Below, in pieces: positions 1 through 64,000 of a stretch of DNA of 64,000 nucleotides. Within the stretch, counting starts at the first letter, position 1, and each line of letters opens with the position of its first letter. This DNA comes from Beijerinckiaceae bacterium (GTDB taxonomy: Bacteria > Pseudomonadota > Alphaproteobacteria > Rhizobiales > Beijerinckiaceae): contig CANGBC010000001.1 of assembly GCA_947452005.1 (NCBI GenBank), forward strand, positions 186,001-250,000. The letters are read 5' to 3'. The position numbers and the translations under genes were made by a program. The notes beneath the pieces were generated by a model that worked only from the letters and a program-made list of their open reading frames with translations, did no database searches and was not told the origin of the DNA.

Positions 1-299
1 ACATGTCGTCACCGCGTGGTCTTTTTGAATTGAAATATTTTTTCACCGCGTCCATTCCGGCGCGCACCGGCAGTGAATCTCATTCAGCGGAAGCGGTCCG
101 TTTTCGCATCAAGCAATTGATTGATGCCGAAACGGTGAAGGACGTTTTGTCCGACGATGCCATTGTTGTGAAATTAAAAGAACAGAACATCGATATCGCC
201 CGCCGCACGGTAGCTAAGTACCGTGAAAGCTTGCGCATTCCCTCTTCGGTGGAGCGTCGGCGCGAAAAGGTCGCCATGGACCAACACGGCGACGTGTAA
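1..299 (+). CDS. rpoN: RNA polymerase sigma-54 factor, C-terminal fragment
   Basis: This is the last ~98 residues of sigma-54; the rest of the gene lies off the left edge, so the in-frame ATG at 3 is internal. The fragment contains the FFTASIPARTG stretch that leads into the RpoN DNA-binding domain, and the RpoN box ARRTVAKYRE, which reads the -24 promoter element. It ends in TAA at 297-299. Sigma-54 directs RNA polymerase to nitrogen-related and other promoters that need an AAA+ activator. It is followed by hpf and ptsN, the usual proteobacterial order linking sigma-54 with the nitrogen PTS. Confidence 0.95.
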   Translation, partial: MSSPRGLFELKYFFTASIPARTGSESHSAEAVRFRIKQLIDAETVKDVLSDDAIVVKLKEQNIDIARRTVAKYRESLRIPSSVERRREKVAMDQHGDV

Positions 300-428
300 G
301 CGCGCCTGTCAACCTGACCCAACGGACTGTTCCTTTTCTGTGCAAGCCGCTCTAGCCTGAGGCTGGATGCAGCGTCGCGCCCGCTGCTGCATTCTTTCAC
401 AGTGAAGCGGTGCCAACGGGGGCAGCAC

Positions 429-1004
429 ATGGGCCTCAGGGTTTCGGGTAAAAATTTCAACATCGGCGAAGCGTTGCGCGAGCACGTTTTGGAGCGGATC
501 AATGCAGCCTCATCGCGCTATTTCGACGGCTCGGTGACGGGACATATCGTCGTCGATCATGAAGGTTCAGGTTATCGAACCGATTGCACGCTGCATTTGA
601 CATCCGGCACCACTTTGCATGCGGAAGGACGTGCGCAGGAACCCTATGCCAGTTTCGAACAGGCTGCCGAGCGTCTGGAAAGCCGACTGCGACGCTATAA
701 GCGACGCTTGAAAGATCACCATGCTGGCGGATCACAAAATCATACAGTTCCGGTTGCAGGCGAGATGGTCGCGGATTATGTCCTTCAGGGCCCTGACGAG
801 GATGATGCGGGAACTGAATTTCACCCCGTTGTCGTCGCCGAAAGGACCAGCACCCTGAAAACATTCAGCGTGGCGGAGGCTGTCATGGAACTCGATTTCA
901 CGGGAGCGCCCGTGCAGGTTTTCCGAAACGCCGGTCACGGACGTGTGAACATCGTCTATCGCCGTCCTGATGGAAACGTGGGATGGATTGACCCGAGCCC
1001 CTAG
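429..1004 (+). CDS. hpf: Ribosome hibernation promoting factor, long form (HPF/RaiA)
   Basis: The predicted protein of 191 residues has an N-terminal S30AE ribosome-binding domain (about residues 1-105, ending in the basic RLRRYKRRLKDHH segment). A C-terminal dimerisation domain (about 130-190) contains KTFSVAEAVMELDF and VNIVYRRPDG. Long HPFs dimerise 70S ribosomes into inactive 100S particles in stationary phase. I start at ATG 429, nine codons after an earlier in-frame ATG (402). The protein then begins MGLRVSGKNFNIGEALR as in relatives, with a GGGG-rich ribosome site just upstream. The gene lies between rpoN and ptsN. Confidence 0.93.
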   Translation: MGLRVSGKNFNIGEALREHVLERINAASSRYFDGSVTGHIVVDHEGSGYRTDCTLHLTSGTTLHAEGRAQEPYASFEQAAERLESRLRRYKRRLKDHHAGGSQNHTVPVAGEMVADYVLQGPDEDDAGTEFHPVVVAERTSTLKTFSVAEAVMELDFTGAPVQVFRNAGHGRVNIVYRRPDGNVGWIDPSP

Positions 1005-1115
1005 GATGGGGCATCTGGCGAGTCCGGACGCTGATTTCTTGTGCCGCAGGACACCCCTGCGGCACGCTTCTTGCTCCGCTGCAACACGTTCATTTGACCC
1101 AGGCCACGGAACATC

Positions 1116-1583
1116 ATGTCGCTGAAGGATCTGCTAAGCCCTGACGCCATTCTGCCGGCGCTCAAGGTGACTTCGAAAAAAGCGGCATTGCAGGAAATCA
1201 GCGAAAAAGCCGCGCTGATTTCCGGGATCCCCGCGCGCGAAATCTTTGACGCCCTTTTGCAGCGCGAGCGCTTGGGCTCGACGGGCGTGGGCAATGGCAT
1301 TGCCATTCCGCATGGGAAGCTGGCCAAGGCCGGGCGCATCTTTGGTGTTTTTGCGCGGCTGGAGCGCCCCATCGATTATGAGGCGCTGGATGGCGCACCC
1401 GTCGATCTGATCTTCATGCTCATTGCGCCCGAGACGGCAGGTGCCGATCATCTGAAAGCGCTGGCCCGCACGGCGCGTATCTTTCGTGATCCCGTCACGA
1501 CGACCAAGTTGCGTGCGACGCGCGATGCCGCAGCGCTTTTCACCATGTTGATCGCGCCGCCAAGCTCGCAGAACGCGGCTTAA
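1116..1583 (+). CDS. ptsN: Nitrogen PTS regulatory protein IIA-Ntr
   Basis: The protein has 155 residues, the normal length for IIA-Ntr. The phosphorylation-site histidine is His66 in the segment GIAIPHGKL. A further conserved stretch, PVDLIFMLIAPE, supports the PTS EIIA type-2 fold. The protein receives phosphate from PtsP/NPr and regulates potassium transport, nitrogen and carbon metabolism rather than transporting sugar. It follows hpf after 111 bp and converges with glk, whose stop lies 2 bp away. Confidence 0.95.
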   Translation: MSLKDLLSPDAILPALKVTSKKAALQEISEKAALISGIPAREIFDALLQRERLGSTGVGNGIAIPHGKLAKAGRIFGVFARLERPIDYEALDGAPVDLIFMLIAPETAGADHLKALARTARIFRDPVTTTKLRATRDAAALFTMLIAPPSSQNAA

Positions 1584-1584
1584 A

Positions 1585-2562
1585 TCAGCGCCACGCGCGC
1601 GCCTCATAATCAATCAGATAGGCTTGAGGTCTGGCTGCAATCGCTGCCATACCCGTCAGCACGGCATCTTTAGCAATCAACAGATCGGTCGCGATGGAGC
1701 GCGCCATCCCGTCCATCGGCGCTTTGGCTTCGAAGGTCTGCCGAAAAGCTGCTGCATCCAAGAAGGGCAGAATTTTAGGCAGGATCCCGCCCGAAAGCGT
1801 GACGCCACCGCGCGCCAGAAATGTTAGCGCCAGATCGCCCGACAATCGGGCAACGAGCTGCCAGAAATGGCGCAAGGTCATCGCCTCGTCACCACGCGCA
1901 TCAAGCCTTGCGCGCTGCACGATGTCTGGGCCGCTCAGACGGATTTTTGTGCGCGCCTGATGCAAACGCACCAGACCTGGCCCTGAAACCAGTGTCTCGG
2001 CGCTGACGCGCCCCTGGGCGCGTTCGATGTGCTCCCAGATCTCGAAATCTTCCGCACTCACGGGGCCAAATTCGGCATGGGCGGCCTCGCTGGGCAGCGG
2101 CAGATGGCGCCCACCATCAAACAGGAGCCCCGCCACCCCCAGTCCCGTGCCCGGCCCCAGGATCAGGCGCAGCCCCTTGCTTGGCGCCACCCCTCCTATG
2201 CCAACCAGCCATTCGGCTCGGTGGCTGGGCAGGCTCAGCGCCTGGGCCTCGAAATCATTCAAGAGCAGACCTTGCGACAGGCCCAGCCTGTAAGCGATCT
2301 GGGGGCCATCCAGCGTCCAACGGGCATTGGTCAGATGCAAGTGCCGCCCAACCACCGGCCCGGCCCCACAGGCCAGCATAGAGCGTGGGCGCGGCCCGCC
2401 CAGTTCCGCTAAAGCCTGCTCGACGCAGGTGTCAAAATCCGGAAAGCCCGCAGTGAGCCGAGGGCTCAGCAGGCGGGGGGTGGCGGCTGGCTCGTCGACC
2501 CAGGCCATACGGACATTGGTCCCGCCTATGTCGCAGACCAGAAGGGGGTGGGGAAATTCCAA
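1585..2562 (-). CDS. glk: Glucokinase (hexokinase-like Glk family)
   Basis: A 325-residue Glk-family glucokinase that phosphorylates glucose with ATP. The N-terminal phosphate-binding motif CDIGGTNVRMAW, the LNDFEAQALSL segment with the catalytic aspartate, the LGPGTGLGVAGL adenosine-binding loop and EAAHAEFGP are all visible. The family usually has about 320-340 residues. I place the start at TTG 2562 because a strong AGGAGGA lies 6 bases upstream (2575-2569) and the protein then begins MEFPHPLLVCDIGG. The longer frame reaching 2607 would also start at TTG but has no good ribosome site. Confidence 0.9.
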   Translation of the reverse strand: MEFPHPLLVCDIGGTNVRMAWVDEPAATPRLLSPRLTAGFPDFDTCVEQALAELGGPRPRSMLACGAGPVVGRHLHLTNARWTLDGPQIAYRLGLSQGLLLNDFEAQALSLPSHRAEWLVGIGGVAPSKGLRLILGPGTGLGVAGLLFDGGRHLPLPSEAAHAEFGPVSAEDFEIWEHIERAQGRVSAETLVSGPGLVRLHQARTKIRLSGPDIVQRARLDARGDEAMTLRHFWQLVARLSGDLALTFLARGGVTLSGGILPKILPFLDAAAFRQTFEAKAPMDGMARSIATDLLIAKDAVLTGMAAIAARPQAYLIDYEARAWR

Positions 2563-2568
2563 AAGCCG

Positions 2569-2575
2569 TCCTCCT
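2569..2575 (-). promoter_or_regulatory. Shine-Dalgarno site deciding the glk start
   Basis: The minus strand reads AGGAGGA here, six bases before TTG 2562. It lies inside the longer open frame and argues for the shorter protein with a TTG start. Confidence 0.7.
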
Positions 2576-2698
2576 GGCGGTTTGTCCCAACCTGAACGTG
2601 CGGCCAAGCCGGGGGTTTCCGCCTCGCCTTACGGCGATCTTGGAAAGCGCACGCCAAGGCCCTAGAAAGCGGCAACACGTTTCAACCGGGATCGAACG

Positions 2699-4315
2699 AT
2701 GACCATTCAGCACCGCCCGCTTTTCCGCCTCGGCAAGGATAACACCCCCTATCGCAAATTGACGAGTGAGGGCGTGAAGCTCGAGAAGCTTGGCGACAAG
2801 GAAGTTCTTACCGTCAGCCGCGAGGCAATCCGTTTGCTGGCTGAACAGGCGATGATGGATATCAATCATCTGCTGCGCCCGAGCCATCTCGCACAGCTAC
2901 GCAAAATTCTCGACGACCCCGAAGCCACTGGCAATGACAAATTCGTGGCCTTTGATCTTTTGAAAAATGCCAACATTGCAGCGGGTGGCATTTTGCCGAT
3001 GTGTCAGGACACGGGCACAGCCATTGTCATGGGCAAGAAGGGCCGCCTGATCTGGACGGACGGCGATGATGAAAGCGCGCTGGCTGAAGGCATTTTGGAC
3101 GCATATGAAAAGCGCAACCTGCGCTACTCGCAACTTGCGCCTCTTTCGATGTTTGAAGAGAAGAACACGAAAAACAATCTGCCTGCGCAGATCGATATCT
3201 ATTCCGAAGGCGAGGACGCCTACAAATTTCTCTTCATGGCGAAGGGCGGCGGCTCTGCCAACAAAACCTATCTGTTCCAGGCCACCCCGTCATTGCTGAC
3301 GCATGATCGCATGATCGCTTTTCTGAAAGAAAAGATTTTGACGCTCGGGACGTCGGCCTGCCCGCCCTATCATCTGGCGATCGTTATCGGCGGCATGTCG
3401 GCAGAGATGAATCTGAAGACGGTGAAGCTTGCATCAGCGCGCTATCTGGATTCGCTCCCAACCGAAGGCAGTGAAGATGGACAGGCCTTCCGCGATCTGG
3501 CGATGGAAGAAGAGATTCACAAGCTGACGCAGCAATTGGGTGTTGGCGCACAATTTGGCGGCAAATACTTCTGCCACGATGTGCGTGTCATTCGCCTGCC
3601 GCGCCACGGTGCATCCCTGCCAATTGGCATGGGCGTGTCTTGCTCGGCCGATCGTCAGGCGGTTGGCAAAATCACCAAGGATGGCGTGTTCCTCGAGGAG
3701 CTCGAACATAATCCCTCCCAATATCTACCCGACGTCGACGGCTCGACGCTTGGCGGAGATGTTGTGAAGATCGATCTCAATCGCCCGATGAAGGATATTC
3801 TGGCGACGCTGTCGCAATATCCCATCAAGACGCGTCTCTCACTCACTGGCACGATCATCGTGGCGCGTGATTTGGCGCATGCGAAATTGCGTGAGCGTCT
3901 CGATGCAGGCCAAGGCCTGCCTGAATATTTCAAAAATCATCCCGTCTATTATGCGGGCCCCGCCAAGACGCCTGAAGGTTTTGCTTCCGGCTCGTTTGGT
4001 CCCACAACAGCTGGCCGCATGGATTCCTTCGTCGAACAATTCCAGGCAGCTGGTGGCTCGATGGTGATGCTCGCCAAGGGCAATCGCTCGAAGGAGGTGC
4101 GCGAAGCCTGTGGCAAACATGGCGGCTTCTATCTGGGCTCCATCGGTGGCCCAGCGGCGCGTCTTGCCCAGGATTGCATCAAGAAGGTCGAGGTCTTGGA
4201 ATATCCAGAACTCGGCATGGAAGCGATCTGGAAGATCGAAGTGGAAGATTTCCCGGCCTTCATCGTCATTGACGACAAGGGCAATGATTTCTTCAAAGAG
4301 CTGAATCTGGGCTAA
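2699..4315 (+). CDS. Class I fumarate hydratase (iron-sulfur fumarase)
   Basis: The 538-residue protein has the length and both fused halves of a class I, [4Fe-4S] fumarase, which interconverts fumarate and malate in the TCA cycle. Candidate cluster cysteines are seen in [16 protein letters not shown] and MGVSCSADR, and the C-terminal half carries [12 protein letters not shown] and [12 protein letters not shown]. It is close to E. coli FumA/FumB and is the oxygen-sensitive type, distinct from FumC. It stands alone on the plus strand, convergent with lrgB, whose stop lies 3 bp beyond its own stop. Confidence 0.95.
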
Positions 4316-4318
4316 GAG

Positions 4319-5041
4319 TCAGCCCAGTAGCAGGGGTAGAAAAACAGGAACCAGGATCGGCGTGAGCAGGCCATTGAGGCCCATGCCGATCCCCGAAAAC
4401 GTGCCCGCCATTATATCGACTTGAAATGCACGCGCTGTGCCGATGCCATGCGCGGCTACGCCTAGAGCAAAGCCACGCGCGCGCATATCGCGCACACGCA
4501 CAGCATTCATCAGTGGCGTGACGATGATCGCGCCAATCGCACCTGTCATCAGCACCAGCACCGCAGCCAACGAGGGGTCGCCACCCGTGCGCTCGGCAAT
4601 CCCCATGGCAACACCGACCGTGACGGATTTGGGCGCCAGCGAAATCAGCACATCGTGCGGCACGCCCAGAACTTTGGCGATCAGCACAGCTGAGACCATT
4701 GCAGCGATAGCGCCTGCCGCAAGCGCACCTATCATAGGCAGCAGCACGCGCATGACAGTGCGCCGATGCGCGTAAAGCGGCACAGCCAACGCCACTGTGG
4801 CAGGTCCGAGCATGAAGTGCACAAATTGCGCGCCTTCAAAATAGGTTCGGTAAGGCGTGTGCGTAAAGGACAGGATCAGCCCAATCACCCAGACCGAATG
4901 CAGCACAGGATTGGCCAGCGGATTGCGATTGAGTTTGGCCGAGATGCGATCGGCCAGCACATAGACAAAGATCGTGAGCGTCAGCCACAGTAGCGGTGTG
5001 CGCGAGAGATAGACCCAGAGCGCAAAATCTGACTGGCTCAT
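4319..5041 (-). CDS. lrgB: LrgB-family membrane protein
   Basis: The 240-residue hydrophobic protein has several predicted membrane helices and the family segments LAPKSVTVGVAMGIAERTGG and AAHGIGTARAFQ. LrgB/YohK proteins act with a small LrgA partner. In Gram-positives the pair modulates murein hydrolase export or cell lysis, and related plant and bacterial proteins carry glycolate, glycerate or pyruvate; the substrate here is unknown. The start codon overlaps the lrgA stop by 4 bases (ATGA), so the two are translationally coupled. Confidence 0.88.
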   Translation of the reverse strand: MSQSDFALWVYLSRTPLLWLTLTIFVYVLADRISAKLNRNPLANPVLHSVWVIGLILSFTHTPYRTYFEGAQFVHFMLGPATVALAVPLYAHRRTVMRVLLPMIGALAAGAIAAMVSAVLIAKVLGVPHDVLISLAPKSVTVGVAMGIAERTGGDPSLAAVLVLMTGAIGAIIVTPLMNAVRVRDMRARGFALGVAAHGIGTARAFQVDIMAGTFSGIGMGLNGLLTPILVPVFLPLLLG

Positions 5042-5415
5042 GTCGCTTCTCCGACCAAACGCGCGAGGAGGCGAAAGACAGCGACGCCCGCCAGCAAAGC
5101 GATAGCTGTCGAAAAAATGAGAGCGACAAGAATGGCAGGGCCATGGCTGACAACGAGATCCAGTCTCTGCACCACGCCAACGCCAGCCGGGATAAACATC
5201 AGCGATAAATTCGCCAGCAGGCCAGTGCTGGTTTTCTCCAGTGTGCCGTCACCCACTTCATGGGGCAGGACTGGCGTGAGTTGGTCGCGCATCAGGAGCA
5301 GAACAAGTAGCAGCGCCATGCCGATGACAGGGCCCGGCAGCGGCACCCCGAGCGCATGGACAAGAGCTTCACCAAGCAATTGGCAGAGCAGAAGAAGCCC
5401 GAGGCTGATCAGCAA
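5038..5415 (-). CDS. lrgA: LrgA/CidA-family membrane protein
   Basis: A 125-residue holin-like membrane protein with four predicted helices. The family signature region GVPLPGPVIGMALLLVLL is near the N-terminus, and the conserved FIPAGVGV lies around residue 85. It precedes lrgB with a 4-base overlap and follows pheT by 16 bp, so it may be co-transcribed with the phe genes. Its role is presumably joint with LrgB as an export or transport module. Confidence 0.88.
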   Translation of the reverse strand: MLISLGLLLLCQLLGEALVHALGVPLPGPVIGMALLLVLLLMRDQLTPVLPHEVGDGTLEKTSTGLLANLSLMFIPAGVGVVQRLDLVVSHGPAILVALIFSTAIALLAGVAVFRLLARLVGEAT

Positions 5416-5431
5416 AAGGCTTCTCCTTTTG

Positions 5432-7864
5432 TTAGCCGCGCAGGGTTGCGCCTGTCTTTTTTGTCACTTCCGCGACGATCTTCTGCATGACCGCTTCGAT
5501 TTCCGCGTCGGTCAGCGTCTTTTCGCGCGGCTGCAGTGTGACGCTGATGGCAACTGATTTCTTGCCCTCTGGAATGCCCGTGCCTTGATAGACGTCGAAC
5601 ACATTGGCGTCGGTGATGAGTGCGCGATCAGCGGCGAGCGCTGCTTTCAGAATGTCCCCGGCCTGCACGGAGGCCTCGACGATGAAGGCAAAATCACGCT
5701 CAAGCGGCATGAGGTCCGACAAGTCGAGTTTTGGCTTTACCTTGGTGGGTTTTGCCTTTGGTGCTGGAATCGCATCGAGAGTGATTTCGAATCCGCACAA
5801 CGGTCCGTTCACATCCAATGCTTCCAAGACGCGCGGATGAAATTCGCCAAACCAGCCGATCACACCCTTGGGTCCGAATTGCAGCGTGCCTGAACGCCCC
5901 GGATGCAGGAAAGAGGGACCACCGGCAACCACTTGCAAGCCACCGGTCGCCACACCCAGCGTGGCGAGCAGCGCCATCACATCGGTCTTGGCATCGAACA
6001 CATCAACCGGGCGGGCGGCGCCCGACCAATGTCGACCAGCGCCTGTCGCCCGCGCTGTCCCGCGCCGAACTGCAGAGGCAGCCATCTTTTGATCTTCGGG
6101 CTTGTCGCCTTTGAAAATCTGGCCAACTTCAAACAAGGCAAGATCCGCAATGCCACGATCTGCATTGCGCTGCGCGGCTGCCAGCAAACCCGGCAACAAG
6201 CTTGGGCGCATATCGGAGAGATCGGCCGCAATCGGATTGGCAAGCGCCAGTTCTTTCGCGCCGCCGCCAAACAATTCCGCACGTTCCTTGGAGATGAAGG
6301 ACCAAGTGACGGCTTCAACCAGACCCTGTGCCGCCAGCGCGCGGCGCGCCAGACGCGTGCGCTTTTGCAGCAATGTCAGGATGGGGGCTGGAATGTCCGC
6401 GCTTTCACGCCGCAAGGGCGTCGAAATGATGGCATCAAGGCCCGCAATGCGCACGATTTCTTCGACAAGATCAGACTTGCCTTCGACATCAGCACGCCAG
6501 CTTGGCACTTTCACAAAGACGCGGTTGGCATTGGTGGCCTGACGCAAAACATCAAAGCCAAGCTTTTCCAGAATGCCCGCCATGTGCGAGGAATCGAGGT
6601 CAAGACCAGCGAGGCGTTGCACTTCGGTCCAAGGGAAATCAATGGTGCGCGCCGGCACGTTGGGTGATCCTGCAACAAGCAGTTCGGAGGCTTCGCCACC
6701 GCAGATCTCTTGTACGAGATGGGTAGCAAGTTCCGCACCCGGCACACAGAAAGCCGGGTCAACGCCACGCTCGAAACGATAGCGCGCATCCGACACAATG
6801 CCCAGTGCACGACCAGCGCGCGCGATCGTGAGCGGATCCCAGAGCGCGGATTCGATCAGCACGTCTGTTGTGTGCTCATCGCATCCAGATGCTTCACCAC
6901 CCATAATGCCAGCGATGGATTCAACACCCTTGTCATCGGCAATGGTGATGATGGAGGGATCGAGCTTGTAGGTTTTGCCATCGAGCGCCACGATCTCTTC
7001 GCCAGATTTGGCGCGGCGCACGACGAGAGCGCCTGCGACTTTTTTCGCGTCAAACACATGCAGCGGGCGGCCGCGATCGAAAGTCAGATAATTGGTGATG
7101 TCGACCAGCGCATTGATCGGGCGCAGACCAATCGAGGTCAGACGCTTCTGCAACCAAGCAGGTGATGGCCCGTTCTTCACACCGCGCACGAGGCGCAATG
7201 CAAAGGCTGGCGCGAGATGCTCATCGCCCGCTGCAAAATCGAGCTTCACCGAAACAGGGCACGCGAATGCGCCAGCAACGGGTTTGATCGGATGATCTTT
7301 CAGACGTCCAAGACCAGCAGCAGCCAGATCGCGCGCAATGCCATGCACGCCGGTTGCATCCGCACGGTTGGGCGTCAGATTGATTTCAATGACCGGATCG
7401 CCAAGGCCAGCAAAATCGACGTAGCGTTGACCAGCTGTCGCGGTCTCGGCCAATTCGATGATGCCGTCGTGATCTTCTGACAACTCCAGTTCCGCGGCCG
7501 AGCAGAGCATGCCCAAAGATTCCACGCCGCGGATCACGCCTTTGGCGATGGTGAATTTCTTGGCCGGAATATAAGTGCCGGGCGAAGCAAAAACCGTCTT
7601 CAAACCCGTGCGCGCATTGGGTGCGCCGCAGACGACCTGGACAGGCGCGCCAGCGCCAATATCGACCATGCAAACCCGCAGGCGATCCGCATCGGGATGG
7701 CGCTGTGCATCAAGCACATGACCGACAACAAAATTTTTCAGCGTGTCGGCAGGATCAACAACATGCTCAACTTCGAGACCGATGCGCGTCAGCGTTTCGA
7801 CGATCTCGTTGAGTGATGCTTCGGTTTCAAGGTGATCCTTGAGCCAGGAGAGCGTGAATTTCAT
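5432..7864 (-). CDS. pheT: Phenylalanyl-tRNA synthetase beta subunit
   Basis: The 810-residue protein has the complete domain order of bacterial PheT. It starts with [16 protein letters not shown], then an N-terminal tRNA-binding (EMAP-like) domain (about 40-150), B3/B4 editing and B5 domains, and a central core like a degenerate synthetase domain. A C-terminal FDX-ACB anticodon-binding domain contains [14 protein letters not shown] and [15 protein letters not shown]. With PheS it forms the alpha2-beta2 enzyme that charges tRNA-Phe; the beta subunit edits mischarged Tyr-tRNA. It starts 14 bp after pheS. Confidence 0.97.
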
Positions 7865-7878
7865 GTCTCTGCCCTCCC

Positions 7879-8961
7879 TTACGCGCTGAGACCGCCTGCC
7901 AGGCTTGGCAGGTCGAGAGGACGGAAGCCGTAATGAGACAGCCAGCGCAGGTCGCCTTCAAAGAAGGGGCGCAGATCCGGCATGCCATATTTCAGCATGG
8001 CGATACGATCGATGCCCATGCCCCAAGCGAAACCCTGATATTCATCCGGATCGATGCCGCAATTGCGCAGCACATTCGGGTGCACCATGCCGCAGCCCAG
8101 AATTTCCAACCAATCTTCGCCTTCACCAAAGCGGATTTCACCGCCCGAACGCTTGCACTGGATGTCGACTTCCATTGATGGTTCCGTGAACGGGAAGAAC
8201 GACGGACGGAAACGCATTTTCACATTCGGCACTTCGAAGAAGGCTTTGCAGAATTCTTCAAGAATCCATTTCAGATGGCCAAGATTGGCGGACTTGTCGA
8301 TGACGAGACCTTCGACCTGATGGAACATGGGCGTATGCGTCTGATCGGAATCGCAACGATAGGTGCGGCCCGGGCAGATCACGCGGATCGGCGGCTTGCC
8401 ATTGAGCATGGTGCGCACCTGCACAGGGCTCGTATGTGTGCGCAGCAATTTGCGCGTGCCGTCTTCTTTCGGATTGAAGAAGAACGTGTCGTGCATTTCG
8501 CGCGCCGGATGTCCTTCGGGGAAATTCAGCTTGGTGAAGTTGATGTCGTCTTCTTCAACATCCGGCCCTTCAGCGATGGAAAAGCCCATGTCGGCAAATA
8601 TCGCGGTCAGTTCATCCATCACCTGGCTGATCGGGTGAATGCGGCCTGTCTCAACGGGCGCTTCGCGCACCGGCAGCGTCACATCAACGGTCTCTGACGC
8701 GAGACGTGCTTCAAGCGCTGCTTCTTTCAGAATGGTGCGCCGTGCCGTGAGCGCGTCGGACACCGTGTCCTTGAGCACGTTGATTTTGGCGCCCTCGGTC
8801 TTGCGCTCGTCGGGCGACATTTTGCCCAGCGTTGCCAGCAGGGCTGAGATCGAGCCTTTCTTGCCAAGTGCTGCGAGGCGCACATTTTCAAGCGCGGCTT
8901 CATCGTTTGCCGCGGCAATGGCTGCGAGCGTTTCTGTTTCGAGAGCGTTCAGGTCCGACAT
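7879..8961 (-). CDS. pheS: Phenylalanyl-tRNA synthetase alpha subunit
   Basis: The predicted 360-residue PheS has an N-terminal coiled coil and a class II catalytic core. Motif 2 is in [21 protein letters not shown], and motif 3 lies at the C-terminal [35 protein letters not shown] supports the family. I begin at ATG 8961 (MSDLNALE); an in-frame TTG at 8979 has no ribosome site. It lies downstream of infC-rpmI-rplT, separated from rplT by an intrinsic terminator-like hairpin. Confidence 0.96.
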
Positions 8962-9050
8962 TTCGGGTCCGGTTTTCAAGATGGAGAGCTGTTAGCGCGG
9001 CTTTTGCCATGAGAGGCCCGAGCTTGTCGAGGCAGACGTCTGATATGAAA

Positions 9051-9076
9051 AAAGCCCGGCGACAAGGCCGGGCTTT
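9051..9076 (-). terminator. Intrinsic terminator or attenuator between rplT and pheS
   Basis: A 10-bp perfect stem (9051-9060 with 9067-9076) with a 6-base loop. On the minus strand it is followed by a run of T (complement of the A run at 9048-9053). It ends the infC-rpmI-rplT transcript or acts as an attenuator ahead of pheST. Confidence 0.8.
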
Positions 9077-9098
9077 TGAAATGGTGAAGCGGAACGCC

Positions 9099-9464
9099 TC
9101 AGGCCGTGGCGGGCAGTGCAGCCTTGGCCTGGTCGACGATGGCCTTGAAGGCCGCCGGTTCGTGGATGGCGAGCTCAGAGAGAACCTTGCGGTCCACTGT
9201 GATGCCAGCGCGCGACAGGCCGTCGATGAAGCGGCTGTAGGTCAGGCCCAATTCACGCACGGCGGCGTTCAGGCGCTGGATCCAGAGCGCGCGGATGGTG
9301 CGCTTCTTGTTCTTGCGATCGCGGTAGGCGTACTGCATCGACTTGTCGACGGCAGCCTTTGCGGCGCGAATGGTGTTCTTGCGGCGGCCATAAAAACCTT
9401 TGGCGGCGGCGAGGGTCTTCTTGTGCTTGGCATGGGCGGTTACACCGCGCTTGACACGTGCCAT
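9099..9464 (-). CDS. rplT: 50S ribosomal protein L20
   Basis: A 121-residue basic protein that begins [16 protein letters not shown] and contains [14 protein letters not shown] and [13 protein letters not shown]-like rRNA-contact segments (here [14 protein letters not shown]). L20 binds 23S rRNA early in 50S assembly and in some bacteria represses its own operon. An AGGAGA ribosome site lies before ATG 9464. The gene follows rpmI by 47 bp. Confidence 0.98.
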
Positions 9465-9511
9465 GACTGATCTCCTGGAATGAAAGCTTGATGGAAGGGG
9501 GCGGAGAAGTC

Positions 9512-9712
9512 TCAGCCGTTGGGCAGGAAGTACTTCTTGATGTTGTCACCATCGGTCTTGAACAGAACGTTGGTGCCGCGCAGGTTCCGGATCTGCTTGT
9601 TGGTCCGCTTGATCATGCCGTGGCGCTTGCCGCGCTGGGCGTACAGCACCTTGCCGGTGCCCGTGATCTTAAAGCGCTTTTTAGCGCCCGACTTCGTCTT
9701 CAGCTTGGGCAT
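9512..9712 (-). CDS. rpmI: 50S ribosomal protein L35
   Basis: A 66-residue L35 starting [15 protein letters not shown], the universal N-terminus of the family, with [18 protein letters not shown] further on. The open frame extends upstream to 9886, but residues before the MPKL start are non-conserved, so I take ATG 9712. It belongs to infC-rpmI-rplT. Confidence 0.97.
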
Positions 9713-9921
9713 TTGGCTCTCCATTAGGCGGTGACCCGCCCGGTTAGTCTGGGCCAGACTGGTCGAAACCTGTCTGGTTCGCATCACGATTGAGCGAAAG
9801 AACCGCCACGGCAGCCCTGATGAGCCGGGCGGTTCGAAGGGGGGCTTATAGAGGAGGCGAGACCGGGCTGGCAAGCCTGAAAACAAGCTTCAGCTGCCAA
9901 AACCCGATTCCGGACAGCAAT

Positions 9922-10461
9922 TTAGCGCGGTGCCAGCACCATGATCATCTGGCGGCCTTCCATGGAGGGCTCCAGCTCGACCTTGGCAATCGGACCGGTC
10001 TCTTCCTTGACGCGGGAGAGCAAACGGTAGCCGAGATCCTGATGGGCCATTTCACGGCCACGGAAGCGCAGGGTCACCTTGACCTTGTCACCCTCATCAA
10101 AGAAGCGGCGCATGGCCTTCATCTTGACCTCATAATCATGGTCATCGATGCCGGGGCGCAGCTTAATCTCTTTAACTTCAACGACTTTCTGCTTTTTCCG
10201 GGCCTCGGCGGCCTTCTTCTGCTCGGCAAAGCGGAATTTGCCATAGTCGAGGATCTTGCAGACCGGCGGATTGGCGTTCGGGACGATTTCGACGAGGTCG
10301 AGGCCGGCTTCTTCAGCCATCTGGAGGGCCTCAAGACTTGCGACGACGCCCCGGTTCTGACCGTCTTGATCGATCAATTGAACGTCGGGGACACGAATGT
10401 CTCGGTTGGTGCGGTGCCCGTCTTTTTGCGGCGTGGGCGGGGCTTTCATGGGGCGACGAAT
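9922..10461 (-). CDS. infC: Translation initiation factor IF-3 with a probable AUU start
   Basis: IF-3 binds the 30S subunit, prevents premature joining of 50S, and proofreads the start codon. The N-domain ([18 protein letters not shown]), the linker ([17 protein letters not shown]) and the C-domain ([16 protein letters not shown]) are all present. No ATG, GTG or TTG gives the expected N-terminus. ATT at 10461-10459 does: it begins [15 protein letters not shown], has an AGGAGAG six bases upstream, and gives 179 residues, the family length. A later ATG (10446) would be the alternative. The AUU start allows IF-3 to repress its own translation, as in E. coli. Confidence 0.93.
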
Positions 10462-10474
10462 GGCAAACTCTCCT
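10459..10474 (-). promoter_or_regulatory. infC ribosome-binding site with AUU start codon
   Basis: The minus strand reads AGGAGAG (10474-10468), six bases (TTTGCC), then ATT (10461-10459). The spacing is ideal and the codon is the non-canonical one known for infC autoregulation. Confidence 0.75.
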
Positions 10475-10614
10475 GTGGTGCATAAGCCGGACCCAATCCC
10501 GGCTGCGCATGGCAAAGGCCGGGTCGGACCCGCGCAGAAGATCGTTGGAGTGCCACCCGAAGTCAACAGAAGTCGCGCGGAAGGGCCGCGATTTCATCTT
10601 TTCTGATGCGCTTT

Positions 10615-11838
10615 TTACCAGCGACCGCTGTGTTCGATGAGCCTTGAGTAGATCTCAAGCGTCTGGCCGCACATTTTTTCGAGCCCGAAAGACCGCTCGA
10701 CATGATTGCGCGCGCGCTCGGCCAAAGCATCACGCCCAGCCGCCCCCATGACCAGGATTGCTTCCAGTACATCGGCCAGGGCTTGGGGATCATTGGGTGG
10801 AATGGTCCAGCCGGTACGATTGTCGCGGGTCACACGCGGCGGGGTCAGAACGGTTTCCGCCACAGCCCCCAGATCGGTCACGACGACTTGCGTGCCCATC
10901 GCCTGCGCCTCCACGGCCGAGCGGCCGAAGGCTTCGGGTTCGGTCGAGGTCACAGCCAATACTGCAGAGGCAGCAAGGGCAGCTGGCATATCGGTGACGT
11001 GGCCGACGCGGGTCACCAATCCCTTCAGATTGGCTTTTTCAATTGCGGCATCGAGCTCGCGCACATAGCCGCTGCGGCCCTGATCGTCGCCTGCCAGAAT
11101 ATAGCGAACATCAGTGACGCCGCGCTCTGCCAGAAGGCGCGCGGCTTCGATGAGGATTTTCTGCCCTTTCCACGCGGTCAGCCGGGCGGCCAGCAGAATG
11201 ACACGATCTTCCGGCCCCACATCCCAGCTTTTGCGCATGCGCTGCACGCGCGCTGTGTCGACAGCCGTGCGCGCAAAACGGCGCAAGTCCGTGCCACGAT
11301 GAATGACTGCCATGCGTTCCTCGGCAAAAGGATAGGCACCGGTGATCAGGCTGGCCGTATAGGCGCTGTTGGCAATCACCACATCGCCGCGCGCCATCAC
11401 TGAATTATAGAGCTGCTTCAGTGACGATTGGGCTGAATAGGAACCGTGATAGGTGGTCACGAAAGGCGTCTTGGTTTTGCCCGCAGCGCCCAGCGCCACC
11501 CAGGCGGGTGCACGCGAACGCGCATGAAGCACATCGACATTTTCGCGCTGGATGATTTTTGCCAATCGCCGTGCATTGAGCCACATCAGCAAAGGATTTT
11601 TCGTCGCGGCGGGAAACGGAATCCAGATGCCGCCCTTGGCCTGCAACTCGCTCACCAAACGGCCACCTTCGGTGGCGACCAGGGCGCGGGCACCTGCTTC
11701 TGCGAGGGCTGCGGCAATATCGATCGTGGTGCGTTCGGCTCCGCCGGCATCGAGCCGCGGAATAATTTGCAGGACGGTACGACCGGCGAGGAAACTTCTC
11801 CCGCCTGTTTCAAAAGCTCCCCTTGCGATCTGTCGCAT
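10615..11838 (-). CDS. Glycosyltransferase family 4 protein
   Basis: The 407-residue protein has a GT-B fold of family GT4. The N-terminal domain starts at VLQIIPRLDAGGAERTT, with the glycine-rich loop. The C-terminal sugar-nucleotide domain contains LLAARLTAWKGQKILIEA and the E-x7-E type signature STEPEAFGRSAVEAQAMG, with EAFG and the second glutamate. Such enzymes transfer sugars from nucleotide donors to lipopolysaccharide, capsule or lipid acceptors; the acceptor here is unknown. It lies upstream of infC on the same strand, but the 150-bp gap suggests a separate unit. Confidence 0.9.
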   Translation of the reverse strand: MRQIARGAFETGGRSFLAGRTVLQIIPRLDAGGAERTTIDIAAALAEAGARALVATEGGRLVSELQAKGGIWIPFPAATKNPLLMWLNARRLAKIIQRENVDVLHARSRAPAWVALGAAGKTKTPFVTTYHGSYSAQSSLKQLYNSVMARGDVVIANSAYTASLITGAYPFAEERMAVIHRGTDLRRFARTAVDTARVQRMRKSWDVGPEDRVILLAARLTAWKGQKILIEAARLLAERGVTDVRYILAGDDQGRSGYVRELDAAIEKANLKGLVTRVGHVTDMPAALAASAVLAVTSTEPEAFGRSAVEAQAMGTQVVVTDLGAVAETVLTPPRVTRDNRTGWTIPPNDPQALADVLEAILVMGAAGRDALAERARNHVERSFGLEKMCGQTLEIYSRLIEHSGRW

Positions 11839-11931
11839 TGCCCGCCCGGCCGTTATAAGCTCTGGCGCCAGTCACAAAAGACTGACGAATCATCAGCCGT
11901 CACATTAGCCGCGAGGCGAACGGAACCGCAA

Positions 11932-12711
11932 ATGTCCGCCGATCTGCCTTTGAACTTTCAAAATGTCGGCCATTGCCGTTTGGCTTTTCGTAAGAGGCCT
12001 GCCCGACAGGACGTTCCGGCCAAGCCTGGCATAGTCTGGCTTGGCGGTTTCAAATCCGACATGCTGTCGACCAAAGCCGCGCGGCTCGATGCATTTGCCG
12101 CCGAACAAGGCCGCTCCTGCTTGCGCTTTGATTATTCCGGGCACGGTGAATCAGAGGGGCTTTTTGCAGACGGCACCATTTCGCTTTGGTTGCAGGAAAG
12201 TCTGGCGATGATCCGCGCGCAGACCGAAGGACCGCAGATTCTTGTCGGCTCGTCCATGGGCGGTTGGATTTCATTGCTGGCGGCGCGCGCCATGGGCGCT
12301 GATGAGGCCGCGCAACGGCTCGCAGGTTTGGTGTTGATTGCACCCGCTGTGGATTTCACTGAATGCCTGATGTGGGCACAGATGCCGATAGCCATTCGCA
12401 CCGAGATTGAAACCAAAGGTGTGTGGCTGCGCGAGAGCGCTTATTCATCCGAGCCCACGCCCATCACACGCGCCTTGATTGAAGATGGTCGGCGCAATCT
12501 CATGTTTGATGGCGCCATTGATGCGCATGCACCCGTCCATATTTTGCAAGGCATGCAAGATCCGGATGTGCCGTGGCAAAATGCCATGAAACTGGTCGAA
12601 CATCTGGCGGGTGATTGTGTCACGCTGTGTCTGATCAAGGACGGCGATCATCGTCTGTCGCGTGAAGAAGATATTGCCGCGCTCATCACGGCGGTGGCCC
12701 AAATCGCTTAA
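11932..12711 (+). CDS. Alpha/beta hydrolase, ABHD10-like
   Basis: A 259-residue alpha/beta hydrolase. The nucleophile elbow is VGSSMGGW, the likely acid is Asp in GMQDPDVPW, and the catalytic His is in DGDHRLS. The early segment WLGGFKSDMLSTKA and FDYSGHGESEG are typical of the rhizobial proteins related to mitochondrial ABHD10 thioesterases. The open frame begins much earlier, but conservation starts at MSADLPLNF, so ATG 11932 is chosen. Its stop shares the palindrome TTAA with the stop of the convergent exporter gene. Confidence 0.88.
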   Translation: MSADLPLNFQNVGHCRLAFRKRPARQDVPAKPGIVWLGGFKSDMLSTKAARLDAFAAEQGRSCLRFDYSGHGESEGLFADGTISLWLQESLAMIRAQTEGPQILVGSSMGGWISLLAARAMGADEAAQRLAGLVLIAPAVDFTECLMWAQMPIAIRTEIETKGVWLRESAYSSEPTPITRALIEDGRRNLMFDGAIDAHAPVHILQGMQDPDVPWQNAMKLVEHLAGDCVTLCLIKDGDHRLSREEDIAALITAVAQIA

Positions 12712-13907
12712 TGTGTCTGGCTGGCGCGCAGGCTCCTTGTGCCCACGAACACGGCATAAACCAAAAGACCCGACAAAGCCGAGGCCGTCACCAATGGCAT
12801 GGCGCTGCCGCCAACAAATGAGCCAACAATCGCGCCCGCCACAGATGCAAAGACCATTTGCACAAAGCCAACCAGCGATGAAGCAGCGCCAGCGCGATCC
12901 GGAAATGGCGCCATGGCAGCGGCCATAGATTGCGGCAGCACGAGACCGATGCCGATGAAAAAAATCATCTCGGGCACAATGATGGCGAGCAAGGCGTGCG
13001 GCAAAAAGAAAGCGCCCAGCCATTGGCCGACACCACCCACCGCAAGGCACACGGCGCCCACACCAATCGTGTGATCAAAACCATAGCGAGTGACAATCCG
13101 CGTGCCCAGCATCGTGCCAATCACGAAACTCACCGAGCAAATCCCGAAGGCAATGCCAAACATGATTTCGTCGAGGCCATAGACGCCTTGAAAGACGAAG
13201 GACGAGGCGGAGATGAAGGCAAACAGGCCGCCATAGCTCAAAGATAACATGGCCGCATAAGCCCGATAGGCTTTGTGACGCAGGACGATTTTGTAAGACT
13301 CAAGGATGCCTGCAAACGACAATTGGCTGCGATTTCGGTGATTGTTGGTCTCCGGCACCCGGAGCATGGCAACAGCTGCCAGAGCCACGCCGCCAGCGGT
13401 CATGGTAAAAAACACGCTCCGCCAGCCAAAACCGACCTGCAAAAAACCACCCAGCACCGGTGCGATGATCGGCGTGATGCCCATGATCGTGCCCATCATG
13501 GACATTTCCCGGCCCGCCCTGTGGCCATGATAGAGGTCGCGGACGATGGTGCGGGCCAGAATGATCGGCCCTGCCCCGCCAAAGGCTTGCAGAGCCCGCG
13601 CCACGATCAGCATTTCAATGTTGCCTGCCAGCGCGCAAGCGAGCGTCGCCACGTTGAAAAGGGCAAAGGACGCGATCAGCACGGGCTTGCGGCCCAGAGC
13701 GTCGGAGATCGGACCATAAATGATCTGACCTCCAGCAAAACCAATGAGATAGGCCGAAAGCGTGAGCTGGACAGCGGCCGGGCTCGCGCCCAGAGCGGCG
13801 CCAATATGGGGGAGCGAGGGCAGATAAAGATCGGTGGCCAGAGGCCCAAGGGCCGTCATGAAAGCGAGCATGACGGTCAGGGCCAGCGTGTCGGGCTTCA
13901 GTTGCAT
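12708..13907 (-). CDS. MFS drug-resistance transporter, Bcr/CflA family
   Basis: The 399-residue protein has about 12 predicted membrane helices. Bcr/CflA family signatures include MLAFMTALGPLATDLYLPSLP at helix 1 and YGPISDALGRKPVL (MFS motif A) between helices 2 and 3. Helix 4 carries RALQAFGGAGPIILARTIVRD and helix 5 has MGITPIIAPVLGG. These proton-driven exporters expel bicyclomycin, chloramphenicol or sulfonamides; the substrate is not predictable. I start at ATG 13907; upstream codons to 14072 look non-coding. The final 4 bp overlap the hydrolase gene tail to tail. Confidence 0.92.
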   Translation of the reverse strand: MQLKPDTLALTVMLAFMTALGPLATDLYLPSLPHIGAALGASPAAVQLTLSAYLIGFAGGQIIYGPISDALGRKPVLIASFALFNVATLACALAGNIEMLIVARALQAFGGAGPIILARTIVRDLYHGHRAGREMSMMGTIMGITPIIAPVLGGFLQVGFGWRSVFFTMTAGGVALAAVAMLRVPETNNHRNRSQLSFAGILESYKIVLRHKAYRAYAAMLSLSYGGLFAFISASSFVFQGVYGLDEIMFGIAFGICSVSFVIGTMLGTRIVTRYGFDHTIGVGAVCLAVGGVGQWLGAFFLPHALLAIIVPEMIFFIGIGLVLPQSMAAAMAPFPDRAGAASSLVGFVQMVFASVAGAIVGSFVGGSAMPLVTASALSGLLVYAVFVGTRSLRASQTH

Positions 13908-14031
13908 GGGCCTGTCCGGAACGGCGGCGGAAGGAGATCCGCAGCGGATGGAGAGGCAGATAGGGTGAACCCGTCCCTCTTGTCCATGCCCACCAGCGCA
14001 TAGGTGGCGTGCGTTGTCTGCCCGACAATCC

Positions 14032-14060
14032 TTGCCTCTGCAGGGTCGGGAGTGTATAGG
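14032..14060 (+). promoter_or_regulatory. Candidate sigma-70 promoter upstream of rimP-nusA
   Basis: TTGCCT (14032-14037), a 17-base spacer, and TATAGG (14055-14060). It would start a transcript near 14067, about 115 bases before rimP and ahead of the hairpin at 14111-14142. Confidence 0.5.
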
Positions 14061-14110
14061 ACGGGTATTCACATCTTCGCAGTGTGGCCATCGTGATGGT
14101 CAATTGTAGA

Positions 14111-14142
14111 GAGTGGGGCCCGCCCGGGACCCGCTCTTTTTT
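14111..14142 (+). terminator. Intrinsic terminator in the rimP leader
   Basis: GAGTGGG (14111-14117) pairs with CCCGCTC (14130-14136), including one G-T pair, followed by six T (14137-14142). No plus-strand gene precedes it; the neighbour is on the opposite strand. It would therefore act on the leader started by the promoter at 14032-14060. Confidence 0.7.
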
Positions 14143-14181
14143 GTTTAACCCGCCATTTGGCCGACCGCAGGAGTTGAGGTT

Positions 14182-14913
14182 TTGGAGCAGGACAAGAGCA
14201 AGGAGGCGCTGTTGGAAGTGCCGGAACTGCTCGATGAGCCGCGTCTCATTTTTGAGACGGGGATGGCTGCGCGCGTCGCGACGATCGTGACCCCAGTCCT
14301 GCTCGACCTTGGTTTTCGCCTCGTTCGCGTGAAAATCTCGTCAAATCAAGAAACGACTTTGCAGATCATGGCGGAACGGGCAGATGCCACGATGAACGTC
14401 GATGATTGCGAGAAGGTCAGCGTGGGCCTGTCGCCCGTGCTTGATCTCGAAGACCCGCTCTCGCAGGCCTATCGCCTGGAAATTTCCTCGCCTGGTATCG
14501 ATCGCCCGCTGGTGCGCTTGAGCGATTTCCAGCGCGCCATCTCGCATGAGGCGAGAATTGAAATGAGCTTCGGCGTTGATGGCCGCAAGCGTTTCCGTGG
14601 TTGGATCGAAGGCACGCAAGGCGAGGGGCGTGATGCCATCGTTCTTCTGCGCCGCACCGATTCGAGACCCGAAGAGCCGGCTGATGTGCAATTGCCGGTT
14701 CATGACATATCTGAAGCGCGTCTGGTGCTGACCGAAGCGCTGATCCGTGAATCCCTGCGTGCCGGCAAGGCCGCATTGGAAGAACCGCAAAGTGAAGAAG
14801 AAGGGGTTGAGGCTCTGCCTCGTGGCCCCGGACGTTTCGCCAAGCCACGACCCATTTCTCCCGGTGGACTGGGCGCGCGCCGCAATGCGCCGACCGGCCG
14901 ACCGAAGAGATGA
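14182..14913 (+). CDS. rimP: Ribosome maturation factor RimP
   Basis: RimP is needed for 30S subunit maturation. The 243-residue protein contains the RimP N-terminal domain with [14 protein letters not shown], the strongest family signature, and an SH3-like C-terminal domain. A long charged tail (about residues 190-243) ends [11 protein letters not shown]. The start is TTG 14182, with AGGAG (14169-14173) eight bases before it; no ATG gives the expected N-terminus. It heads rimP-nusA-ylxR-infB-rbfA-truB. Confidence 0.92.
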
Positions 14914-14942
14914 ACCAACTAGTCCCTTGAGGAGACACGACC

Positions 14943-16538
<1,596 letters not shown>

Positions 16539-16553
16539 AACGGAGCATAACAT

Positions 16554-17357
16554 TTGGATGAGGCAGGCCGGAAGGCGGAAAAGGATTCTGAGCGGACGTG
16601 TATCGTCACGCGTGAAATCCGTGCGCCTTCTCAGATGCTGCGGTTCGTGATCGGGCCTGACGGTGACGTCGTTCCTGATCTGAGACGCAACCTGCCGGGT
16701 CGGGGTGTCTGGGTGAGTGCAGAAGCGGTGCATGTCGCGGAAGCGGTCAAGCGCCAGCTTTTTGCCAAAGCATTCAAGGACAAGGTGCGCGCGAGCGCCT
16801 CCTTGCCCGAGGACATCGACAGGCTTTTGGAGCAACAGGCGCTCCAATCCCTGTCGATCTGCAACAAGGCGGGCCTCGTGACAGCGGGGTCGGCCAAGAT
16901 TGAAAAGGTTTTGGGGTCCGCCCCGGTTGCGGCTCTGCTGCATGCCACCGATGGGAGCGCCGATGGCGTCCGAAAGGTGGGGCAGGTCGTGACCCGGACC
17001 AAGGGTGAAGCGGCAGCGTCGCTGCCGCGGATCATTCTTTTCGTCTCAAGCCAATTGGATTTGGCATTGGGGCGGTCAAATGTGATACATGCAGCGCTCA
17101 AGAGCGGCGCGGCAAGTGAAGCCTTTCTGGAGCGGTGCCGCCGCCTCGTCCATTACAGGGGCGGGGTTTTGGGAGAAAACACTCTCGGGCGGTTAGAAAT
17201 TTCGGGATCGGGCGCATCAGGCGTGCCGGTTGTAGCAGGAGCGGATTACCGCAATCAGCGGGGCGGCGGCCCGGATCATTGTGATGACCAGTCGGAGCAG
17301 GGCTCCGGCACCAATGTGATGACGAGCGGGCACGTCCCTAGGATCGAGACCATATGA
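16554..17357 (+). CDS. ylxR: YlxR-type RNA-binding protein fused to an L7Ae-like domain
   Basis: The 267-residue protein has an N-terminal YlxR (DUF448) domain with [19 protein letters not shown] and the motif GRGVWVS, and then an L7Ae/L30e-like region ([21 protein letters not shown]). The fused form is usual in rhizobia. YlxR proteins bind RNA and have been linked to RNase P and to transcription in other bacteria. The start is TTG 16554, nine bases after CGGAG; the nearby ATG at 16558 is out of frame. The stop overlaps the infB ATG by 4 bases. Confidence 0.88.
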
Positions 17358-20143
17358 GTGACTCCAAGAATAACGGCGATAAGCCTCTGACTGTCGGCAA
17401 GACGCTCTCTTTGAAGCGTCCGGTCGAGGCTGGCGTCGTCCGTCAAAGCTTCTCGCACGGCCGCACGAAAGCGGTCGTTGTTGAGACTGTGAAGCGCCGG
17501 ACCATTGCCCCGGCTCCGGCCGCGGCCAAGGCGGCCGCACCTGTTGTGGAAGCCAAACCGGCCCCGGTCGCTGCTGCGCCAGCGCCAGCGCCAGTTGCAG
17601 CGCCGACACCGGCACCCACACCTGCGCCAGCCCCGGTTGCTGCGGCTCCCGCAGCCCCCGCACCTGTTATTGCCGCTGCCCCGGCTCCCGCGCCAGTCGC
17701 TCCCAAAGCGCCCGTGGCAGCCCCCAAGCCAGCAGCACCAAAGCCAGCAGCACCTGTTGTGGAAGCGCGTGCGCCCGCCAAGGAAAAGCGCCCCTCGCCA
17801 AACGCCGGCAAGCCTGCCGGCGGCGTGGTGTTGCGCACGCTGAGTGAAGAAGAACGTGAGGCTCGCGCCCGCGCCCTGGCTGGTGCGAAAGAGCGCGAAG
17901 ATGACGATCGTCGTCGTGCCGAAGCAGATGCCAAGATTCGCGCCGAGCGCGATGCGAAGGATCGCATCGAACGTGAGGCCGCAGAAGCGCGCAAGCGCGA
18001 GGAAGACGCCCGTCGTCAGCAGGATGCTGAAGCCAAGCGTCGTTCGGAAGAAGCCGCCGCCCGCCGTCTGGCTGGTGAAGGCCCGCTGCCGCCATCTGCC
18101 TCCACCATGCGTCGGCCCATGCCGACATCATCGGCGCCCTCCACTGGCGGCGCGCCGTCGGCGCCCTCTGGCGAGATTCGCCGTCCCATTATGCCAGCCC
18201 CCAAACTGGCAATGCCGGCCGTTCCAAAGACGCCGCGCGCAGGCGACCTGAAGAGCCGCGGCCGTCTGACCGTGACCAATGCGACCGAGGAGCAAGAAGA
18301 GCGCACACGTTCTGTTGCCGCCTTCCGCCGTCGCGTTCAGCGCATGAAGGGCGGGCATCACAACGAGCCCAAAGAAAAGATCACACGCGAAGTCATCCTG
18401 CCTGAGACGATCACGATTCAGGAACTCGCCAACCGCATGTCCGAACGTGGCGTTGACGTGATTCGTCTGCTCATGCGCCAGGGTGACATGCGCAAGATCA
18501 CTGACGTGATTGACGCCGATACAGCGCAGCTTGTGGCCGAAGAAATGGGCCACACAGTGAAGCGCGTGGCAGAGTCGGACGTTGAAGAAGGTCTCTTCGA
18601 TACGCCTGATGAAGATGGCGCAACAGAATCGCGTCCTCCGGTCGTGACCATCATGGGTCACGTCGACCACGGCAAGACCTCGCTGCTCGATGCGATCCGC
18701 AAGGCAAATGTCGTGTCTGGTGAAGCCGGCGGCATTACGCAGCATATCGGCGCTTATCAGGTCACCGCGCCCAACGGGCATGCGATCACCTTCATCGATA
18801 CGCCAGGCCACGCTGCCTTCACGGCGATGCGTGCGCGTGGTGCGAAAGTCACCGACATTGTTGTGCTGGTCGTGGCAGCTGACGACGGTGTCATGCCGCA
18901 GACGATTGAAGCCATCAATCATGCGCGCGCCGCTGGCGTGCCGATGATTGTTGCGGTCAACAAGATCGACAAGCCGGATGCCAAGCCCGAGCGCGTGCGC
19001 ACGGAATTGCTCCAGCATGAAGTGCAAGTGGAAACTTTCGGCGGCGATACGCTGGAAGTGGAAGTGTCTGCCACCAAACAGATCAATCTCGACAAATTGC
19101 TCGATGCGATTGCGCTGCAGGCTGAAGTGCTCGACCTCAAGGCCGATCGCAACCGCGCTGCTGAAGGCACGGTCATTGAAGCCCGTCTGGATCGCGGTCG
19201 CGGCCCTGTCGCCACCGTTCTCGTGCAGCGTGGCACACTCAAGCTCGGCGATATTGTTGTGGCCGGATCGCAATGGGGTCGTGTTCGTGCGCTCCTCGAC
19301 GATCAGGGCAAGAATGTGCGCGAAGCAGGCCCGGCCTTCCCGGTCGAAGTGCTTGGTTTCAACGGCGCGCCGGAAGCGGGTGACCGCGTGGCAGCAGTTG
19401 AAAATGAAGCGCGTGCGCGTGAAGTTTCTGAATATCGTGAGCGCCAGAAGCGCGACAAGCTTGCCGCACGCGGCGGCACGGCGCGCGCCTCTCTCGCCGA
19501 TATGATGACGCAGTTGAAGACAGCGGGCCGCAAGGAATTCCCGTTGCTCGTCAAGGGCGACGTGCAGGGTTCGGTCGAAGCGATTATCGCGACACTCGAA
19601 AAGCTCAATACGGATGAAGTGGCAGCGCGCGTCATTCACGCGGGCGTTGGCGGCATCACCGAATCTGACATCACCTTGGCTGAAGCCTCTGGCTGCGCAG
19701 TCATTGGCTTCAATGTGCGTGCACATAAAGAAGCCCGCGAACTGGCTGAGCGCACCGGCATCGAAATCCGCTACTACAACATCATCTACAATCTCGTGGA
19801 TGACGTGAAGGGCGTGATGTCGGGCATGTTGGCGCCGACGCTGCGCGAAGAAATGCTGGGCAATGCGTCCATCATGGAAGTGTTCAACATTTCCAAGGTC
19901 GGCAAAGTGTCAGGCTGCCGTGTTACCGACGGCCGCGTCGAACGCGGCGCGAGTGTGCGTCTTATCCGCGACAATGTTGTCGTGCACGAAGGCAAGCTCT
20001 CGACGCTCAAGCGTTTCAAGGACGAGGTCAAGGAAGTCGTTGCCGGTCAGGAATGCGGTATGGCCTTCGAAAACTATCAGGACATGCGTCCTGGCGATGT
20101 GATCGAATGCTACCGCGTCGAGGAGATCAAGCGTTCGCTCTGA
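17354..20143 (+). CDS. infB: Translation initiation factor IF-2
   Basis: IF-2 is the GTPase that places fMet-tRNA on the 30S subunit. The 929-residue protein starts with a variable N-terminal region: an alanine/proline-rich low-complexity tract (about 50-135) and a charged helical tract rich in Glu, Arg and Ala (about 160-250). The G domain has [15 protein letters not shown] (G1), DTPGHAAF (G3) and NKIDKP (G4), and the C-terminal domains have [14 protein letters not shown]. It overlaps ylxR by 4 bases and precedes rbfA by 83 bp. Confidence 0.98.
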
Positions 20144-20226
20144 TGAGCGCACGCTTCATCCCGTCTGTCAGTCACGTTCATTTATCCTGAGTGCATGCGG
20201 AGAAAATCCGCATGCTGGAGCTGGCC

Positions 20227-20640
20227 ATGGCACGTACCCATCACGCCTCTAGCGGTGAACCTTCGCAACGCATGCTACGCGTGGCGGAATTGATCCGTCA
20301 TGCCATGTCTGAATTGCTGTCGCGCGGCGAAATTCTCGACCCCGTTCTCGAAAAGACCGTGGTGACCATTCCGGCTGTGCGCATGAGCCCGGATCTGAAA
20401 CTCGCCACCATCTATGTCATGCCGCTGGGCGGCCTGAATGTGGATGCGGTGATTGCCGCACTCGAGAGCCACAAAAAACCCCTGCGGACAGAAATTGCAC
20501 GCCGCGTGAACCTGAAATTCGCGCCCGAACTGCGCTTCCGTCACGATGAAGGTTTTGAAGCCTCCGCCAAGATCGACGCCCTTCTGAATTCTCCCAAAGT
20601 GAAACAGGATCTGGGTGCGGCAGAGGATGACGAGGCATGA
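20227..20640 (+). CDS. rbfA: 30S ribosome-binding factor A
   Basis: A 137-residue RbfA, a cold-shock assembly factor that binds the 16S rRNA neck region. It has a KH-like fold with [39 protein letters not shown] and the [10 protein letters not shown] motif. ATG 20227 has a GGAG-type site upstream and gives MARTHH; a GTG at 20191 would add 12 unconserved residues. The stop overlaps the truB ATG by 4 bases. Confidence 0.95.
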
Positions 20641-21542
20641 GCGCGCCCCGCTCGCAGCGTGTTGAGGTCAATGGCTGGGTGATTCTCGACAAGCCAGTCG
20701 GGATGACATCGACCCATGCCGTCTCGCGCCTCAAGCGTGCGTTCAACGCCAAAAAGGCGGGCCACGCCGGCACGCTGGATCCCTTGGCCTCTGGTCTGCT
20801 GCCAATTGCCTTTGGTGAAGCCACCAAGACCGTGCCTTTCGTGCAAGACGGCGAGAAAGCCTATCGCTTCACGGTGCGCTGGGGCATTGAGACCGAAAGC
20901 GATGACACGGAAGGCCGTGTGAGGCAGACGTCCGACAACCGCCCGTCTGCCGACCAGATTGTGGCCATGCTGCCCAATTTTATTGGCACGATCATGCAGG
21001 TGCCCCCGGCTTTTTCTGCGATCAAGGTGAACGGCGAGCGCGCCTATGACATTGCCCGCGATGGCGAGACGGTGGAGCTTGCAGCACGCCCCATCACCAT
21101 CCATTCGCTCATCATGGTCTCCTCCACACCGGATGAGGCCGTGCTTGAGGCGCAATGCGGCAAAGGCACCTATGTGCGTGCCATTGCACGTGATTTAGGC
21201 CGAACCTTGGGCTGTTTCGGGCATGTGATCGCGCTGCGGCGTACCCGGGTAGGCCCTTTTACAGAGGTCGATTCCTGCCAGCTGGACGAGATCGAAGAAG
21301 GCCCAGACGCCGCCTTTAGCCTGTTGCGCCCGGTCGAAGCCGGTTTGATGGAAGTCACCTGCGTGGTGGTGGACCGTGACGGGGCCGCGCGGCTACGCCG
21401 TGGTCAGTCGCTCCTCCTGCGTGGGCGCGATGCGCCCATGGGCGGGACGGCCTATGCGTCTTGCGGTGGTGTGCCGGTCGCCTTTGGCGAAGTAGAGCGT
21501 GGTGAGCTGGTGCCCAGCCGCGTTTTCAATCTGCCGATCTGA
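20637..21542 (+). CDS. truB: tRNA pseudouridine-55 synthase
   Basis: TruB converts U55 in the T-loop of tRNAs to pseudouridine. The 301-residue protein has the catalytic motif [12 protein letters not shown], with the catalytic Asp at residue 48, and the early [17 protein letters not shown]. The conserved [15 protein letters not shown] and a C-terminal TruB-specific extension follow. It overlaps rbfA by 4 bases. Downstream there is a 166-bp gap with its own promoter before rpsO. Confidence 0.96.
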
Positions 21543-21564
21543 CACCTCGGTCTGGGTCAAAAAA

Positions 21565-21593
21565 CTGGCCAAATCTGCCCTTTCGTGTATAAG
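21565..21593 (+). promoter_or_regulatory. Candidate promoter for rpsO
   Basis: CTGGCC (21565-21570), a 17-base spacer and TATAAG (21588-21593). The -10 is strong and the -35 weak. It lies 115 bases before the rpsO start. Confidence 0.45.
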
Positions 21594-21708
21594 CGCCCCT
21601 GTGGACAAGGTCTCCTTGCCCGCACGCCCGCCTATCCGTGACCGAGCTGGACGACATCCCGGCCCGGCCGCTTGAGCGGGGTTTCCTCTAATCCGAAAGG
21701 AAAACACG

Positions 21709-21978
21709 ATGTCGATCACTGCAGAGCGCAAACAGGCGCTCATCAAGGAACATGCGACGAAGTCTGGCGACACGGGTTCGCCAGAAGTGCAGGTGGCGAT
21801 CCTCACGGAACGCATCTCGAACCTGACCGAGCATTTCAAGAGCCACGTCAAGGATAACCATTCTCGTCGTGGTCTGCTGAAGCTCGTTTCGCAGCGTCGC
21901 CAGCTTCTCGACTACGTCAAGAAGCACGACGAAGCGCGCTACAAGACGATCATCGAGCGTCTCGGCATTCGCCGCTAA
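21709..21978 (+). CDS. rpsO: 30S ribosomal protein S15
   Basis: An 89-residue S15 with the full signature: [20 protein letters not shown] near residue 18, [16 protein letters not shown] around 45-60, and [12 protein letters not shown] at the end. S15 organises the central domain of 16S rRNA and often represses its own translation through its leader. It precedes pnp, the standard rpsO-pnp pair. The ribosome site AAAGGA precedes ATG 21709. Confidence 0.98.
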
Positions 21979-21989
21979 GCCTGTCGAAC

Positions 21990-22011
21990 GCCGACCCTTC
22001 ACTGGGTCGGC
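21990..22011 (+). terminator. Hairpin between rpsO and pnp
   Basis: GCCGACCC (21990-21997) pairs perfectly with GGGTCGGC (22004-22011) around a 6-base loop. There is no good T run after it, so it may be a partial terminator or an RNase processing site rather than a full stop. The equivalent region in E. coli holds both. Confidence 0.55.
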
Positions 22012-22190
22012 GCTCGCAATTTGTATGTTGACGCCAAGGCGTCGTTCCCGAACCGAAGGCATGGGGCTTTCGGCTCACGCGGGGAAAAGGTCGCGCCATG
22101 GCAGGATCGCCGGACGCTGTTCTCTCGAGCAGCTTCTTGCCGTCTTGCTCATGGCCGCTCACAACATCCCGCCCATGAAAGACAGACGAC

Positions 22191-24335
22191 ATGTTCGAAA
22201 TCCATCGTGAAGAACTCGATTGGGCAGGGCGCAAGCTCGTGCTCGAAACCGGCCGCGTGGCCCGTCAGGCTGACGGCGCAGTGCTGGCCACCTGGGGTGA
22301 GACAACTGTTCTCGCCACCGTTGTTTCCGCCAAGGCTCCGAAAGCCGGCGTGGACTTCTTCCCGCTCACCGTGAATTACCAGGAAAAGGCTTTCGCAGCC
22401 GGCCGCATTCCCGGCGGCTATTTCAAGCGCGAAGGCCGCCCGTCAGAAAAAGAAACGCTCGTTTCGCGCTTGATCGATCGTCCGATCCGCCCGCTCTTCC
22501 CCGACGGCTATCGCCACGACACGCAAGTCGTTGTGACCGTGCTCAGCCACGATCTGGAAAATGATCCGGACGTGCTGGCGATGGTTGCAGCCTCTGCTGC
22601 ACTCACCATTTCCGGCATCCCGTTCATGGGTCCGATTGGTGGCGCGCGCGTTGGCTTCATCAAGGGCGAGTTGAAGCTCAACCCGACCATTGATGAGATG
22701 AAGGAATCCTCGTTGGATCTCGTCGTCGCCGGTACGGCTGACGCCGTGTTGATGGTCGAGTCGGAAGCCAAGGAATTGTCTGAAGCCACCATGCTTGATG
22801 CTGTCATGACTGGTCATCGCGGCTTCCAGCCCGTGATTGAAGCGATCATTCGCCTCGCCGAAAAGGCCGCGAAAGAACCGCGCGATCTCGTCACTGTCGA
22901 CAAGTCGGCTTGCGAAAAGGCTGTTGCCGAAGTCGCAGAAGCAGACTTGCGCGTGGCATACAAGAATACCGTCAAGCAGCAGCGTTATGCCGCCGTTGAC
23001 AAGGTGAAAGCCAAGTTGATGGCCGCCATGTTCCCGGAAGGTCAGGACCCGAAATTCGACAAGCAGATGGTGGGCGAAGTTTTCCACGATCTGCAGGCGA
23101 AGGTCGTGCGCTGGAACATTCTCGACACAGGCGTGCGTATTGACGGACGTGATGTGAAGACAGTGCGTCCGATTCTCTCGCAGGTCGGCATTCTGCCGCG
23201 CACCCACGGTTCAGCGCTGTTCACGCGCGGTGAAACGCAGGCGCTGGTTGTCGCGACACTCGGCACAGGTGAAGACGAGCAATATATCGACTCGCTCGAA
23301 GGCACCTACAAAGAGCGCTTCCTGCTTCACTACAACTTCCCTCCCTATTCAGTGGGTGAGACGGGCCGCATGGGCTCGCCGGGTCGTCGCGAAATCGGCC
23401 ATGGCAAGCTTGCTTGGCGCGCCATTCGCCCGATGCTGCCGACGCCGGCTGAATTCCCCTACACGATCCGTGTTGTGTCGGAGATCACCGAGTCGAACGG
23501 TTCATCGTCGATGGCCACCGTTTGCGGCGCCTCGCTGTCGCTGATGGATGCGGGCGTTCCGCTGAAGAGCCCGACGGCTGGTATCGCCATGGGCCTGATC
23601 CTTGAAGGTGAGCGCTTTGCAGTTCTCTCCGACATTCTGGGTGATGAAGATCATCTCGGTGACATGGACTTCAAGGTTGCGGGTACATCGAACGGCATCA
23701 CCTCGCTGCAGATGGACATCAAGATCGCCGGCATTACCGAAGAGATCATGCGTGTCGCACTTGGCCAGGCCAAGGAAGGCCGCCTGCATATCTTGGGCGA
23801 AATGAATCTGGCGCTCTCGGGCGCTCGTTCGGAACTCGGCGAATTTGCTCCGCGCATTGAAACGCTGAAGATCCCGACCGACAAGATTCGTGAAGTGATC
23901 GGCACCGGCGGCAAGGTGATCCGCGAGATCGTCGAAAAGACTGGCGCCAAGGTCAACATCGAAGACGACGGCACTGTGAAAGTGGCCTCGAGCGATGGTG
24001 ACTCGATCCGTGCAGCGATTGCCTGGATCAAGTCGATTGCTTCTGATCCGGAAGTTGGCGCGATCTACGAAGGCACGGTCGTCAAGACCACTGACTTCGG
24101 CGCCTTCGTGAACTTCTTTGGCGCGAAGGATGGCCTCGTCCATATTTCGCAGCTGTCGAAGCAGCGCGTTGCCAAGACCACCGATGTCGTCAAGGAAGGC
24201 GACAAGGTCAAGGTCAAGCTCATGGGCTTTGATGATCGCGGCAAGGTTCGTCTGTCGATGCGTGTTGTCGATCAGGAAACTGGCGAAGATATTGAAGGCA
24301 AGGAAACTGCCGAGAAGAACGAAGCCGGCGAATAA
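22191..24335 (+). CDS. pnp: Polyribonucleotide nucleotidyltransferase (PNPase)
   Basis: A 714-residue 3'-5' phosphorolytic exoribonuclease. Two RNase PH domains (about 1-210 and 310-540) flank an all-helical domain. The second PH domain has [26 protein letters not shown], and the phosphate/metal sites lie around [22 protein letters not shown] domain ([21 protein letters not shown]) and an S1 domain (about 620-690) follow, with an acidic tail. It works in mRNA decay, probably with RNase E. A strong intrinsic terminator follows. Confidence 0.98.
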
Positions 24336-24363
24336 TCGCAGCTTTGCTTCAGACCAAAAAAGA

Positions 24364-24389
24364 GGGCGGCTCGTGAGAGCCGCCCTTTT
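24364..24389 (+). terminator. Intrinsic terminator after pnp
   Basis: GGGCGGCTC (24364-24372) pairs with GAGCCGCCC (24377-24385) around the loop GTGA, followed by TTTT. It closes the rpsO-pnp transcript. Confidence 0.9.
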
Positions 24390-24433
24390 CAGTTTGAGGG
24401 TCTTTCAATCCGTCTCAAAGCGCTAATGCGCAA

Positions 24434-24937
24434 TCAATGCCGATCGTTCCAACCGTGATGTTCGCGGTGATGATCTTCGTGCCGCGCACCGGTCGGGCGC
24501 ATCAGCAGGCGCAGACGCCGCTTCTGATCGTCTGACAGAGTGGCATAGAGAGGGCGAGCAGCTGTCGCCACTTTGACCATGGCCGTTCCGCGCTGCGACA
24601 TCATATCGCCCATGCGCGCCATGCGCTCGAGCGGATCATTGTCAGGCGTACCAGCTGTGCGGGTGGCGCGCGCATCCGTCGCGACCTTGGCCATATCGCG
24701 CGCGGCCGCTTCCACGGGCGGCCAGAGTTTTTCTTGGTCGGGCGTCAATTTGAGCCCGGCATGAATGGCGGCAATATGCGCGTCCATCATGGCAGCGCGA
24801 TCTTCGCTTGAGAGGCTTGGCCGTGACATTGCTGCAGGTGGCGCAGGCGGTGCAGTTTGTTGCGCAAGTGCGGAGGCGGCGATCAGTCCGGTGCCGATTG
24901 CAGCAATGGCAGATGTGAACAGATGGCGGGGTTTCAT
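24434..24937 (-). CDS. Spy/CpxP-family periplasmic protein (LTXXQ motifs)
   Basis: The 167-residue protein has a clear Sec signal peptide (MKPRHLFTSAIAAIGTGL, cleavage near ALA-QQ). It has two LTXXQ-type motifs: LTPDQEKLW (about residue 64) and LSDDQKRR (about 133). The mature part should be a helical, cradle-like chaperone or metal/stress-responsive protein as in Spy and CpxP. The tail is histidine-rich (HEDHHREHHGWNDRH), which may bind metal. It is divergent from the outer-membrane protein gene at 25081. The ribosome site AAGGAGC precedes ATG 24937. Confidence 0.8.
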   Translation of the reverse strand: MKPRHLFTSAIAAIGTGLIAASALAQQTAPPAPPAAMSRPSLSSEDRAAMMDAHIAAIHAGLKLTPDQEKLWPPVEAAARDMAKVATDARATRTAGTPDNDPLERMARMGDMMSQRGTAMVKVATAARPLYATLSDDQKRRLRLLMRPTGARHEDHHREHHGWNDRH

Positions 24938-25080
24938 CAGCGGGCTCCTTTGATCAGGCTGAGCCGCAGGATGCGCCCCGTCGGGTGCGTGATCAAATTA
25001 AGCTTTCTCCATCCGCATTACGCTTTGTTCATCTGCGCTCCAGCATTAAGATGACGAAAATGAACTTAGAGTGCGTCCCG

Positions 25081-26337
25081 ATGCGTTTGAAGAATATCCT
25101 GTCCTTGACCTGTGCCGCTTTGGTCCTTGGTGGCGTGGCGCACGCGGCTGACCTGCCTTCACGTCAGGCCGCACCGCTCTCGCCCCTTCCGGCGGCGAAT
25201 TGGGACGGGTTTTATGCAGGCACGTTTGTGAGCGCCGGGCAGGCGCGATTCCAATCGAGCCAGACGGGCAGCAGCACGGACAAAGCGTCTGGATCAAATG
25301 TCGGCATGCTGGCCGGCTTTAATTTTCAGACGGGATCTTGGGTTTATGGCGTTGAAGGCGATCTCGCACTAAATGCAATGCGCACAAGCACTGTCGGCAC
25401 GGGCGGACTTGTTGCGCATGAGACCGAGCTTCTCGACAGCGCGCATCTGCGGGCGCGTGCGGGATATGATCTTGGCGCGTTCCTTCCCTATGTCGCAGCA
25501 GGTGCGACTTACGCACAAGGCTCCGTGCGTGTGGGCGAAAAGGGTGCGGTCAAAACGCATTACGGTTTCAACCTGGGCACGGGTCTTGATTGGCGCGTGC
25601 AATTGCCGATCGTGGGCTGGTCCGTGCTGCGCGCCGAATATGTTTATGATCGCTTGAACCAAAGTACCTACGCCTATGACACAGGTTCATCGCTGCGCAT
25701 GCGTCCAGATGCGCATGTCATTCGCGCCGCTTTTATCTATGCGCCGGATGATCGCAACTGGCGCGCGCCGAGCTTTGATGCCGATTGGGCTGGTGGCTAT
25801 GCAGGTTTCATCGCGGGTTATGGCCACGCGAGCGTACAGACCAAGACGGCAACAGCGAGCGAGTCTTTGACCGCCGATGGCGCGTTGGGTGGTCTTTACG
25901 CCGGCCGCAATTTTGTTTTTGGCCGCACAGTTTTGGGGTTTGAAAGCGCCACCATGCTGAGCGGGCTTGAGGGTTCTGGCAAAACGCCTGGCACAACCAA
26001 TACATTCAGCTATCGCAATCATTTTGAGACCACGCTGCGTGGTCGCGCGGGTTATGCAATGGGACGATTCCTGCCATTTGTCGCTTTGGGCGTCTCCAAT
26101 GGGCGCAGTGAGCAAACAGACCTCCCCACGCTCGCCAAACGTGCGCGTGTTTCCACAACGGCTTGGAATTTGGGTGCAGGCCTTGATTACATGCTGACCG
26201 AGCGACTCTCATCACGCATCGAATATGCGCATACGCGCAGTTTCAAAGACGCCGATCTAGATCTGAACGCTGCCGCTTTGCGACAATCACGCAGCACTGA
26301 TCTGGTGCGCGCGGGCCTTGCCTGGCACTTCCATTAA
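25081..26337 (+). CDS. Outer-membrane protein with two tandem OmpA-like beta-barrel domains
   Basis: From ATG 25081 the 418-residue protein begins with a signal peptide (MRLKNILSLTCAALVLGG, cleavage after AHA). Two similar units follow. The first opens NWDGFYAGTFVSAGQ and closes VIRAAFIYAP; the second opens DWAGGYAGFIAGYGHA and closes LVRAGLAWHFH. Each resembles a rhizobial Omp25/Omp31-type 8-strand barrel and includes a FLPYVA/FLPFVALG strand. The usual members have a single barrel, so this one looks duplicated. Earlier in-frame ATGs (25051, 25066) would lengthen the leader without improving the signal peptide. Confidence 0.8.
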   Translation: MRLKNILSLTCAALVLGGVAHAADLPSRQAAPLSPLPAANWDGFYAGTFVSAGQARFQSSQTGSSTDKASGSNVGMLAGFNFQTGSWVYGVEGDLALNAMRTSTVGTGGLVAHETELLDSAHLRARAGYDLGAFLPYVAAGATYAQGSVRVGEKGAVKTHYGFNLGTGLDWRVQLPIVGWSVLRAEYVYDRLNQSTYAYDTGSSLRMRPDAHVIRAAFIYAPDDRNWRAPSFDADWAGGYAGFIAGYGHASVQTKTATASESLTADGALGGLYAGRNFVFGRTVLGFESATMLSGLEGSGKTPGTTNTFSYRNHFETTLRGRAGYAMGRFLPFVALGVSNGRSEQTDLPTLAKRARVSTTAWNLGAGLDYMLTERLSSRIEYAHTRSFKDADLDLNAAALRQSRSTDLVRAGLAWHFH

Positions 26338-26347
26338 AAACAAAAAA

Positions 26348-26370
26348 GCCCGCCAAATGGCGGGCCTTTT
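26348..26370. terminator. Bidirectional terminator between the outer-membrane gene and fabI
   Basis: GCCCGCC (26348-26354) pairs with GGCGGGC (26359-26365) around AAAT. It is followed by TTTT on the plus strand and preceded by six A, so it can stop both convergent transcripts. Confidence 0.85.
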
Positions 26371-26390
26371 CGTGAAGCGCGGCTGAATAA

Positions 26391-27197
<807 letters not shown>

Positions 27198-27209
27198 GCG
27201 GTCCCGCCC

Positions 27210-28433
27210 TTACGCGTCAATATGTTTGAAGACGAGGCTCGCATTGGTGCCACCAAAGCCAAACGAATTCGACAGAACCGTTCCCAACGGGCGGTTGTCG
27301 ATGCGTTTGCGGATGATGTTCATGTCTGCAAAGTCAGGATCCAGTTCCTGGATATTCGCGCTTTCGCAGATGAACTGGTTTTCCATCATGATCAGCGAAT
27401 AGATCGCTTCTTGCACGCCAGCCGCGCCGAGCGAATGGCCCGAGAGCGATTTGGTGGCCGACAGCGGCGGACATTTATCGCCAGACCCGAAGACTTCACG
27501 CAAGGCTTCGATTTCCTTGGCGTCGCCCACCGGCGTCGATGTCGCATGCGGGTTGATGTAATCGATCGGCGTCTTCACGGTTGCCAGCGCCTGGCGCATG
27601 CAGCGCATCGCGCCTTCGCCGGACGGGGCCACCATGTCATAGCCATCCGAGGTCGCACCATAGCCAACCAGCTCGGCATAGATTTTCGCGCCGCGTGCTT
27701 TGGCATGTTCGTATTCTTCGAGCACGACAACACCCGCGCCGCCCGCGATGACGAAACCGTCGCGGTTCTTGTCATAAGCGCGCGAAGATGTGGCTGGCGT
27801 CTCATTGTAGCTGGATGACATGGCGCCCATGGCATCGAAGAGCACAGAGAGTGTCCAGTCGAGTTCTTCGCAGCCGCCGGCAAACATCACATCCTGCTTG
27901 CCCCATTGGATCATCTCCGATGCATTGCCGATGCAATGGCTGGAGGTCGCGCAGGCTGACGAGATCGAATAGTTCACGCCCTTGATCTTGAACCAGGTCG
28001 CGAGTGTTGCGGACGCCGTCGATGACATGGCTTTGGGCACAGCAAAGGGGCCAACACGTTTGGGGCCTTTGGTGCGCGTTGTGTCGGCTGCATCAACAAG
28101 CGTGCGGGCCGAGGGGCCGCCAGAGCCCATGATGATGCCGGTGCGCTCGTTGGAAATGTCTTTCTCTTCCAAGCCTGAATCAGCAATCGCCTGTTCCATG
28201 GCAATGTGATTCCAACCGGTGCCGCCGCCATGGAAGCGCATGGCGCGACGATCGACGACATCTTCAGGCTTGATTGTTGGTTCGCCGTGGACCTGCGAAC
28301 GAAAGCCGAGTTCAGCATATGATTTTGCATGAACAATGCCGGACTTCGCATCGCGCAGCGATACGAAAACTTCCTGCTTGTTGTTACCGATTGCGGAAAC
28401 GATGCCCATGCCGGTGACGACGACGCGTCTCAT
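27210..28433 (-). CDS. fabB: 3-oxoacyl-ACP synthase I
   Basis: A 407-residue KAS I. The active-site Cys is in [13 protein letters not shown], with the two conserved His in [11 protein letters not shown] and SGHSLGAAG. FabB elongates both saturated and cis-unsaturated chains and works with FabA in the anaerobic unsaturated pathway. It begins [18 protein letters not shown] and follows fabA by 69 bp. Confidence 0.95.
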
Positions 28434-28502
28434 TGCATTCTCCTCAAAGGCCTTCGGCCGATGTCTTGTCGAAACTTTCGCCGCGTGTGGCGAGGGAACG
28501 AA

Positions 28503-29009
28503 TTACGCCTGGAACAAGCCGACGCGCAGATCTTTGGCTTCATAGATGCGCTTGCCATCGGCTTCGAGCCAGCCATCAGCAATGCCGAGGACGAGCTTGC
28601 CGCGGAACACGCGCTTCAGCTCAATTCCATAGACGACATTTTTGACGTTGGGCAAAACCTGATCAACGAATTTCACTTCGCCAACACCAAGTGCGCGGCC
28701 ACGTCCGGGCGAGCCCAGCCAGCCAAGGTAGAAACCGACAAGCTGCCACATGGCATCAAGGCCAAGGCAGCCGGGCATCACAGGATCGCCCTTGAAATGG
28801 CAATCGAAGAACCAGAGGTCGGGCCGCACATCGAGCTCGGCGCGGATCAAACCCTTGCCATAAGCCCCACCCTCTTCCGAGATTTGGGCGATGCGATCGA
28901 ACATCAGCATGGGCGGGAGCGGCAATTGGGCATTGCCCGGGCCGAACATTTCACCACGGCCGCAGGCCAGCAGATCTTCGTATGAGAAGCTCGAGCGCCG
29001 ATCGCTCAT
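28503..29009 (-). CDS. fabA: 3-hydroxydecanoyl-ACP dehydratase/isomerase
   Basis: The 168-residue hot-dog enzyme dehydrates 3-hydroxydecanoyl-ACP and isomerises the product to cis-3-decenoyl-ACP, the branch point to unsaturated fatty acids. The catalytic His is in [20 protein letters not shown], with the partner Asp in GLDAMW. It is the first gene of fabA-fabB-fabI and is divergent from irr, with a 249-bp shared upstream region. Confidence 0.96.
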
Positions 29010-29156
29010 TTCGTACCTTTCGTCATTCCAGACGGGGCTGGCCGACAGGGCTTGTCAGCGGTCTTGAACCCCAGAAGCGGCCTTCTAGCACAGGCCTTTG
29101 CGCGCCGGAAGGGAGAGTGGGGCCTCAAGGTGGCCACCAAAGGGGGATATTAAAAG

Positions 29157-29185
29157 TTGCCCGGCCGGGCCTGATTTCCTATATT
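29157..29185 (+). promoter_or_regulatory. Candidate irr promoter
   Basis: TTGCCC (29157-29162), a 17-base spacer, and TATATT (29180-29185). Transcription would start near 29192, about 67 bases before ATG 29259. No clear iron-control palindrome was seen. Confidence 0.55.
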
Positions 29186-29258
29186 CTCGGATCAAGTGCC
29201 AAAAAGCCGATTGCGGCCAAGACGGCACCTCTTTGCCTCTTTGAGTTTGTGATCCTCT

Positions 29259-29747
29259 ATGCCTCGCATGGTCATGACAACCGACACCAGCCTGCCCATC
29301 GCCCGCGCCAAGCCGGCGGTGAGCGATGCTATGTCGGGCTGCCCGGTTCATGAGCTGCGCGCCAAGCTGCGCCGCTCCGGGCTTCGCCCGACACGCCAGC
29401 GCGTGGCTTTGGGCTGGCTGCTGTTTGCCAAGGGCGACCGCCATATGACGGCGGAAAAGCTCTATGAGGAAGCGACCGGATCGCGCGTCACCATCTCACT
29501 GGCGACCGTCTACAACACGCTGCATCAGTTCACCCAAGCGGGGCTGTTGCGCGAAATCGCGGTGGATGGCGCCAAGACCTATTTCGACACCAATACGTCG
29601 AAGCACCACCATTTCCTGATCGAGGAAACCAACCAGCTGGTTGATATTCCCGACAATCTGGTGGGCATTCTCAAGCTGCCTGACCCTCTTGAGGGCATGG
29701 AAATTTCCAGCGTGGACGTGGTCGTGCGTTTGCGCAAAAAGGCCTGA
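29259..29747 (+). CDS. irr: Iron response regulator Irr (Fur superfamily)
   Basis: A 162-residue Fur-family protein of the Irr type. Irr represses or activates iron and haem genes under iron limitation and is destroyed or inactivated by haem. The winged-helix segment is RPTRQRVALGWLLF ... VSLATVYNTLHQF-like (here TISLATVYNTLHQF). Two haem features are present: a Cys-Pro motif near the N-terminus (GCPVHELR) and the HHH motif (SKHHHFLIEE), the second haem site of Irr. Three in-frame ATGs (29259, 29268, 29274) make the exact start uncertain. It is divergent from fabA. Confidence 0.9.
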   Translation: MPRMVMTTDTSLPIARAKPAVSDAMSGCPVHELRAKLRRSGLRPTRQRVALGWLLFAKGDRHMTAEKLYEEATGSRVTISLATVYNTLHQFTQAGLLREIAVDGAKTYFDTNTSKHHHFLIEETNQLVDIPDNLVGILKLPDPLEGMEISSVDVVVRLRKKA

Positions 29748-29759
29748 TTTTAAAGGCTT

Positions 29760-30311
29760 TTAGTCGAATCTATCCTTGTCGTCTGGATAGACGCCCCATA
29801 GCAAAACTTTCGGAATAAACCCGTCATAGCCTTCGCCGGTAATGCGGCACCATTGCGCGTCGCATTTGCGCAAAACGCCTTGGACGCCCGATTGCAGCTT
29901 GGCTGAGAGAGCGGCGCCTTCCACGGGCTTGGCATAGATCGGGAAGACTTCGCCCCGCTTCCATGGCGCGACAAGCCCTGTGCGGCGGCCAGAGAGGAGC
30001 GATTGCAGCACCCAGCCTTCCGTGCCCTCCGAATCGCGAATGCGCCGCCAGTTTTCAAATTCCGCCGTAATCTCGACTGGCAGGCCAGCGCGTTGAAACA
30101 CCCAGCTTGTCCGGTGGTCTTTGGAGGGTCCTTCGCGCAGGTTAACGCGGTCAGACTTTAGGCTGACGTAACGGGGGAGCGGCAGGCCCGTGGACTGCCC
30201 GACCTGAGCCTGTGCCAGGGCGCGCCCGGGCATCGGGGCCAACAAAAGGGCGAGCGCCACAATGGGGAAGATTCGACGAAGACGGGGGTTTTGTCCCCAC
30301 TTCTCAATCAT
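29760..30311 (-). CDS. Exported bacterial SH3-domain protein
   Basis: From ATG 30311 the 183-residue protein starts with a basic stretch and a hydrophobic signal peptide (about 10-35, ending RALAQA). Two SH3-like segments follow: RVNLREGPSKDHRTSWVF (about 55-110) and KPVEGAALSAKLQSGVQGVL (about 125-175). This is the DUF1058/SH3_4 type common in rhizobia, with periplasmic peptidoglycan- or metal-related roles suggested but no known function. It ends 12 bp from irr, tail to tail. Confidence 0.82.
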   Translation of the reverse strand: MIEKWGQNPRLRRIFPIVALALLLAPMPGRALAQAQVGQSTGLPLPRYVSLKSDRVNLREGPSKDHRTSWVFQRAGLPVEITAEFENWRRIRDSEGTEGWVLQSLLSGRRTGLVAPWKRGEVFPIYAKPVEGAALSAKLQSGVQGVLRKCDAQWCRITGEGYDGFIPKVLLWGVYPDDKDRFD

Positions 30312-30621
30312 CTTGCCGCCCTTTGCACAAAACCCGGTCATTCAATTCGTCTCACAAATGTGTCTGCCTGCACGGATGCTTCGGACATCGGGAAGCACTT
30401 TGACCTCTGTCCGTCACAACGTCTCAAGTGTCAGGCATTCTTGTCTTTGTCGGGGCATCTGTTAGAGAGGCTTTGGCCCATTCTGAACAGGCCCAAACCA
30501 CTGAATGCCGTCCATTCGCGCCGATTAAGCGCCGACGGCGTTAATGGATGGTGAAAAGCGGATAAATCCGTCAATCTTCCGAGAGTGATATGGATGTTGG
30601 CATGAGCTTGGGACGTAAGGC
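30312..30621. other. 310-bp gap without a recognised gene
   Basis: Both strands were read for conserved protein starts and for RNA structures. Short open frames are present but none has a recognisable product. The region should hold the divergent promoters of the SH3 gene and of the hydroxyacid dehydrogenase, but none is clear. Confidence 0.6.
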
Positions 30622-31617
30622 ATGACCAAGAAAAAGCCCTTGGTGATTGTGACCCGCAAATTGCCGGATGCCGTCGAGACGCGCATGTGCGAATTGTTCG
30701 ACACGCGCCTCAACATTCAAGACAAGCCCATGTCGCAGACTGAGCTGGCTGACGCTTTGCGCGTCGCCGATGTGCTCGTGCCAACTGTGACGGACCGTAT
30801 TGATGCGGGATTGATCGCGCAGGCTGGCGACAACATGAAGCTGATCGCCAATTTCGGCAATGGCGTCGACAATATCGATGTCACCGCCGCTTTGCGCCGC
30901 GGCATTACTGTTACCAACACCCCGGGTGTCCTGACCGAAGACACCGCCGACATGACGATGGCGCTGATTCTGGCTGTGGCACGGCGACTTGTTGAAGGTG
31001 CGGCTGTGGTGCCCGCTGGTGAATGGCAAGGCTGGTCGCCAACCTGGATGCTGGGTCGACGCATCACCGGCAAGCGCTTGGGCATTGTCGGCATGGGCCG
31101 CATCGGTCAAGCCGTGGCGCGCCGTGCGGCCGCCTTTGGCCTGTCCATTCATTATCACAATCGTCGGCGTGTTTCGGCCGCGGTCGAGGAAAGCCTGCAA
31201 GCGACCTATTGGGAATCGCTCGATCAGATGCTCGCGCGCATGGACATTATCTCGGTCAATTGTCCGCATACCCCGGCCACCTATCATCTGCTCTCGGCGC
31301 GTCGTCTGAAGATGCTGCAGCCCCACGCCATCGTCGTGAATACGGCGCGTGGTGAAATCATCGACGAAAATGCTTTGGCCCGCATGCTCGAGGCCAATGA
31401 AATTTCCGGTGCGGGTTTGGACGTGTTTGAACATGAGCCTGCGGTCTCGCCCAAGCTGATCAAGCTTGTGAAGGCGGGCAAGGTGACGCTGTTGCCGCAT
31501 ATGGGCTCAGCCACACATGAGGGCCGCGTCGACATGGGCGAGAAGGTCATCATCAATGTGAAGACCTTCCTTGATGGTCATCGCCCACCCGACCGTGTTC
31601 TCCCGAGCATGCTCTGA
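30622..31617 (+). CDS. D-2-hydroxyacid dehydrogenase, glyoxylate/hydroxypyruvate reductase type
   Basis: A 331-residue NAD(P)-dependent D-2-hydroxyacid dehydrogenase. The nucleotide motif is GIVGMGRIGQAVARRA. The catalytic Arg (VVNTARGEIIDENAL), Glu (LDVFEHEP) and His (LLPHMGSATHEGR) are all present, and N-terminal NFGNGVDNIDV is typical of GyaR-like glyoxylate reductases. It would reduce glyoxylate to glycolate or hydroxypyruvate to glycerate. A terminator-like hairpin lies just after the stop. Confidence 0.9.
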   Translation: MTKKKPLVIVTRKLPDAVETRMCELFDTRLNIQDKPMSQTELADALRVADVLVPTVTDRIDAGLIAQAGDNMKLIANFGNGVDNIDVTAALRRGITVTNTPGVLTEDTADMTMALILAVARRLVEGAAVVPAGEWQGWSPTWMLGRRITGKRLGIVGMGRIGQAVARRAAAFGLSIHYHNRRRVSAAVEESLQATYWESLDQMLARMDIISVNCPHTPATYHLLSARRLKMLQPHAIVVNTARGEIIDENALARMLEANEISGAGLDVFEHEPAVSPKLIKLVKAGKVTLLPHMGSATHEGRVDMGEKVIINVKTFLDGHRPPDRVLPSML

Positions 31618-31640
31618 AGCCTCTGATTTAAAGGCTTTTT
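31618..31640 (+). terminator. Terminator after the hydroxyacid dehydrogenase
   Basis: AGCCT (31618-31622) pairs with AGGCT (31632-31636), extended by A-T, followed by TTTTT to 31640. The stem is short, so strength is moderate. Confidence 0.55.
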
Positions 31641-31675
31641 CAGACACGGGCGGCAGGCTCTTGAACGGCCCTGCA

Positions 31676-31741
31676 GCATCCCCATATGCTGTTGTGTGGA
31701 TGCCGTAAGGGTCCGTTCTCCCGAAGTGCCTGAAGGGCTTC
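31676..31741 (+). ncRNA. Candidate ROSE-like RNA thermometer in the hsp20 leader
   Basis: Two hairpins lie upstream of hsp20. The first pairs GCATCC (31676-31681) with GGATGC (31698-31703) and extends inward. The second pairs GAAGTGC (31723-31729) with GGGCTTC (31735-31741), ending four bases before the ATG. Its right arm and loop contain the ribosome site GAAGGG, and the stem has a G-G mismatch opposite it. ROSE elements of rhizobial small heat-shock genes mask the ribosome site with such a G-G pair and melt on heating. Assignment is by structure and context. Confidence 0.55.
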
Positions 31742-31744
31742 GTC

Positions 31745-32173
31745 ATGACCAGACTGCCGAATTTGAATTCGCCGTTTCTTTTAGGCTTTGATGATATTGA
31801 GCGCGCGTTGGATCGCGTCACACGCGCCACATCAGACGGCTATCCGCCCTACAATATCGAGCGCTTGCGCGGCACTCAAACCGAGCCTGAGCGATTGCGC
31901 ATCACCTTGGCTGTTGCGGGATTCACGTCGGATGAACTCGACGTCACGCTGGAAGAGCGCCAGCTGCTCATTCGTGGCCGTCAGGTGGATGATGGCGAGC
32001 GTGAATATTTGCATCGCGGCATTGCGGCGCGCCAATTCCAGCGCGCTTTTTTGCTCGCGGAAGGAATGGACGTGCTGGGTGCAGATTTGAAAAATGGCCT
32101 TTTGTGCGTGGATCTCGCGCGACCGCAGCCCGAACGCACCGTCAAGAAAATTGGAATTTCCGTGAAGGACTGA
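31745..32173 (+). CDS. Small heat-shock protein Hsp20 (IbpA-like)
   Basis: A 142-residue alpha-crystallin-type chaperone that holds unfolding proteins in oligomers. The N-terminus (LNSPFLLGFDDIERALDRV) and PYNIERLRG match rhizobial Hsp20 of class A. The alpha-crystallin domain spans about 35-128, and the C-terminal IxI motif is IGI near residue 137. The gene is followed by a DUF1150 gene, as in other rhizobia, and preceded by a ROSE-like leader. Confidence 0.93.
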   Translation: MTRLPNLNSPFLLGFDDIERALDRVTRATSDGYPPYNIERLRGTQTEPERLRITLAVAGFTSDELDVTLEERQLLIRGRQVDDGEREYLHRGIAARQFQRAFLLAEGMDVLGADLKNGLLCVDLARPQPERTVKKIGISVKD

Positions 32174-32225
32174 TGGTCTTCACGCGAAACAGCGGGTCTC
32201 TTGCAGACCGCGAAAGGAGCCTGAC

Positions 32226-32501
32226 ATGATTGCTGATGACAAGACCAAGATCTCACCTGAAAGCGCAGGCCTGACGCCCGAGCAATTTGCTCATCTGGGT
32301 GATGGTGCCGTCGCCTATGTGAAGCCCATGCTTTCAGAAGATGTGATGCGCCTGTTTCCGCAGGCGCCCAAGATTGAACCCGGCCTTCAACTGTTTGCTT
32401 TGCTCAGCGCCACTGGCACACCGCTGGTTGTCACAGATACGCGCGCGGCGGCTGTTGCCAATGCATGGGAACAAGATCTGCAGACCGTGAGCCTGCACTG
32501 A
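32226..32501 (+). CDS. DUF1150 family protein
   Basis: A 91-residue protein of the DUF1150 family; the mid-segment GDGAVAYVKPMLSEDV and C-terminal GTPLVVTDTRAAAVANAWE are its marks. The function is unknown, but it is nearly always next to hsp20 in alphaproteobacteria, which suggests a heat-shock link. AAAGGAG precedes ATG 32226. It ends back to back with the PBP gene. Confidence 0.88.
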   Translation: MIADDKTKISPESAGLTPEQFAHLGDGAVAYVKPMLSEDVMRLFPQAPKIEPGLQLFALLSATGTPLVVTDTRAAAVANAWEQDLQTVSLH

Positions 32502-34571
32502 TCATCCGCCAAACAAGCGCTCGAACAATCCGCGCTCGCGCGCATTCTGGTCGCGCGGCGCAATCAACGCGCTAATAGGATCAGGACGTGTACCGGCCAT
32601 GTCGCCAGGCAGCGGTGAGGGTAGCACGTCTTTGAGCGCGCCTTTCATGTAGCGGCTCCAGATCGTCACGGGCAGATTGCCGCCCGACACCCGTTTGGTT
32701 GCCGAATTATCGTCATTGCCGAGCCACACGCCGGTGATCAGCTGGCTTGTGTAGCCAACGAACCAACCATCGCGATAATCCTGTGACGTGCCGGTTTTGC
32801 CAGCTGCTTGCCATCCCGGCAGTTCAGCATGTTTGGCTGTGCCGATGATCAGCGTTTCCTGCATCATGGCGTTCATCATGGTCACATGTTCGGGCTCGAT
32901 GACGCGACCAAAGCTGGCACCCTTGCGTTGATAGAGCAACGCGCCATCGCCTTTTTTGACGCGCGTGATGATGTGCGGCTGTACCCTGATGCCGCCATTG
33001 GCGAACGGCGCGTAAGCCGACACAAGCTCCAGCGGCGACACTTCAGACGTGCCCAGCGCGATGGAGGCGTTCACTTGAAGATCTGAAACAATGCCGAGTC
33101 TGTGGGCTGTTTCGGCAACCGTCTTGGCGCCCACTTCAAGGCCAAGTCGCACAGCAACCGTATTCAGCGACATGGCCAATGCGCGTGTCAGCGTGACGGG
33201 GCCTTGATATTCATTGGTCGAATTTTCTGGCTGCCAGCCTCGCACATTAATGGGCGCATCATCGCGGATGGTCTCGGGCGTCAGACCCTTTTCCAAAGCG
33301 GACAAATAGACGAAGGGTTTGAAGGATGAGCCGGGTTGGCGTTTGGCAGAAACCGCCCGGTTGAATTGGCTCTCCTGATAATTGCGCCCACCGATCAGCG
33401 CTTTGATCTGGCCATTGGGATCAAGGGATACCAGTGCGCCTTGCGTGACATTGAAACGCTTGCCCGATTTTTCGAGTTCTTCTGTCAGAGCTTTTTCAGC
33501 GAGCGCCTGCTTTTCAAGACTGATGGTGGTCGACACAACGAGATCCGTGTCGATGACGCCGACGATTTCTTCCAAGACGTCCATGACGTAATCGGCAGCG
33601 TAATTGATCGAGCCTGCATTGTCGCGCGCGACACCAGCGGGATTGGCTGTTGCCATTTTTGCCATGGTCTCGGTGATATGGCCTTCTTGCTGCATGGCGC
33701 TGATCACTTGCGCGGCGCGCTCAGTTGCGGCGGCGGGATGACGCGTGGGCGCGAGCTTGGTCGGTGCTTTCATGAGGCCAGCCAACATGGCGGCTTCCTG
33801 CAAACTGGCTTGCGCTGCGCCATGGCCAAAGTAGCGACGCGTGGCGGCTTCCACGCCATAGGCGCCCGCACCAAAATAAACGCGGTTCAGATAAAGCTCG
33901 AGGAGCTCGTCTTTTGAAAATTTCTGTTCGAGCCAGATCGCGAGAATGGCTTCCTGGACTTTGCGCGACAGGGTGCGCTCTTGCGTGAGGAAGAGATTTT
34001 TGGCGAGTTGCTGGGTCAGCGTCGATCCGCCCTGCATATTGCCGCGGCCCGAGACGTTGCGCAGGATGGCGCGGGTGATGCCGACCGGATCAATGCCCCA
34101 ATGGCTGTAGAAGCGCCGATCCTCGATCGCGATAAAGGCTTTGGGCAGATAGGCTGGCAGATCAGCCAGCCGCACCTCGGCGCCGCCCGTATCACCGCGA
34201 TTGGCGAGCAAGCGGCCGTCTTCGCTCATAATGGCGATATTGGGCGGGCGCTTGGGGACTGCGAGTTTGTCGATTGGGGGCAAAAGGGTTGCCTGCCAGG
34301 CGATGATGCCCGCCACCACGATAAAGCCCCAGACGGCGGCGACGCTGCCCCAGTAAAACAGCCAGCCGAAGATTGAGCGTCGCTTTTTGCGGGGCCGGCC
34401 GGCGCGTTTGCGGTGGCTCGGCTCTTCGTCCGCCTCGTCTTCGTAAGTGGCGCGACGGGCTGAGCTTTTTTTTGCCCCCCCGACCCGGTCATCGGGCATG
34501 GCGCGCAGGCCCTCTTCGCGGTCCTCGTCTGGATCGCTGGAAAAGCGGGGTTCGCGCCGTTTGGATGCCAT
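32502..34571 (-). CDS. Class A penicillin-binding protein 1A
   Basis: A 689-residue bifunctional peptidoglycan synthase. It has a long, charged cytoplasmic N-terminus (1-65), one membrane anchor (about 66-92), a GT51 transglycosylase domain with the catalytic Glu in AIEDRRFYSHWGID and the GGSTLTQQLAKNLF motif, and a transpeptidase domain with SSFK (nucleophile serine), SLN and KTGTS. It builds glycan strands and crosslinks them in the periplasm. The gene is divergent from dnaN. Confidence 0.95.
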   Translation of the reverse strand: MASKRREPRFSSDPDEDREEGLRAMPDDRVGGAKKSSARRATYEDEADEEPSHRKRAGRPRKKRRSIFGWLFYWGSVAAVWGFIVVAGIIAWQATLLPPIDKLAVPKRPPNIAIMSEDGRLLANRGDTGGAEVRLADLPAYLPKAFIAIEDRRFYSHWGIDPVGITRAILRNVSGRGNMQGGSTLTQQLAKNLFLTQERTLSRKVQEAILAIWLEQKFSKDELLELYLNRVYFGAGAYGVEAATRRYFGHGAAQASLQEAAMLAGLMKAPTKLAPTRHPAAATERAAQVISAMQQEGHITETMAKMATANPAGVARDNAGSINYAADYVMDVLEEIVGVIDTDLVVSTTISLEKQALAEKALTEELEKSGKRFNVTQGALVSLDPNGQIKALIGGRNYQESQFNRAVSAKRQPGSSFKPFVYLSALEKGLTPETIRDDAPINVRGWQPENSTNEYQGPVTLTRALAMSLNTVAVRLGLEVGAKTVAETAHRLGIVSDLQVNASIALGTSEVSPLELVSAYAPFANGGIRVQPHIITRVKKGDGALLYQRKGASFGRVIEPEHVTMMNAMMQETLIIGTAKHAELPGWQAAGKTGTSQDYRDGWFVGYTSQLITGVWLGNDDNSATKRVSGGNLPVTIWSRYMKGALKDVLPSPLPGDMAGTRPDPISALIAPRDQNARERGLFERLFGG

Positions 34572-34735
34572 GGGCCTTGAGACAAAAAAGCGGGAGAATC
34601 AGCCTCGGTGCGGGGTCCGACGGGTGTATCCTGCCGCATGCGCGCTTAAGGCCCGGTTAAGCCAGAAATTTGGGGACTTTCAGCCCTGTTTTGGCTTCCG
34701 GGCGTAGCTGGCGCTTGCTCTTGGTTCCGCACCGC

Positions 34736-34786
34736 GTCAAAGTCGCCACCCCGGCGATTTGCGCCGTGGCTTTGACGTGTTTTTTT
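34736..34786 (+). terminator. Terminator-like hairpin in the dnaN leader
   Basis: GTCAAA (34736-34741) pairs with TTTGAC (34771-34776). After a 3-base bulge, GCCAC (34745-34749) pairs with GTGGC (34766-34770). A run of seven T follows (34780-34786). The dnaN ribosome site comes right after (34787-34791). No plus-strand gene lies upstream, so it may attenuate dnaN or end a short transcript. Confidence 0.6.
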
Positions 34787-34804
34787 GAGGATGGATCAGG
34801 CCCT

Positions 34805-35923
34805 ATGAAAGTCACTCTCGAAAGAGCGGCGCTTCTCAAGTCGCTGGGCCATGTGCACCGTGTCGTTGAACGCCGTAACACAATCCCGATCCTCGCCAAC
34901 GTTCTGCTTCAGGCGGACCATGGCAAGCTGGTTCTGAAAGCCACCGACCTTGACCTCGAAGTGACGGAAACCGTCGCTGCCGACATCGGTCAGGCCGGCG
35001 CGACCACGCTTCCCGCCCATGTTCTCTACGACATCGTCCGCAAGCTGCCGGATGGTGCGCAGGTCTCGCTTGAGATGACGGGTGAGGCTGGCCAGCTCCT
35101 GCTGCGCTCGGGCCGCTCGCGCTTCAATCTGCAATCCCTGCCGGAAAGCGATTTCCCCGATCTCAATGCGGGTGACCTGTCGCATCGCTTCTCGTTGCCC
35201 GCGGGTGACCTGAAGAAGCTGATCGAAAAGACGCAGTTTGCGATTTCGACGGAAGAGACGCGCTATTATCTCAACGGTATTTACGTCCACACGACCGACG
35301 TTGATGGTCATGTCATGCTGCGCGCCGTGGCCACCGATGGACACCGTCTGGCACGTGTGGAGATTCCTGCTCCCGCAGGTTCGGCTGGCATGCCTGGCAT
35401 CATCATTCCGCGCAAAGCTGTCGCAGAAGTGCAAAAGCTCGTGGAAGACGCCAATGCGGAAGTCACCATTGAGCTGTCGACCACAAAAATTCGCTTCACC
35501 TTCGGTGAAGTTGTGCTCACATCCAAGCTCATCGACGGCACCTTCCCTGATTACGCGCGTGTCATTCCCGCCAACAATGACAAGCGTCTGGTGATTGATT
35601 GCGCGCCCTTCGCGGCAGCTGTGGATCGCGTGTCGACCATTTCATCCGAGCGTGGCCGCGCGGTGAAACTGGCCCTTTCAGATGGTCGCCTGACCTTGTC
35701 TGTCACCAATCCGGATTCCGGCTCGGCGACGGAAGAAATTGAAGTCGATTATGATTCGGGTCCGCTCGAAATCGGCTTTAACGCGCGGTATCTGCTGGAC
35801 ATCACCAGCCAGCTCGATTCCGACACGGCTTTGTTCAAGCTTGCTGATGCTGGCTCGCCCACGCTCATTCAGGATCGTGATGGCGCAGCTGCGCTTTATG
35901 TTCTGATGCCGATGCGCGTGTGA
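34805..35923 (+). CDS. dnaN: DNA polymerase III beta sliding clamp
   Basis: A 372-residue clamp made of three similar domains. It begins MKVTLERAALLKSLGHVHRV and includes RNTIPILANVLL and IDGTFPDYARVIP, and the C-terminal peptide is YVLMPMRV, the usual clamp terminus. The ring encircles DNA and tethers polymerase III. ATG 34805 has GAGGA upstream; the open frame reaches 34670 but has no conserved residues there. Its stop overlaps the recF start codon (GTGA). Confidence 0.97.
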   Translation: MKVTLERAALLKSLGHVHRVVERRNTIPILANVLLQADHGKLVLKATDLDLEVTETVAADIGQAGATTLPAHVLYDIVRKLPDGAQVSLEMTGEAGQLLLRSGRSRFNLQSLPESDFPDLNAGDLSHRFSLPAGDLKKLIEKTQFAISTEETRYYLNGIYVHTTDVDGHVMLRAVATDGHRLARVEIPAPAGSAGMPGIIIPRKAVAEVQKLVEDANAEVTIELSTTKIRFTFGEVVLTSKLIDGTFPDYARVIPANNDKRLVIDCAPFAAAVDRVSTISSERGRAVKLALSDGRLTLSVTNPDSGSATEEIEVDYDSGPLEIGFNARYLLDITSQLDSDTALFKLADAGSPTLIQDRDGAAALYVLMPMRV

Positions 35924-37083
35924 GTTCTTTCGCGCAGGTATCCGCTCTCCATCGCCCGAAAGTGCGGCGGATTGTTTTGTCTGATTTCCGATCCTATGCC
36001 GCACTCGATCTCGCCGTTGATGGTGATCTGATTGTGCTGGCCGGCGAGAATGGCGCAGGCAAAACAAATATTCTCGAAGCTCTCTCGCTGCTGACACCGG
36101 GGCGTGGTCTGCGTCGTGCGGACCTTGCTGATTGCGCGCGCGAGGCGGGCTCTGGCGGTTGGGTTGTCTCTGTCGAACTCGAAGATGATGACCATCGCGT
36201 GCAACTCGGCACTGGGCGCGAACCCTCTGAGGGCAGTCTGCCGCAATCGCGCAAGTGCCGTATTGATCGTGCGCCCGTTGGCTCGGCACGCGCCTTTGCT
36301 GATCATGTGCGTGTTGTCTGGCTAACACCGTCCATGGATGGATTGTTTACGGGGCCTGCTGGCGATCGGCGGCGCTTTCTGGATCGTCTTGTGCTGGCCG
36401 TTGATCCTGAACATGGGGGCCGCGTGTCGGCGCTTGAAAAAGCGCTGCGCAATCGCAATCGCCTGCTCGAAGATCATTATTCCGAAACCATCTGGCTTGA
36501 TGCGGCCGAGCGCGAAATTGCCGAGATTGCCATCGGCGTAGCGGCAGCACGCAGCGAGACAGTGTCGCGGCTTGCCGCTTTGATTGAAGCTGAAAAGGTC
36601 AAGGAAACGCCTTTCCCGTGGGCAGATCTTGCTTTGTCTGGTGAATTGGAGGCCATGCTTCCCGACCGGCCAGCGATTGAAGTTGAGGATCATTATCGGG
36701 CCTTGCTGCGCGCCAATCGCGCGCGTGATGCAGCGGCCGGGCGCACGCTCATTGGCCCGCAATCAGCTGATCTTGTTGTTCGCCATGGCCCCAAAGGCAT
36801 GGATGCCGCGCGCTCGTCGACCGGCGAGCAAAAAGCGCTGCTGGTCGGCCTCGTGTTGGCCCATGCGCGTTTGGTTGCAAGCATGACAGGCTTCGTACCG
36901 CTTGTTCTGCTGGATGAAATCGCGGCGCATTTTGATCCCTTGCGGCGTGGCGCGCTGTATGAGGCGCTGGCCGAACTTGGCGCGCAGGTGTGGATGACGG
37001 GCGCCGATAGCAGCGCTTTTCTTGAAGTGGCGGGGCGCGCGACCATGATCCATGTGACGCCCGGCCAAGCGAGCGTCATGTGA
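35920..37083 (+). CDS. recF: DNA replication and repair protein RecF
   Basis: A 387-residue SMC-like ATPase of the RecFOR pathway, which loads RecA at gaps. Walker A is GENGAGKTN (about residue 43), the ABC signature is in ARSSTGEQKALLVG, and Walker B is VLLDEIAAHFD. It starts at GTG 35920, overlapping the dnaN stop by 4 bases, which implies coupled translation. It is followed by recQ instead of gyrB. Confidence 0.94.
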   Translation: MSSFAQVSALHRPKVRRIVLSDFRSYAALDLAVDGDLIVLAGENGAGKTNILEALSLLTPGRGLRRADLADCAREAGSGGWVVSVELEDDDHRVQLGTGREPSEGSLPQSRKCRIDRAPVGSARAFADHVRVVWLTPSMDGLFTGPAGDRRRFLDRLVLAVDPEHGGRVSALEKALRNRNRLLEDHYSETIWLDAAEREIAEIAIGVAAARSETVSRLAALIEAEKVKETPFPWADLALSGELEAMLPDRPAIEVEDHYRALLRANRARDAAAGRTLIGPQSADLVVRHGPKGMDAARSSTGEQKALLVGLVLAHARLVASMTGFVPLVLLDEIAAHFDPLRRGALYEALAELGAQVWMTGADSSAFLEVAGRATMIHVTPGQASVM

Positions 37084-37097
37084 ATCAGGATGCCCCG

Positions 37098-38912
37098 ATG
37101 CCAGACCTGATGACTGCCGCGCGCGCCTGTCTGAAAACAGTTTTTGGCTATGACGATTTTCGCCCAGGCCAAGCGGATGTCGTTGCAGCTGTGCTTGCGG
37201 GCAAGCCGGTTCTCGCTGTCATGCCAACGGGCAGTGGCAAGAGCATGTGTTATCAGCTTCCTGCACTTGTTGATGATGGATTGACCATTGTCGTCTCGCC
37301 TTTGATCGCGCTGATGCGTGATCAGGTGCAGCAATTGCGTGCCCTGGGGGTGGAAGCGGGCTCGCTGAACTCCTCCAATGATGAGGCTGAATCCGAGCGC
37401 GTCTGGCAGGCATTGAAAGACCAGAGTCTGCGACTGCTGTTTCTGTCTCCCGAGCGCTTGGCCATGGATGGCTTGCGGCAAACGCTGGCGCGCGCTGGCG
37501 TGAAGCGCATTGCCATTGATGAAGCCCATTGCGTGTCCGAATGGGGCCATGATTTCCGGCCCGAATACAGGCAGATTCGGGCAGCCGTTGAGGCGATTGG
37601 TCAAGTGCAGGTGATTGGCTTCACGGCAACGGCTGATCGCAACACGCGCAATGACATTGTCGAGCGGTTGTTTGATTCAAGCCCCAGCGTGTTTCTGCAT
37701 TCCTTTGATCGCCCCAATATTGATTTGCGCTTTGCCGCCAAAGATCAGCCGCGCCGACAGATCGCGGCTTTTCTGCAAGGGCGGCGCGGGCAAAGCGGAA
37801 TTGTCTATTGCTCCTCGCGTGACCGCACCGAGCGCATGGCCGATTGGCTGAATGAAAACGGCTTTGAAGCAGTGGCCTACCATGCAGGCATGGATCGCGA
37901 TTTGCGCGCGCGCAATCAGGATCGCTTCTTGCAGGAAGACGGCGTGATTGTAGCTGCCACGGTGGCGTTTGGCATGGGCATCAACAAGCCCGATGTGCGC
38001 TTTGTCATTCATGCCGACATGCCAGCCAGCGTCGAATCCTATTATCAGGAGATCGGTCGCGCGGGGCGCGATGGTCTGCAATCCTGGACGCTGACACTCT
38101 ATGGCGTTGAAGACATGGCCCTGCGGCGCAGGCAGATTGATGAAAAGGCGGTCGATGATGAGCGTCGCCGCATCGAACATGCCCGCTTCAGCCGCCTCAC
38201 CATGTTGTGCGAATCCTCCATCTGTCGGCGCCAGGCCTTGCTGGCCTGTTTTGACGAACAGGCAGCTCCTTGCGGGCATTGCGATATTTGTCGCGGTGAA
38301 GTGGATCTGTATGACGGCACGGTGGACGCGCAAAAAGCCTTGTCAGCGGTCTACCGCACCGGACAGCGTTTTGGTGCGGGCTATCTGTCGGATGTCCTCA
38401 CCGGCGTGACCAGCGATTCCATCGCGCGCAACGGACATGATCAGATCAAGACCTTTGGTGTGGGGTCTGACCGACCCAAGGCCGTGTGGGCGTCCATTCT
38501 GCGGCAATTGTTTGCAGCCGATGCGCTGGCCAGCGCCAGTGAGGAGCATGGCGGCTTTCGCCTTACCGAGCGCGGGCAGGCCATTTTGCTTGGCCGCGAG
38601 ACCTTGTCCCTGCGCAAGGAAGCCGTTGCTGCGCGCCGGCCAGCGCGCAGCAACGGCACACAGGCAGCCGCTGTCGAGGGGCTCGATTCGGCAGATGCCG
38701 CCCTTTTTGCGGCTTTGCGCGCGCGTCGTCTGGAAATCGCACGGGCGGATGGGGTCGCGGCCTATGTCGTTTTTGCGGATCGCACGCTGCTGGAGCTGGC
38801 GCGTCAGCGCCCGGCGACCTTGCGCGAAATGGCTGCCATCCATGGGATTGGCGCGGCCAAACTGGAGCGCTACGGGGAGGCTTTTTTGGAGGTTCTCCTG
38901 AACGAGACGTAA
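37098..38912 (+). CDS. recQ: ATP-dependent DNA helicase RecQ
   Basis: From ATG 37098 the protein has 604 residues. Domain order: helicase domain with VMPTGSGKSMCYQLP (motif I) and IDEAHCVSEWGHDFRP (motif II), a second RecA-like domain with EIGRAGRDG (motif VI), a zinc-binding domain (CESSICRRQ ... CGHCDIC), winged helix, and HRDC (about 520-600). RecQ unwinds 3'-5' and feeds the RecF pathway. CAGGA seven bases upstream supports ATG 37098; GTG 37080 overlapping the recF stop is the alternative. It sits between recF and gyrB. Confidence 0.94.
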   Translation: MPDLMTAARACLKTVFGYDDFRPGQADVVAAVLAGKPVLAVMPTGSGKSMCYQLPALVDDGLTIVVSPLIALMRDQVQQLRALGVEAGSLNSSNDEAESERVWQALKDQSLRLLFLSPERLAMDGLRQTLARAGVKRIAIDEAHCVSEWGHDFRPEYRQIRAAVEAIGQVQVIGFTATADRNTRNDIVERLFDSSPSVFLHSFDRPNIDLRFAAKDQPRRQIAAFLQGRRGQSGIVYCSSRDRTERMADWLNENGFEAVAYHAGMDRDLRARNQDRFLQEDGVIVAATVAFGMGINKPDVRFVIHADMPASVESYYQEIGRAGRDGLQSWTLTLYGVEDMALRRRQIDEKAVDDERRRIEHARFSRLTMLCESSICRRQALLACFDEQAAPCGHCDICRGEVDLYDGTVDAQKALSAVYRTGQRFGAGYLSDVLTGVTSDSIARNGHDQIKTFGVGSDRPKAVWASILRQLFAADALASASEEHGGFRLTERGQAILLGRETLSLRKEAVAARRPARSNGTQAAAVEGLDSADAALFAALRARRLEIARADGVAAYVVFADRTLLELARQRPATLREMAAIHGIGAAKLERYGEAFLEVLLNET

Positions 38913-39074
38913 GGCGCGCCTGAGCGGGGAAAACCCCACAATTTCGGCCCGTTTTTCGTGCCTTTTGGCCTCGATATAGGCTATATTTTTTGTCACGAAT
39001 CGCGTGTTGAAAAAGGGCCTCCGGAAGGATTGTTTTCGAGCGTTTTCCGGACGGTCCTTCCCTCCAAGAATTGA

Positions 39075-41525
<2,451 letters not shown>

Positions 41526-41533
41526 TTTGAAAG

Positions 41534-41559
41534 GCGGCGGGCCTGCAATGGGCCGCCGC
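41534..41559 (+). terminator. GC-rich hairpin after gyrB
   Basis: GCGGCGG (41534-41540) pairs with CCGCCGC (41553-41559). Only a weak CTTTA stretch follows, so termination is likely but not proved. Confidence 0.45.
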
Positions 41560-41572
41560 TCGCTTTATCCGC

Positions 41573-42139
41573 TTAGACAGGCTCGGCATTTTTTACACTG
41601 CGCGGTGCGCTCGGGCGCGCAGGTTTGCGCTTTTTCTCCGGCTCGCTGATTTGCAATTCTTTTGGCGGGGCGATATTGGCCGGCAGGTTTTCGGCGGAAA
41701 TCACGCGGTTGATTTTCGCGCCAAATTGCACGATCACGCGCGTGCCTTCCTGCAAAACAGGTTCTCTGTCTCGTTGAACCTGATCGATGATCATCGTCGT
41801 GCCGTCGCCAAAGCCGATCACATATTCGACGGCGTTTTCAGTCTCAGCCAGTTCATGCAGCGCTTCGCCAGCCACCATGCCCGCTAAAAAACCAGCCAGC
41901 GTGGCGCCATTTGTTTTTCCCAGCACAGCGCCGCCAACCCCTCCCAGAAAGGCGCCGCTGCCGACGGCGAAAGAGGAATCGCTGCGCACGCTCACTGGCC
42001 TGTGGCTCAGGATTGTCCCATAGCGCGTCTTGAAGGCCTGGCCGGCATCCTCCAGCAGAATGTCGGTCGTGCTCTTGTTGGCGCAGCCTGTCAGAAGGAG
42101 AGCGGCGGCCATAGCCGCACACAGAGGAAAAAAGCGCAT
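41573..42139 (-). CDS. Glycine-zipper outer-membrane lipoprotein
   Basis: The 188-residue protein has a lipoprotein signal peptide ending in the lipobox LLTGC (Cys19). A glycine-zipper hairpin (AVGSGAFLGGVGGAVLGKTNG ... LAGFLAGMVAGEAL, split here, about 57-95) resembles SlyB/Pcp proteins. The C-terminal part has a beta-rich segment (YVIGFGDGTTMIIDQVQ) and a basic, proline-rich tail. SlyB-like lipoproteins sit in the outer membrane. It is convergent with gyrB, and its upstream region is the left edge of the genomic island. Confidence 0.82.
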   Translation of the reverse strand: MRFFPLCAAMAAALLLTGCANKSTTDILLEDAGQAFKTRYGTILSHRPVSVRSDSSFAVGSGAFLGGVGGAVLGKTNGATLAGFLAGMVAGEALHELAETENAVEYVIGFGDGTTMIIDQVQRDREPVLQEGTRVIVQFGAKINRVISAENLPANIAPPKELQISEPEKKRKPARPSAPRSVKNAEPV

Positions 42140-42235
42140 TTGAAAAAGCCATAATGAAAAAACTCAAGTCGGTCGAGTATTCCAGCTTGGCGTGAACAGG
42201 GGAAGGGGCTTTGTCAGAACGCGAGGGGGAGAAAT

Positions 42236-42283
42236 TGGCGCACCCGGCACGATTCGAACGTGCGACCTTTGCCTTCGGAGGGC
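42236..42283 (-). repeat. Distal attachment repeat (truncated tRNA-Arg 3' half)
   Basis: Identical over 48 bp to 52518-52565. It carries the CCA end, T-arm and part of the anticodon arm of tRNA-Arg on the minus strand and stops at the anticodon. It is a non-functional tRNA fragment left by site-specific integration. Confidence 0.93.
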
Positions 42284-42340
42284 GGAATATGCATGAATAA
42301 TAAATTTGATTTCAATTACTTATCCGACACATAAAATATA

Positions 42341-42357
42341 TGTCAATTAATTGTCAA
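42341..42357 (+). promoter_or_regulatory. Candidate integrase arm-type site, left
   Basis: TGTCAA (42341-42346), five bases, TGTCAA (42352-42357). The same arrangement recurs at 52429-52445 by the other end. The 11-bp period is one helix turn. This is the kind of paired site bound by the N-terminal domain of tyrosine integrases. Confidence 0.5.
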
Positions 42358-42486
42358 AAATCAGAGAATTGAAAAAACGTCTTTTTTCATAATAAAATCA
42401 GTTACTTACAATCAATTTTGTTTACAGAGCGTAGTAGCAATTTAAATGGCACTTTTGTTGTAATTCAGCAATTAGGGAACAACAAA

Positions 42487-42924
42487 ATGTCCAAACTCAA
42501 ATCACTCTCCTTTTGCGCTCTCCCTGCCATTTCAAAGGACCCAATTACGACCAAACGCTACCGCCTCATTGAGCGCTTGGAGCAGCAGAGGAAACTCGCA
42601 ACCGACCCCTCATTTACAATCCGAATGACGAAAACAGTCAAAAACGCAGATGGGACTAAAACCTCCACAGAACGCGAAAAGCGCCTCACCCAATGGTGGA
42701 AGACTGACGAAAAGGGGGCAGTAGTTCTGTCAGTCCGTGTTGGGTTGAAAACCCTGGAATTTGAAAAGGGCAAGGCAGGAATATCTGTCGGTCCAATGGA
42801 TCGGTTGGATAGTGCCCTGTCGACGCTGATTGAAGCAGTCAGAGCAGGGGAACTTGATGGCGCTATATTGGCAGATGTGAAGTCCAAACAATTGAAGCAG
42901 GGAACAACTGCCAAAGCGACTTAA
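42487..42924 (+). CDS. DUF6641-like protein
   Basis: A 145-residue basic protein starting MSKLKSLSFCALPAI. It resembles DUF6641 proteins of phages and plasmids: an N-terminal MSKL.. segment, a YRLIERLEQQRKLA helix, a WW-containing centre (TQWWKTDEKG), then LEFEKGKAGISVG and EAVRAGELDGAI. The function is unknown; such proteins recur on mobile elements, suggesting a maintenance or host-take-over role. ATG 42487 has an AGGGA site upstream; in-frame codons upstream to 42418 do not look coding. It is the first gene inside the left attachment site. Confidence 0.7.
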   Translation: MSKLKSLSFCALPAISKDPITTKRYRLIERLEQQRKLATDPSFTIRMTKTVKNADGTKTSTEREKRLTQWWKTDEKGAVVLSVRVGLKTLEFEKGKAGISVGPMDRLDSALSTLIEAVRAGELDGAILADVKSKQLKQGTTAKAT

Positions 42925-43341
42925 ACGACCTGTGAGCGACAAGACCACTTTTCCGACAGGAAACCATTGGGTTCTGAATCGGAACGATTCTAGGGTCGAT
43001 TAAACAGCATTTCAGAACTTGGAGAATTAAACGGATCAGGGGTGGATGAAGACCAAGATGGATTCCCCAGAAGATTTGGTTGCCTCAAGTTTTCTGGCAA
43101 AATCTTGAATAATCTTTTTCCGTTCCTGATCCGATACAGTTGATGGAATTGGAACAAGTTGGAATTTGTCTTTTCTTAAACGACTAATGAGTTTTTCTTT
43201 ATCCATTAATTGAAACCTTTTGACTGAAATTGTGTCGAGTATTTATCCCATCGTAAACTCAACAAAAAGAAATTTAGAATCAGAAAAGTCGGTTTCCGAC
43301 CTACTGGCTGTATAAATAAAAAAAACGAATATAGGTGTATT
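42925..43341. other. 417-bp intergenic region with a possible small gene and hairpin
   Basis: AT-rich. It holds the minus-strand ORF at 43036-43206. Just before the Rep-like gene, the inverted repeat GTCGG-TTT-CCGAC (43288-43300) is followed by TATAAA-like sequence (about 43311). The octamer TTTCCGAC also occurs near 42949 and, inverted, near 44452. Confidence 0.5.
43036..43206 (-). CDS. Small hypothetical protein of the island
   Basis: A 56-residue ORF on the minus strand, MDKEKLISRLRKDKFQLVPI at the start and SILVFIHP at the end. An AAAGG-type site lies about 10 bases upstream of ATG 43206. Its charged, amphipathic helix-like composition is like a real small protein, and codon choice matches the AT-rich neighbours. 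There is no recognised family. It may be a small regulator, for example an excisionase, but nothing shows that directly. Confidence 0.45.
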   Translation of the reverse strand: MDKEKLISRLRKDKFQLVPIPSTVSDQERKKIIQDFARKLEATKSSGESILVFIHP

Positions 43342-43782
43342 ATGAGAAATGAATTTCTGAATTGGACCGATGGTCGTGATTATAATTTATTTATAACAAT
43401 CACATTGCGACAAAGCATAACATCCGACAACGGACACAAAGTTTATATCGATGATGAAAATATTAGAAAAACGGCATGGATACTTCGTGACCGTATTTTG
43501 AAATCTTTAAAGTGTGAATCTAAGAAAAAAGTATATCTGGCATTTAAAGAATGCGGTTCGCTTTTCAATAAGCGGCATCATCTTCATATAGTGACTTATA
43601 AACCGGATACTTTGAGCATTGAAGAATATGAAAATAAATTCAGATCCAAAGCGGCAAAATTGGATTGGGTCTATAATGAAATTGATATTCGACCAATCCG
43701 ATCAGGTGAGGCGCGGCAGGTATTATCTTATAGTTTGAAAGAGGGAATAAAGGCGTTCATCCCAGAAGCGTCTTATTTCTGA
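43342..43782 (+). CDS. Small HUH-type replication protein (Rep-like)
   Basis: The 146-residue protein shows the three motifs of HUH endonucleases. Motif 1 is the beta strand NLFITITLRQ (about 15-24). Motif 2 is His-Leu-His (residues 80-82) in KRHHLHIVTY. Motif 3 is a Tyr-x2-Lys (Y130, K133) in VLSYSLKEG. It resembles the REP_ORF2-G2P type of rolling-circle initiators from small phages and plasmids. The catalytic domain is complete and no helicase domain is attached. An AGG site precedes ATG 43342. It would nick the element's origin; this is inference. Confidence 0.65.
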   Translation: MRNEFLNWTDGRDYNLFITITLRQSITSDNGHKVYIDDENIRKTAWILRDRILKSLKCESKKKVYLAFKECGSLFNKRHHLHIVTYKPDTLSIEEYENKFRSKAAKLDWVYNEIDIRPIRSGEARQVLSYSLKEGIKAFIPEASYF

Positions 43783-43832
43783 TTGATTTTGCTTGTTGGC
43801 GGTCATTAATTTCAAATGTTTATTCAATTTAG

Positions 43833-43856
43833 AAGGCAGGAAATCAAATCTGCCTT
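43833..43856 (+). terminator. Hairpin after the Rep-like gene
   Basis: AAGGCAG (43833-43839) pairs with CTGCCTT (43850-43856) around a 10-base loop. The T run after it is poor, so termination is only possible. Confidence 0.35.
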
Positions 43857-44034
43857 GATTTAATACTATTGAGAACTGAAGTTTAAATTTGGATAAGAAT
43901 AAGAATGAATTTCAGATTCAAATGAATGTTGTAAAAATAAAATCTGGATCAGTTATTGATCATCTAATTGTTCAATACGGACCTGGAAACTTGCCCCTTG
44001 CTACATTTAATACAACTAATTCCGCTTTTTGAAT

Positions 44035-44364
44035 TTAGCGGCGTAAATTCCGCATTGCTCGTGCCAAATCATCAGGGTCACGCCTACCTGCTGTGAGCAT
44101 TAGGGGTGTTGGTATCTTTGCCCACCGTTTATTTTTTCGACCCTCATAATATTTATGTATCTGCTCAAGGAGTTTCTCACCCTTCAAGTTTGGATATTTG
44201 AGATACACATCCCTGTAGACCGTCAGCATTTCTCGAACGGCTAGTAATTTGTCACCGTTGCCCTCATCGTGAATCGAAAAGTTCGATCCTTCTTGACGGA
44301 CAAGGTGCTTATAGAATTTGTGCCCTCTCTGAGATTTTCTGACGGTCTGGATTTTAAGGTCCAA
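44035..44364 (-). CDS. Hypothetical protein of the island
   Basis: A 109-residue basic protein with no family that I recognise. It has KSQRGHKFYKHLVRQEG near the N-terminus, a long middle helix and RRDPDDLARAMRNLRR at the C-terminus. The first possible start is TTG 44364; the ribosome site is weak, and the next Met would be at about residue 46. It is on the minus strand, opposite to the Rep-like gene and the TAGT unit, with gaps of about 250 bp on both sides that probably hold promoters. Confidence 0.55.
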   Translation of the reverse strand: MDLKIQTVRKSQRGHKFYKHLVRQEGSNFSIHDEGNGDKLLAVREMLTVYRDVYLKYPNLKGEKLLEQIHKYYEGRKNKRWAKIPTPLMLTAGRRDPDDLARAMRNLRR

Positions 44365-44581
44365 AACAGTCTCAACAGGATTGGCTAATTTGTCGGTCCG
44401 TCATCTTATATATACAGCAAGGTAGCAGGATTTGGTTAGACCGATAAAAAAAGGTCGGAAAATAAAATCCGTTACATAATTGATACGGTTATTTCTGCCT
44501 AATCTAATTGAAATTGGACTACCTATTTCTATTATTAGGGGAATACGTTCTTTGGTTCCTTGACCCTCTAAAATGAGAGTT

Positions 44582-44597
44582 GTTTCTTATAAGAAAC
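44582..44597. promoter_or_regulatory. 16-bp perfect palindrome, probable operator
   Basis: GTTTCTTATAAGAAAC is a perfect inverted repeat. It ends 19 bases before the ATG at 44617, just ahead of the ribosome site GGGAGG (44605-44610). It is placed like an operator for a dimeric repressor acting on the two-gene TAGT unit. Confidence 0.6.
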
Positions 44598-44616
44598 GGG
44601 GTCTCGGGAGGGCGGA

Positions 44617-45447
44617 ATGAGCATCAAAAATAATATTCATTTTGAGATTCCAAAGGGAAAAGATCTGTCCCTTACCCCAACACTCGTGAACCAACTAAAG
44701 AAACTGCAAAAAGAAGGTCAGGAAAATGTTTGGAGGACCTTTCTCTATGCCGCAGGTTTAAGGGCGGCGTATCAAAAAAACCAAAAGTGGGATTCCTCGT
44801 TCACCGCTTGGTATAAAGATAACAATCTTCAGATGTGTTTTGGTTCGATGTCACAATTCTCAAAATGTGCATCGGCAGGTGAAGTGGTTCATCGATTTGC
44901 TACGCTTTTCCCTGATAGGGAAGATCTAGTCTACGCCCTTCCGACATCTATGAATGCGCTTTATGAGATTAGTTTTCTAATTAAAGGGCAATCCGCCAAT
45001 ACCATTGCAAAATGGATTTATGAGGGCGGAGAGAATTTTGAGGATGATAGCGCTGATGAACTTGGAATTATTAGTCCAGTCGTCACGGCTAAAGAGATAA
45101 CTGAGTTTGCAAAGAAAATTGCAAGTGGGTCTAAACGCAAACAGATCAAAGAAGATCCAGTACGCAAGAAAGAATTCAGTGTTGCTATCGCAACAATTTA
45201 CGCGAGCAAGTCTCTCTTCAGTTTTGATAAAAGGGGACAACATGCCGGCAAAGTCGAACTGCGCGATATCAAGGAACAAATCCGAATGCTCAAAAGACTA
45301 AACCGTAGTCAGTTTGATGTTCGCGATAAACTTACAGATATCGAAGTCAAATATGAATCCAAGAAGGAAAAAGCGGATCCCGTAAAGCGTAAATACAAAA
45401 AGAAAACTTCAGTAAGTAGACCTGCCACAAGGATGGGCGGGAAATGA
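44617..45447 (+). CDS. Hypothetical DNA-associated protein upstream of TAGT
   Basis: A 276-residue, largely helical and basic protein. No family is recognised with certainty. The region WRTFLYAAGLRAAYQKNQKW ... WYKDNNLQMCFGSMSQF, followed by alternating helices, recalls plasmid regulators in which a helix-turn-helix-like segment follows a long helix. The last 60 residues are a Lys/Arg-rich tail that could bind nucleic acid. GGGAGG precedes ATG 44617. Its stop overlaps the next start (ATGA), so the two proteins are probably made in step. Confidence 0.6.
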   Translation: MSIKNNIHFEIPKGKDLSLTPTLVNQLKKLQKEGQENVWRTFLYAAGLRAAYQKNQKWDSSFTAWYKDNNLQMCFGSMSQFSKCASAGEVVHRFATLFPDREDLVYALPTSMNALYEISFLIKGQSANTIAKWIYEGGENFEDDSADELGIISPVVTAKEITEFAKKIASGSKRKQIKEDPVRKKEFSVAIATIYASKSLFSFDKRGQHAGKVELRDIKEQIRMLKRLNRSQFDVRDKLTDIEVKYESKKEKADPVKRKYKKKTSVSRPATRMGGK

Positions 45448-47048
45448 AAAAGCGACAATCAAGTCACGTCGTGAAGGAAAGTCATTCTTATGATGACCTG
45501 CTTTCTTCATCGCCTAAAACGAAAACGCTGATAAACGAATTGAGATCTGGTGCATTAAAGGATGAGATCAAGACTAATATTTCGAAAAGATCGGGTTTGA
45601 CGCAAAAAACAATTAAAGACGTTAAAGTGAAACTATCTAATCAGACCATTGCTGATACTTTTGCTAAACTTATCAAACAAGATATATCCGCTAAAACGAA
45701 GCGGATTGTCTTTGAAGGAAAATACGACGAATTAAAAGGTAAGGCGGTTATTGTTAATCCGCTCAAAAAACGTGGTCCCTATTCCTTTACGGACCTAACC
45801 GATGCTGAGAAGGCAAAAAATCAAGAAAAAAAATTAAAAAATCGACGCAAAATTCAGAACAAGGTTCGTTGGAATACCGATGATTTTTATGAACGTCATT
45901 GGATTGATATGCCTCCATTTGAGAATGAAGAAAAATTACCTTTTGCCGAATTTATTGTTTCATTCCCGAACGTGGATTCACACAAAGCGTGGCTGAAATT
46001 GACCGGTGAAACGGGAAGTAGTTTCTGGTTCAGTGAGGCAGAAGAAAATGAAACTCGGGATGTAGAAAAGCAGATCTGGATTGGACGCAAACCAACAAAC
46101 AGACCGCAATATCCCGTTTATATTATTAGTAAGGGCAGGGCAAAGTATGGACCTTTGACCGCAAAGGTACTTCAGCGACTTGGAATCCCATTTTATCTGA
46201 TGGTTGAACCACACGAATACAATAAATATCGAACGCTCTGTGATTGGGCGAAGGATGTTTTGGTTATAGGCGACAGTAACCATGGTATGGGACCAGGGCG
46301 CGCTAGAAATGCTTGTTGGGATCACGCAAAGCACGTTCTGAAATCAAAGCGCCACTGGGTTCTAGATGACAACATTGCCGATTTCTATCGACTTCATCAA
46401 AACAAGAGAATTCGTGTAGGTGACGGAACAATATTTCGTGCAGCAGAGAATTTCGTAGACCGCTATGAGAACGTGGCGGTTGCAGGGTTTGCCTACACAT
46501 TCTTCCACGTGGCAACGAGTAAACAATATCCATTCAAATTAAATACGAGAATTTATTCATGCTTATTAATTGACAATGATTGCCCCTATAGATGGAGGGG
46601 TCGATATAACGAGGATACAATTCTGTCATTGGATGTGTTGAAAGACGTCAATAAGAATAAAACACATGGTGATTTAAATGAAAAAAACAAAGACGGGACT
46701 TATAAGAATTCTCGGCGTGATCGATTAACTACCGTTGAGTTTGTTTCTTTTCTACAAGCAAAATTGAACACACAGGTTCAGAAGGGCGGGAATACAGCAG
46801 CGTTTTATGGAAAAGAAGGGACCGCCCCTAAATCAATGATGTTGGCAGAGACGCATCCAGATGTAGCGACAAACAAAGAAATGTTTAGTCGGGCGCATCA
46901 CAAAGCGAATTACGAAGTTTTTCGAAATAATTGGCTGATCAGAACTGAAAAGCGCAAGGCAACACTCAAATCGACAGAGTGGAAAGGATTTGGTCGAACC
47001 AATCCTTATGGCATGAAGTTGTCAAACTCTCTGCAACTTAAGGATTGA
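45444..47048 (+). CDS. TET-associated glycosyltransferase (TAGT) fusion protein
   Basis: A 534-residue protein in three parts. Residues 1-145 are basic and variable. About 152-215 match the short domain that often follows ParB-like modules in phages (WIDMPPFE, then FIVSFPNVD and SFWFSEAE). About 220-500 form a TAGT-like GT-A glycosyltransferase: VYIISKGRAKYGPLTAKVL, KRHWVLDDNIADFYRL (DD at 308-309, the likely metal/sugar site), FVDRYENVAVAGF, NTRIYSC and RWRGRYNEDT (384-392). In phages TAGTs glycosylate 5-hydroxymethylcytosine made by TET/JBP enzymes. None is present here, so the acceptor is unknown. Confidence 0.78.
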   Translation: MKKRQSSHVVKESHSYDDLLSSSPKTKTLINELRSGALKDEIKTNISKRSGLTQKTIKDVKVKLSNQTIADTFAKLIKQDISAKTKRIVFEGKYDELKGKAVIVNPLKKRGPYSFTDLTDAEKAKNQEKKLKNRRKIQNKVRWNTDDFYERHWIDMPPFENEEKLPFAEFIVSFPNVDSHKAWLKLTGETGSSFWFSEAEENETRDVEKQIWIGRKPTNRPQYPVYIISKGRAKYGPLTAKVLQRLGIPFYLMVEPHEYNKYRTLCDWAKDVLVIGDSNHGMGPGRARNACWDHAKHVLKSKRHWVLDDNIADFYRLHQNKRIRVGDGTIFRAAENFVDRYENVAVAGFAYTFFHVATSKQYPFKLNTRIYSCLLIDNDCPYRWRGRYNEDTILSLDVLKDVNKNKTHGDLNEKNKDGTYKNSRRDRLTTVEFVSFLQAKLNTQVQKGGNTAAFYGKEGTAPKSMMLAETHPDVATNKEMFSRAHHKANYEVFRNNWLIRTEKRKATLKSTEWKGFGRTNPYGMKLSNSLQLKD

Positions 47049-47060
47049 TTCTAGAAGGGA

Positions 47061-48587
47061 CTAGTTCTGTTCAATTATTTGTGCCTCAATGACACCAAAG
47101 GTTACTGGAAGTCTTGAGCGCCCACGAATGGTCGGCGCTTGATAGGTTGCTTTCTTCACAACAGGCATAGCGTTCACTGTGAAATCATCAGGAATGTCGG
47201 GACTTCCAATAACTAGCGCGCCGCGGCGAGTGACGTCATTTGGTCGGATCCAAGGTGACATTTTCACGCTTGCCTGATCGAAGACGTGAACCTTGTAGGG
47301 TAAGTCAAAGGCAATGGAACCTGCAGTGTGCATTGCGCGCTGACGTTGAGTTTGAACAATATAAACAATACGACCTGATCCGTTTATGCGCCAGTATTCT
47401 TGGGCGTCTCTAAGAATTTTCCGATGATCAAGATTTGAGTACTGAGGTTTCTCGTTTTGTATAGGCACAATGATGGTGCTTATATATCCGAATATGAGCA
47501 ACGATGAAAATACACCTGTAGCAACCAGCGCGCGATGAATTTTAACATTCTCAATTCGGGACAAAATATTAGCAAAATAAATAACCAAGGGTATGATTAA
47601 TGGCGTGATCCAAAGTGGGCGCGGACGAATCCCTAAAAACGGGGAAGCAACTAATAAGACAATTGGTCCAAATGTTGCCGCAAACAAAAACCAATCTCTT
47701 GGACTTGCTGTGTCAGGATGAATTGATTCAATAAGCGCTTTTGAGAACGAACGGAAACCAACGCATAAAACAAAGGGAACTGACGTGAATAAAAACAGAA
47801 TAGTTGAATTCAGGAGCATATTAAATGTGAAACCAAAGACCTCACGTGGCGTTAAATAAACATGATTTATGGCGTGATTAAACGTCGAACTGCCTTTGAC
47901 TAAAACATCATATCCATGTGGCGCGATGATTACTATTGCAGTTAAAGCAGCGATCCATGGACCTGCGCCAAATATTTGCTGACGCCATTTCGGAATTGAA
48001 AAAAAGACTACGCCTAGAGCGGCAACAAGATGAAATATGGAATATTTCGCCCAAAGACCAAGTCCGACACTGACTCCAAATAACAACCAAGAGAATATCT
48101 TGTTTGTGTTGAAAGCATTCCATGCGGTTATGATGACTAATGCCCAAAATGGCATCACGCCGATATTATGATTCAGTTGAACAGGTATGTAGGTCGTGAA
48201 TGGTGAAGCAAGTCCCGCGCATAGTGCGATCAATGCGGGGACCGCTCCAAAAATCGAGAGCAACCAACGTGCGATCAAAAAAATAGATCCGGCAGCCAAT
48301 AATTGAGAAATTAGGTAGAGCGCGCTGTATCGAATAGGTCCCGTGTACCAAGCAAGTGCGATTAGCCACTCCGAAAATGGAGGGTGCTTGGGATATGACA
48401 ACTGCCATTCTGGACCACCTGTCATGCCTTCCGCGGCATCAAGGCGGAGCGAACCTTCAAGCATGCTCGGCAGCACAACCCATATAAGGATATGGGCGGC
48501 AGGAATAAGGTAGAGCAGTTTGCTGATCAAAGATTTAGTTTTTAGGTCCACGATTACCTGCCGCCCATTTAGGTCACCATGCCCCAC
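47061..48587 (-). CDS. GT39-like integral-membrane glycosyltransferase
   Basis: A 508-residue protein with roughly ten or more hydrophobic helices in its first 360 residues and a soluble C-terminus. The first loop carries Asp/Glu (LRLDAAEGMTGG) and the following YPKHPPFSEWL, as in ArnT/PMT-type GT-C enzymes that use polyprenyl-phosphate sugars on the periplasmic side. It probably glycosylates lipid A or a surface protein; the acceptor is unknown. The frame starts at GTG 48587; GTG 48551, with a better-spaced CAGG, could be the real start. It converges with the TAGT gene. Confidence 0.78.
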   Translation of the reverse strand: MGHGDLNGRQVIVDLKTKSLISKLLYLIPAAHILIWVVLPSMLEGSLRLDAAEGMTGGPEWQLSYPKHPPFSEWLIALAWYTGPIRYSALYLISQLLAAGSIFLIARWLLSIFGAVPALIALCAGLASPFTTYIPVQLNHNIGVMPFWALVIITAWNAFNTNKIFSWLLFGVSVGLGLWAKYSIFHLVAALGVVFFSIPKWRQQIFGAGPWIAALTAIVIIAPHGYDVLVKGSSTFNHAINHVYLTPREVFGFTFNMLLNSTILFLFTSVPFVLCVGFRSFSKALIESIHPDTASPRDWFLFAATFGPIVLLVASPFLGIRPRPLWITPLIIPLVIYFANILSRIENVKIHRALVATGVFSSLLIFGYISTIIVPIQNEKPQYSNLDHRKILRDAQEYWRINGSGRIVYIVQTQRQRAMHTAGSIAFDLPYKVHVFDQASVKMSPWIRPNDVTRRGALVIGSPDIPDDFTVNAMPVVKKATYQAPTIRGRSRLPVTFGVIEAQIIEQN

Positions 48588-48656
48588 CGCGGCGCAATAC
48601 TCGTCCTCAGATTTTATCCTTAGGTGCCCCTACCTAAAACAGGTTTCGAACTTAAT

Positions 48657-49247
48657 TCACACTAACTCCACAATCTTCCTCTGCGCCTCCGCACTGCCCT
48701 CAATATATCGTTGGGTAGTGGTCAGGTTAGAGTGACCTGCGAGGATCTGAATATCCCTGAGTGATCCCCCAACAGTCGATATCTTCCGTGCTGCATTGGT
48801 GATGAAGGTTCGTCGCCCTGAGTGACTTGAGCACCCCTGAAATCCAAGGGTGCAGTACCAACGACCAAATTGGTTCACCACCGCCTGTGCAGACGTTCTG
48901 TCTGACCTCTCAGTGGTTATGAGGTAGGCGGATGGGCGGATGCCGTCCCCCCCTTCATTCAGCAGGTCGGTCAACGCCCCCCTGAGTTCGGCATTTAGGG
49001 GGATGATGCGCCCTGAGCGTCCCTTTGAAGCACGGTCCTGTAGGTGGATTGCGGTCCCAATCCGACTGTCAGAATCTGTCACCATTCCCCACGTCAGACA
49101 GGCGATCTCTTTCGCCCTTAACCCTGCCCTGACCGATAGCAATACTATTGTTCGATTTCGAATGGGGTTTCTGGACTTGCCTATATAATTGAGCAGTGCA
49201 TCAATCTGACCCTTAGAGAGGGTCTTCGCTTGTTTTCCTAATGCCAT
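48657..49247 (-). CDS. Tyrosine recombinase, catalytic domain only
   Basis: The 196-residue protein (start ATG 49247, with GGAGA upstream) is a tyrosine recombinase catalytic domain. All core residues are present: Arg44 (AGLRAKE), His142 and Arg145 (HSGRR), His172 (GHS) and the nucleophile Tyr181 in TTTQRYI. The N-terminal core-binding SAM-like domain of XerC/D and phage integrases is missing, so it must bind DNA differently or rely on a partner. The element's main integrase is the gene at 51145. Resolution or inversion within the element is one possible role. Confidence 0.82.
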   Translation of the reverse strand: MALGKQAKTLSKGQIDALLNYIGKSRNPIRNRTIVLLSVRAGLRAKEIACLTWGMVTDSDSRIGTAIHLQDRASKGRSGRIIPLNAELRGALTDLLNEGGDGIRPSAYLITTERSDRTSAQAVVNQFGRWYCTLGFQGCSSHSGRRTFITNAARKISTVGGSLRDIQILAGHSNLTTTQRYIEGSAEAQRKIVELV

Positions 49248-49495
49248 TGGTTGTCTCCAGTCTGATGATGAAAAATCAGTCTGGAAACTAATTATAACCA
49301 ATCTAACTTGGCTGAAAACAACAGATCTAAAAAAATGGAATGACTACAAACGGTTAGATTCACTGATGATAAAATGACAATTAGATCATCACTGAACATA
49401 CATAACACCGCCTTGATTTATTTAATTCGGCAGCCAGAAATTGAGAAAATAACTCAGCGTCCTTAGTGGTTTTGGATCATATTAGAGGTTTGTAT

Positions 49496-51082
49496 ATGCA
49501 GTATAAGGCACAATACAACTGGGCATTGATTTTAGCGCTTTGCTCAATTTTCATTTTTAGCGAAAATGTAAAATCCCAATCGCTAGCTGAAAAATGTCAG
49601 TCCGATGGTGGTTATGCAGCAATCGAAAGTTGCACTAATGCAATAAAACAGAATCCAAGAAATGAAGATTTGTATTTGTATCGCGGGAACGCATATTTGA
49701 AGCGCGGTGAAAACGATGTAGCGATAACAGATTACTCGCGAGCAATTTCCTTAAATACTAATTACGTTAATGCTTATTTGAATAGAGGCATTGCATGGAG
49801 CAACCAAGGAAATCAGGATCGAGCAATCATCGATTTCGATCAAGTAATCAAATTAAGTGCAACAAATGCAGACGCATACTTTAATCGCGGTAATGCTTGG
49901 TATAAAAAAGGTGATAAAGACCGCGCTATTATTGATTATAATAAAGCACTACTCATAAACCCAAATAATTCAACTTTTTTATATAATCGTGGTCTAACTT
50001 TGGGTGATAAAGGTGATTTAGATAAAGCGATAGCGGACTATAGTTTAGCAATAAAAATTGAGCCAAACAAAGCAAACGCGATTTATAATCGCGCTACCCA
50101 CTATGAAAAAAAGGGACAAATTAAAGATGCGCTTGATGATTTTGAGCGCTATTTAAAACTGTATCCAAAAGACGAGGCAGCAATCTCGGCAGTAAAACGA
50201 TTGGGAGAAAAACTTACATTTTCAGAAGTTTATATAACCCCCTTTATTCGGGTGGTAAGAGGTTATTTCAGCTCATTAGGCGAGTACTTTTTTCATGACA
50301 TTTTTCTTGGTATCGCTTTACTAATTATATTTATGATTAGTTATTGGCTGTTCAAAAAACCAAATGAACGAAAGCAAGAATTTTTTGAAAATGTACCACC
50401 AAAACCAACTACGAATTCAGCTGAATTCTTGAATACGCCGGTCTCTGATGAGGCAGGAAGCAATAATATTGAAATTGAAAGCATAACAAATCATGCCTTC
50501 AATATTAAAAATGAAATTAAAGAAACTGATACCGCACAAGAGAGCTCAAAATCGTTCGAGGCACTCCACGGCGAATCTCAAGGCATCCGGGCCTCAATTG
50601 CAGGTATAGAAAATCAACAAAGCGAAGTTAAAAAAGAGACATCCCATTGGATTTTATGGACTGGCGGAATTGCTGCTGCAATTGGGTCAGCAATTTTTCT
50701 TATCCCGAATTCCATATCCTGTGACGGCACTCAGGTGAAAGAACAGTTGATGCAACTTATAACTCGCAAAGATATGGGATATTTTTCACATTTGAGACCT
50801 ATTGCAATACTCTGGAGATATGACGTGATTTCATACGCCGAATTTAATGCTGCGAATCAAGGAAAACCTCTTCCTACGAACATAAGTTTCAATGAAGTAA
50901 GAACGACTTATAAAAACGATGACATAAAAATGGTGCAATGTGCTGCTAAAATTACAGTAGCTATTTCGCGGGGTTCAGCGTGGCAGGATTTCGAATACCA
51001 AGTACAAAGTTCGTCTAGTGGAATTGTAATTCATTTTAAAGTTTATCCTGAGAATCAGCTGCCATATTTTATCAGACCTTAG
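49496..51082 (+). CDS. TPR protein with two membrane segments
   Basis: The 528-residue protein has an N-terminal hydrophobic segment that may be a signal peptide (about 8-25). About five tetratricopeptide repeats follow (about 45-225; e.g. NAYLNRGIAWSNQGNQDRAI and AYFNRGNAWYKKGDKDRAI). Next come a transmembrane helix (about 262-282), a Ser/Glu-rich linker, a second hydrophobic segment (about 385-403) and a soluble C-terminal domain without recognised family. TPRs bind peptides. AGAGG lies seven bases before ATG 49496, favouring it over an in-frame start at 49466. No partner is obvious. Confidence 0.75.
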   Translation: MQYKAQYNWALILALCSIFIFSENVKSQSLAEKCQSDGGYAAIESCTNAIKQNPRNEDLYLYRGNAYLKRGENDVAITDYSRAISLNTNYVNAYLNRGIAWSNQGNQDRAIIDFDQVIKLSATNADAYFNRGNAWYKKGDKDRAIIDYNKALLINPNNSTFLYNRGLTLGDKGDLDKAIADYSLAIKIEPNKANAIYNRATHYEKKGQIKDALDDFERYLKLYPKDEAAISAVKRLGEKLTFSEVYITPFIRVVRGYFSSLGEYFFHDIFLGIALLIIFMISYWLFKKPNERKQEFFENVPPKPTTNSAEFLNTPVSDEAGSNNIEIESITNHAFNIKNEIKETDTAQESSKSFEALHGESQGIRASIAGIENQQSEVKKETSHWILWTGGIAAAIGSAIFLIPNSISCDGTQVKEQLMQLITRKDMGYFSHLRPIAILWRYDVISYAEFNAANQGKPLPTNISFNEVRTTYKNDDIKMVQCAAKITVAISRGSAWQDFEYQVQSSSSGIVIHFKVYPENQLPYFIRP

Positions 51083-51144
51083 GAAATGCGCTGGAATGGT
51101 TTGTGCGGCCTCCTTACCCTTTTCTGAAACATGCGAAGACGCCG

Positions 51145-52362
51145 CTAATCGAATGGATAATCTTTATCCTTCGGTTTAGTTTCTTTGTTCCGTCGTGCCT
51201 TCGTAATTTGTGCCGCAAGTTCTGATGACACAGTCTGTCCGTAGAACTTCTCGAGCATTTCAACTGACGTACCCATCTGTTTTGCCAACAAGAATGGCGA
51301 CAATCCATTTGATAAGCGCATAGTCGCGTAGAAATGTCTGAGCGAATAAATCGTTCTTGTTCCGCCATTGCGCTCTAATGGAATCTCACAGAATTTCAGC
51401 AGTGAGATGAAAGAATTTTTCATCGTCTGTATTTGTTTTCCATCTTTGTGACAGAATACGACTTGATCAGTTGGGGGTGACTTACCCAATTCTAGTTTAC
51501 GCAAATCATAAATTCTTTTGAGATATTCATCAGCACCTGACTGAAATACGACTTCACGCATTCCAGTTTTACCAGTTACTTCTCCGATTAATCTTTTTCC
51601 GTCTTCACTCGGAATTGTTCTCAAGTCGCCCCAACGCAGACCACGCAGTTCTCCAATCCGTAGTCCTGTGTTGGCAAGTGTTAGTGCGTATTGCTGCAGC
51701 ATGAACCGTTGGCGCCAAGTCGCTTTCGATTCGCCTTCTGCAACCCATAGTGGCGCCTTTTTATAGATGACACGCCATTCATTGAGTGTGAATGTTGGTC
51801 TGCGTTCCGAATTTGCTTTTGGGGGCACAGTGTCAGGCATTACCTGAATGTAGCCACGGGAAATCGCAAATTTGAAAACAGGGAGGATACTTGTGCGCTC
51901 CCGTCTCAGTGTTCCATTCGATGGTTGTTTGCGGTTGTAGTTTGTTTTCCGCCACGCCCAATAATCAGAGAATTCGACAGGACCAATCGTGTCTATGCGT
52001 TTAGGTCCAAAAAATACCAGGGCATAATTCGCAGCACGGTCGATTGTGCCCTCCCATGAACCGCCACGTCGTGTGTGCCCCATGGTTCTGACGAATTTCT
52101 TCCATTCTTCGAAAACTTGCTTGAATGTTTTGGAGGTGACGGTCCCACCTGCCTTCACGTGCAGATAAGTATCCTCATACAGATTGAGAGCGAACCGCTC
52201 TGCTTCCTTGAAGTCTTCAGTTTTGGCACTGACGACTTTGTAACCTGCGGCATTTGGGACCCTGATTCGGACCTGCCACTTCGGATTTTTGAGCGTTGAG
52301 CGCTTGTAGAGAATGACTCTGCCGTCGCCTCTAAGATCATGTTGATCTGAGTAACCTGACAT
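51145..52362 (-). CDS. int: Phage-type tyrosine integrase
   Basis: A 405-residue integrase with an N-terminal arm-binding region (about 1-70, with WQVRIRVPN), a core-binding domain (about 78-178) and a catalytic domain (about 185-385). Catalytic residues: Arg235 (NTGLRIGELR), Arg342 and His343 in YSLRHFYAT, and the nucleophile Tyr374 in EKFYG. The normal second His is Thr365 in the MGTSVEM variant found in many alphaproteobacterial integrases. It lies 155 bp from the tRNA-Arg 3' end, facing away from it, which is the usual place for the integrase that made this insertion. Confidence 0.92.
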   Translation of the reverse strand: MSGYSDQHDLRGDGRVILYKRSTLKNPKWQVRIRVPNAAGYKVVSAKTEDFKEAERFALNLYEDTYLHVKAGGTVTSKTFKQVFEEWKKFVRTMGHTRRGGSWEGTIDRAANYALVFFGPKRIDTIGPVEFSDYWAWRKTNYNRKQPSNGTLRRERTSILPVFKFAISRGYIQVMPDTVPPKANSERRPTFTLNEWRVIYKKAPLWVAEGESKATWRQRFMLQQYALTLANTGLRIGELRGLRWGDLRTIPSEDGKRLIGEVTGKTGMREVVFQSGADEYLKRIYDLRKLELGKSPPTDQVVFCHKDGKQIQTMKNSFISLLKFCEIPLERNGGTRTIYSLRHFYATMRLSNGLSPFLLAKQMGTSVEMLEKFYGQTVSSELAAQITKARRNKETKPKDKDYPFD

Positions 52363-52428
52363 CGCAGCGTCCCTAAAATTTCTGATTCTGAAGTTATATC
52401 AGGACTTTAGGGAGAAAAAATCACTTTT

Positions 52429-52445
52429 TGTCAATGTTCTGTCAA
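52429..52445 (+). promoter_or_regulatory. Candidate integrase arm-type site, right
   Basis: TGTCAA (52429-52434), five bases, TGTCAA (52440-52445), the same motif and spacing as at 42341-42357. An inverted TTGACA copy follows at 52456-52461. It lies between the integrase gene and the tRNA. Confidence 0.5.
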
Positions 52446-52517
52446 CGAGGCAAAATTGACATTTTGATAAATTTCAAAATTTGTCACTTTATAAGTATTT
52501 GATTTTAATAATGAATC

Positions 52518-52565
52518 TGGCGCACCCGGCACGATTCGAACGTGCGACCTTTGCCTTCGGAGGGC
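52518..52565 (-). repeat. Proximal attachment repeat inside tRNA-Arg
   Basis: The 48 bp that are identical to 42236-42283, running from the encoded CCA to the anticodon loop of the intact tRNA. Confidence 0.93.
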
Positions 52566-52594
52566 AACGCTCTATCCAGCTGAGCTACGGGTGC
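52518..52594 (-). tRNA. tRNA-Arg (anticodon CCG)
   Basis: A complete cloverleaf on the minus strand. It has acceptor GCACCCG/CGGGTGC, D-arm with AGCTCAGCTGGATAGAGC, anticodon stem TTGCC/GGCAA with loop CTCCGAA (anticodon CCG), T-loop GTTCGAATC and discriminator G. The CCA is encoded at 52520-52518. It reads CGG codons. Its 3' half doubles as the attachment site of the island. Confidence 0.97.
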
Positions 52595-52602
52595 AAAAAA
52601 TA

Positions 52603-52627
52603 AGGCGGGTTCAGACCCGCCTTTTTT
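52603..52627. terminator. Bidirectional terminator between tRNA-Arg and the DUF6481 gene
   Basis: AGGCGGGT (52603-52610) pairs with ACCCGCCT (52615-52622) around TCAG. T follows on the plus strand and six A precede it (52595-52600), so minus-strand transcripts of the DUF6481 gene end here. Confidence 0.88.
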
Positions 52628-52662
52628 AGCTGATTGGGAGACAGCCTGCAATCGGGCAGGGC

Positions 52663-53052
52663 TTAGCCCTTGCGACGTTCTTTTTTCGCAGCCTTGCGGG
52701 CGGCATAACGCGCATCGCGCACGGCTTTCTGCTCGGCGAGCAGGGCGACGGCGGCTTCTTCTTCGGTGCGCTTCTGGGTCAAGGCGGCGATGGCATCGGC
52801 AGCGCGCTGTTCAGCGGCTTGGGCTTCGGCCTTTTTGGCGGCTTCAGCGCGTTCGGCGGCCTGCACTTTGCGGGCGGCGTCGCGTTCAGCGGTGCGGATT
52901 TCGCGGGCCCGGACGATTTCGGCGCGGGCGGCGACTTTTTCCTCGGAAATAGGGTTTTGCGCTGCAATTTTGAATTTTTCAGCGATGGAAAGGCGCGCCG
53001 CATTGGCGTTGCGCTGCCGTTCAGCAAAGTCGTTGGATTTCAGAAAGCTCAT
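52663..53052 (-). CDS. DUF6481 family protein
   Basis: A 129-residue protein rich in Ala, Glu, Arg and Lys that should form a long helix or coiled coil. It starts MSFLKSNDFAERQRNANAARLS, as DUF6481 proteins do, and ends KKERRKG. The function is unknown. Its place next to a cspA gene and a small conserved protein fits the usual alphaproteobacterial cluster. GAGG precedes ATG 53052. Confidence 0.85.
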   Translation of the reverse strand: MSFLKSNDFAERQRNANAARLSIAEKFKIAAQNPISEEKVAARAEIVRAREIRTAERDAARKVQAAERAEAAKKAEAQAAEQRAADAIAALTQKRTEEEAAVALLAEQKAVRDARYAARKAAKKERRKG

Positions 53053-53087
53053 GAGTCCTCAGTTTGGAAATGGGCGCCGGGCGCCGG

Positions 53088-53285
53088 TCATGGTTGCGGG
53101 GGCGCGCTCTTCAGATGCGCTTCTTCCGCGACGCGTTCCTGGCCCGTTGCGCAAGAGCGCAAGCGATATTGAGGAGTTCCGCGTTCGGCGGGCATTTGGC
53201 GGACGATCTTGAACATCTGTTCAGTCTGGCCAGCGGGCTGAAAAGCCACGACTTCGTCGACTTCATAGAGATGTGTCTTGATCAT
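53088..53285 (-). CDS. Small conserved hypothetical protein
   Basis: A 65-residue protein with the pattern YEVDEVVAFQPA ... FKIVRQMPAERGTPQYRLRS and ATGQERVAEEAHL. Similar short proteins, predicted as small beta-barrel modules, stand between DUF6481 and cspA genes in other alphaproteobacteria. Function unknown. It starts at ATG 53285 with a weak ribosome site; it may be co-transcribed with the DUF6481 gene 35 bp downstream. Confidence 0.68.
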   Translation of the reverse strand: MIKTHLYEVDEVVAFQPAGQTEQMFKIVRQMPAERGTPQYRLRSCATGQERVAEEAHLKSAPPQP

Positions 53286-53309
53286 CGGCGGGGCCCATAA
53301 AAGATGAAA

Positions 53310-53337
53310 GGCGCCCTGCCGCGAACGGCAGAACGCC
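53310..53337 (-). terminator. Probable terminator after cspA
   Basis: CTGCCG (53316-53321) pairs with CGGCAG (53326-53331), extended past a small internal loop by GGCG/CGCC. On the minus strand CTTTCATCTTTT follows. Confidence 0.55.
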
Positions 53338-53360
53338 CGGATTGGAATCGCGTCAGGCGC

Positions 53361-53570
53361 TTAGGCTGCCTGAAGGTTCGTCGCTGAAGACTTGCCAGTG
53401 CGACGATCAGGCTGCACTTCGTAGCTGATCTTCTGGCCTTCGTTCAGGCCACGCATGCCAGCCTGTTCAACAGCGCTGATATGAACGAACACGTCGGCGC
53501 CGCCGTCATCCGGTTGAATGAAGCCATAGCCTTTTTCAGAATTGAACCACTTAACTGTGCCCATGCTCAT
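53361..53570 (-). CDS. Cold-shock protein CspA type
   Basis: A 69-residue single cold-shock domain with RNP1 ([12 protein letters not shown]) and RNP2 ([10 protein letters not shown]). It binds single-stranded RNA/DNA and melts structures in the cold. AAGGA lies eight bases before ATG 53570 ([10 protein letters not shown]), preferred over ATG 53564. The 248 bp upstream, to the next gene, leaves room for a long 5' leader as in cspA genes, but I see no defined structure. Confidence 0.94.
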
Positions 53571-53818
53571 GGGTGATATCCTTATAGACATACGTAAAGA
53601 GAGGCCTCGGAAGAGACCTGTTGTGAATCGAAGAAAGGATGAGGTGTCAGCGGAGCGCCGAGGCGCTGGGCTAAATCGCAAGCCAGATATCCGATCTCCC
53701 TACCTTGAGCCTTCCGCCCGAAAATAGCAAGCAATCAGAATCGGGAATGCGCAAATGCAGCCCTTTGGCGGGCAATTTGGCCAAAAACAGACAGACTTGG
53801 TTAAGAAAGATGCGCCCC

Positions 53819-54109
53819 TCAGGGTGCGGTGATCCGCCGACGCGTGGTCCGCCGCTCGACAATCACAGCTCGGCCTGAGGCTGACGGCGTGGCGGGAGCA
53901 ACCCTTTGGATGGTGGTGGCCCGGCGCTGCGCGCGCATGGCGACGGCGCGAACTTCATCTTCGGTGACGCCCATGAGCTGGGCTGCAACTTCAATCTGGT
54001 TGTCGAGACCTTCCGCAAAACATTCGGCAGCCTCAAGAGCCTCCTCAATCGTGGGAGGGTCATGACGCACGCGGCGCCCGCCAAATTTTGTTTTCCAAGC
54101 AGCGGTCAT
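53819..54109 (-). CDS. Conserved hypothetical protein, Arg-rich tail
   Basis: A 96-residue protein starting MTAAWKTKFGGRRVRHDPPT. A helical middle (IEEALEAAECFAEGLDNQIE ... LMGVTEDEVRAVAMRAQ) has a short helix-turn-helix-like look, and the C-terminus is basic (VERRTTRRRITAP). Related short proteins are common in rhizobia; the function is unknown. GGTGAG supports ATG 54109, with GTG 54127 and ATG 54124 as alternatives. It is divergent from the gene at 54292. Confidence 0.75.
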   Translation of the reverse strand: MTAAWKTKFGGRRVRHDPPTIEEALEAAECFAEGLDNQIEVAAQLMGVTEDEVRAVAMRAQRRATTIQRVAPATPSASGRAVIVERRTTRRRITAP

Positions 54110-54291
54110 TGTCTCACCAGTCATCACCGGGTGCTTCTAACTGACCCGGTTATCGATTGCCAACACATTGTCACGGTTTTTTCTGCCACGCATCAGCTTC
54201 CGGTGAGATCCGGCGCATGGCTGCCCTGCATTGCGCGCGGAACGGCTGCGCGTACCTGAACGTTTGCCTCTGGGTCAGAGGAGAAGGGCAA

Positions 54292-54528
54292 ATGTTTCGC
54301 ACGCCGACGACATGGCACGTTCGCTATTTCAGTCCATCGCTCAAGACGGACCTGCAAAGTGAAGAATTCCCCACCGAAGCGCATGCGCTGGAAGCGGCTT
54401 GGGACATAGCCCGCAATGATGGACGGATCACGATGATTGAAGGGCCCGATGGCGAAATCGCGGGCTTTGATGAAATTGAATTATGGTTTCGTGAGCACGG
54501 GCTGGTGATGGCGCCCGTGCGCGTTTGA
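54292..54528 (+). CDS. Short conserved hypothetical protein
   Basis: A 78-residue protein, MFRTPTTWHVRYFSPSLKT at the start and then EFPTEAHALEAAWDIAR and GFDEIELWFREHG. No known domain; the alpha-beta pattern resembles small ligand-independent modules of unknown role. A strong GAGGAGAAGGG site precedes ATG 54292, so the long upstream part of the frame (from 54157) is not translated. It converges with the IHF-like gene. Confidence 0.72.
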   Translation: MFRTPTTWHVRYFSPSLKTDLQSEEFPTEAHALEAAWDIARNDGRITMIEGPDGEIAGFDEIELWFREHGLVMAPVRV

Positions 54529-54535
54529 GCGCGCA

Positions 54536-54874
54536 TCAAGCCGCGTTGGATGCGCGCTTTGGGCTCTTCTGATCAGCTACGTTCAGTTGCGAAACCAAGC
54601 CGGGAGCTGGTTTGAAGACGATGGCCATGCGCGGCTCGATCATCACATCCGTTCCCAGTTTCACATTGCGTCCTTTGCGGGCCGCACGCTTCAGGACAAG
54701 AAATTTACCAAAACCGGAAATCATCACGGGCTCTTCGCGCAAAAGAGCTTCGCTGATGAGATCAAGAAAAAGCTCAACAAATTGGCCTGCATCTGTGCGC
54801 GGCAACCCTGTGGCCCGACAAACTGCTTCGGCCAAATGTGCGCGTGTGATGTTCATTTGTTCTTTGGTATTCAT
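54536..54874 (-). CDS. IHF/HU-family DNA-bending protein
   Basis: A 112-residue protein of the DNABII family, closest to IHF-alpha in its opening (NITRAHLAEAVCRATGL) and GFGKFLVLKR. The DNA-contact arm with its proline is replaced by MIEPRMAIVFKPAPGL. It is more divergent than a housekeeping IHF and has a C-terminal tail (KSPKRASNAA), so it may be a second, specialised copy. Its ATG overlaps the stop of the response regulator by 4 bases. MNITRAH at 54856 is an alternative start. Confidence 0.8.
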   Translation of the reverse strand: MNTKEQMNITRAHLAEAVCRATGLPRTDAGQFVELFLDLISEALLREEPVMISGFGKFLVLKRAARKGRNVKLGTDVMIEPRMAIVFKPAPGLVSQLNVADQKSPKRASNAA

Positions 54875-55641
54875 CCTGCGTCCGATCCATTCGTGCCGAC
54901 GAGCTTCCTCTTGTTCGGCAGAGCGTGAGAAGAATCGGCGCGAGGCTCGTGCCTCTCCTCGCCGACAAGCATGTATCCTTCAGAGCGGACGCTGCGGATG
55001 AAGCGCTCGGCGCCAACATCATCCAGCTTGCGGCGCAATTTGCTGATCATCACATCAATCGAGCGGCTCGTGCTGTCTTGGCCATGGCCCAGCACCTCCC
55101 GCACAATTTCGATGCGATCAATGACGCGCGTTTCTTTTTGAATCAGCAGATAGAGCAACCGAAATTCGCTGGCCGTCAGCGGCACCGGTTTTTTGCGGCC
55201 CTGACGCAAGGCGCGATTGGCAATATCGAGTGTGGCGCGACCGCAGGCGATTTCCATTTGCGGAGCCACATCCATCATCGGACGCGGGCGCAAGAAACGG
55301 CGCAGTCTGAGGTTCAATTCACGCATGTCGAGGGGTTTTGGGATGACGTCCAGCACGCGGCGTTCAAAATATTCGATGCGCTGGCTTGTCTGGGTGTCGT
55401 CAGCCAAGACGATCGTTTCCACGCCCAGACTGTCGAGCTCACTCAGGAAGCTGAAAATATCATCAGTCTGCCCATCAACATCGAGAATGAGAAAACGCGG
55501 CTCAACCCGCGCCAGCCTCTGCCTGGCTTCTGGAATGGAGGCGAGCGCGTCCACACGGACGCCGGCTGTGCCGAGGGACGCGGAGATTTCGTGTCGCAGG
55601 CTGCGCGCATCCTCGACCAGAAGGATCTTGATGTCCCTCAC
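54871..55641 (-). CDS. Atypical OmpR-family response regulator
   Basis: A 256-residue protein with an N-terminal receiver domain (1-118) and a C-terminal winged helix (about 130-230, with the OmpR signature SRSIDVMISKLRRKLDDVG and VRSEGYMLV). The phosphorylation pocket has E10-D11, Asp54 and the conserved Lys in PKPLD. The usual Thr/Ser after strand 4 reads Ala (VLADD). No histidine kinase gene is adjacent. GTG 55641 has AGGAG upstream. Its stop overlaps the IHF-like gene start. It regulates transcription of unknown targets. Confidence 0.85.
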   Translation of the reverse strand: MRDIKILLVEDARSLRHEISASLGTAGVRVDALASIPEARQRLARVEPRFLILDVDGQTDDIFSFLSELDSLGVETIVLADDTQTSQRIEYFERRVLDVIPKPLDMRELNLRLRRFLRPRPMMDVAPQMEIACGRATLDIANRALRQGRKKPVPLTASEFRLLYLLIQKETRVIDRIEIVREVLGHGQDSTSRSIDVMISKLRRKLDDVGAERFIRSVRSEGYMLVGEERHEPRADSSHALPNKRKLVGTNGSDAG

Positions 55642-55815
55642 CCGCTTCTCCTGCCCCGAGTCGGATCTGGTAAATAAAGTAGAGCTTAATTTAGCTCAAA
55701 ACTATGGAATTGTTGAGTAATTTGTTAGCTCGTTACGACGAAGCTTGCCCATTTCAGGCTAAGACATCACCAGAACGGCGTAACCGGTCCCTAAATGGGG
55801 ACCATACTTGCGGCT

Positions 55816-58575
55816 TTATTGGCCGCTGGAGCGCGAAAGCCGGGCAGCACAGAACTTGAATTCCGGTATCTTTGCCGTTGGATCAAGCGCTGCATTCGTC
55901 AGCAGATTGGCCGCGGCCTCTGCATAGCAAAAGGGCATGAAGATCATGCCAGCGGGAACATCCCGGTCTTCGCGCAGCTTGACCCTGACCAAACCGCGCC
56001 GTGTCTCAATCTGGGCGAGGCCGCCGGGGGCCAGATCAAGGCGGGCGACGTCGCGCGGGTTTACCAGGGCCATCGCCTCCGGCTCGAGCTGATCAAGCAC
56101 CGATGTGCGCCGTGTCATGGACCCGGTGTGCCAATGTTCCAGCACGCGCCCGGTCGAGAGGATCATCGGATATTCTGCGTCAGGCACCTCATCGGGCGGC
56201 GCAATGCGCGCTGGCACGATGCGCGCGCGACCAGAGGGTGTCGGGAATCCATCCGTGAAGATGATGTCGTCACCTGGCTTGTCGTCTGCGTGCGCGGGAT
56301 AAGTGACGGCACCCTCGCGCTGCAATCGTTCCCAGCTGATGTGTTGAAGCGACGGCATGATGGCAGCCATTTCAGAAAATACATCGGCCGGCGATTGATA
56401 CGACCAATCGAGCCCCATGCGACGTGCCATTTCCTGAATGATCCACCAATCCTGTTGGGCATCTCCGGGTGGCGGCACAATGGCGCGCGCCATTTGCACA
56501 CGCCGATCTGTATTGGTGAAGGTTCCGTCTTTTTCTGCAAAAGCCGATGCTGGTAAAATCACATCGGCATGACAGGCTGTTTCTGTCAGGAACAGATCCT
56601 GCACCACGAGATGATCAAGCGAGGCCAACGCTTCGCGCGCATGATTGAGATCGGGGTCCGACATGGCCGGGTTTTCACCCTCAATATACATGCCGCGAAT
56701 CTCACGCTTGATCGCGCCGTTCATGATCTCGACAACGGTGAGCCCGCGTTGCGGATCGAGCGGCTTGCCCCAAAAAGTTTCAAAAATATCGCGCACAGAG
56801 TCTGATTCGACGCTGCGATAATCGGGATAAAGCATGGGCACCAGCCCCGCGTCTGACGCACCTTGCACATTGTTTTGACCGCGCAACGGGTGAAGTCCTG
56901 TTCCAGGACGACCTATCTGGCCAGTGATCAAGGCCAGCGCAATCAGGCAGCGCGCATTATCTGTGCCGTGCACATGCTGGCTGATCCCCATACCCCAGAA
57001 AATCAGAGAGGCAGGTGCGGTGGCATAGGCGCGCGCCACGTCGCGCAGTGTCTGTGCGTCTACGCCGCAAAGGGGAGCCATGCGTTCGAGCGTGAAATCT
57101 GCGACATGCGCGACGAGTGCGTCATAATCCAATGTATGAGCGACGATAAAATCGTGGTTCACCAGATCTTCGCTGATGATGACGTTCAGCAACGCATTGA
57201 GCAAAGCGACGTCACTGCCGGGCCGGAAGGCCAGATGTTTCCAGGCGTGGCGCGAGAGCGATTGCCGACGCGGATCGATGATCACAAGCTTCGCGCCCTT
57301 GCGCGCTGCATTTTTGATAAAGGTCGCAGCCACCGGATGATTGACGGCCGGATTGGCGCCGATCACGAGGATAAAATCGGCTTCATGTGCAGCCTCAAAC
57401 GGCGCGGACACAGCGCCTGACGAGAGCCCTTCCATCAAGGCGGCAACGGATGAGGCGTGGCACAGGCGCGTGCAATGATCGACATTGTTGCTGCCAAACC
57501 CGGTGCGCACGAGTTTTTGAAACAGATAGGCTTCTTCATTTGAGCCTTTGGCCGAGCCAAAACCCGCCAAAGCGCGCGGACCATGGCTTTCGCGGATGTC
57601 TTTCAAACCGCGTGCGGCAATGTCGAGCGCTTCTTCCCAACTGGCTTCACGAAAATGCGTGAAGGGATTGGCAGGATCAACGACATCCTGTGCAGTCTTC
57701 GCTTTGCCAGGCAGGCGCACCAGCGGTTTTTTCAGGCGATGTGGGTGCGCAATGTAATCAAAGCCGAAGCGACCTTTGACGCACAGGCGATTGTGGTTGG
57801 CCGGGCCATCGCGGCCCTGCGCATTGATGATGACATTGTCTTTCACCTCATAGGTGACCTGACAGCCAACACCGCAATAAGGGCAAAGTGAATCGACCTG
57901 ACGATCAGGAAAGACGGTGCGTTGCTGCGTCTCGTCGAGCAGACTGGCGGGCATCAGTGCCCCGGTCGGGCAGGCCTGCACACATTCGCCACAAGCGACG
58001 CAGGTGGACTCACCCATCGGATCATCGAAATCAAAAACAATTTTTGCGTGATCATGCCGATAGGCCATGCCGATCACATCATTGACCTGGATCTCGCGGC
58101 AGGCGCGCACGCACAGGCCACACTGAATGCAGGCATCCAGATTGACGCGCATGGCAGGATGGCTGGCATCCACATGCGGGGCATCAGCGGCCTTGGGAAA
58201 GCGGCTATCGCTGAGGCCAACATGATCGGCCTGATGCCAGAAATCAGAATCGGGATCGTGCGATGTGGCGCGTGGCGGTTGATCGGCGAGCAGCAATTCC
58301 ATCACCAGCGCGCGGGATTTTTCAGCGCGCGCGCCGTTGGTCGTCACATTCATGTCGGGCGTTGGATGGCGGCGACATGATGGCGCCAGAACGCGCTCAC
58401 CCGTGATCTCGACCATGCAAGCCCGGCAATTGCCATCGGGTCGATAGCCATGCGCATCGCGGTGACACAAATGTGGAATATGCGTGCCGACACGTTTGGC
58501 GACTTGCCAGATTGTTTCACCGGCTTGCGCTTCGACCATATGCCCATCAAGCGAAAAGCGAATGGTCTCGCTCAT
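55816..58575 (-). CDS. NAD-linked formate dehydrogenase alpha subunit (molybdenum/tungsten)
   Basis: A 919-residue FdsA/Fdh1A-type subunit that oxidises formate to CO2. It has an N-terminal [2Fe-2S] region (HIPHLCHRDAHGYRPDGNCRAC), the NuoG-like His-Cys cluster, ferredoxin clusters (CIQCGLCVRACREIQ, CVACGECVQACPTGAL), and a 4Fe4S plus bis-MGD domain beginning LCPYCGVGCQ. The active-site residue is Cys in VDHCTRLCHASSV, not selenocysteine. I start at ATG 58575, which overlaps the fdhB stop (ATGA). Confidence 0.95.
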   Translation of the reverse strand: MSETIRFSLDGHMVEAQAGETIWQVAKRVGTHIPHLCHRDAHGYRPDGNCRACMVEITGERVLAPSCRRHPTPDMNVTTNGARAEKSRALVMELLLADQPPRATSHDPDSDFWHQADHVGLSDSRFPKAADAPHVDASHPAMRVNLDACIQCGLCVRACREIQVNDVIGMAYRHDHAKIVFDFDDPMGESTCVACGECVQACPTGALMPASLLDETQQRTVFPDRQVDSLCPYCGVGCQVTYEVKDNVIINAQGRDGPANHNRLCVKGRFGFDYIAHPHRLKKPLVRLPGKAKTAQDVVDPANPFTHFREASWEEALDIAARGLKDIRESHGPRALAGFGSAKGSNEEAYLFQKLVRTGFGSNNVDHCTRLCHASSVAALMEGLSSGAVSAPFEAAHEADFILVIGANPAVNHPVAATFIKNAARKGAKLVIIDPRRQSLSRHAWKHLAFRPGSDVALLNALLNVIISEDLVNHDFIVAHTLDYDALVAHVADFTLERMAPLCGVDAQTLRDVARAYATAPASLIFWGMGISQHVHGTDNARCLIALALITGQIGRPGTGLHPLRGQNNVQGASDAGLVPMLYPDYRSVESDSVRDIFETFWGKPLDPQRGLTVVEIMNGAIKREIRGMYIEGENPAMSDPDLNHAREALASLDHLVVQDLFLTETACHADVILPASAFAEKDGTFTNTDRRVQMARAIVPPPGDAQQDWWIIQEMARRMGLDWSYQSPADVFSEMAAIMPSLQHISWERLQREGAVTYPAHADDKPGDDIIFTDGFPTPSGRARIVPARIAPPDEVPDAEYPMILSTGRVLEHWHTGSMTRRTSVLDQLEPEAMALVNPRDVARLDLAPGGLAQIETRRGLVRVKLREDRDVPAGMIFMPFCYAEAAANLLTNAALDPTAKIPEFKFCAARLSRSSGQ

Positions 58576-60260
58576 GGACGCTCTCCCGAAAAGAGTTGCG
58601 GGAAGTGGCGCACCAGCGATTGCACCGGATTGGGTGCTGCCTGTCCGAGACCGCAAATGGAAGAATCGCGCATGACTTGCGCAAGATCATTCAGCAGATC
58701 GAGATCCCAATCATCCGCTTGCATGAGCGCGAGCGATTTGGCGGTGCCCAATCGACACGGCGTGCATTGGCCACAGGATTCATCAGTGAAGAATGCCATG
58801 AGATTGCGTGCGGCACTTTTGAGATCGTCGTGCTGTGAGAGCACCACGATGGCTGCAGAGCCGATGAAGCAGCCCTGCGCTTCAAGCGCACCGAAATCGA
58901 GTGGGAGATGGGCCAGCGCTGCTGGTAAAATGCCACCCGATGCCCCACCGGGAAGGTAAGCCACCAGCTCGTGTCCCTCCGCCATACCACCGCAATAATC
59001 TTGTAACAGTTCCGCTAGTGTAAGCCCCGCAGGTGCCAGCTTCACGCCTGGATTTTTCACGCGCCCTGAAACCGAATAATGGCGCAAGCCGATGCCGCCA
59101 TTGCGGCCCTGTGCACGCCACCAATCCGCACCCTTTTCAGCAATCTCGCGCAGGAAGAAGAGCGTCTCTACATTATTGGTCGCTGTTGGACGACCAAAGA
59201 GACCCGATTCAACTGGCAAGGGCGGGCGCTGGCGTGGATAGCCGCGCTTGCCTTCGAGCGATTCGATGAGGGCTGATTCTTCCCCGCAGACATAAGAGCC
59301 AGCGCCACGACGAAGATGAATGGTGGGCCCGTCTTGTGGGAGTTTTGCAATCTCGCGCGCCAGTGTCGCGCGCAGGCCCGCATATTCATCGCGCAGATAT
59401 ACATAAATCTCGTCTGCACCGATGATGCTTGCGCCAATGAGAGCCCCCTCCAAAACCCGATGCGGGTCACTCTCGAGAAGGTAGCGGTCTTTGAACGTGC
59501 CGGGCTCGCCTTCATCAGCATTGATGACAAGATATTTTTGACCTTCTCGTCCGCGCACCGCACGCCATTTACGCGCCACGGGAAATCCAGCACCACCCAT
59601 GCCGCGAAGCCCCGAAGCATCGATGATGGTCAGAAGATCATCGGCTGATCTTTGTCCGGTGTGCAGGGCTTCATAAATTTGATAGCCACCGCTTGCGCGA
59701 TAGGCGGCGTCATTTATGGGGGCTGGTTCATCTGCGACATGGTCGCCGCTTTGAACACACGCAAGAATTTTGTGCGTGTTGGCTTGCACCACGACCTTTG
59801 TACCAACGACAGCGGCTGGTGCATCTGCGCATTGCCCAATGCAGGGCACGCGCTGAATGCGGATGTTTTCGGGCGCGCCTTTTTGCAAGTACGCAATCAG
59901 AGCCTCGGCCCCGGCCATAGCACAGCCGATGCTGTCACAGACGCGAATGGTGAGGGCGTGCACCGGCGCGCTGTCATCTTTCACAACACCAAAATGCGCG
60001 TAGAAGGTCGCGGTCTCATAAGCCTCGGCCAGGCCAATCCGCATATGTTCTGCAAGCGCCGCCAGATGGCGCGCGGAAATGCATCCGTAGTGATCTTGGA
60101 TGAGATGCAGATATTCGATCAGGCGATCGCGACGCCAGACAGTCTCGCCAATCAGCGCAGCGACCTCTTGCAAGGCGGGTTCGTCCGCTATGCGGCCTTT
60201 TTGCGTGATGCGGGCCTGCCCGCCACGTCCAGGATGTGCTGGCCGAGAGATCTTGTTCAT
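58572..60260 (-). CDS. Formate dehydrogenase beta subunit, NuoE-NuoF fusion
   Basis: A 562-residue diaphorase subunit. Residues about 25-180 are a NuoE/FdsG-like [2Fe-2S] domain (CDSIGC and CIGQCADAPA). About 190-550 are NuoF-like, with FMN/NADH sites (GMGGAGFPVARKW, INADEGEPGTFKDR), GAGSYVCGEESALIESLEG and the C-terminal 4Fe4S motif SCGQCTPCRLG. In Ralstonia these are two proteins (FdsG, FdsB); the fused form is that of Methylobacterium FDH1. It passes electrons to NAD+. It lies 16 bp downstream of folC. Confidence 0.94.
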   Translation of the reverse strand: MNKISRPAHPGRGGQARITQKGRIADEPALQEVAALIGETVWRRDRLIEYLHLIQDHYGCISARHLAALAEHMRIGLAEAYETATFYAHFGVVKDDSAPVHALTIRVCDSIGCAMAGAEALIAYLQKGAPENIRIQRVPCIGQCADAPAAVVGTKVVVQANTHKILACVQSGDHVADEPAPINDAAYRASGGYQIYEALHTGQRSADDLLTIIDASGLRGMGGAGFPVARKWRAVRGREGQKYLVINADEGEPGTFKDRYLLESDPHRVLEGALIGASIIGADEIYVYLRDEYAGLRATLAREIAKLPQDGPTIHLRRGAGSYVCGEESALIESLEGKRGYPRQRPPLPVESGLFGRPTATNNVETLFFLREIAEKGADWWRAQGRNGGIGLRHYSVSGRVKNPGVKLAPAGLTLAELLQDYCGGMAEGHELVAYLPGGASGGILPAALAHLPLDFGALEAQGCFIGSAAIVVLSQHDDLKSAARNLMAFFTDESCGQCTPCRLGTAKSLALMQADDWDLDLLNDLAQVMRDSSICGLGQAAPNPVQSLVRHFPQLFSGERP

Positions 60261-60276
60261 GGGGTCAGTCTAGCCC

Positions 60277-61614
60277 TCAATCAGGTGGCGTTCCATTGGC
60301 CTTGAGAATCTCACCCGCCAGATAGAGCGAACCGCAGATCAGAATGCGCGGCACCACGGGCCATGTGCGGGCGCGCAATGTATCGAGCGCCTCAGCAACA
60401 GAGCCTGCAACAGAAGATGGGATGCCAGCGGCTTGGGCAAGGCTGGCCATGTCGGCCGCATCGCGCGCGACATGTTCGCCAGGAATCGGCAGCGCGATGA
60501 GCTCTTGGGCCAGCCCGCTGAAATGGCGCAGAAAGCCGCCGGTGTCTTTCGTCGCCAGCGATCCGCACAGCAGCACCAGCGGACGCGGATGGCGTTCTTC
60601 AAACTGGGCCATGGCGTCAGACAGAACACGCCCACCAGCCTCATTATGCGCGCCATCGAGCCAGAGCTCAGCGCCCGCAGGCGTGAGGTCGACCAGAGCG
60701 CCGCGCGTCAGATTTTGCAGGCGTGCGGGCCATTCTGCTTGGCTCAGGCCGTGCGCCATGGCCTCATGGGTCAGATCGGGGGCGCAATGGCGCAGGCACG
60801 CAATGGCCAGTGCTGCATTGTCGATCTGGTGGCGGCCGGGCAAACGCGGCAGCGGCAAATCTAGCAATGCCTGGGCGTCTTCATAAATCAGACGGCCATT
60901 TTCTTCGCGGGCGGAAAAGTCGCGTCCGGCGAGCGTGATGGATGTGCCGGTCAGTCTGGCTTCGCGCTCGCATTCAAGCAACGCATCGTCGAGCTGCGCG
61001 GCGACAAAGACGGGTGCGCGCGCTTTGATGATTCCGGCTTTGGCCGAGGCGATTTGCGCAATCGTCGTGCCTAAAAATTCCGGATGATCCATGGAGATGG
61101 GTGTGATCACGCTGGCCAGCGGATGATCAATGACGTTGGTGGAATCATAACGCCCGCCAAGGCCCACTTCGAGCAGCAGATAATCAGCCTTGTGTTCGCT
61201 AAACAGCAAAAGCGCAGCGGCGGTTGTGATTTCAAACATGGTCACAGGCGCGCCTGCATTGGCGGCTTCGCAGCGCGCGAAGGCATCGACCAGTTCAGAC
61301 TCGGTGACCAGACGCCCGCGCCCTTTTTGGCCCAAACGAATCCGCTCATGAAAGTGCACGAGATGGGGTGAGGTGTAGACGTGGACGCTCTTGCCTGCGG
61401 CCTCCAGGATGGCGCGCATCAGCGCAACCGTGGAGCCTTTGCCATTGGTGCCGGCCACATGAATGACGGGCGGCAATTTTTGCTCAGGGTGTCCAAGCTT
61501 GGCCAGAAGATCGAAGGTCCGGCCAAGTGAGAGATCAATTTTGCGCGGGTGAAGTGAGAGGAAACGCTCCAGCATTTCCTCTGATTTTGGCGAGCCCTGC
61601 GCGCCATCGCTCAC
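60277..61614 (-). CDS. folC: Folylpolyglutamate/dihydrofolate synthase
   Basis: A 445-residue Mur-ligase-like enzyme that makes dihydrofolate and adds glutamates to folates. The P-loop is HVAGTNGKGSTVALMRAILE, with SPHLVHFHERIRL (the SPH(L) motif) and the later ISMDHPEFLGTTIAQIASAKAGIIK. It starts at GTG 61614, four bases after the accD stop, giving the normal N-terminus (MSDGAQGS...LERFLSLHP). An ATG at 61575 is possible. It is co-directional with trpBA-accD and fdhBA. Confidence 0.93.
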   Translation of the reverse strand: MSDGAQGSPKSEEMLERFLSLHPRKIDLSLGRTFDLLAKLGHPEQKLPPVIHVAGTNGKGSTVALMRAILEAAGKSVHVYTSPHLVHFHERIRLGQKGRGRLVTESELVDAFARCEAANAGAPVTMFEITTAAALLLFSEHKADYLLLEVGLGGRYDSTNVIDHPLASVITPISMDHPEFLGTTIAQIASAKAGIIKARAPVFVAAQLDDALLECEREARLTGTSITLAGRDFSAREENGRLIYEDAQALLDLPLPRLPGRHQIDNAALAIACLRHCAPDLTHEAMAHGLSQAEWPARLQNLTRGALVDLTPAGAELWLDGAHNEAGGRVLSDAMAQFEERHPRPLVLLCGSLATKDTGGFLRHFSGLAQELIALPIPGEHVARDAADMASLAQAAGIPSSVAGSVAEALDTLRARTWPVVPRILICGSLYLAGEILKANGTPPD

Positions 61615-61618
61615 CGGA

Positions 61619-62476
61619 TCAGGCCGCGGCAGGCGCGTTGGTGAGCAGGCGGCACAAGCGCGCCAGCGTGGCGCGCATGTCACCGCGCGGGACGACCATA
61701 TCGACCATGCCGTGCGCCTTCAGATATTCCGCGCGCTGGAAACCCTCGGGCAGACGTTCGCGGATCGTTTGTTCGATCACCCGCGCACCGGCAAAGCCGA
61801 TGACGGCGCCAGGTTCAGCAATCTGAATATCGCCCAGCATGGCGTAAGACGCAGTCACGCCGCCTGTGGTCGGATTGGTCAGCACAACGATATAGGGAAG
61901 CTTGGCCGCACGCAGACGCCGCACCGCGACGGTCGTGCGTGGCATTTGCATCAGCGAGAACATGCCTTCCTGCATGCGCGCGCCACCAGACGCCGTAAAA
62001 ATGATGAAAGGCGTCTTGCGCGCAATCGCCAGTTCCATGCCTGTCACAATGGCTTCGCCTGCGGCCATGCCCAGCGAACCGCCCATGAATTCGAAATCTT
62101 GCACCGCGACTGTGGCGGGGGCGTTTTCAATCTTGCCATAAGCAAGCTTCACCGCATCCTGCGCACCGGTCTTCGAGCGATAGTCTTTCAGGCGATCTGT
62201 GTAGCGCTTCACATCCTTGAACTTCAGCGGATCCGCTGGAACGTCAGGTGTGGCGATCTCTTCATAAGAACCATTGTCGAAGAGATGGGTCAGACGCGAC
62301 TTGACCGGGCAGCGCATGTGATAGCCGGAGCCCGGCACCACAAAGAGATTGGCTTCGAGATCCTTGTGAAAAACGAGCTGTCCAGAATCAGGGCATTTCA
62401 CCCAAAGATTTTCGGGCGTCTCGCGCTTCAGGATTGAGCGGATCTTCGGCGGGACGACGTTGGAAATCCAGTTCAT
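61619..62476 (-). CDS. accD: Acetyl-CoA carboxylase carboxyltransferase beta subunit
   Basis: A 285-residue AccD that moves carboxyl from biotin to acetyl-CoA, with AccA. The crotonase-like core has [32 protein letters not shown] and GRVIEQT-like [14 protein letters not shown]. The zinc ribbon seen in E. coli (four Cys) is degenerate: only Cys28 of the first pair remains (KCPDSGQ), and the second pair is [11 protein letters not shown]. This loss is typical of alphaproteobacteria. It lies 14 bp after trpA and 4 bp before folC. Confidence 0.95.
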
Positions 62477-62490
62477 CGAATCCTCGGTGC

Positions 62491-63330
62491 TTATTCGGCT
62501 GCAGCTTTGCGCACGCGGCGCACGCCATCAGCAATGTCAGAGACAAGCGCGGTCACGGCAGCAATGGTTTTTGCTGTTGCCGCACCTTTCTCGTCGAGCG
62601 AATTTTTCAATGTGTCGATCAAGGCTGAGCCCACCACAACACCATCAGCTGATTCAGCCAGCGACGCCGCGGTCTGTGCGTTCTTCACGCCAAAGCCGAC
62701 GGCAACCGGCAATTTCGTGCTCTTCTTGATCCGCGCCACAGCGCCAGCCACTTTGGAATAATCCGGCGTGGCAGCGCCCGTGATGCCTGTGATCGAGACG
62801 TAATAGAGAAAGCCCGACGTATTGGTCAGCACTTTGGGCAGACGCTTTTCATCGGTTGTGGGTGTCGCGAGGCGAATGAAGTTGAGGCCAGCTTTCAGTG
62901 CCGGAATGCACAGCTCATCATCTTCTTCCGGCGGCAGATCGACAACGATCAAACCATCAACGCCAACCTCTTTGGCCTCAGCCAGAAACTTGTCGACGCC
63001 ACGTACATAGATCGGATTGAAATAGCCCATCAGCACGATGGGTGTTTCATTGTCGGTCTTGCGGAAGGCGCGCACCAGACCGAGCGTTTTGGCCAGCGAC
63101 ATGCCAGCCGCCAGTGCCCGCAAGCCTGCGGCTTGAATGGACGGACCATCAGCCATCGGATCGGTGAAGGGCATGCCGATTTCGATCACATCGGCGCCAG
63201 CTTTGGGCAGCGCCGAGATGAGTTCGAGCGAGGTTGCTGGATCAGGATCGCCAGCCATCAAGAAGGTGACGAGTGCTGCACGTCCTTCGGCCTGACATTT
63301 CGCGAAGCGCGTTTCGATTCGCGTCGTCAT
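62491..63330 (-). CDS. trpA: Tryptophan synthase alpha subunit
   Basis: A 279-residue TIM-barrel enzyme that cleaves indole-glycerol phosphate to indole. The catalytic Glu lies in [17 protein letters not shown], and the Asp in [12 protein letters not shown]. The phosphate loop is [10 protein letters not shown] and [12 protein letters not shown] 63330 overlaps the trpB stop as TGATG; GTG 63333 is the next codon upstream. It channels indole to TrpB. Confidence 0.96.
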
Positions 63331-64000
63331 CACATGCCCCCCAGATGTTCAGCAACCGTAAAGATGTCCTTGTCGCCGCGACCGCAGACGTTGATCACCA
63401 TGAGATGATCTTTCGGCTTGGTCGGTGCGAGTTTGGTCACATAGGCGAGCGCATGTGCAGGCTCGAGTGCTGGAATAATGCCTTCGAGCTGACAGCACAG
63501 CTGCAAAGCATCAAGCGCTTCTTTGTCGGTTGCAGATGTGTAGGTCACGCGCCCAATGTCGCGCAGCCATGCGTGCTCGGGGCCAATGCCTGGATAATCA
63601 AGGCCAGCTGAAATCGAATGGCCTTCATTGATCTGGCCATCGTCATTCATCAAAAGATAAGTGCGGTTTCCATGCAGAACGCCGGGCTTGCCGCCAGCCA
63701 GTGAGGCTGCGTGACCGTCAGGAACACTCAAGCCATGACCGGCTGCTTCCACGCCATAAATCTCGACGCTTTTGTCATCGAGGAAGGGATGGAACAGGCC
63801 AATCGCATTCGAGCCGCCGCCGATACAGGCAACGAGTGAATCGGGCAGACGACCTTCTGCCTCTTCCATCTGCCAGCGGACTTCCTTGCCGATGATCGAT
63901 TGGAAATCGCGCACCATAGCTGGATAGGGATGTGGGCCTGCAGCCGTGCCGATGCAATAAAACGTATCTGCGACATTGGTCACCCAATCGCGCAGAGCCT
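63330..64000 (-). CDS. trpB: Tryptophan synthase beta subunit, C-terminal part
   Basis: The last ~223 codons of TrpB; the 5' end lies off the right edge. The phosphate-binding loop GGGSNAIG of the PLP site, the conserved [16 protein letters not shown] and the C-terminal [19 protein letters not shown] and CGRGDKD are present. It condenses indole with serine. Its stop overlaps the trpA start. The fragment opens in frame at the edge with ALRDWVTNV, so no truncation is implied. Confidence 0.96.

Follow-up and report, generated by a model that had tools for sequence, protein, structure and literature searches.

DNA glycosylation has so far been known as a shield of phages. In phages T2 and T6 a TAGT glycosyltransferase attaches a second glucose to alpha-glucosylated hydroxymethylcytosine (hmC), according to PMC13216743. 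The same paper reports solitary TAGTs, encoded without an alpha- or beta-glucosyltransferase (GT), in 288 of 753 phage genomes and treats them as an open question in phage DNA modification; solitary phage TAGTs themselves are therefore already published. Binding of the T4 alpha-GT to the sliding clamp gp45 is described there as well. A preliminary description of the DNA studied here had assumed that phage TAGTs depend on TET/JBP enzymes, the oxygenases to which the family owes its name, a view that the T2/T6 substrate and the solitary enzymes make too narrow.

We analysed a window of 64 000 nucleotides from the genome of a Beijerinckiaceae bacterium, in which a TAGT gene lies on an integrative island. 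The island TAGT and the T2/T6 enzyme have in common the PF20691 family (as assigned in papers), the PHROG name phrog_842 and the GT-A class. In T6 the TAGT gene adjoins gp42, and the phage also has an alpha-GT (PMC13216743); the island has neither. Unlike the T2/T6 TAGT, the island enzyme adds an N-terminal peptide, an MPxF domain and a partner protein, p276.

Integrative island at tRNA-Arg

The TAGT gene almost certainly sits on a mobile island. The span from repeat to repeat is 10 282 bp (42236-42283 to 52518-52565), and the G+C content is 0.414 as against 0.588 in the remaining window. The direct repeat of the tRNA 3′ end and the integrase show, at the level of sequence features, that the element is a complete small integrative island specific for tRNA-Arg. 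The features are as follows (coordinates, strand, description).

42236..42283, no strand: distal attachment repeat, 48 bp, an exact copy of the tRNA-Arg 3′ end (repeat search)
42418..42924, +: DUF6641-like protein, 168 aa, TTG start (25.1 bits, below the Pfam cut-off of 27; phrog_31551, 2.6e-14)
43342..43782, +: small replication-initiator-like protein, 146 aa (REP_ORF2-G2P, 4.8e-5, 24.0 bits, below the cut-off of 27.8)
44035..44364, -: 109-aa protein, TTG start, no family assigned (ORF call, Pfam)
44617..45447, +: p276, 276-aa partner, ATGA overlap with the TAGT ORF
45444..47048, +: TAGT glycosyltransferase, 534 aa, ATG start, 4-base ATGA overlap with p276
45468..45503, +: N-terminal peptide VVKESHSYDDLL, residues 9-20, fitting the pattern E[ST]xxY[DE][NSD] of T4-like-phage relatives
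45891..46109, +: MPxF domain, residues about 150-222 (alignment with relatives)
46110..46649, +: PF20691 TAGT catalytic domain, residues 223-402 (Pfam)
47061..48587, -: PMT_2 family membrane glycosyltransferase (Pfam)
48657..49301, -: short tyrosine recombinase, 214 aa (Pfam, PHROGs)
49466..51082, +: TPR-repeat protein, 538 aa (Pfam)
51145..52362, -: tyrosine integrase, 405 aa, its start adjoining tRNA-Arg (Pfam, PHROGs)
52518..52594, -: tRNA-Arg(CCG), the integration site, of which 52518-52565 forms the proximal attachment repeat

The nine main island ORFs were scanned with Pfam, PADLOC 2.0 and PHROGs. Neither Pfam nor PHROGs detected a virion or packaging gene (capsid, terminase) in these ORFs, so the island is not classed as a prophage; no phage-satellite hallmark or helper-interference gene was recognised in the same two scans. 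With PADLOC no convincing match to a defence family was observed in the nine ORFs: the TAGT and six further ORFs had none, and the two weak matches were of p276 to RT_II-A (0.0014, 15 bits) and of the TPR protein to PrimPol (0.011, 12 bits). Relatives of the replication-initiator-like protein, in which HLH and Tyr motifs were noticed by eye, were found in neither viral contigs, phages nor plasmids, and the PMT_2 protein had no relative among phages.

Several further observations concern the island as such. The PMT_2 gene (47061-48587) is convergent with the TAGT gene and could change surface sugars independently of it, and the 214-aa recombinase (48657-49301) is possibly left over from another insertion. 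A 36-nt direct repeat (42277-42312 and 44607-44642) is identical at 29 of 36 positions, as against 24-26 in 12 Markov controls. The stretch immediately inside the distal attachment repeat looks like the region where p276 begins, which gives the impression of a surplus p276 start remaining at the edge of the element.

The TAGT protein, its relatives and its partner

The ORF at 45444-47048 encodes a TAGT-family GT-A enzyme with a near-complete motif set and an intact appearance. Its PF20691 match has an E-value of 1.4e-31 and a score of 110.5 bits against a cut-off of 27.5, and its PHROG match is phrog_842 (beta-glucosyl-HMC-alpha-glucosyltransferase, 1.1e-37). Among the alignment columns invariant in 29 other sequences (alignment A3) the window TAGT keeps 61 of 62; among those invariant in 12 other sequences (alignment A1) it keeps 68 of 73, the differences being at residues 300, 336, 429, 434 and 488. 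The DDN (308-310) and NEDT (389-392) motifs, which we take to be catalytic, are both retained, and a 25-residue insert (401-425) is missing from 13 aligned relatives. An AlphaFold model built from A3 had mean pLDDT 78 and pTM 0.80, with GT-A glycosyltransferases as its top matches in both structure comparisons. Sequence and model together support a predicted glycosyl transfer from a nucleotide-sugar donor to an acceptor.

The W.DMPPF block of the protein aligns with a W.[GD]MP.[FYH] domain that stands N-terminal to the TAGT domain in many relatives; in many viral contigs this domain is an ORF of its own (about 80-140 residues) directly upstream of the TAGT gene. Much of the preliminary description was thus borne out: the 534-residue protein is a TAGT whose named motifs are real and largely conserved in relatives, it does carry a short DMPPF-type domain ahead of the TAGT domain, it belongs to a two-gene unit with a 4-base ATGA overlap, and the element is integrative, with its exact 48-bp repeat and an integrase beside the tRNA. 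In bacterial loci a ParB_N match was found in the same ORF as MPxF, above the Pfam cut-off in one case (L048) and below it in two (L031 and L038); no ParB_N match was seen by Pfam in the MPxF ORF of a further locus (L041). At L038 a single ORF (2270-4291) combines the ParB_N-like part, below cut-off, with MPxF and TAGT, and its early part appears non-coding by eye.

The N-terminal peptide of the window TAGT contains ESHSYDD as its version of E[ST]xxY[DE][NSD]. Within their first 40 residues, 8 of the 18 fused MPxF-TAGT proteins and 32 of the 60 small MPxF ORFs show this pattern, as does 1 of the 2204 remaining ORFs; since the pattern was drawn up after inspection of the sequences, near-identical contigs were left uncollapsed and the class of 60 contains a few spurious ORFs, these counts are descriptive. 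That the peptide binds a replication protein is a guess.

In tblastn searches the TAGT had relatives in 22 phage records at 35-44% identity, 12 of them from Aeromonas phages, and none in plasmids. A single-protein scan of genome contigs returned no TAGT relative. A profile scan, restricted to stretches with either of two short patterns, yielded 33 loci in bacterial genomes; the viral stretches numbered at least 593, and 80 viral loci were kept from them. Among the 297 genomes of the order, a TAGT was present in that of the window alone. For the tree, matches of 250 bits or less had been excluded before selection, and 111 of 122 sequences were kept after removal of short and identical rows. The window TAGT falls within a clade of 56 (support 0.88), the rest of which consists of IMG/VR contigs and three bacterial loci (L030, L032 and L037); its sister is the TAGT of L037 (support 0.83).

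A T4-core gene (homologue of uvsW, gp46, gp47 or gp55) was observed on the fetched stretch of 26 of the 56 clade members versus 1 of the 55 sequences outside, with queries taken from one clade member (L002). The Straboviridae phages Aeh1, Ah1 and phiAS5 lie outside the clade and have no such gene on their stretch, so the contrast concerns this branch and not all T4-like phages. None of the fetched stretches of the 33 bacterial loci carried any of these four genes. The tree, the N-terminal peptide and the gene neighbours of relatives support a predicted origin of the island TAGT in the T4-like-phage branch.

Comparison with individual relatives places the island gene more closely. The fused TAGTs of three T4-like IMG/VR contigs (L002, L063 and L064) have the window's order of ESxxY peptide, MPxF and TAGT and are 58-60% identical to it over the trimmed catalytic domain; unlike the island, these contigs have no p276, and gp46- and gp55-type phage genes lie near the L002 TAGT. 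In the Aeromonas phages Aeh1, Ah1 and phiAS5 the MPxF domain is also present and the TAGT is 37-38% identical, the enzymes being encoded in phage genomes of >220 kb as against a 10-kb bacterial island. These three phages have one plain thymidylate synthase (TS) and no gp42-like gene was found in them. In L002, the closest viral contig, sugar-nucleotide-type genes resembling GDP-mannose dehydratase and cupin were noticed by eye between gp46 and the TAGT gene (5599-7577). In Vibrio phage Kuja two TAGT genes overlap in tandem (L013, 5581-8269) and have the NEDTI variant in common with the window TAGT.

Among the 33 bacterial loci, 12 have terminase or portal relatives and look like prophages; the six queries were derived from four of these loci, and the remaining 21 include many short contigs. 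Prophage loci in Erwinia (L031) and in a Bartonella MAG (L035) have MPxF together with TAGT as the island does, here as an MPxF ORF paired with a TAGT gene, and adjoin terminase and portal genes, unlike the island. At a Rhodovulum euryhalinum locus (L034, 8304-9029) a PAPS-reductase-domain gene lies two ORFs upstream of the TAGT; any tie to DNA modification of the sulphur type is speculative.

A second locus at tRNA-Arg was found in the alphaproteobacterial MAG HKST-UBA120, where a tRNA-Arg remnant (L032; 24.2 bits, below Rfam's 29) is followed after about 2 kb by a TAGT and an MPxF-like protein. The MAG also has an intact tRNA-Arg(ACG), which has a 62-bp identical stretch in common with the remnant, and the integrase beside it is related to the window's 405-aa integrase (36.9% over 393 aa, 1.7e-81). 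Next to that integrase an AAA/TOPRIM-type protein is encoded (L149, 2-1828; AriA 1e-23, Old 8e-13, the TOPRIM match falling below the Pfam cut-off). We infer that the TAGT end and the ATPase end, which are on different contigs, belong to one island. It would differ from the window's island in having the MPxF-like block on an upstream 285-aa ORF, no p276, and an AriA/OLD-like ATPase at the other end.

Relatives of p276 are rarer still. We found one in 1 of 137 fetched loci, directly upstream of the TAGT in a gammaproteobacterial MAG (L030; 27% over 278 aa, 5e-24), and none in viral contigs, phages or plasmids, in 296 other genomes of the order or in 397 others from the phylum (two draws that share genomes). 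In the tree the TAGTs of the window and of L030 do not pair as sisters, the node nearest to L030 having support 0.44. The AlphaFold model of p276 is poor (pLDDT 43). The idea, formed by eye, that p276 is a DUF3102 or ParB-associated protein was dropped: no Pfam match rose above cut-off, and in hhalign, run with a two-row profile, p276 resembled neither a DUF3102 protein nor the proteins encoded upstream in L032 and L037.

Enzymes preparing the base

No gene for TET/JBP, DNA methyltransferase or a thymidylate-synthase-like enzyme or hydroxymethylase was found by Pfam in the nine main island ORFs, which agrees with the earlier statement that the island has no TET/JBP or DNA methyltransferase. 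The suggestion that such enzymes are encoded elsewhere in the genome found no backing: in the part examined, estimated at 58% of the genome, there was no match to PF00145 or to PF12851 (TET/JBP), the latter searched without a positive control. The one TS of this 58% is ordinary, with phrog_160 as its best match. In a wider set PF12851 matched in 0 of 13 genomes or records and in 0 of 50 further loci (25 of the 80 viral and 25 of the 33 bacterial), again without a positive control; PF00145 matched in 1 of the 13, the window's genome not being the one.

The search with PF00303 had a control, since in T4 and T6 both the td-type pieces and gp42 were recovered, the gp42 sites being annotated as dCMP hydroxymethylase. 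Applied to 11 phage records, it returned one TS-like gene in eight and none in two, both titled partial genomes; a second gene, of the gp42-like kind, is present in PTm1 alone, where its annotation names both thymidylate synthase and pyrimidine hydroxymethylase. The best match of all eight phage TS-like proteins or pieces compared (Ah1 left out) was the thymidylate synthase phrog_160. The Asn at the pyrimidine-recognition site, a position that we take to separate dUMP from dCMP enzymes, is kept in nine TS-like sequences and in POP12. The TS-like enzymes of Kuja, 65 and avDM6 are divergent and may be dUMP hydroxymethylases, which would make 5-hmU a possible acceptor in these phages. A candidate TS-like piece in Aeh1 (22089-22277) was rejected, as it scored 18.6 bits, below the cut-off, and lies inside gene 47 on the opposite strand. 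The 25 long viral contigs, which are fragments, gave no PF00303 match.

For a TAGT with its closest relatives in T4-like phages, a missing TET is not odd. Given the T2/T6 substrate, the solitary phage TAGTs and the relatives with no TET seen, what is odd is the setting, namely a bacterial island and a partner gene.

Acceptor and proposed role

In our preferred reading, the tRNA-Arg island would have captured its TAGT from the T4-like-phage branch, and the enzyme would use a nucleotide sugar as donor and, most likely, a base in DNA as acceptor, as suggested by the T6 TAGT and by relatives in ParB-type and T4-replication-gene surroundings. Targeting would probably depend on the MPxF domain, the N-terminal peptide and p276, and the target may be the DNA of a T4-like phage infecting the shared cell or the DNA of the element copied during that infection. 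Transfer of the sugar to DNA is somewhat more likely than not. To the fuller proposal, a phage-derived DNA-glycosylating module serving in conflict between phage and element, we give a little less than an even chance. Counting against it are the single relative of p276, the MPxF ORF of L041 with no ParB_N match, the two contigs over which the TAGT and ATPase ends of the second locus are spread, and the separate places of the window and L030 TAGTs in the tree. A more specific version seems doubtful: TAGT, partner and phage peptide would form a weapon or shield of the island, sugaring an unmodified or phage-made base in DNA during infection, independently of any TET or dCMP hydroxymethylase of the element, as one type of cargo of a family of tRNA-Arg islands.

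As the island has no base-preparing enzyme and 10 of the 11 phage records have no gp42-like second TS gene, a DNA acceptor rests on distant relatives. The same two facts, the island having no source of hmC, would suit a TAGT whose acceptor is some other component of the cell or a protein, with p276 and phage proteins as candidates, and the solved folds nearest to the model are largely protein and polysaccharide glycosyltransferases. A shared fold says nothing of the acceptor; with the T2/T6 TAGT acting on DNA (PMC13216743) and relatives in ParB_N and replication-gene contexts, we consider a non-DNA acceptor unlikely. A DNA acceptor would also serve an island that is a phage satellite or otherwise mobilisable, in which TAGT and p276 would glycosylate the element's own DNA during replication or packaging by the machinery of a T4-like phage. 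Such self-protection would fit the phage-type peptide, the small replication-initiator-like gene (below the Pfam cut-off) and the complete tRNA-integrated element; its probability is low, given that no capsid, terminase or recognised helper-interference gene was found in the nine ORFs and no phage-linked copy of p276 in viral contigs or phages. A self-protection or defence module had been suggested in the preliminary description; the apparent OLD/AriA-like ATPase at the second TAGT island speaks for it and the lack of a convincing PADLOC family against it, which makes it a possible reading.

The TAGT may instead be a phage gene caught by the island and left with no present function, as its rarity in the order, the insert at 401-425 and the five altered residues among 73 might indicate. 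We find this quite improbable, because the frame is open, all but one of the 62 residues invariant in 29 relatives are retained, the gene is coupled to p276 by ATGA, and a p276 relative also precedes the TAGT in L030. Hardly credible is the classical route, by which a TET encoded elsewhere would oxidise host 5-methylcytosine for the TAGT to glycosylate: with the genome estimated at 58% complete, TET/JBP genes may be unseen, yet the part examined has no PF00145 or PF12851 match and no TET was seen with the 50 further records (for PF12851, both without a positive control).

Our literature searches listed no TAGT located on an island or satellite, although a published case may exist. As far as our searches show, it is new for a TAGT of the T4-phage branch to occur, phage N-terminal peptide included, on a non-prophage island. 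If the TAGT of the preferred reading does modify the DNA of infecting phages, bacteria too would have glycosylation among their means in the arms race. The compact pair of genes, carried by a bacterial island and not embedded in a 200-kb phage genome, makes the substrate question testable in a laboratory strain.
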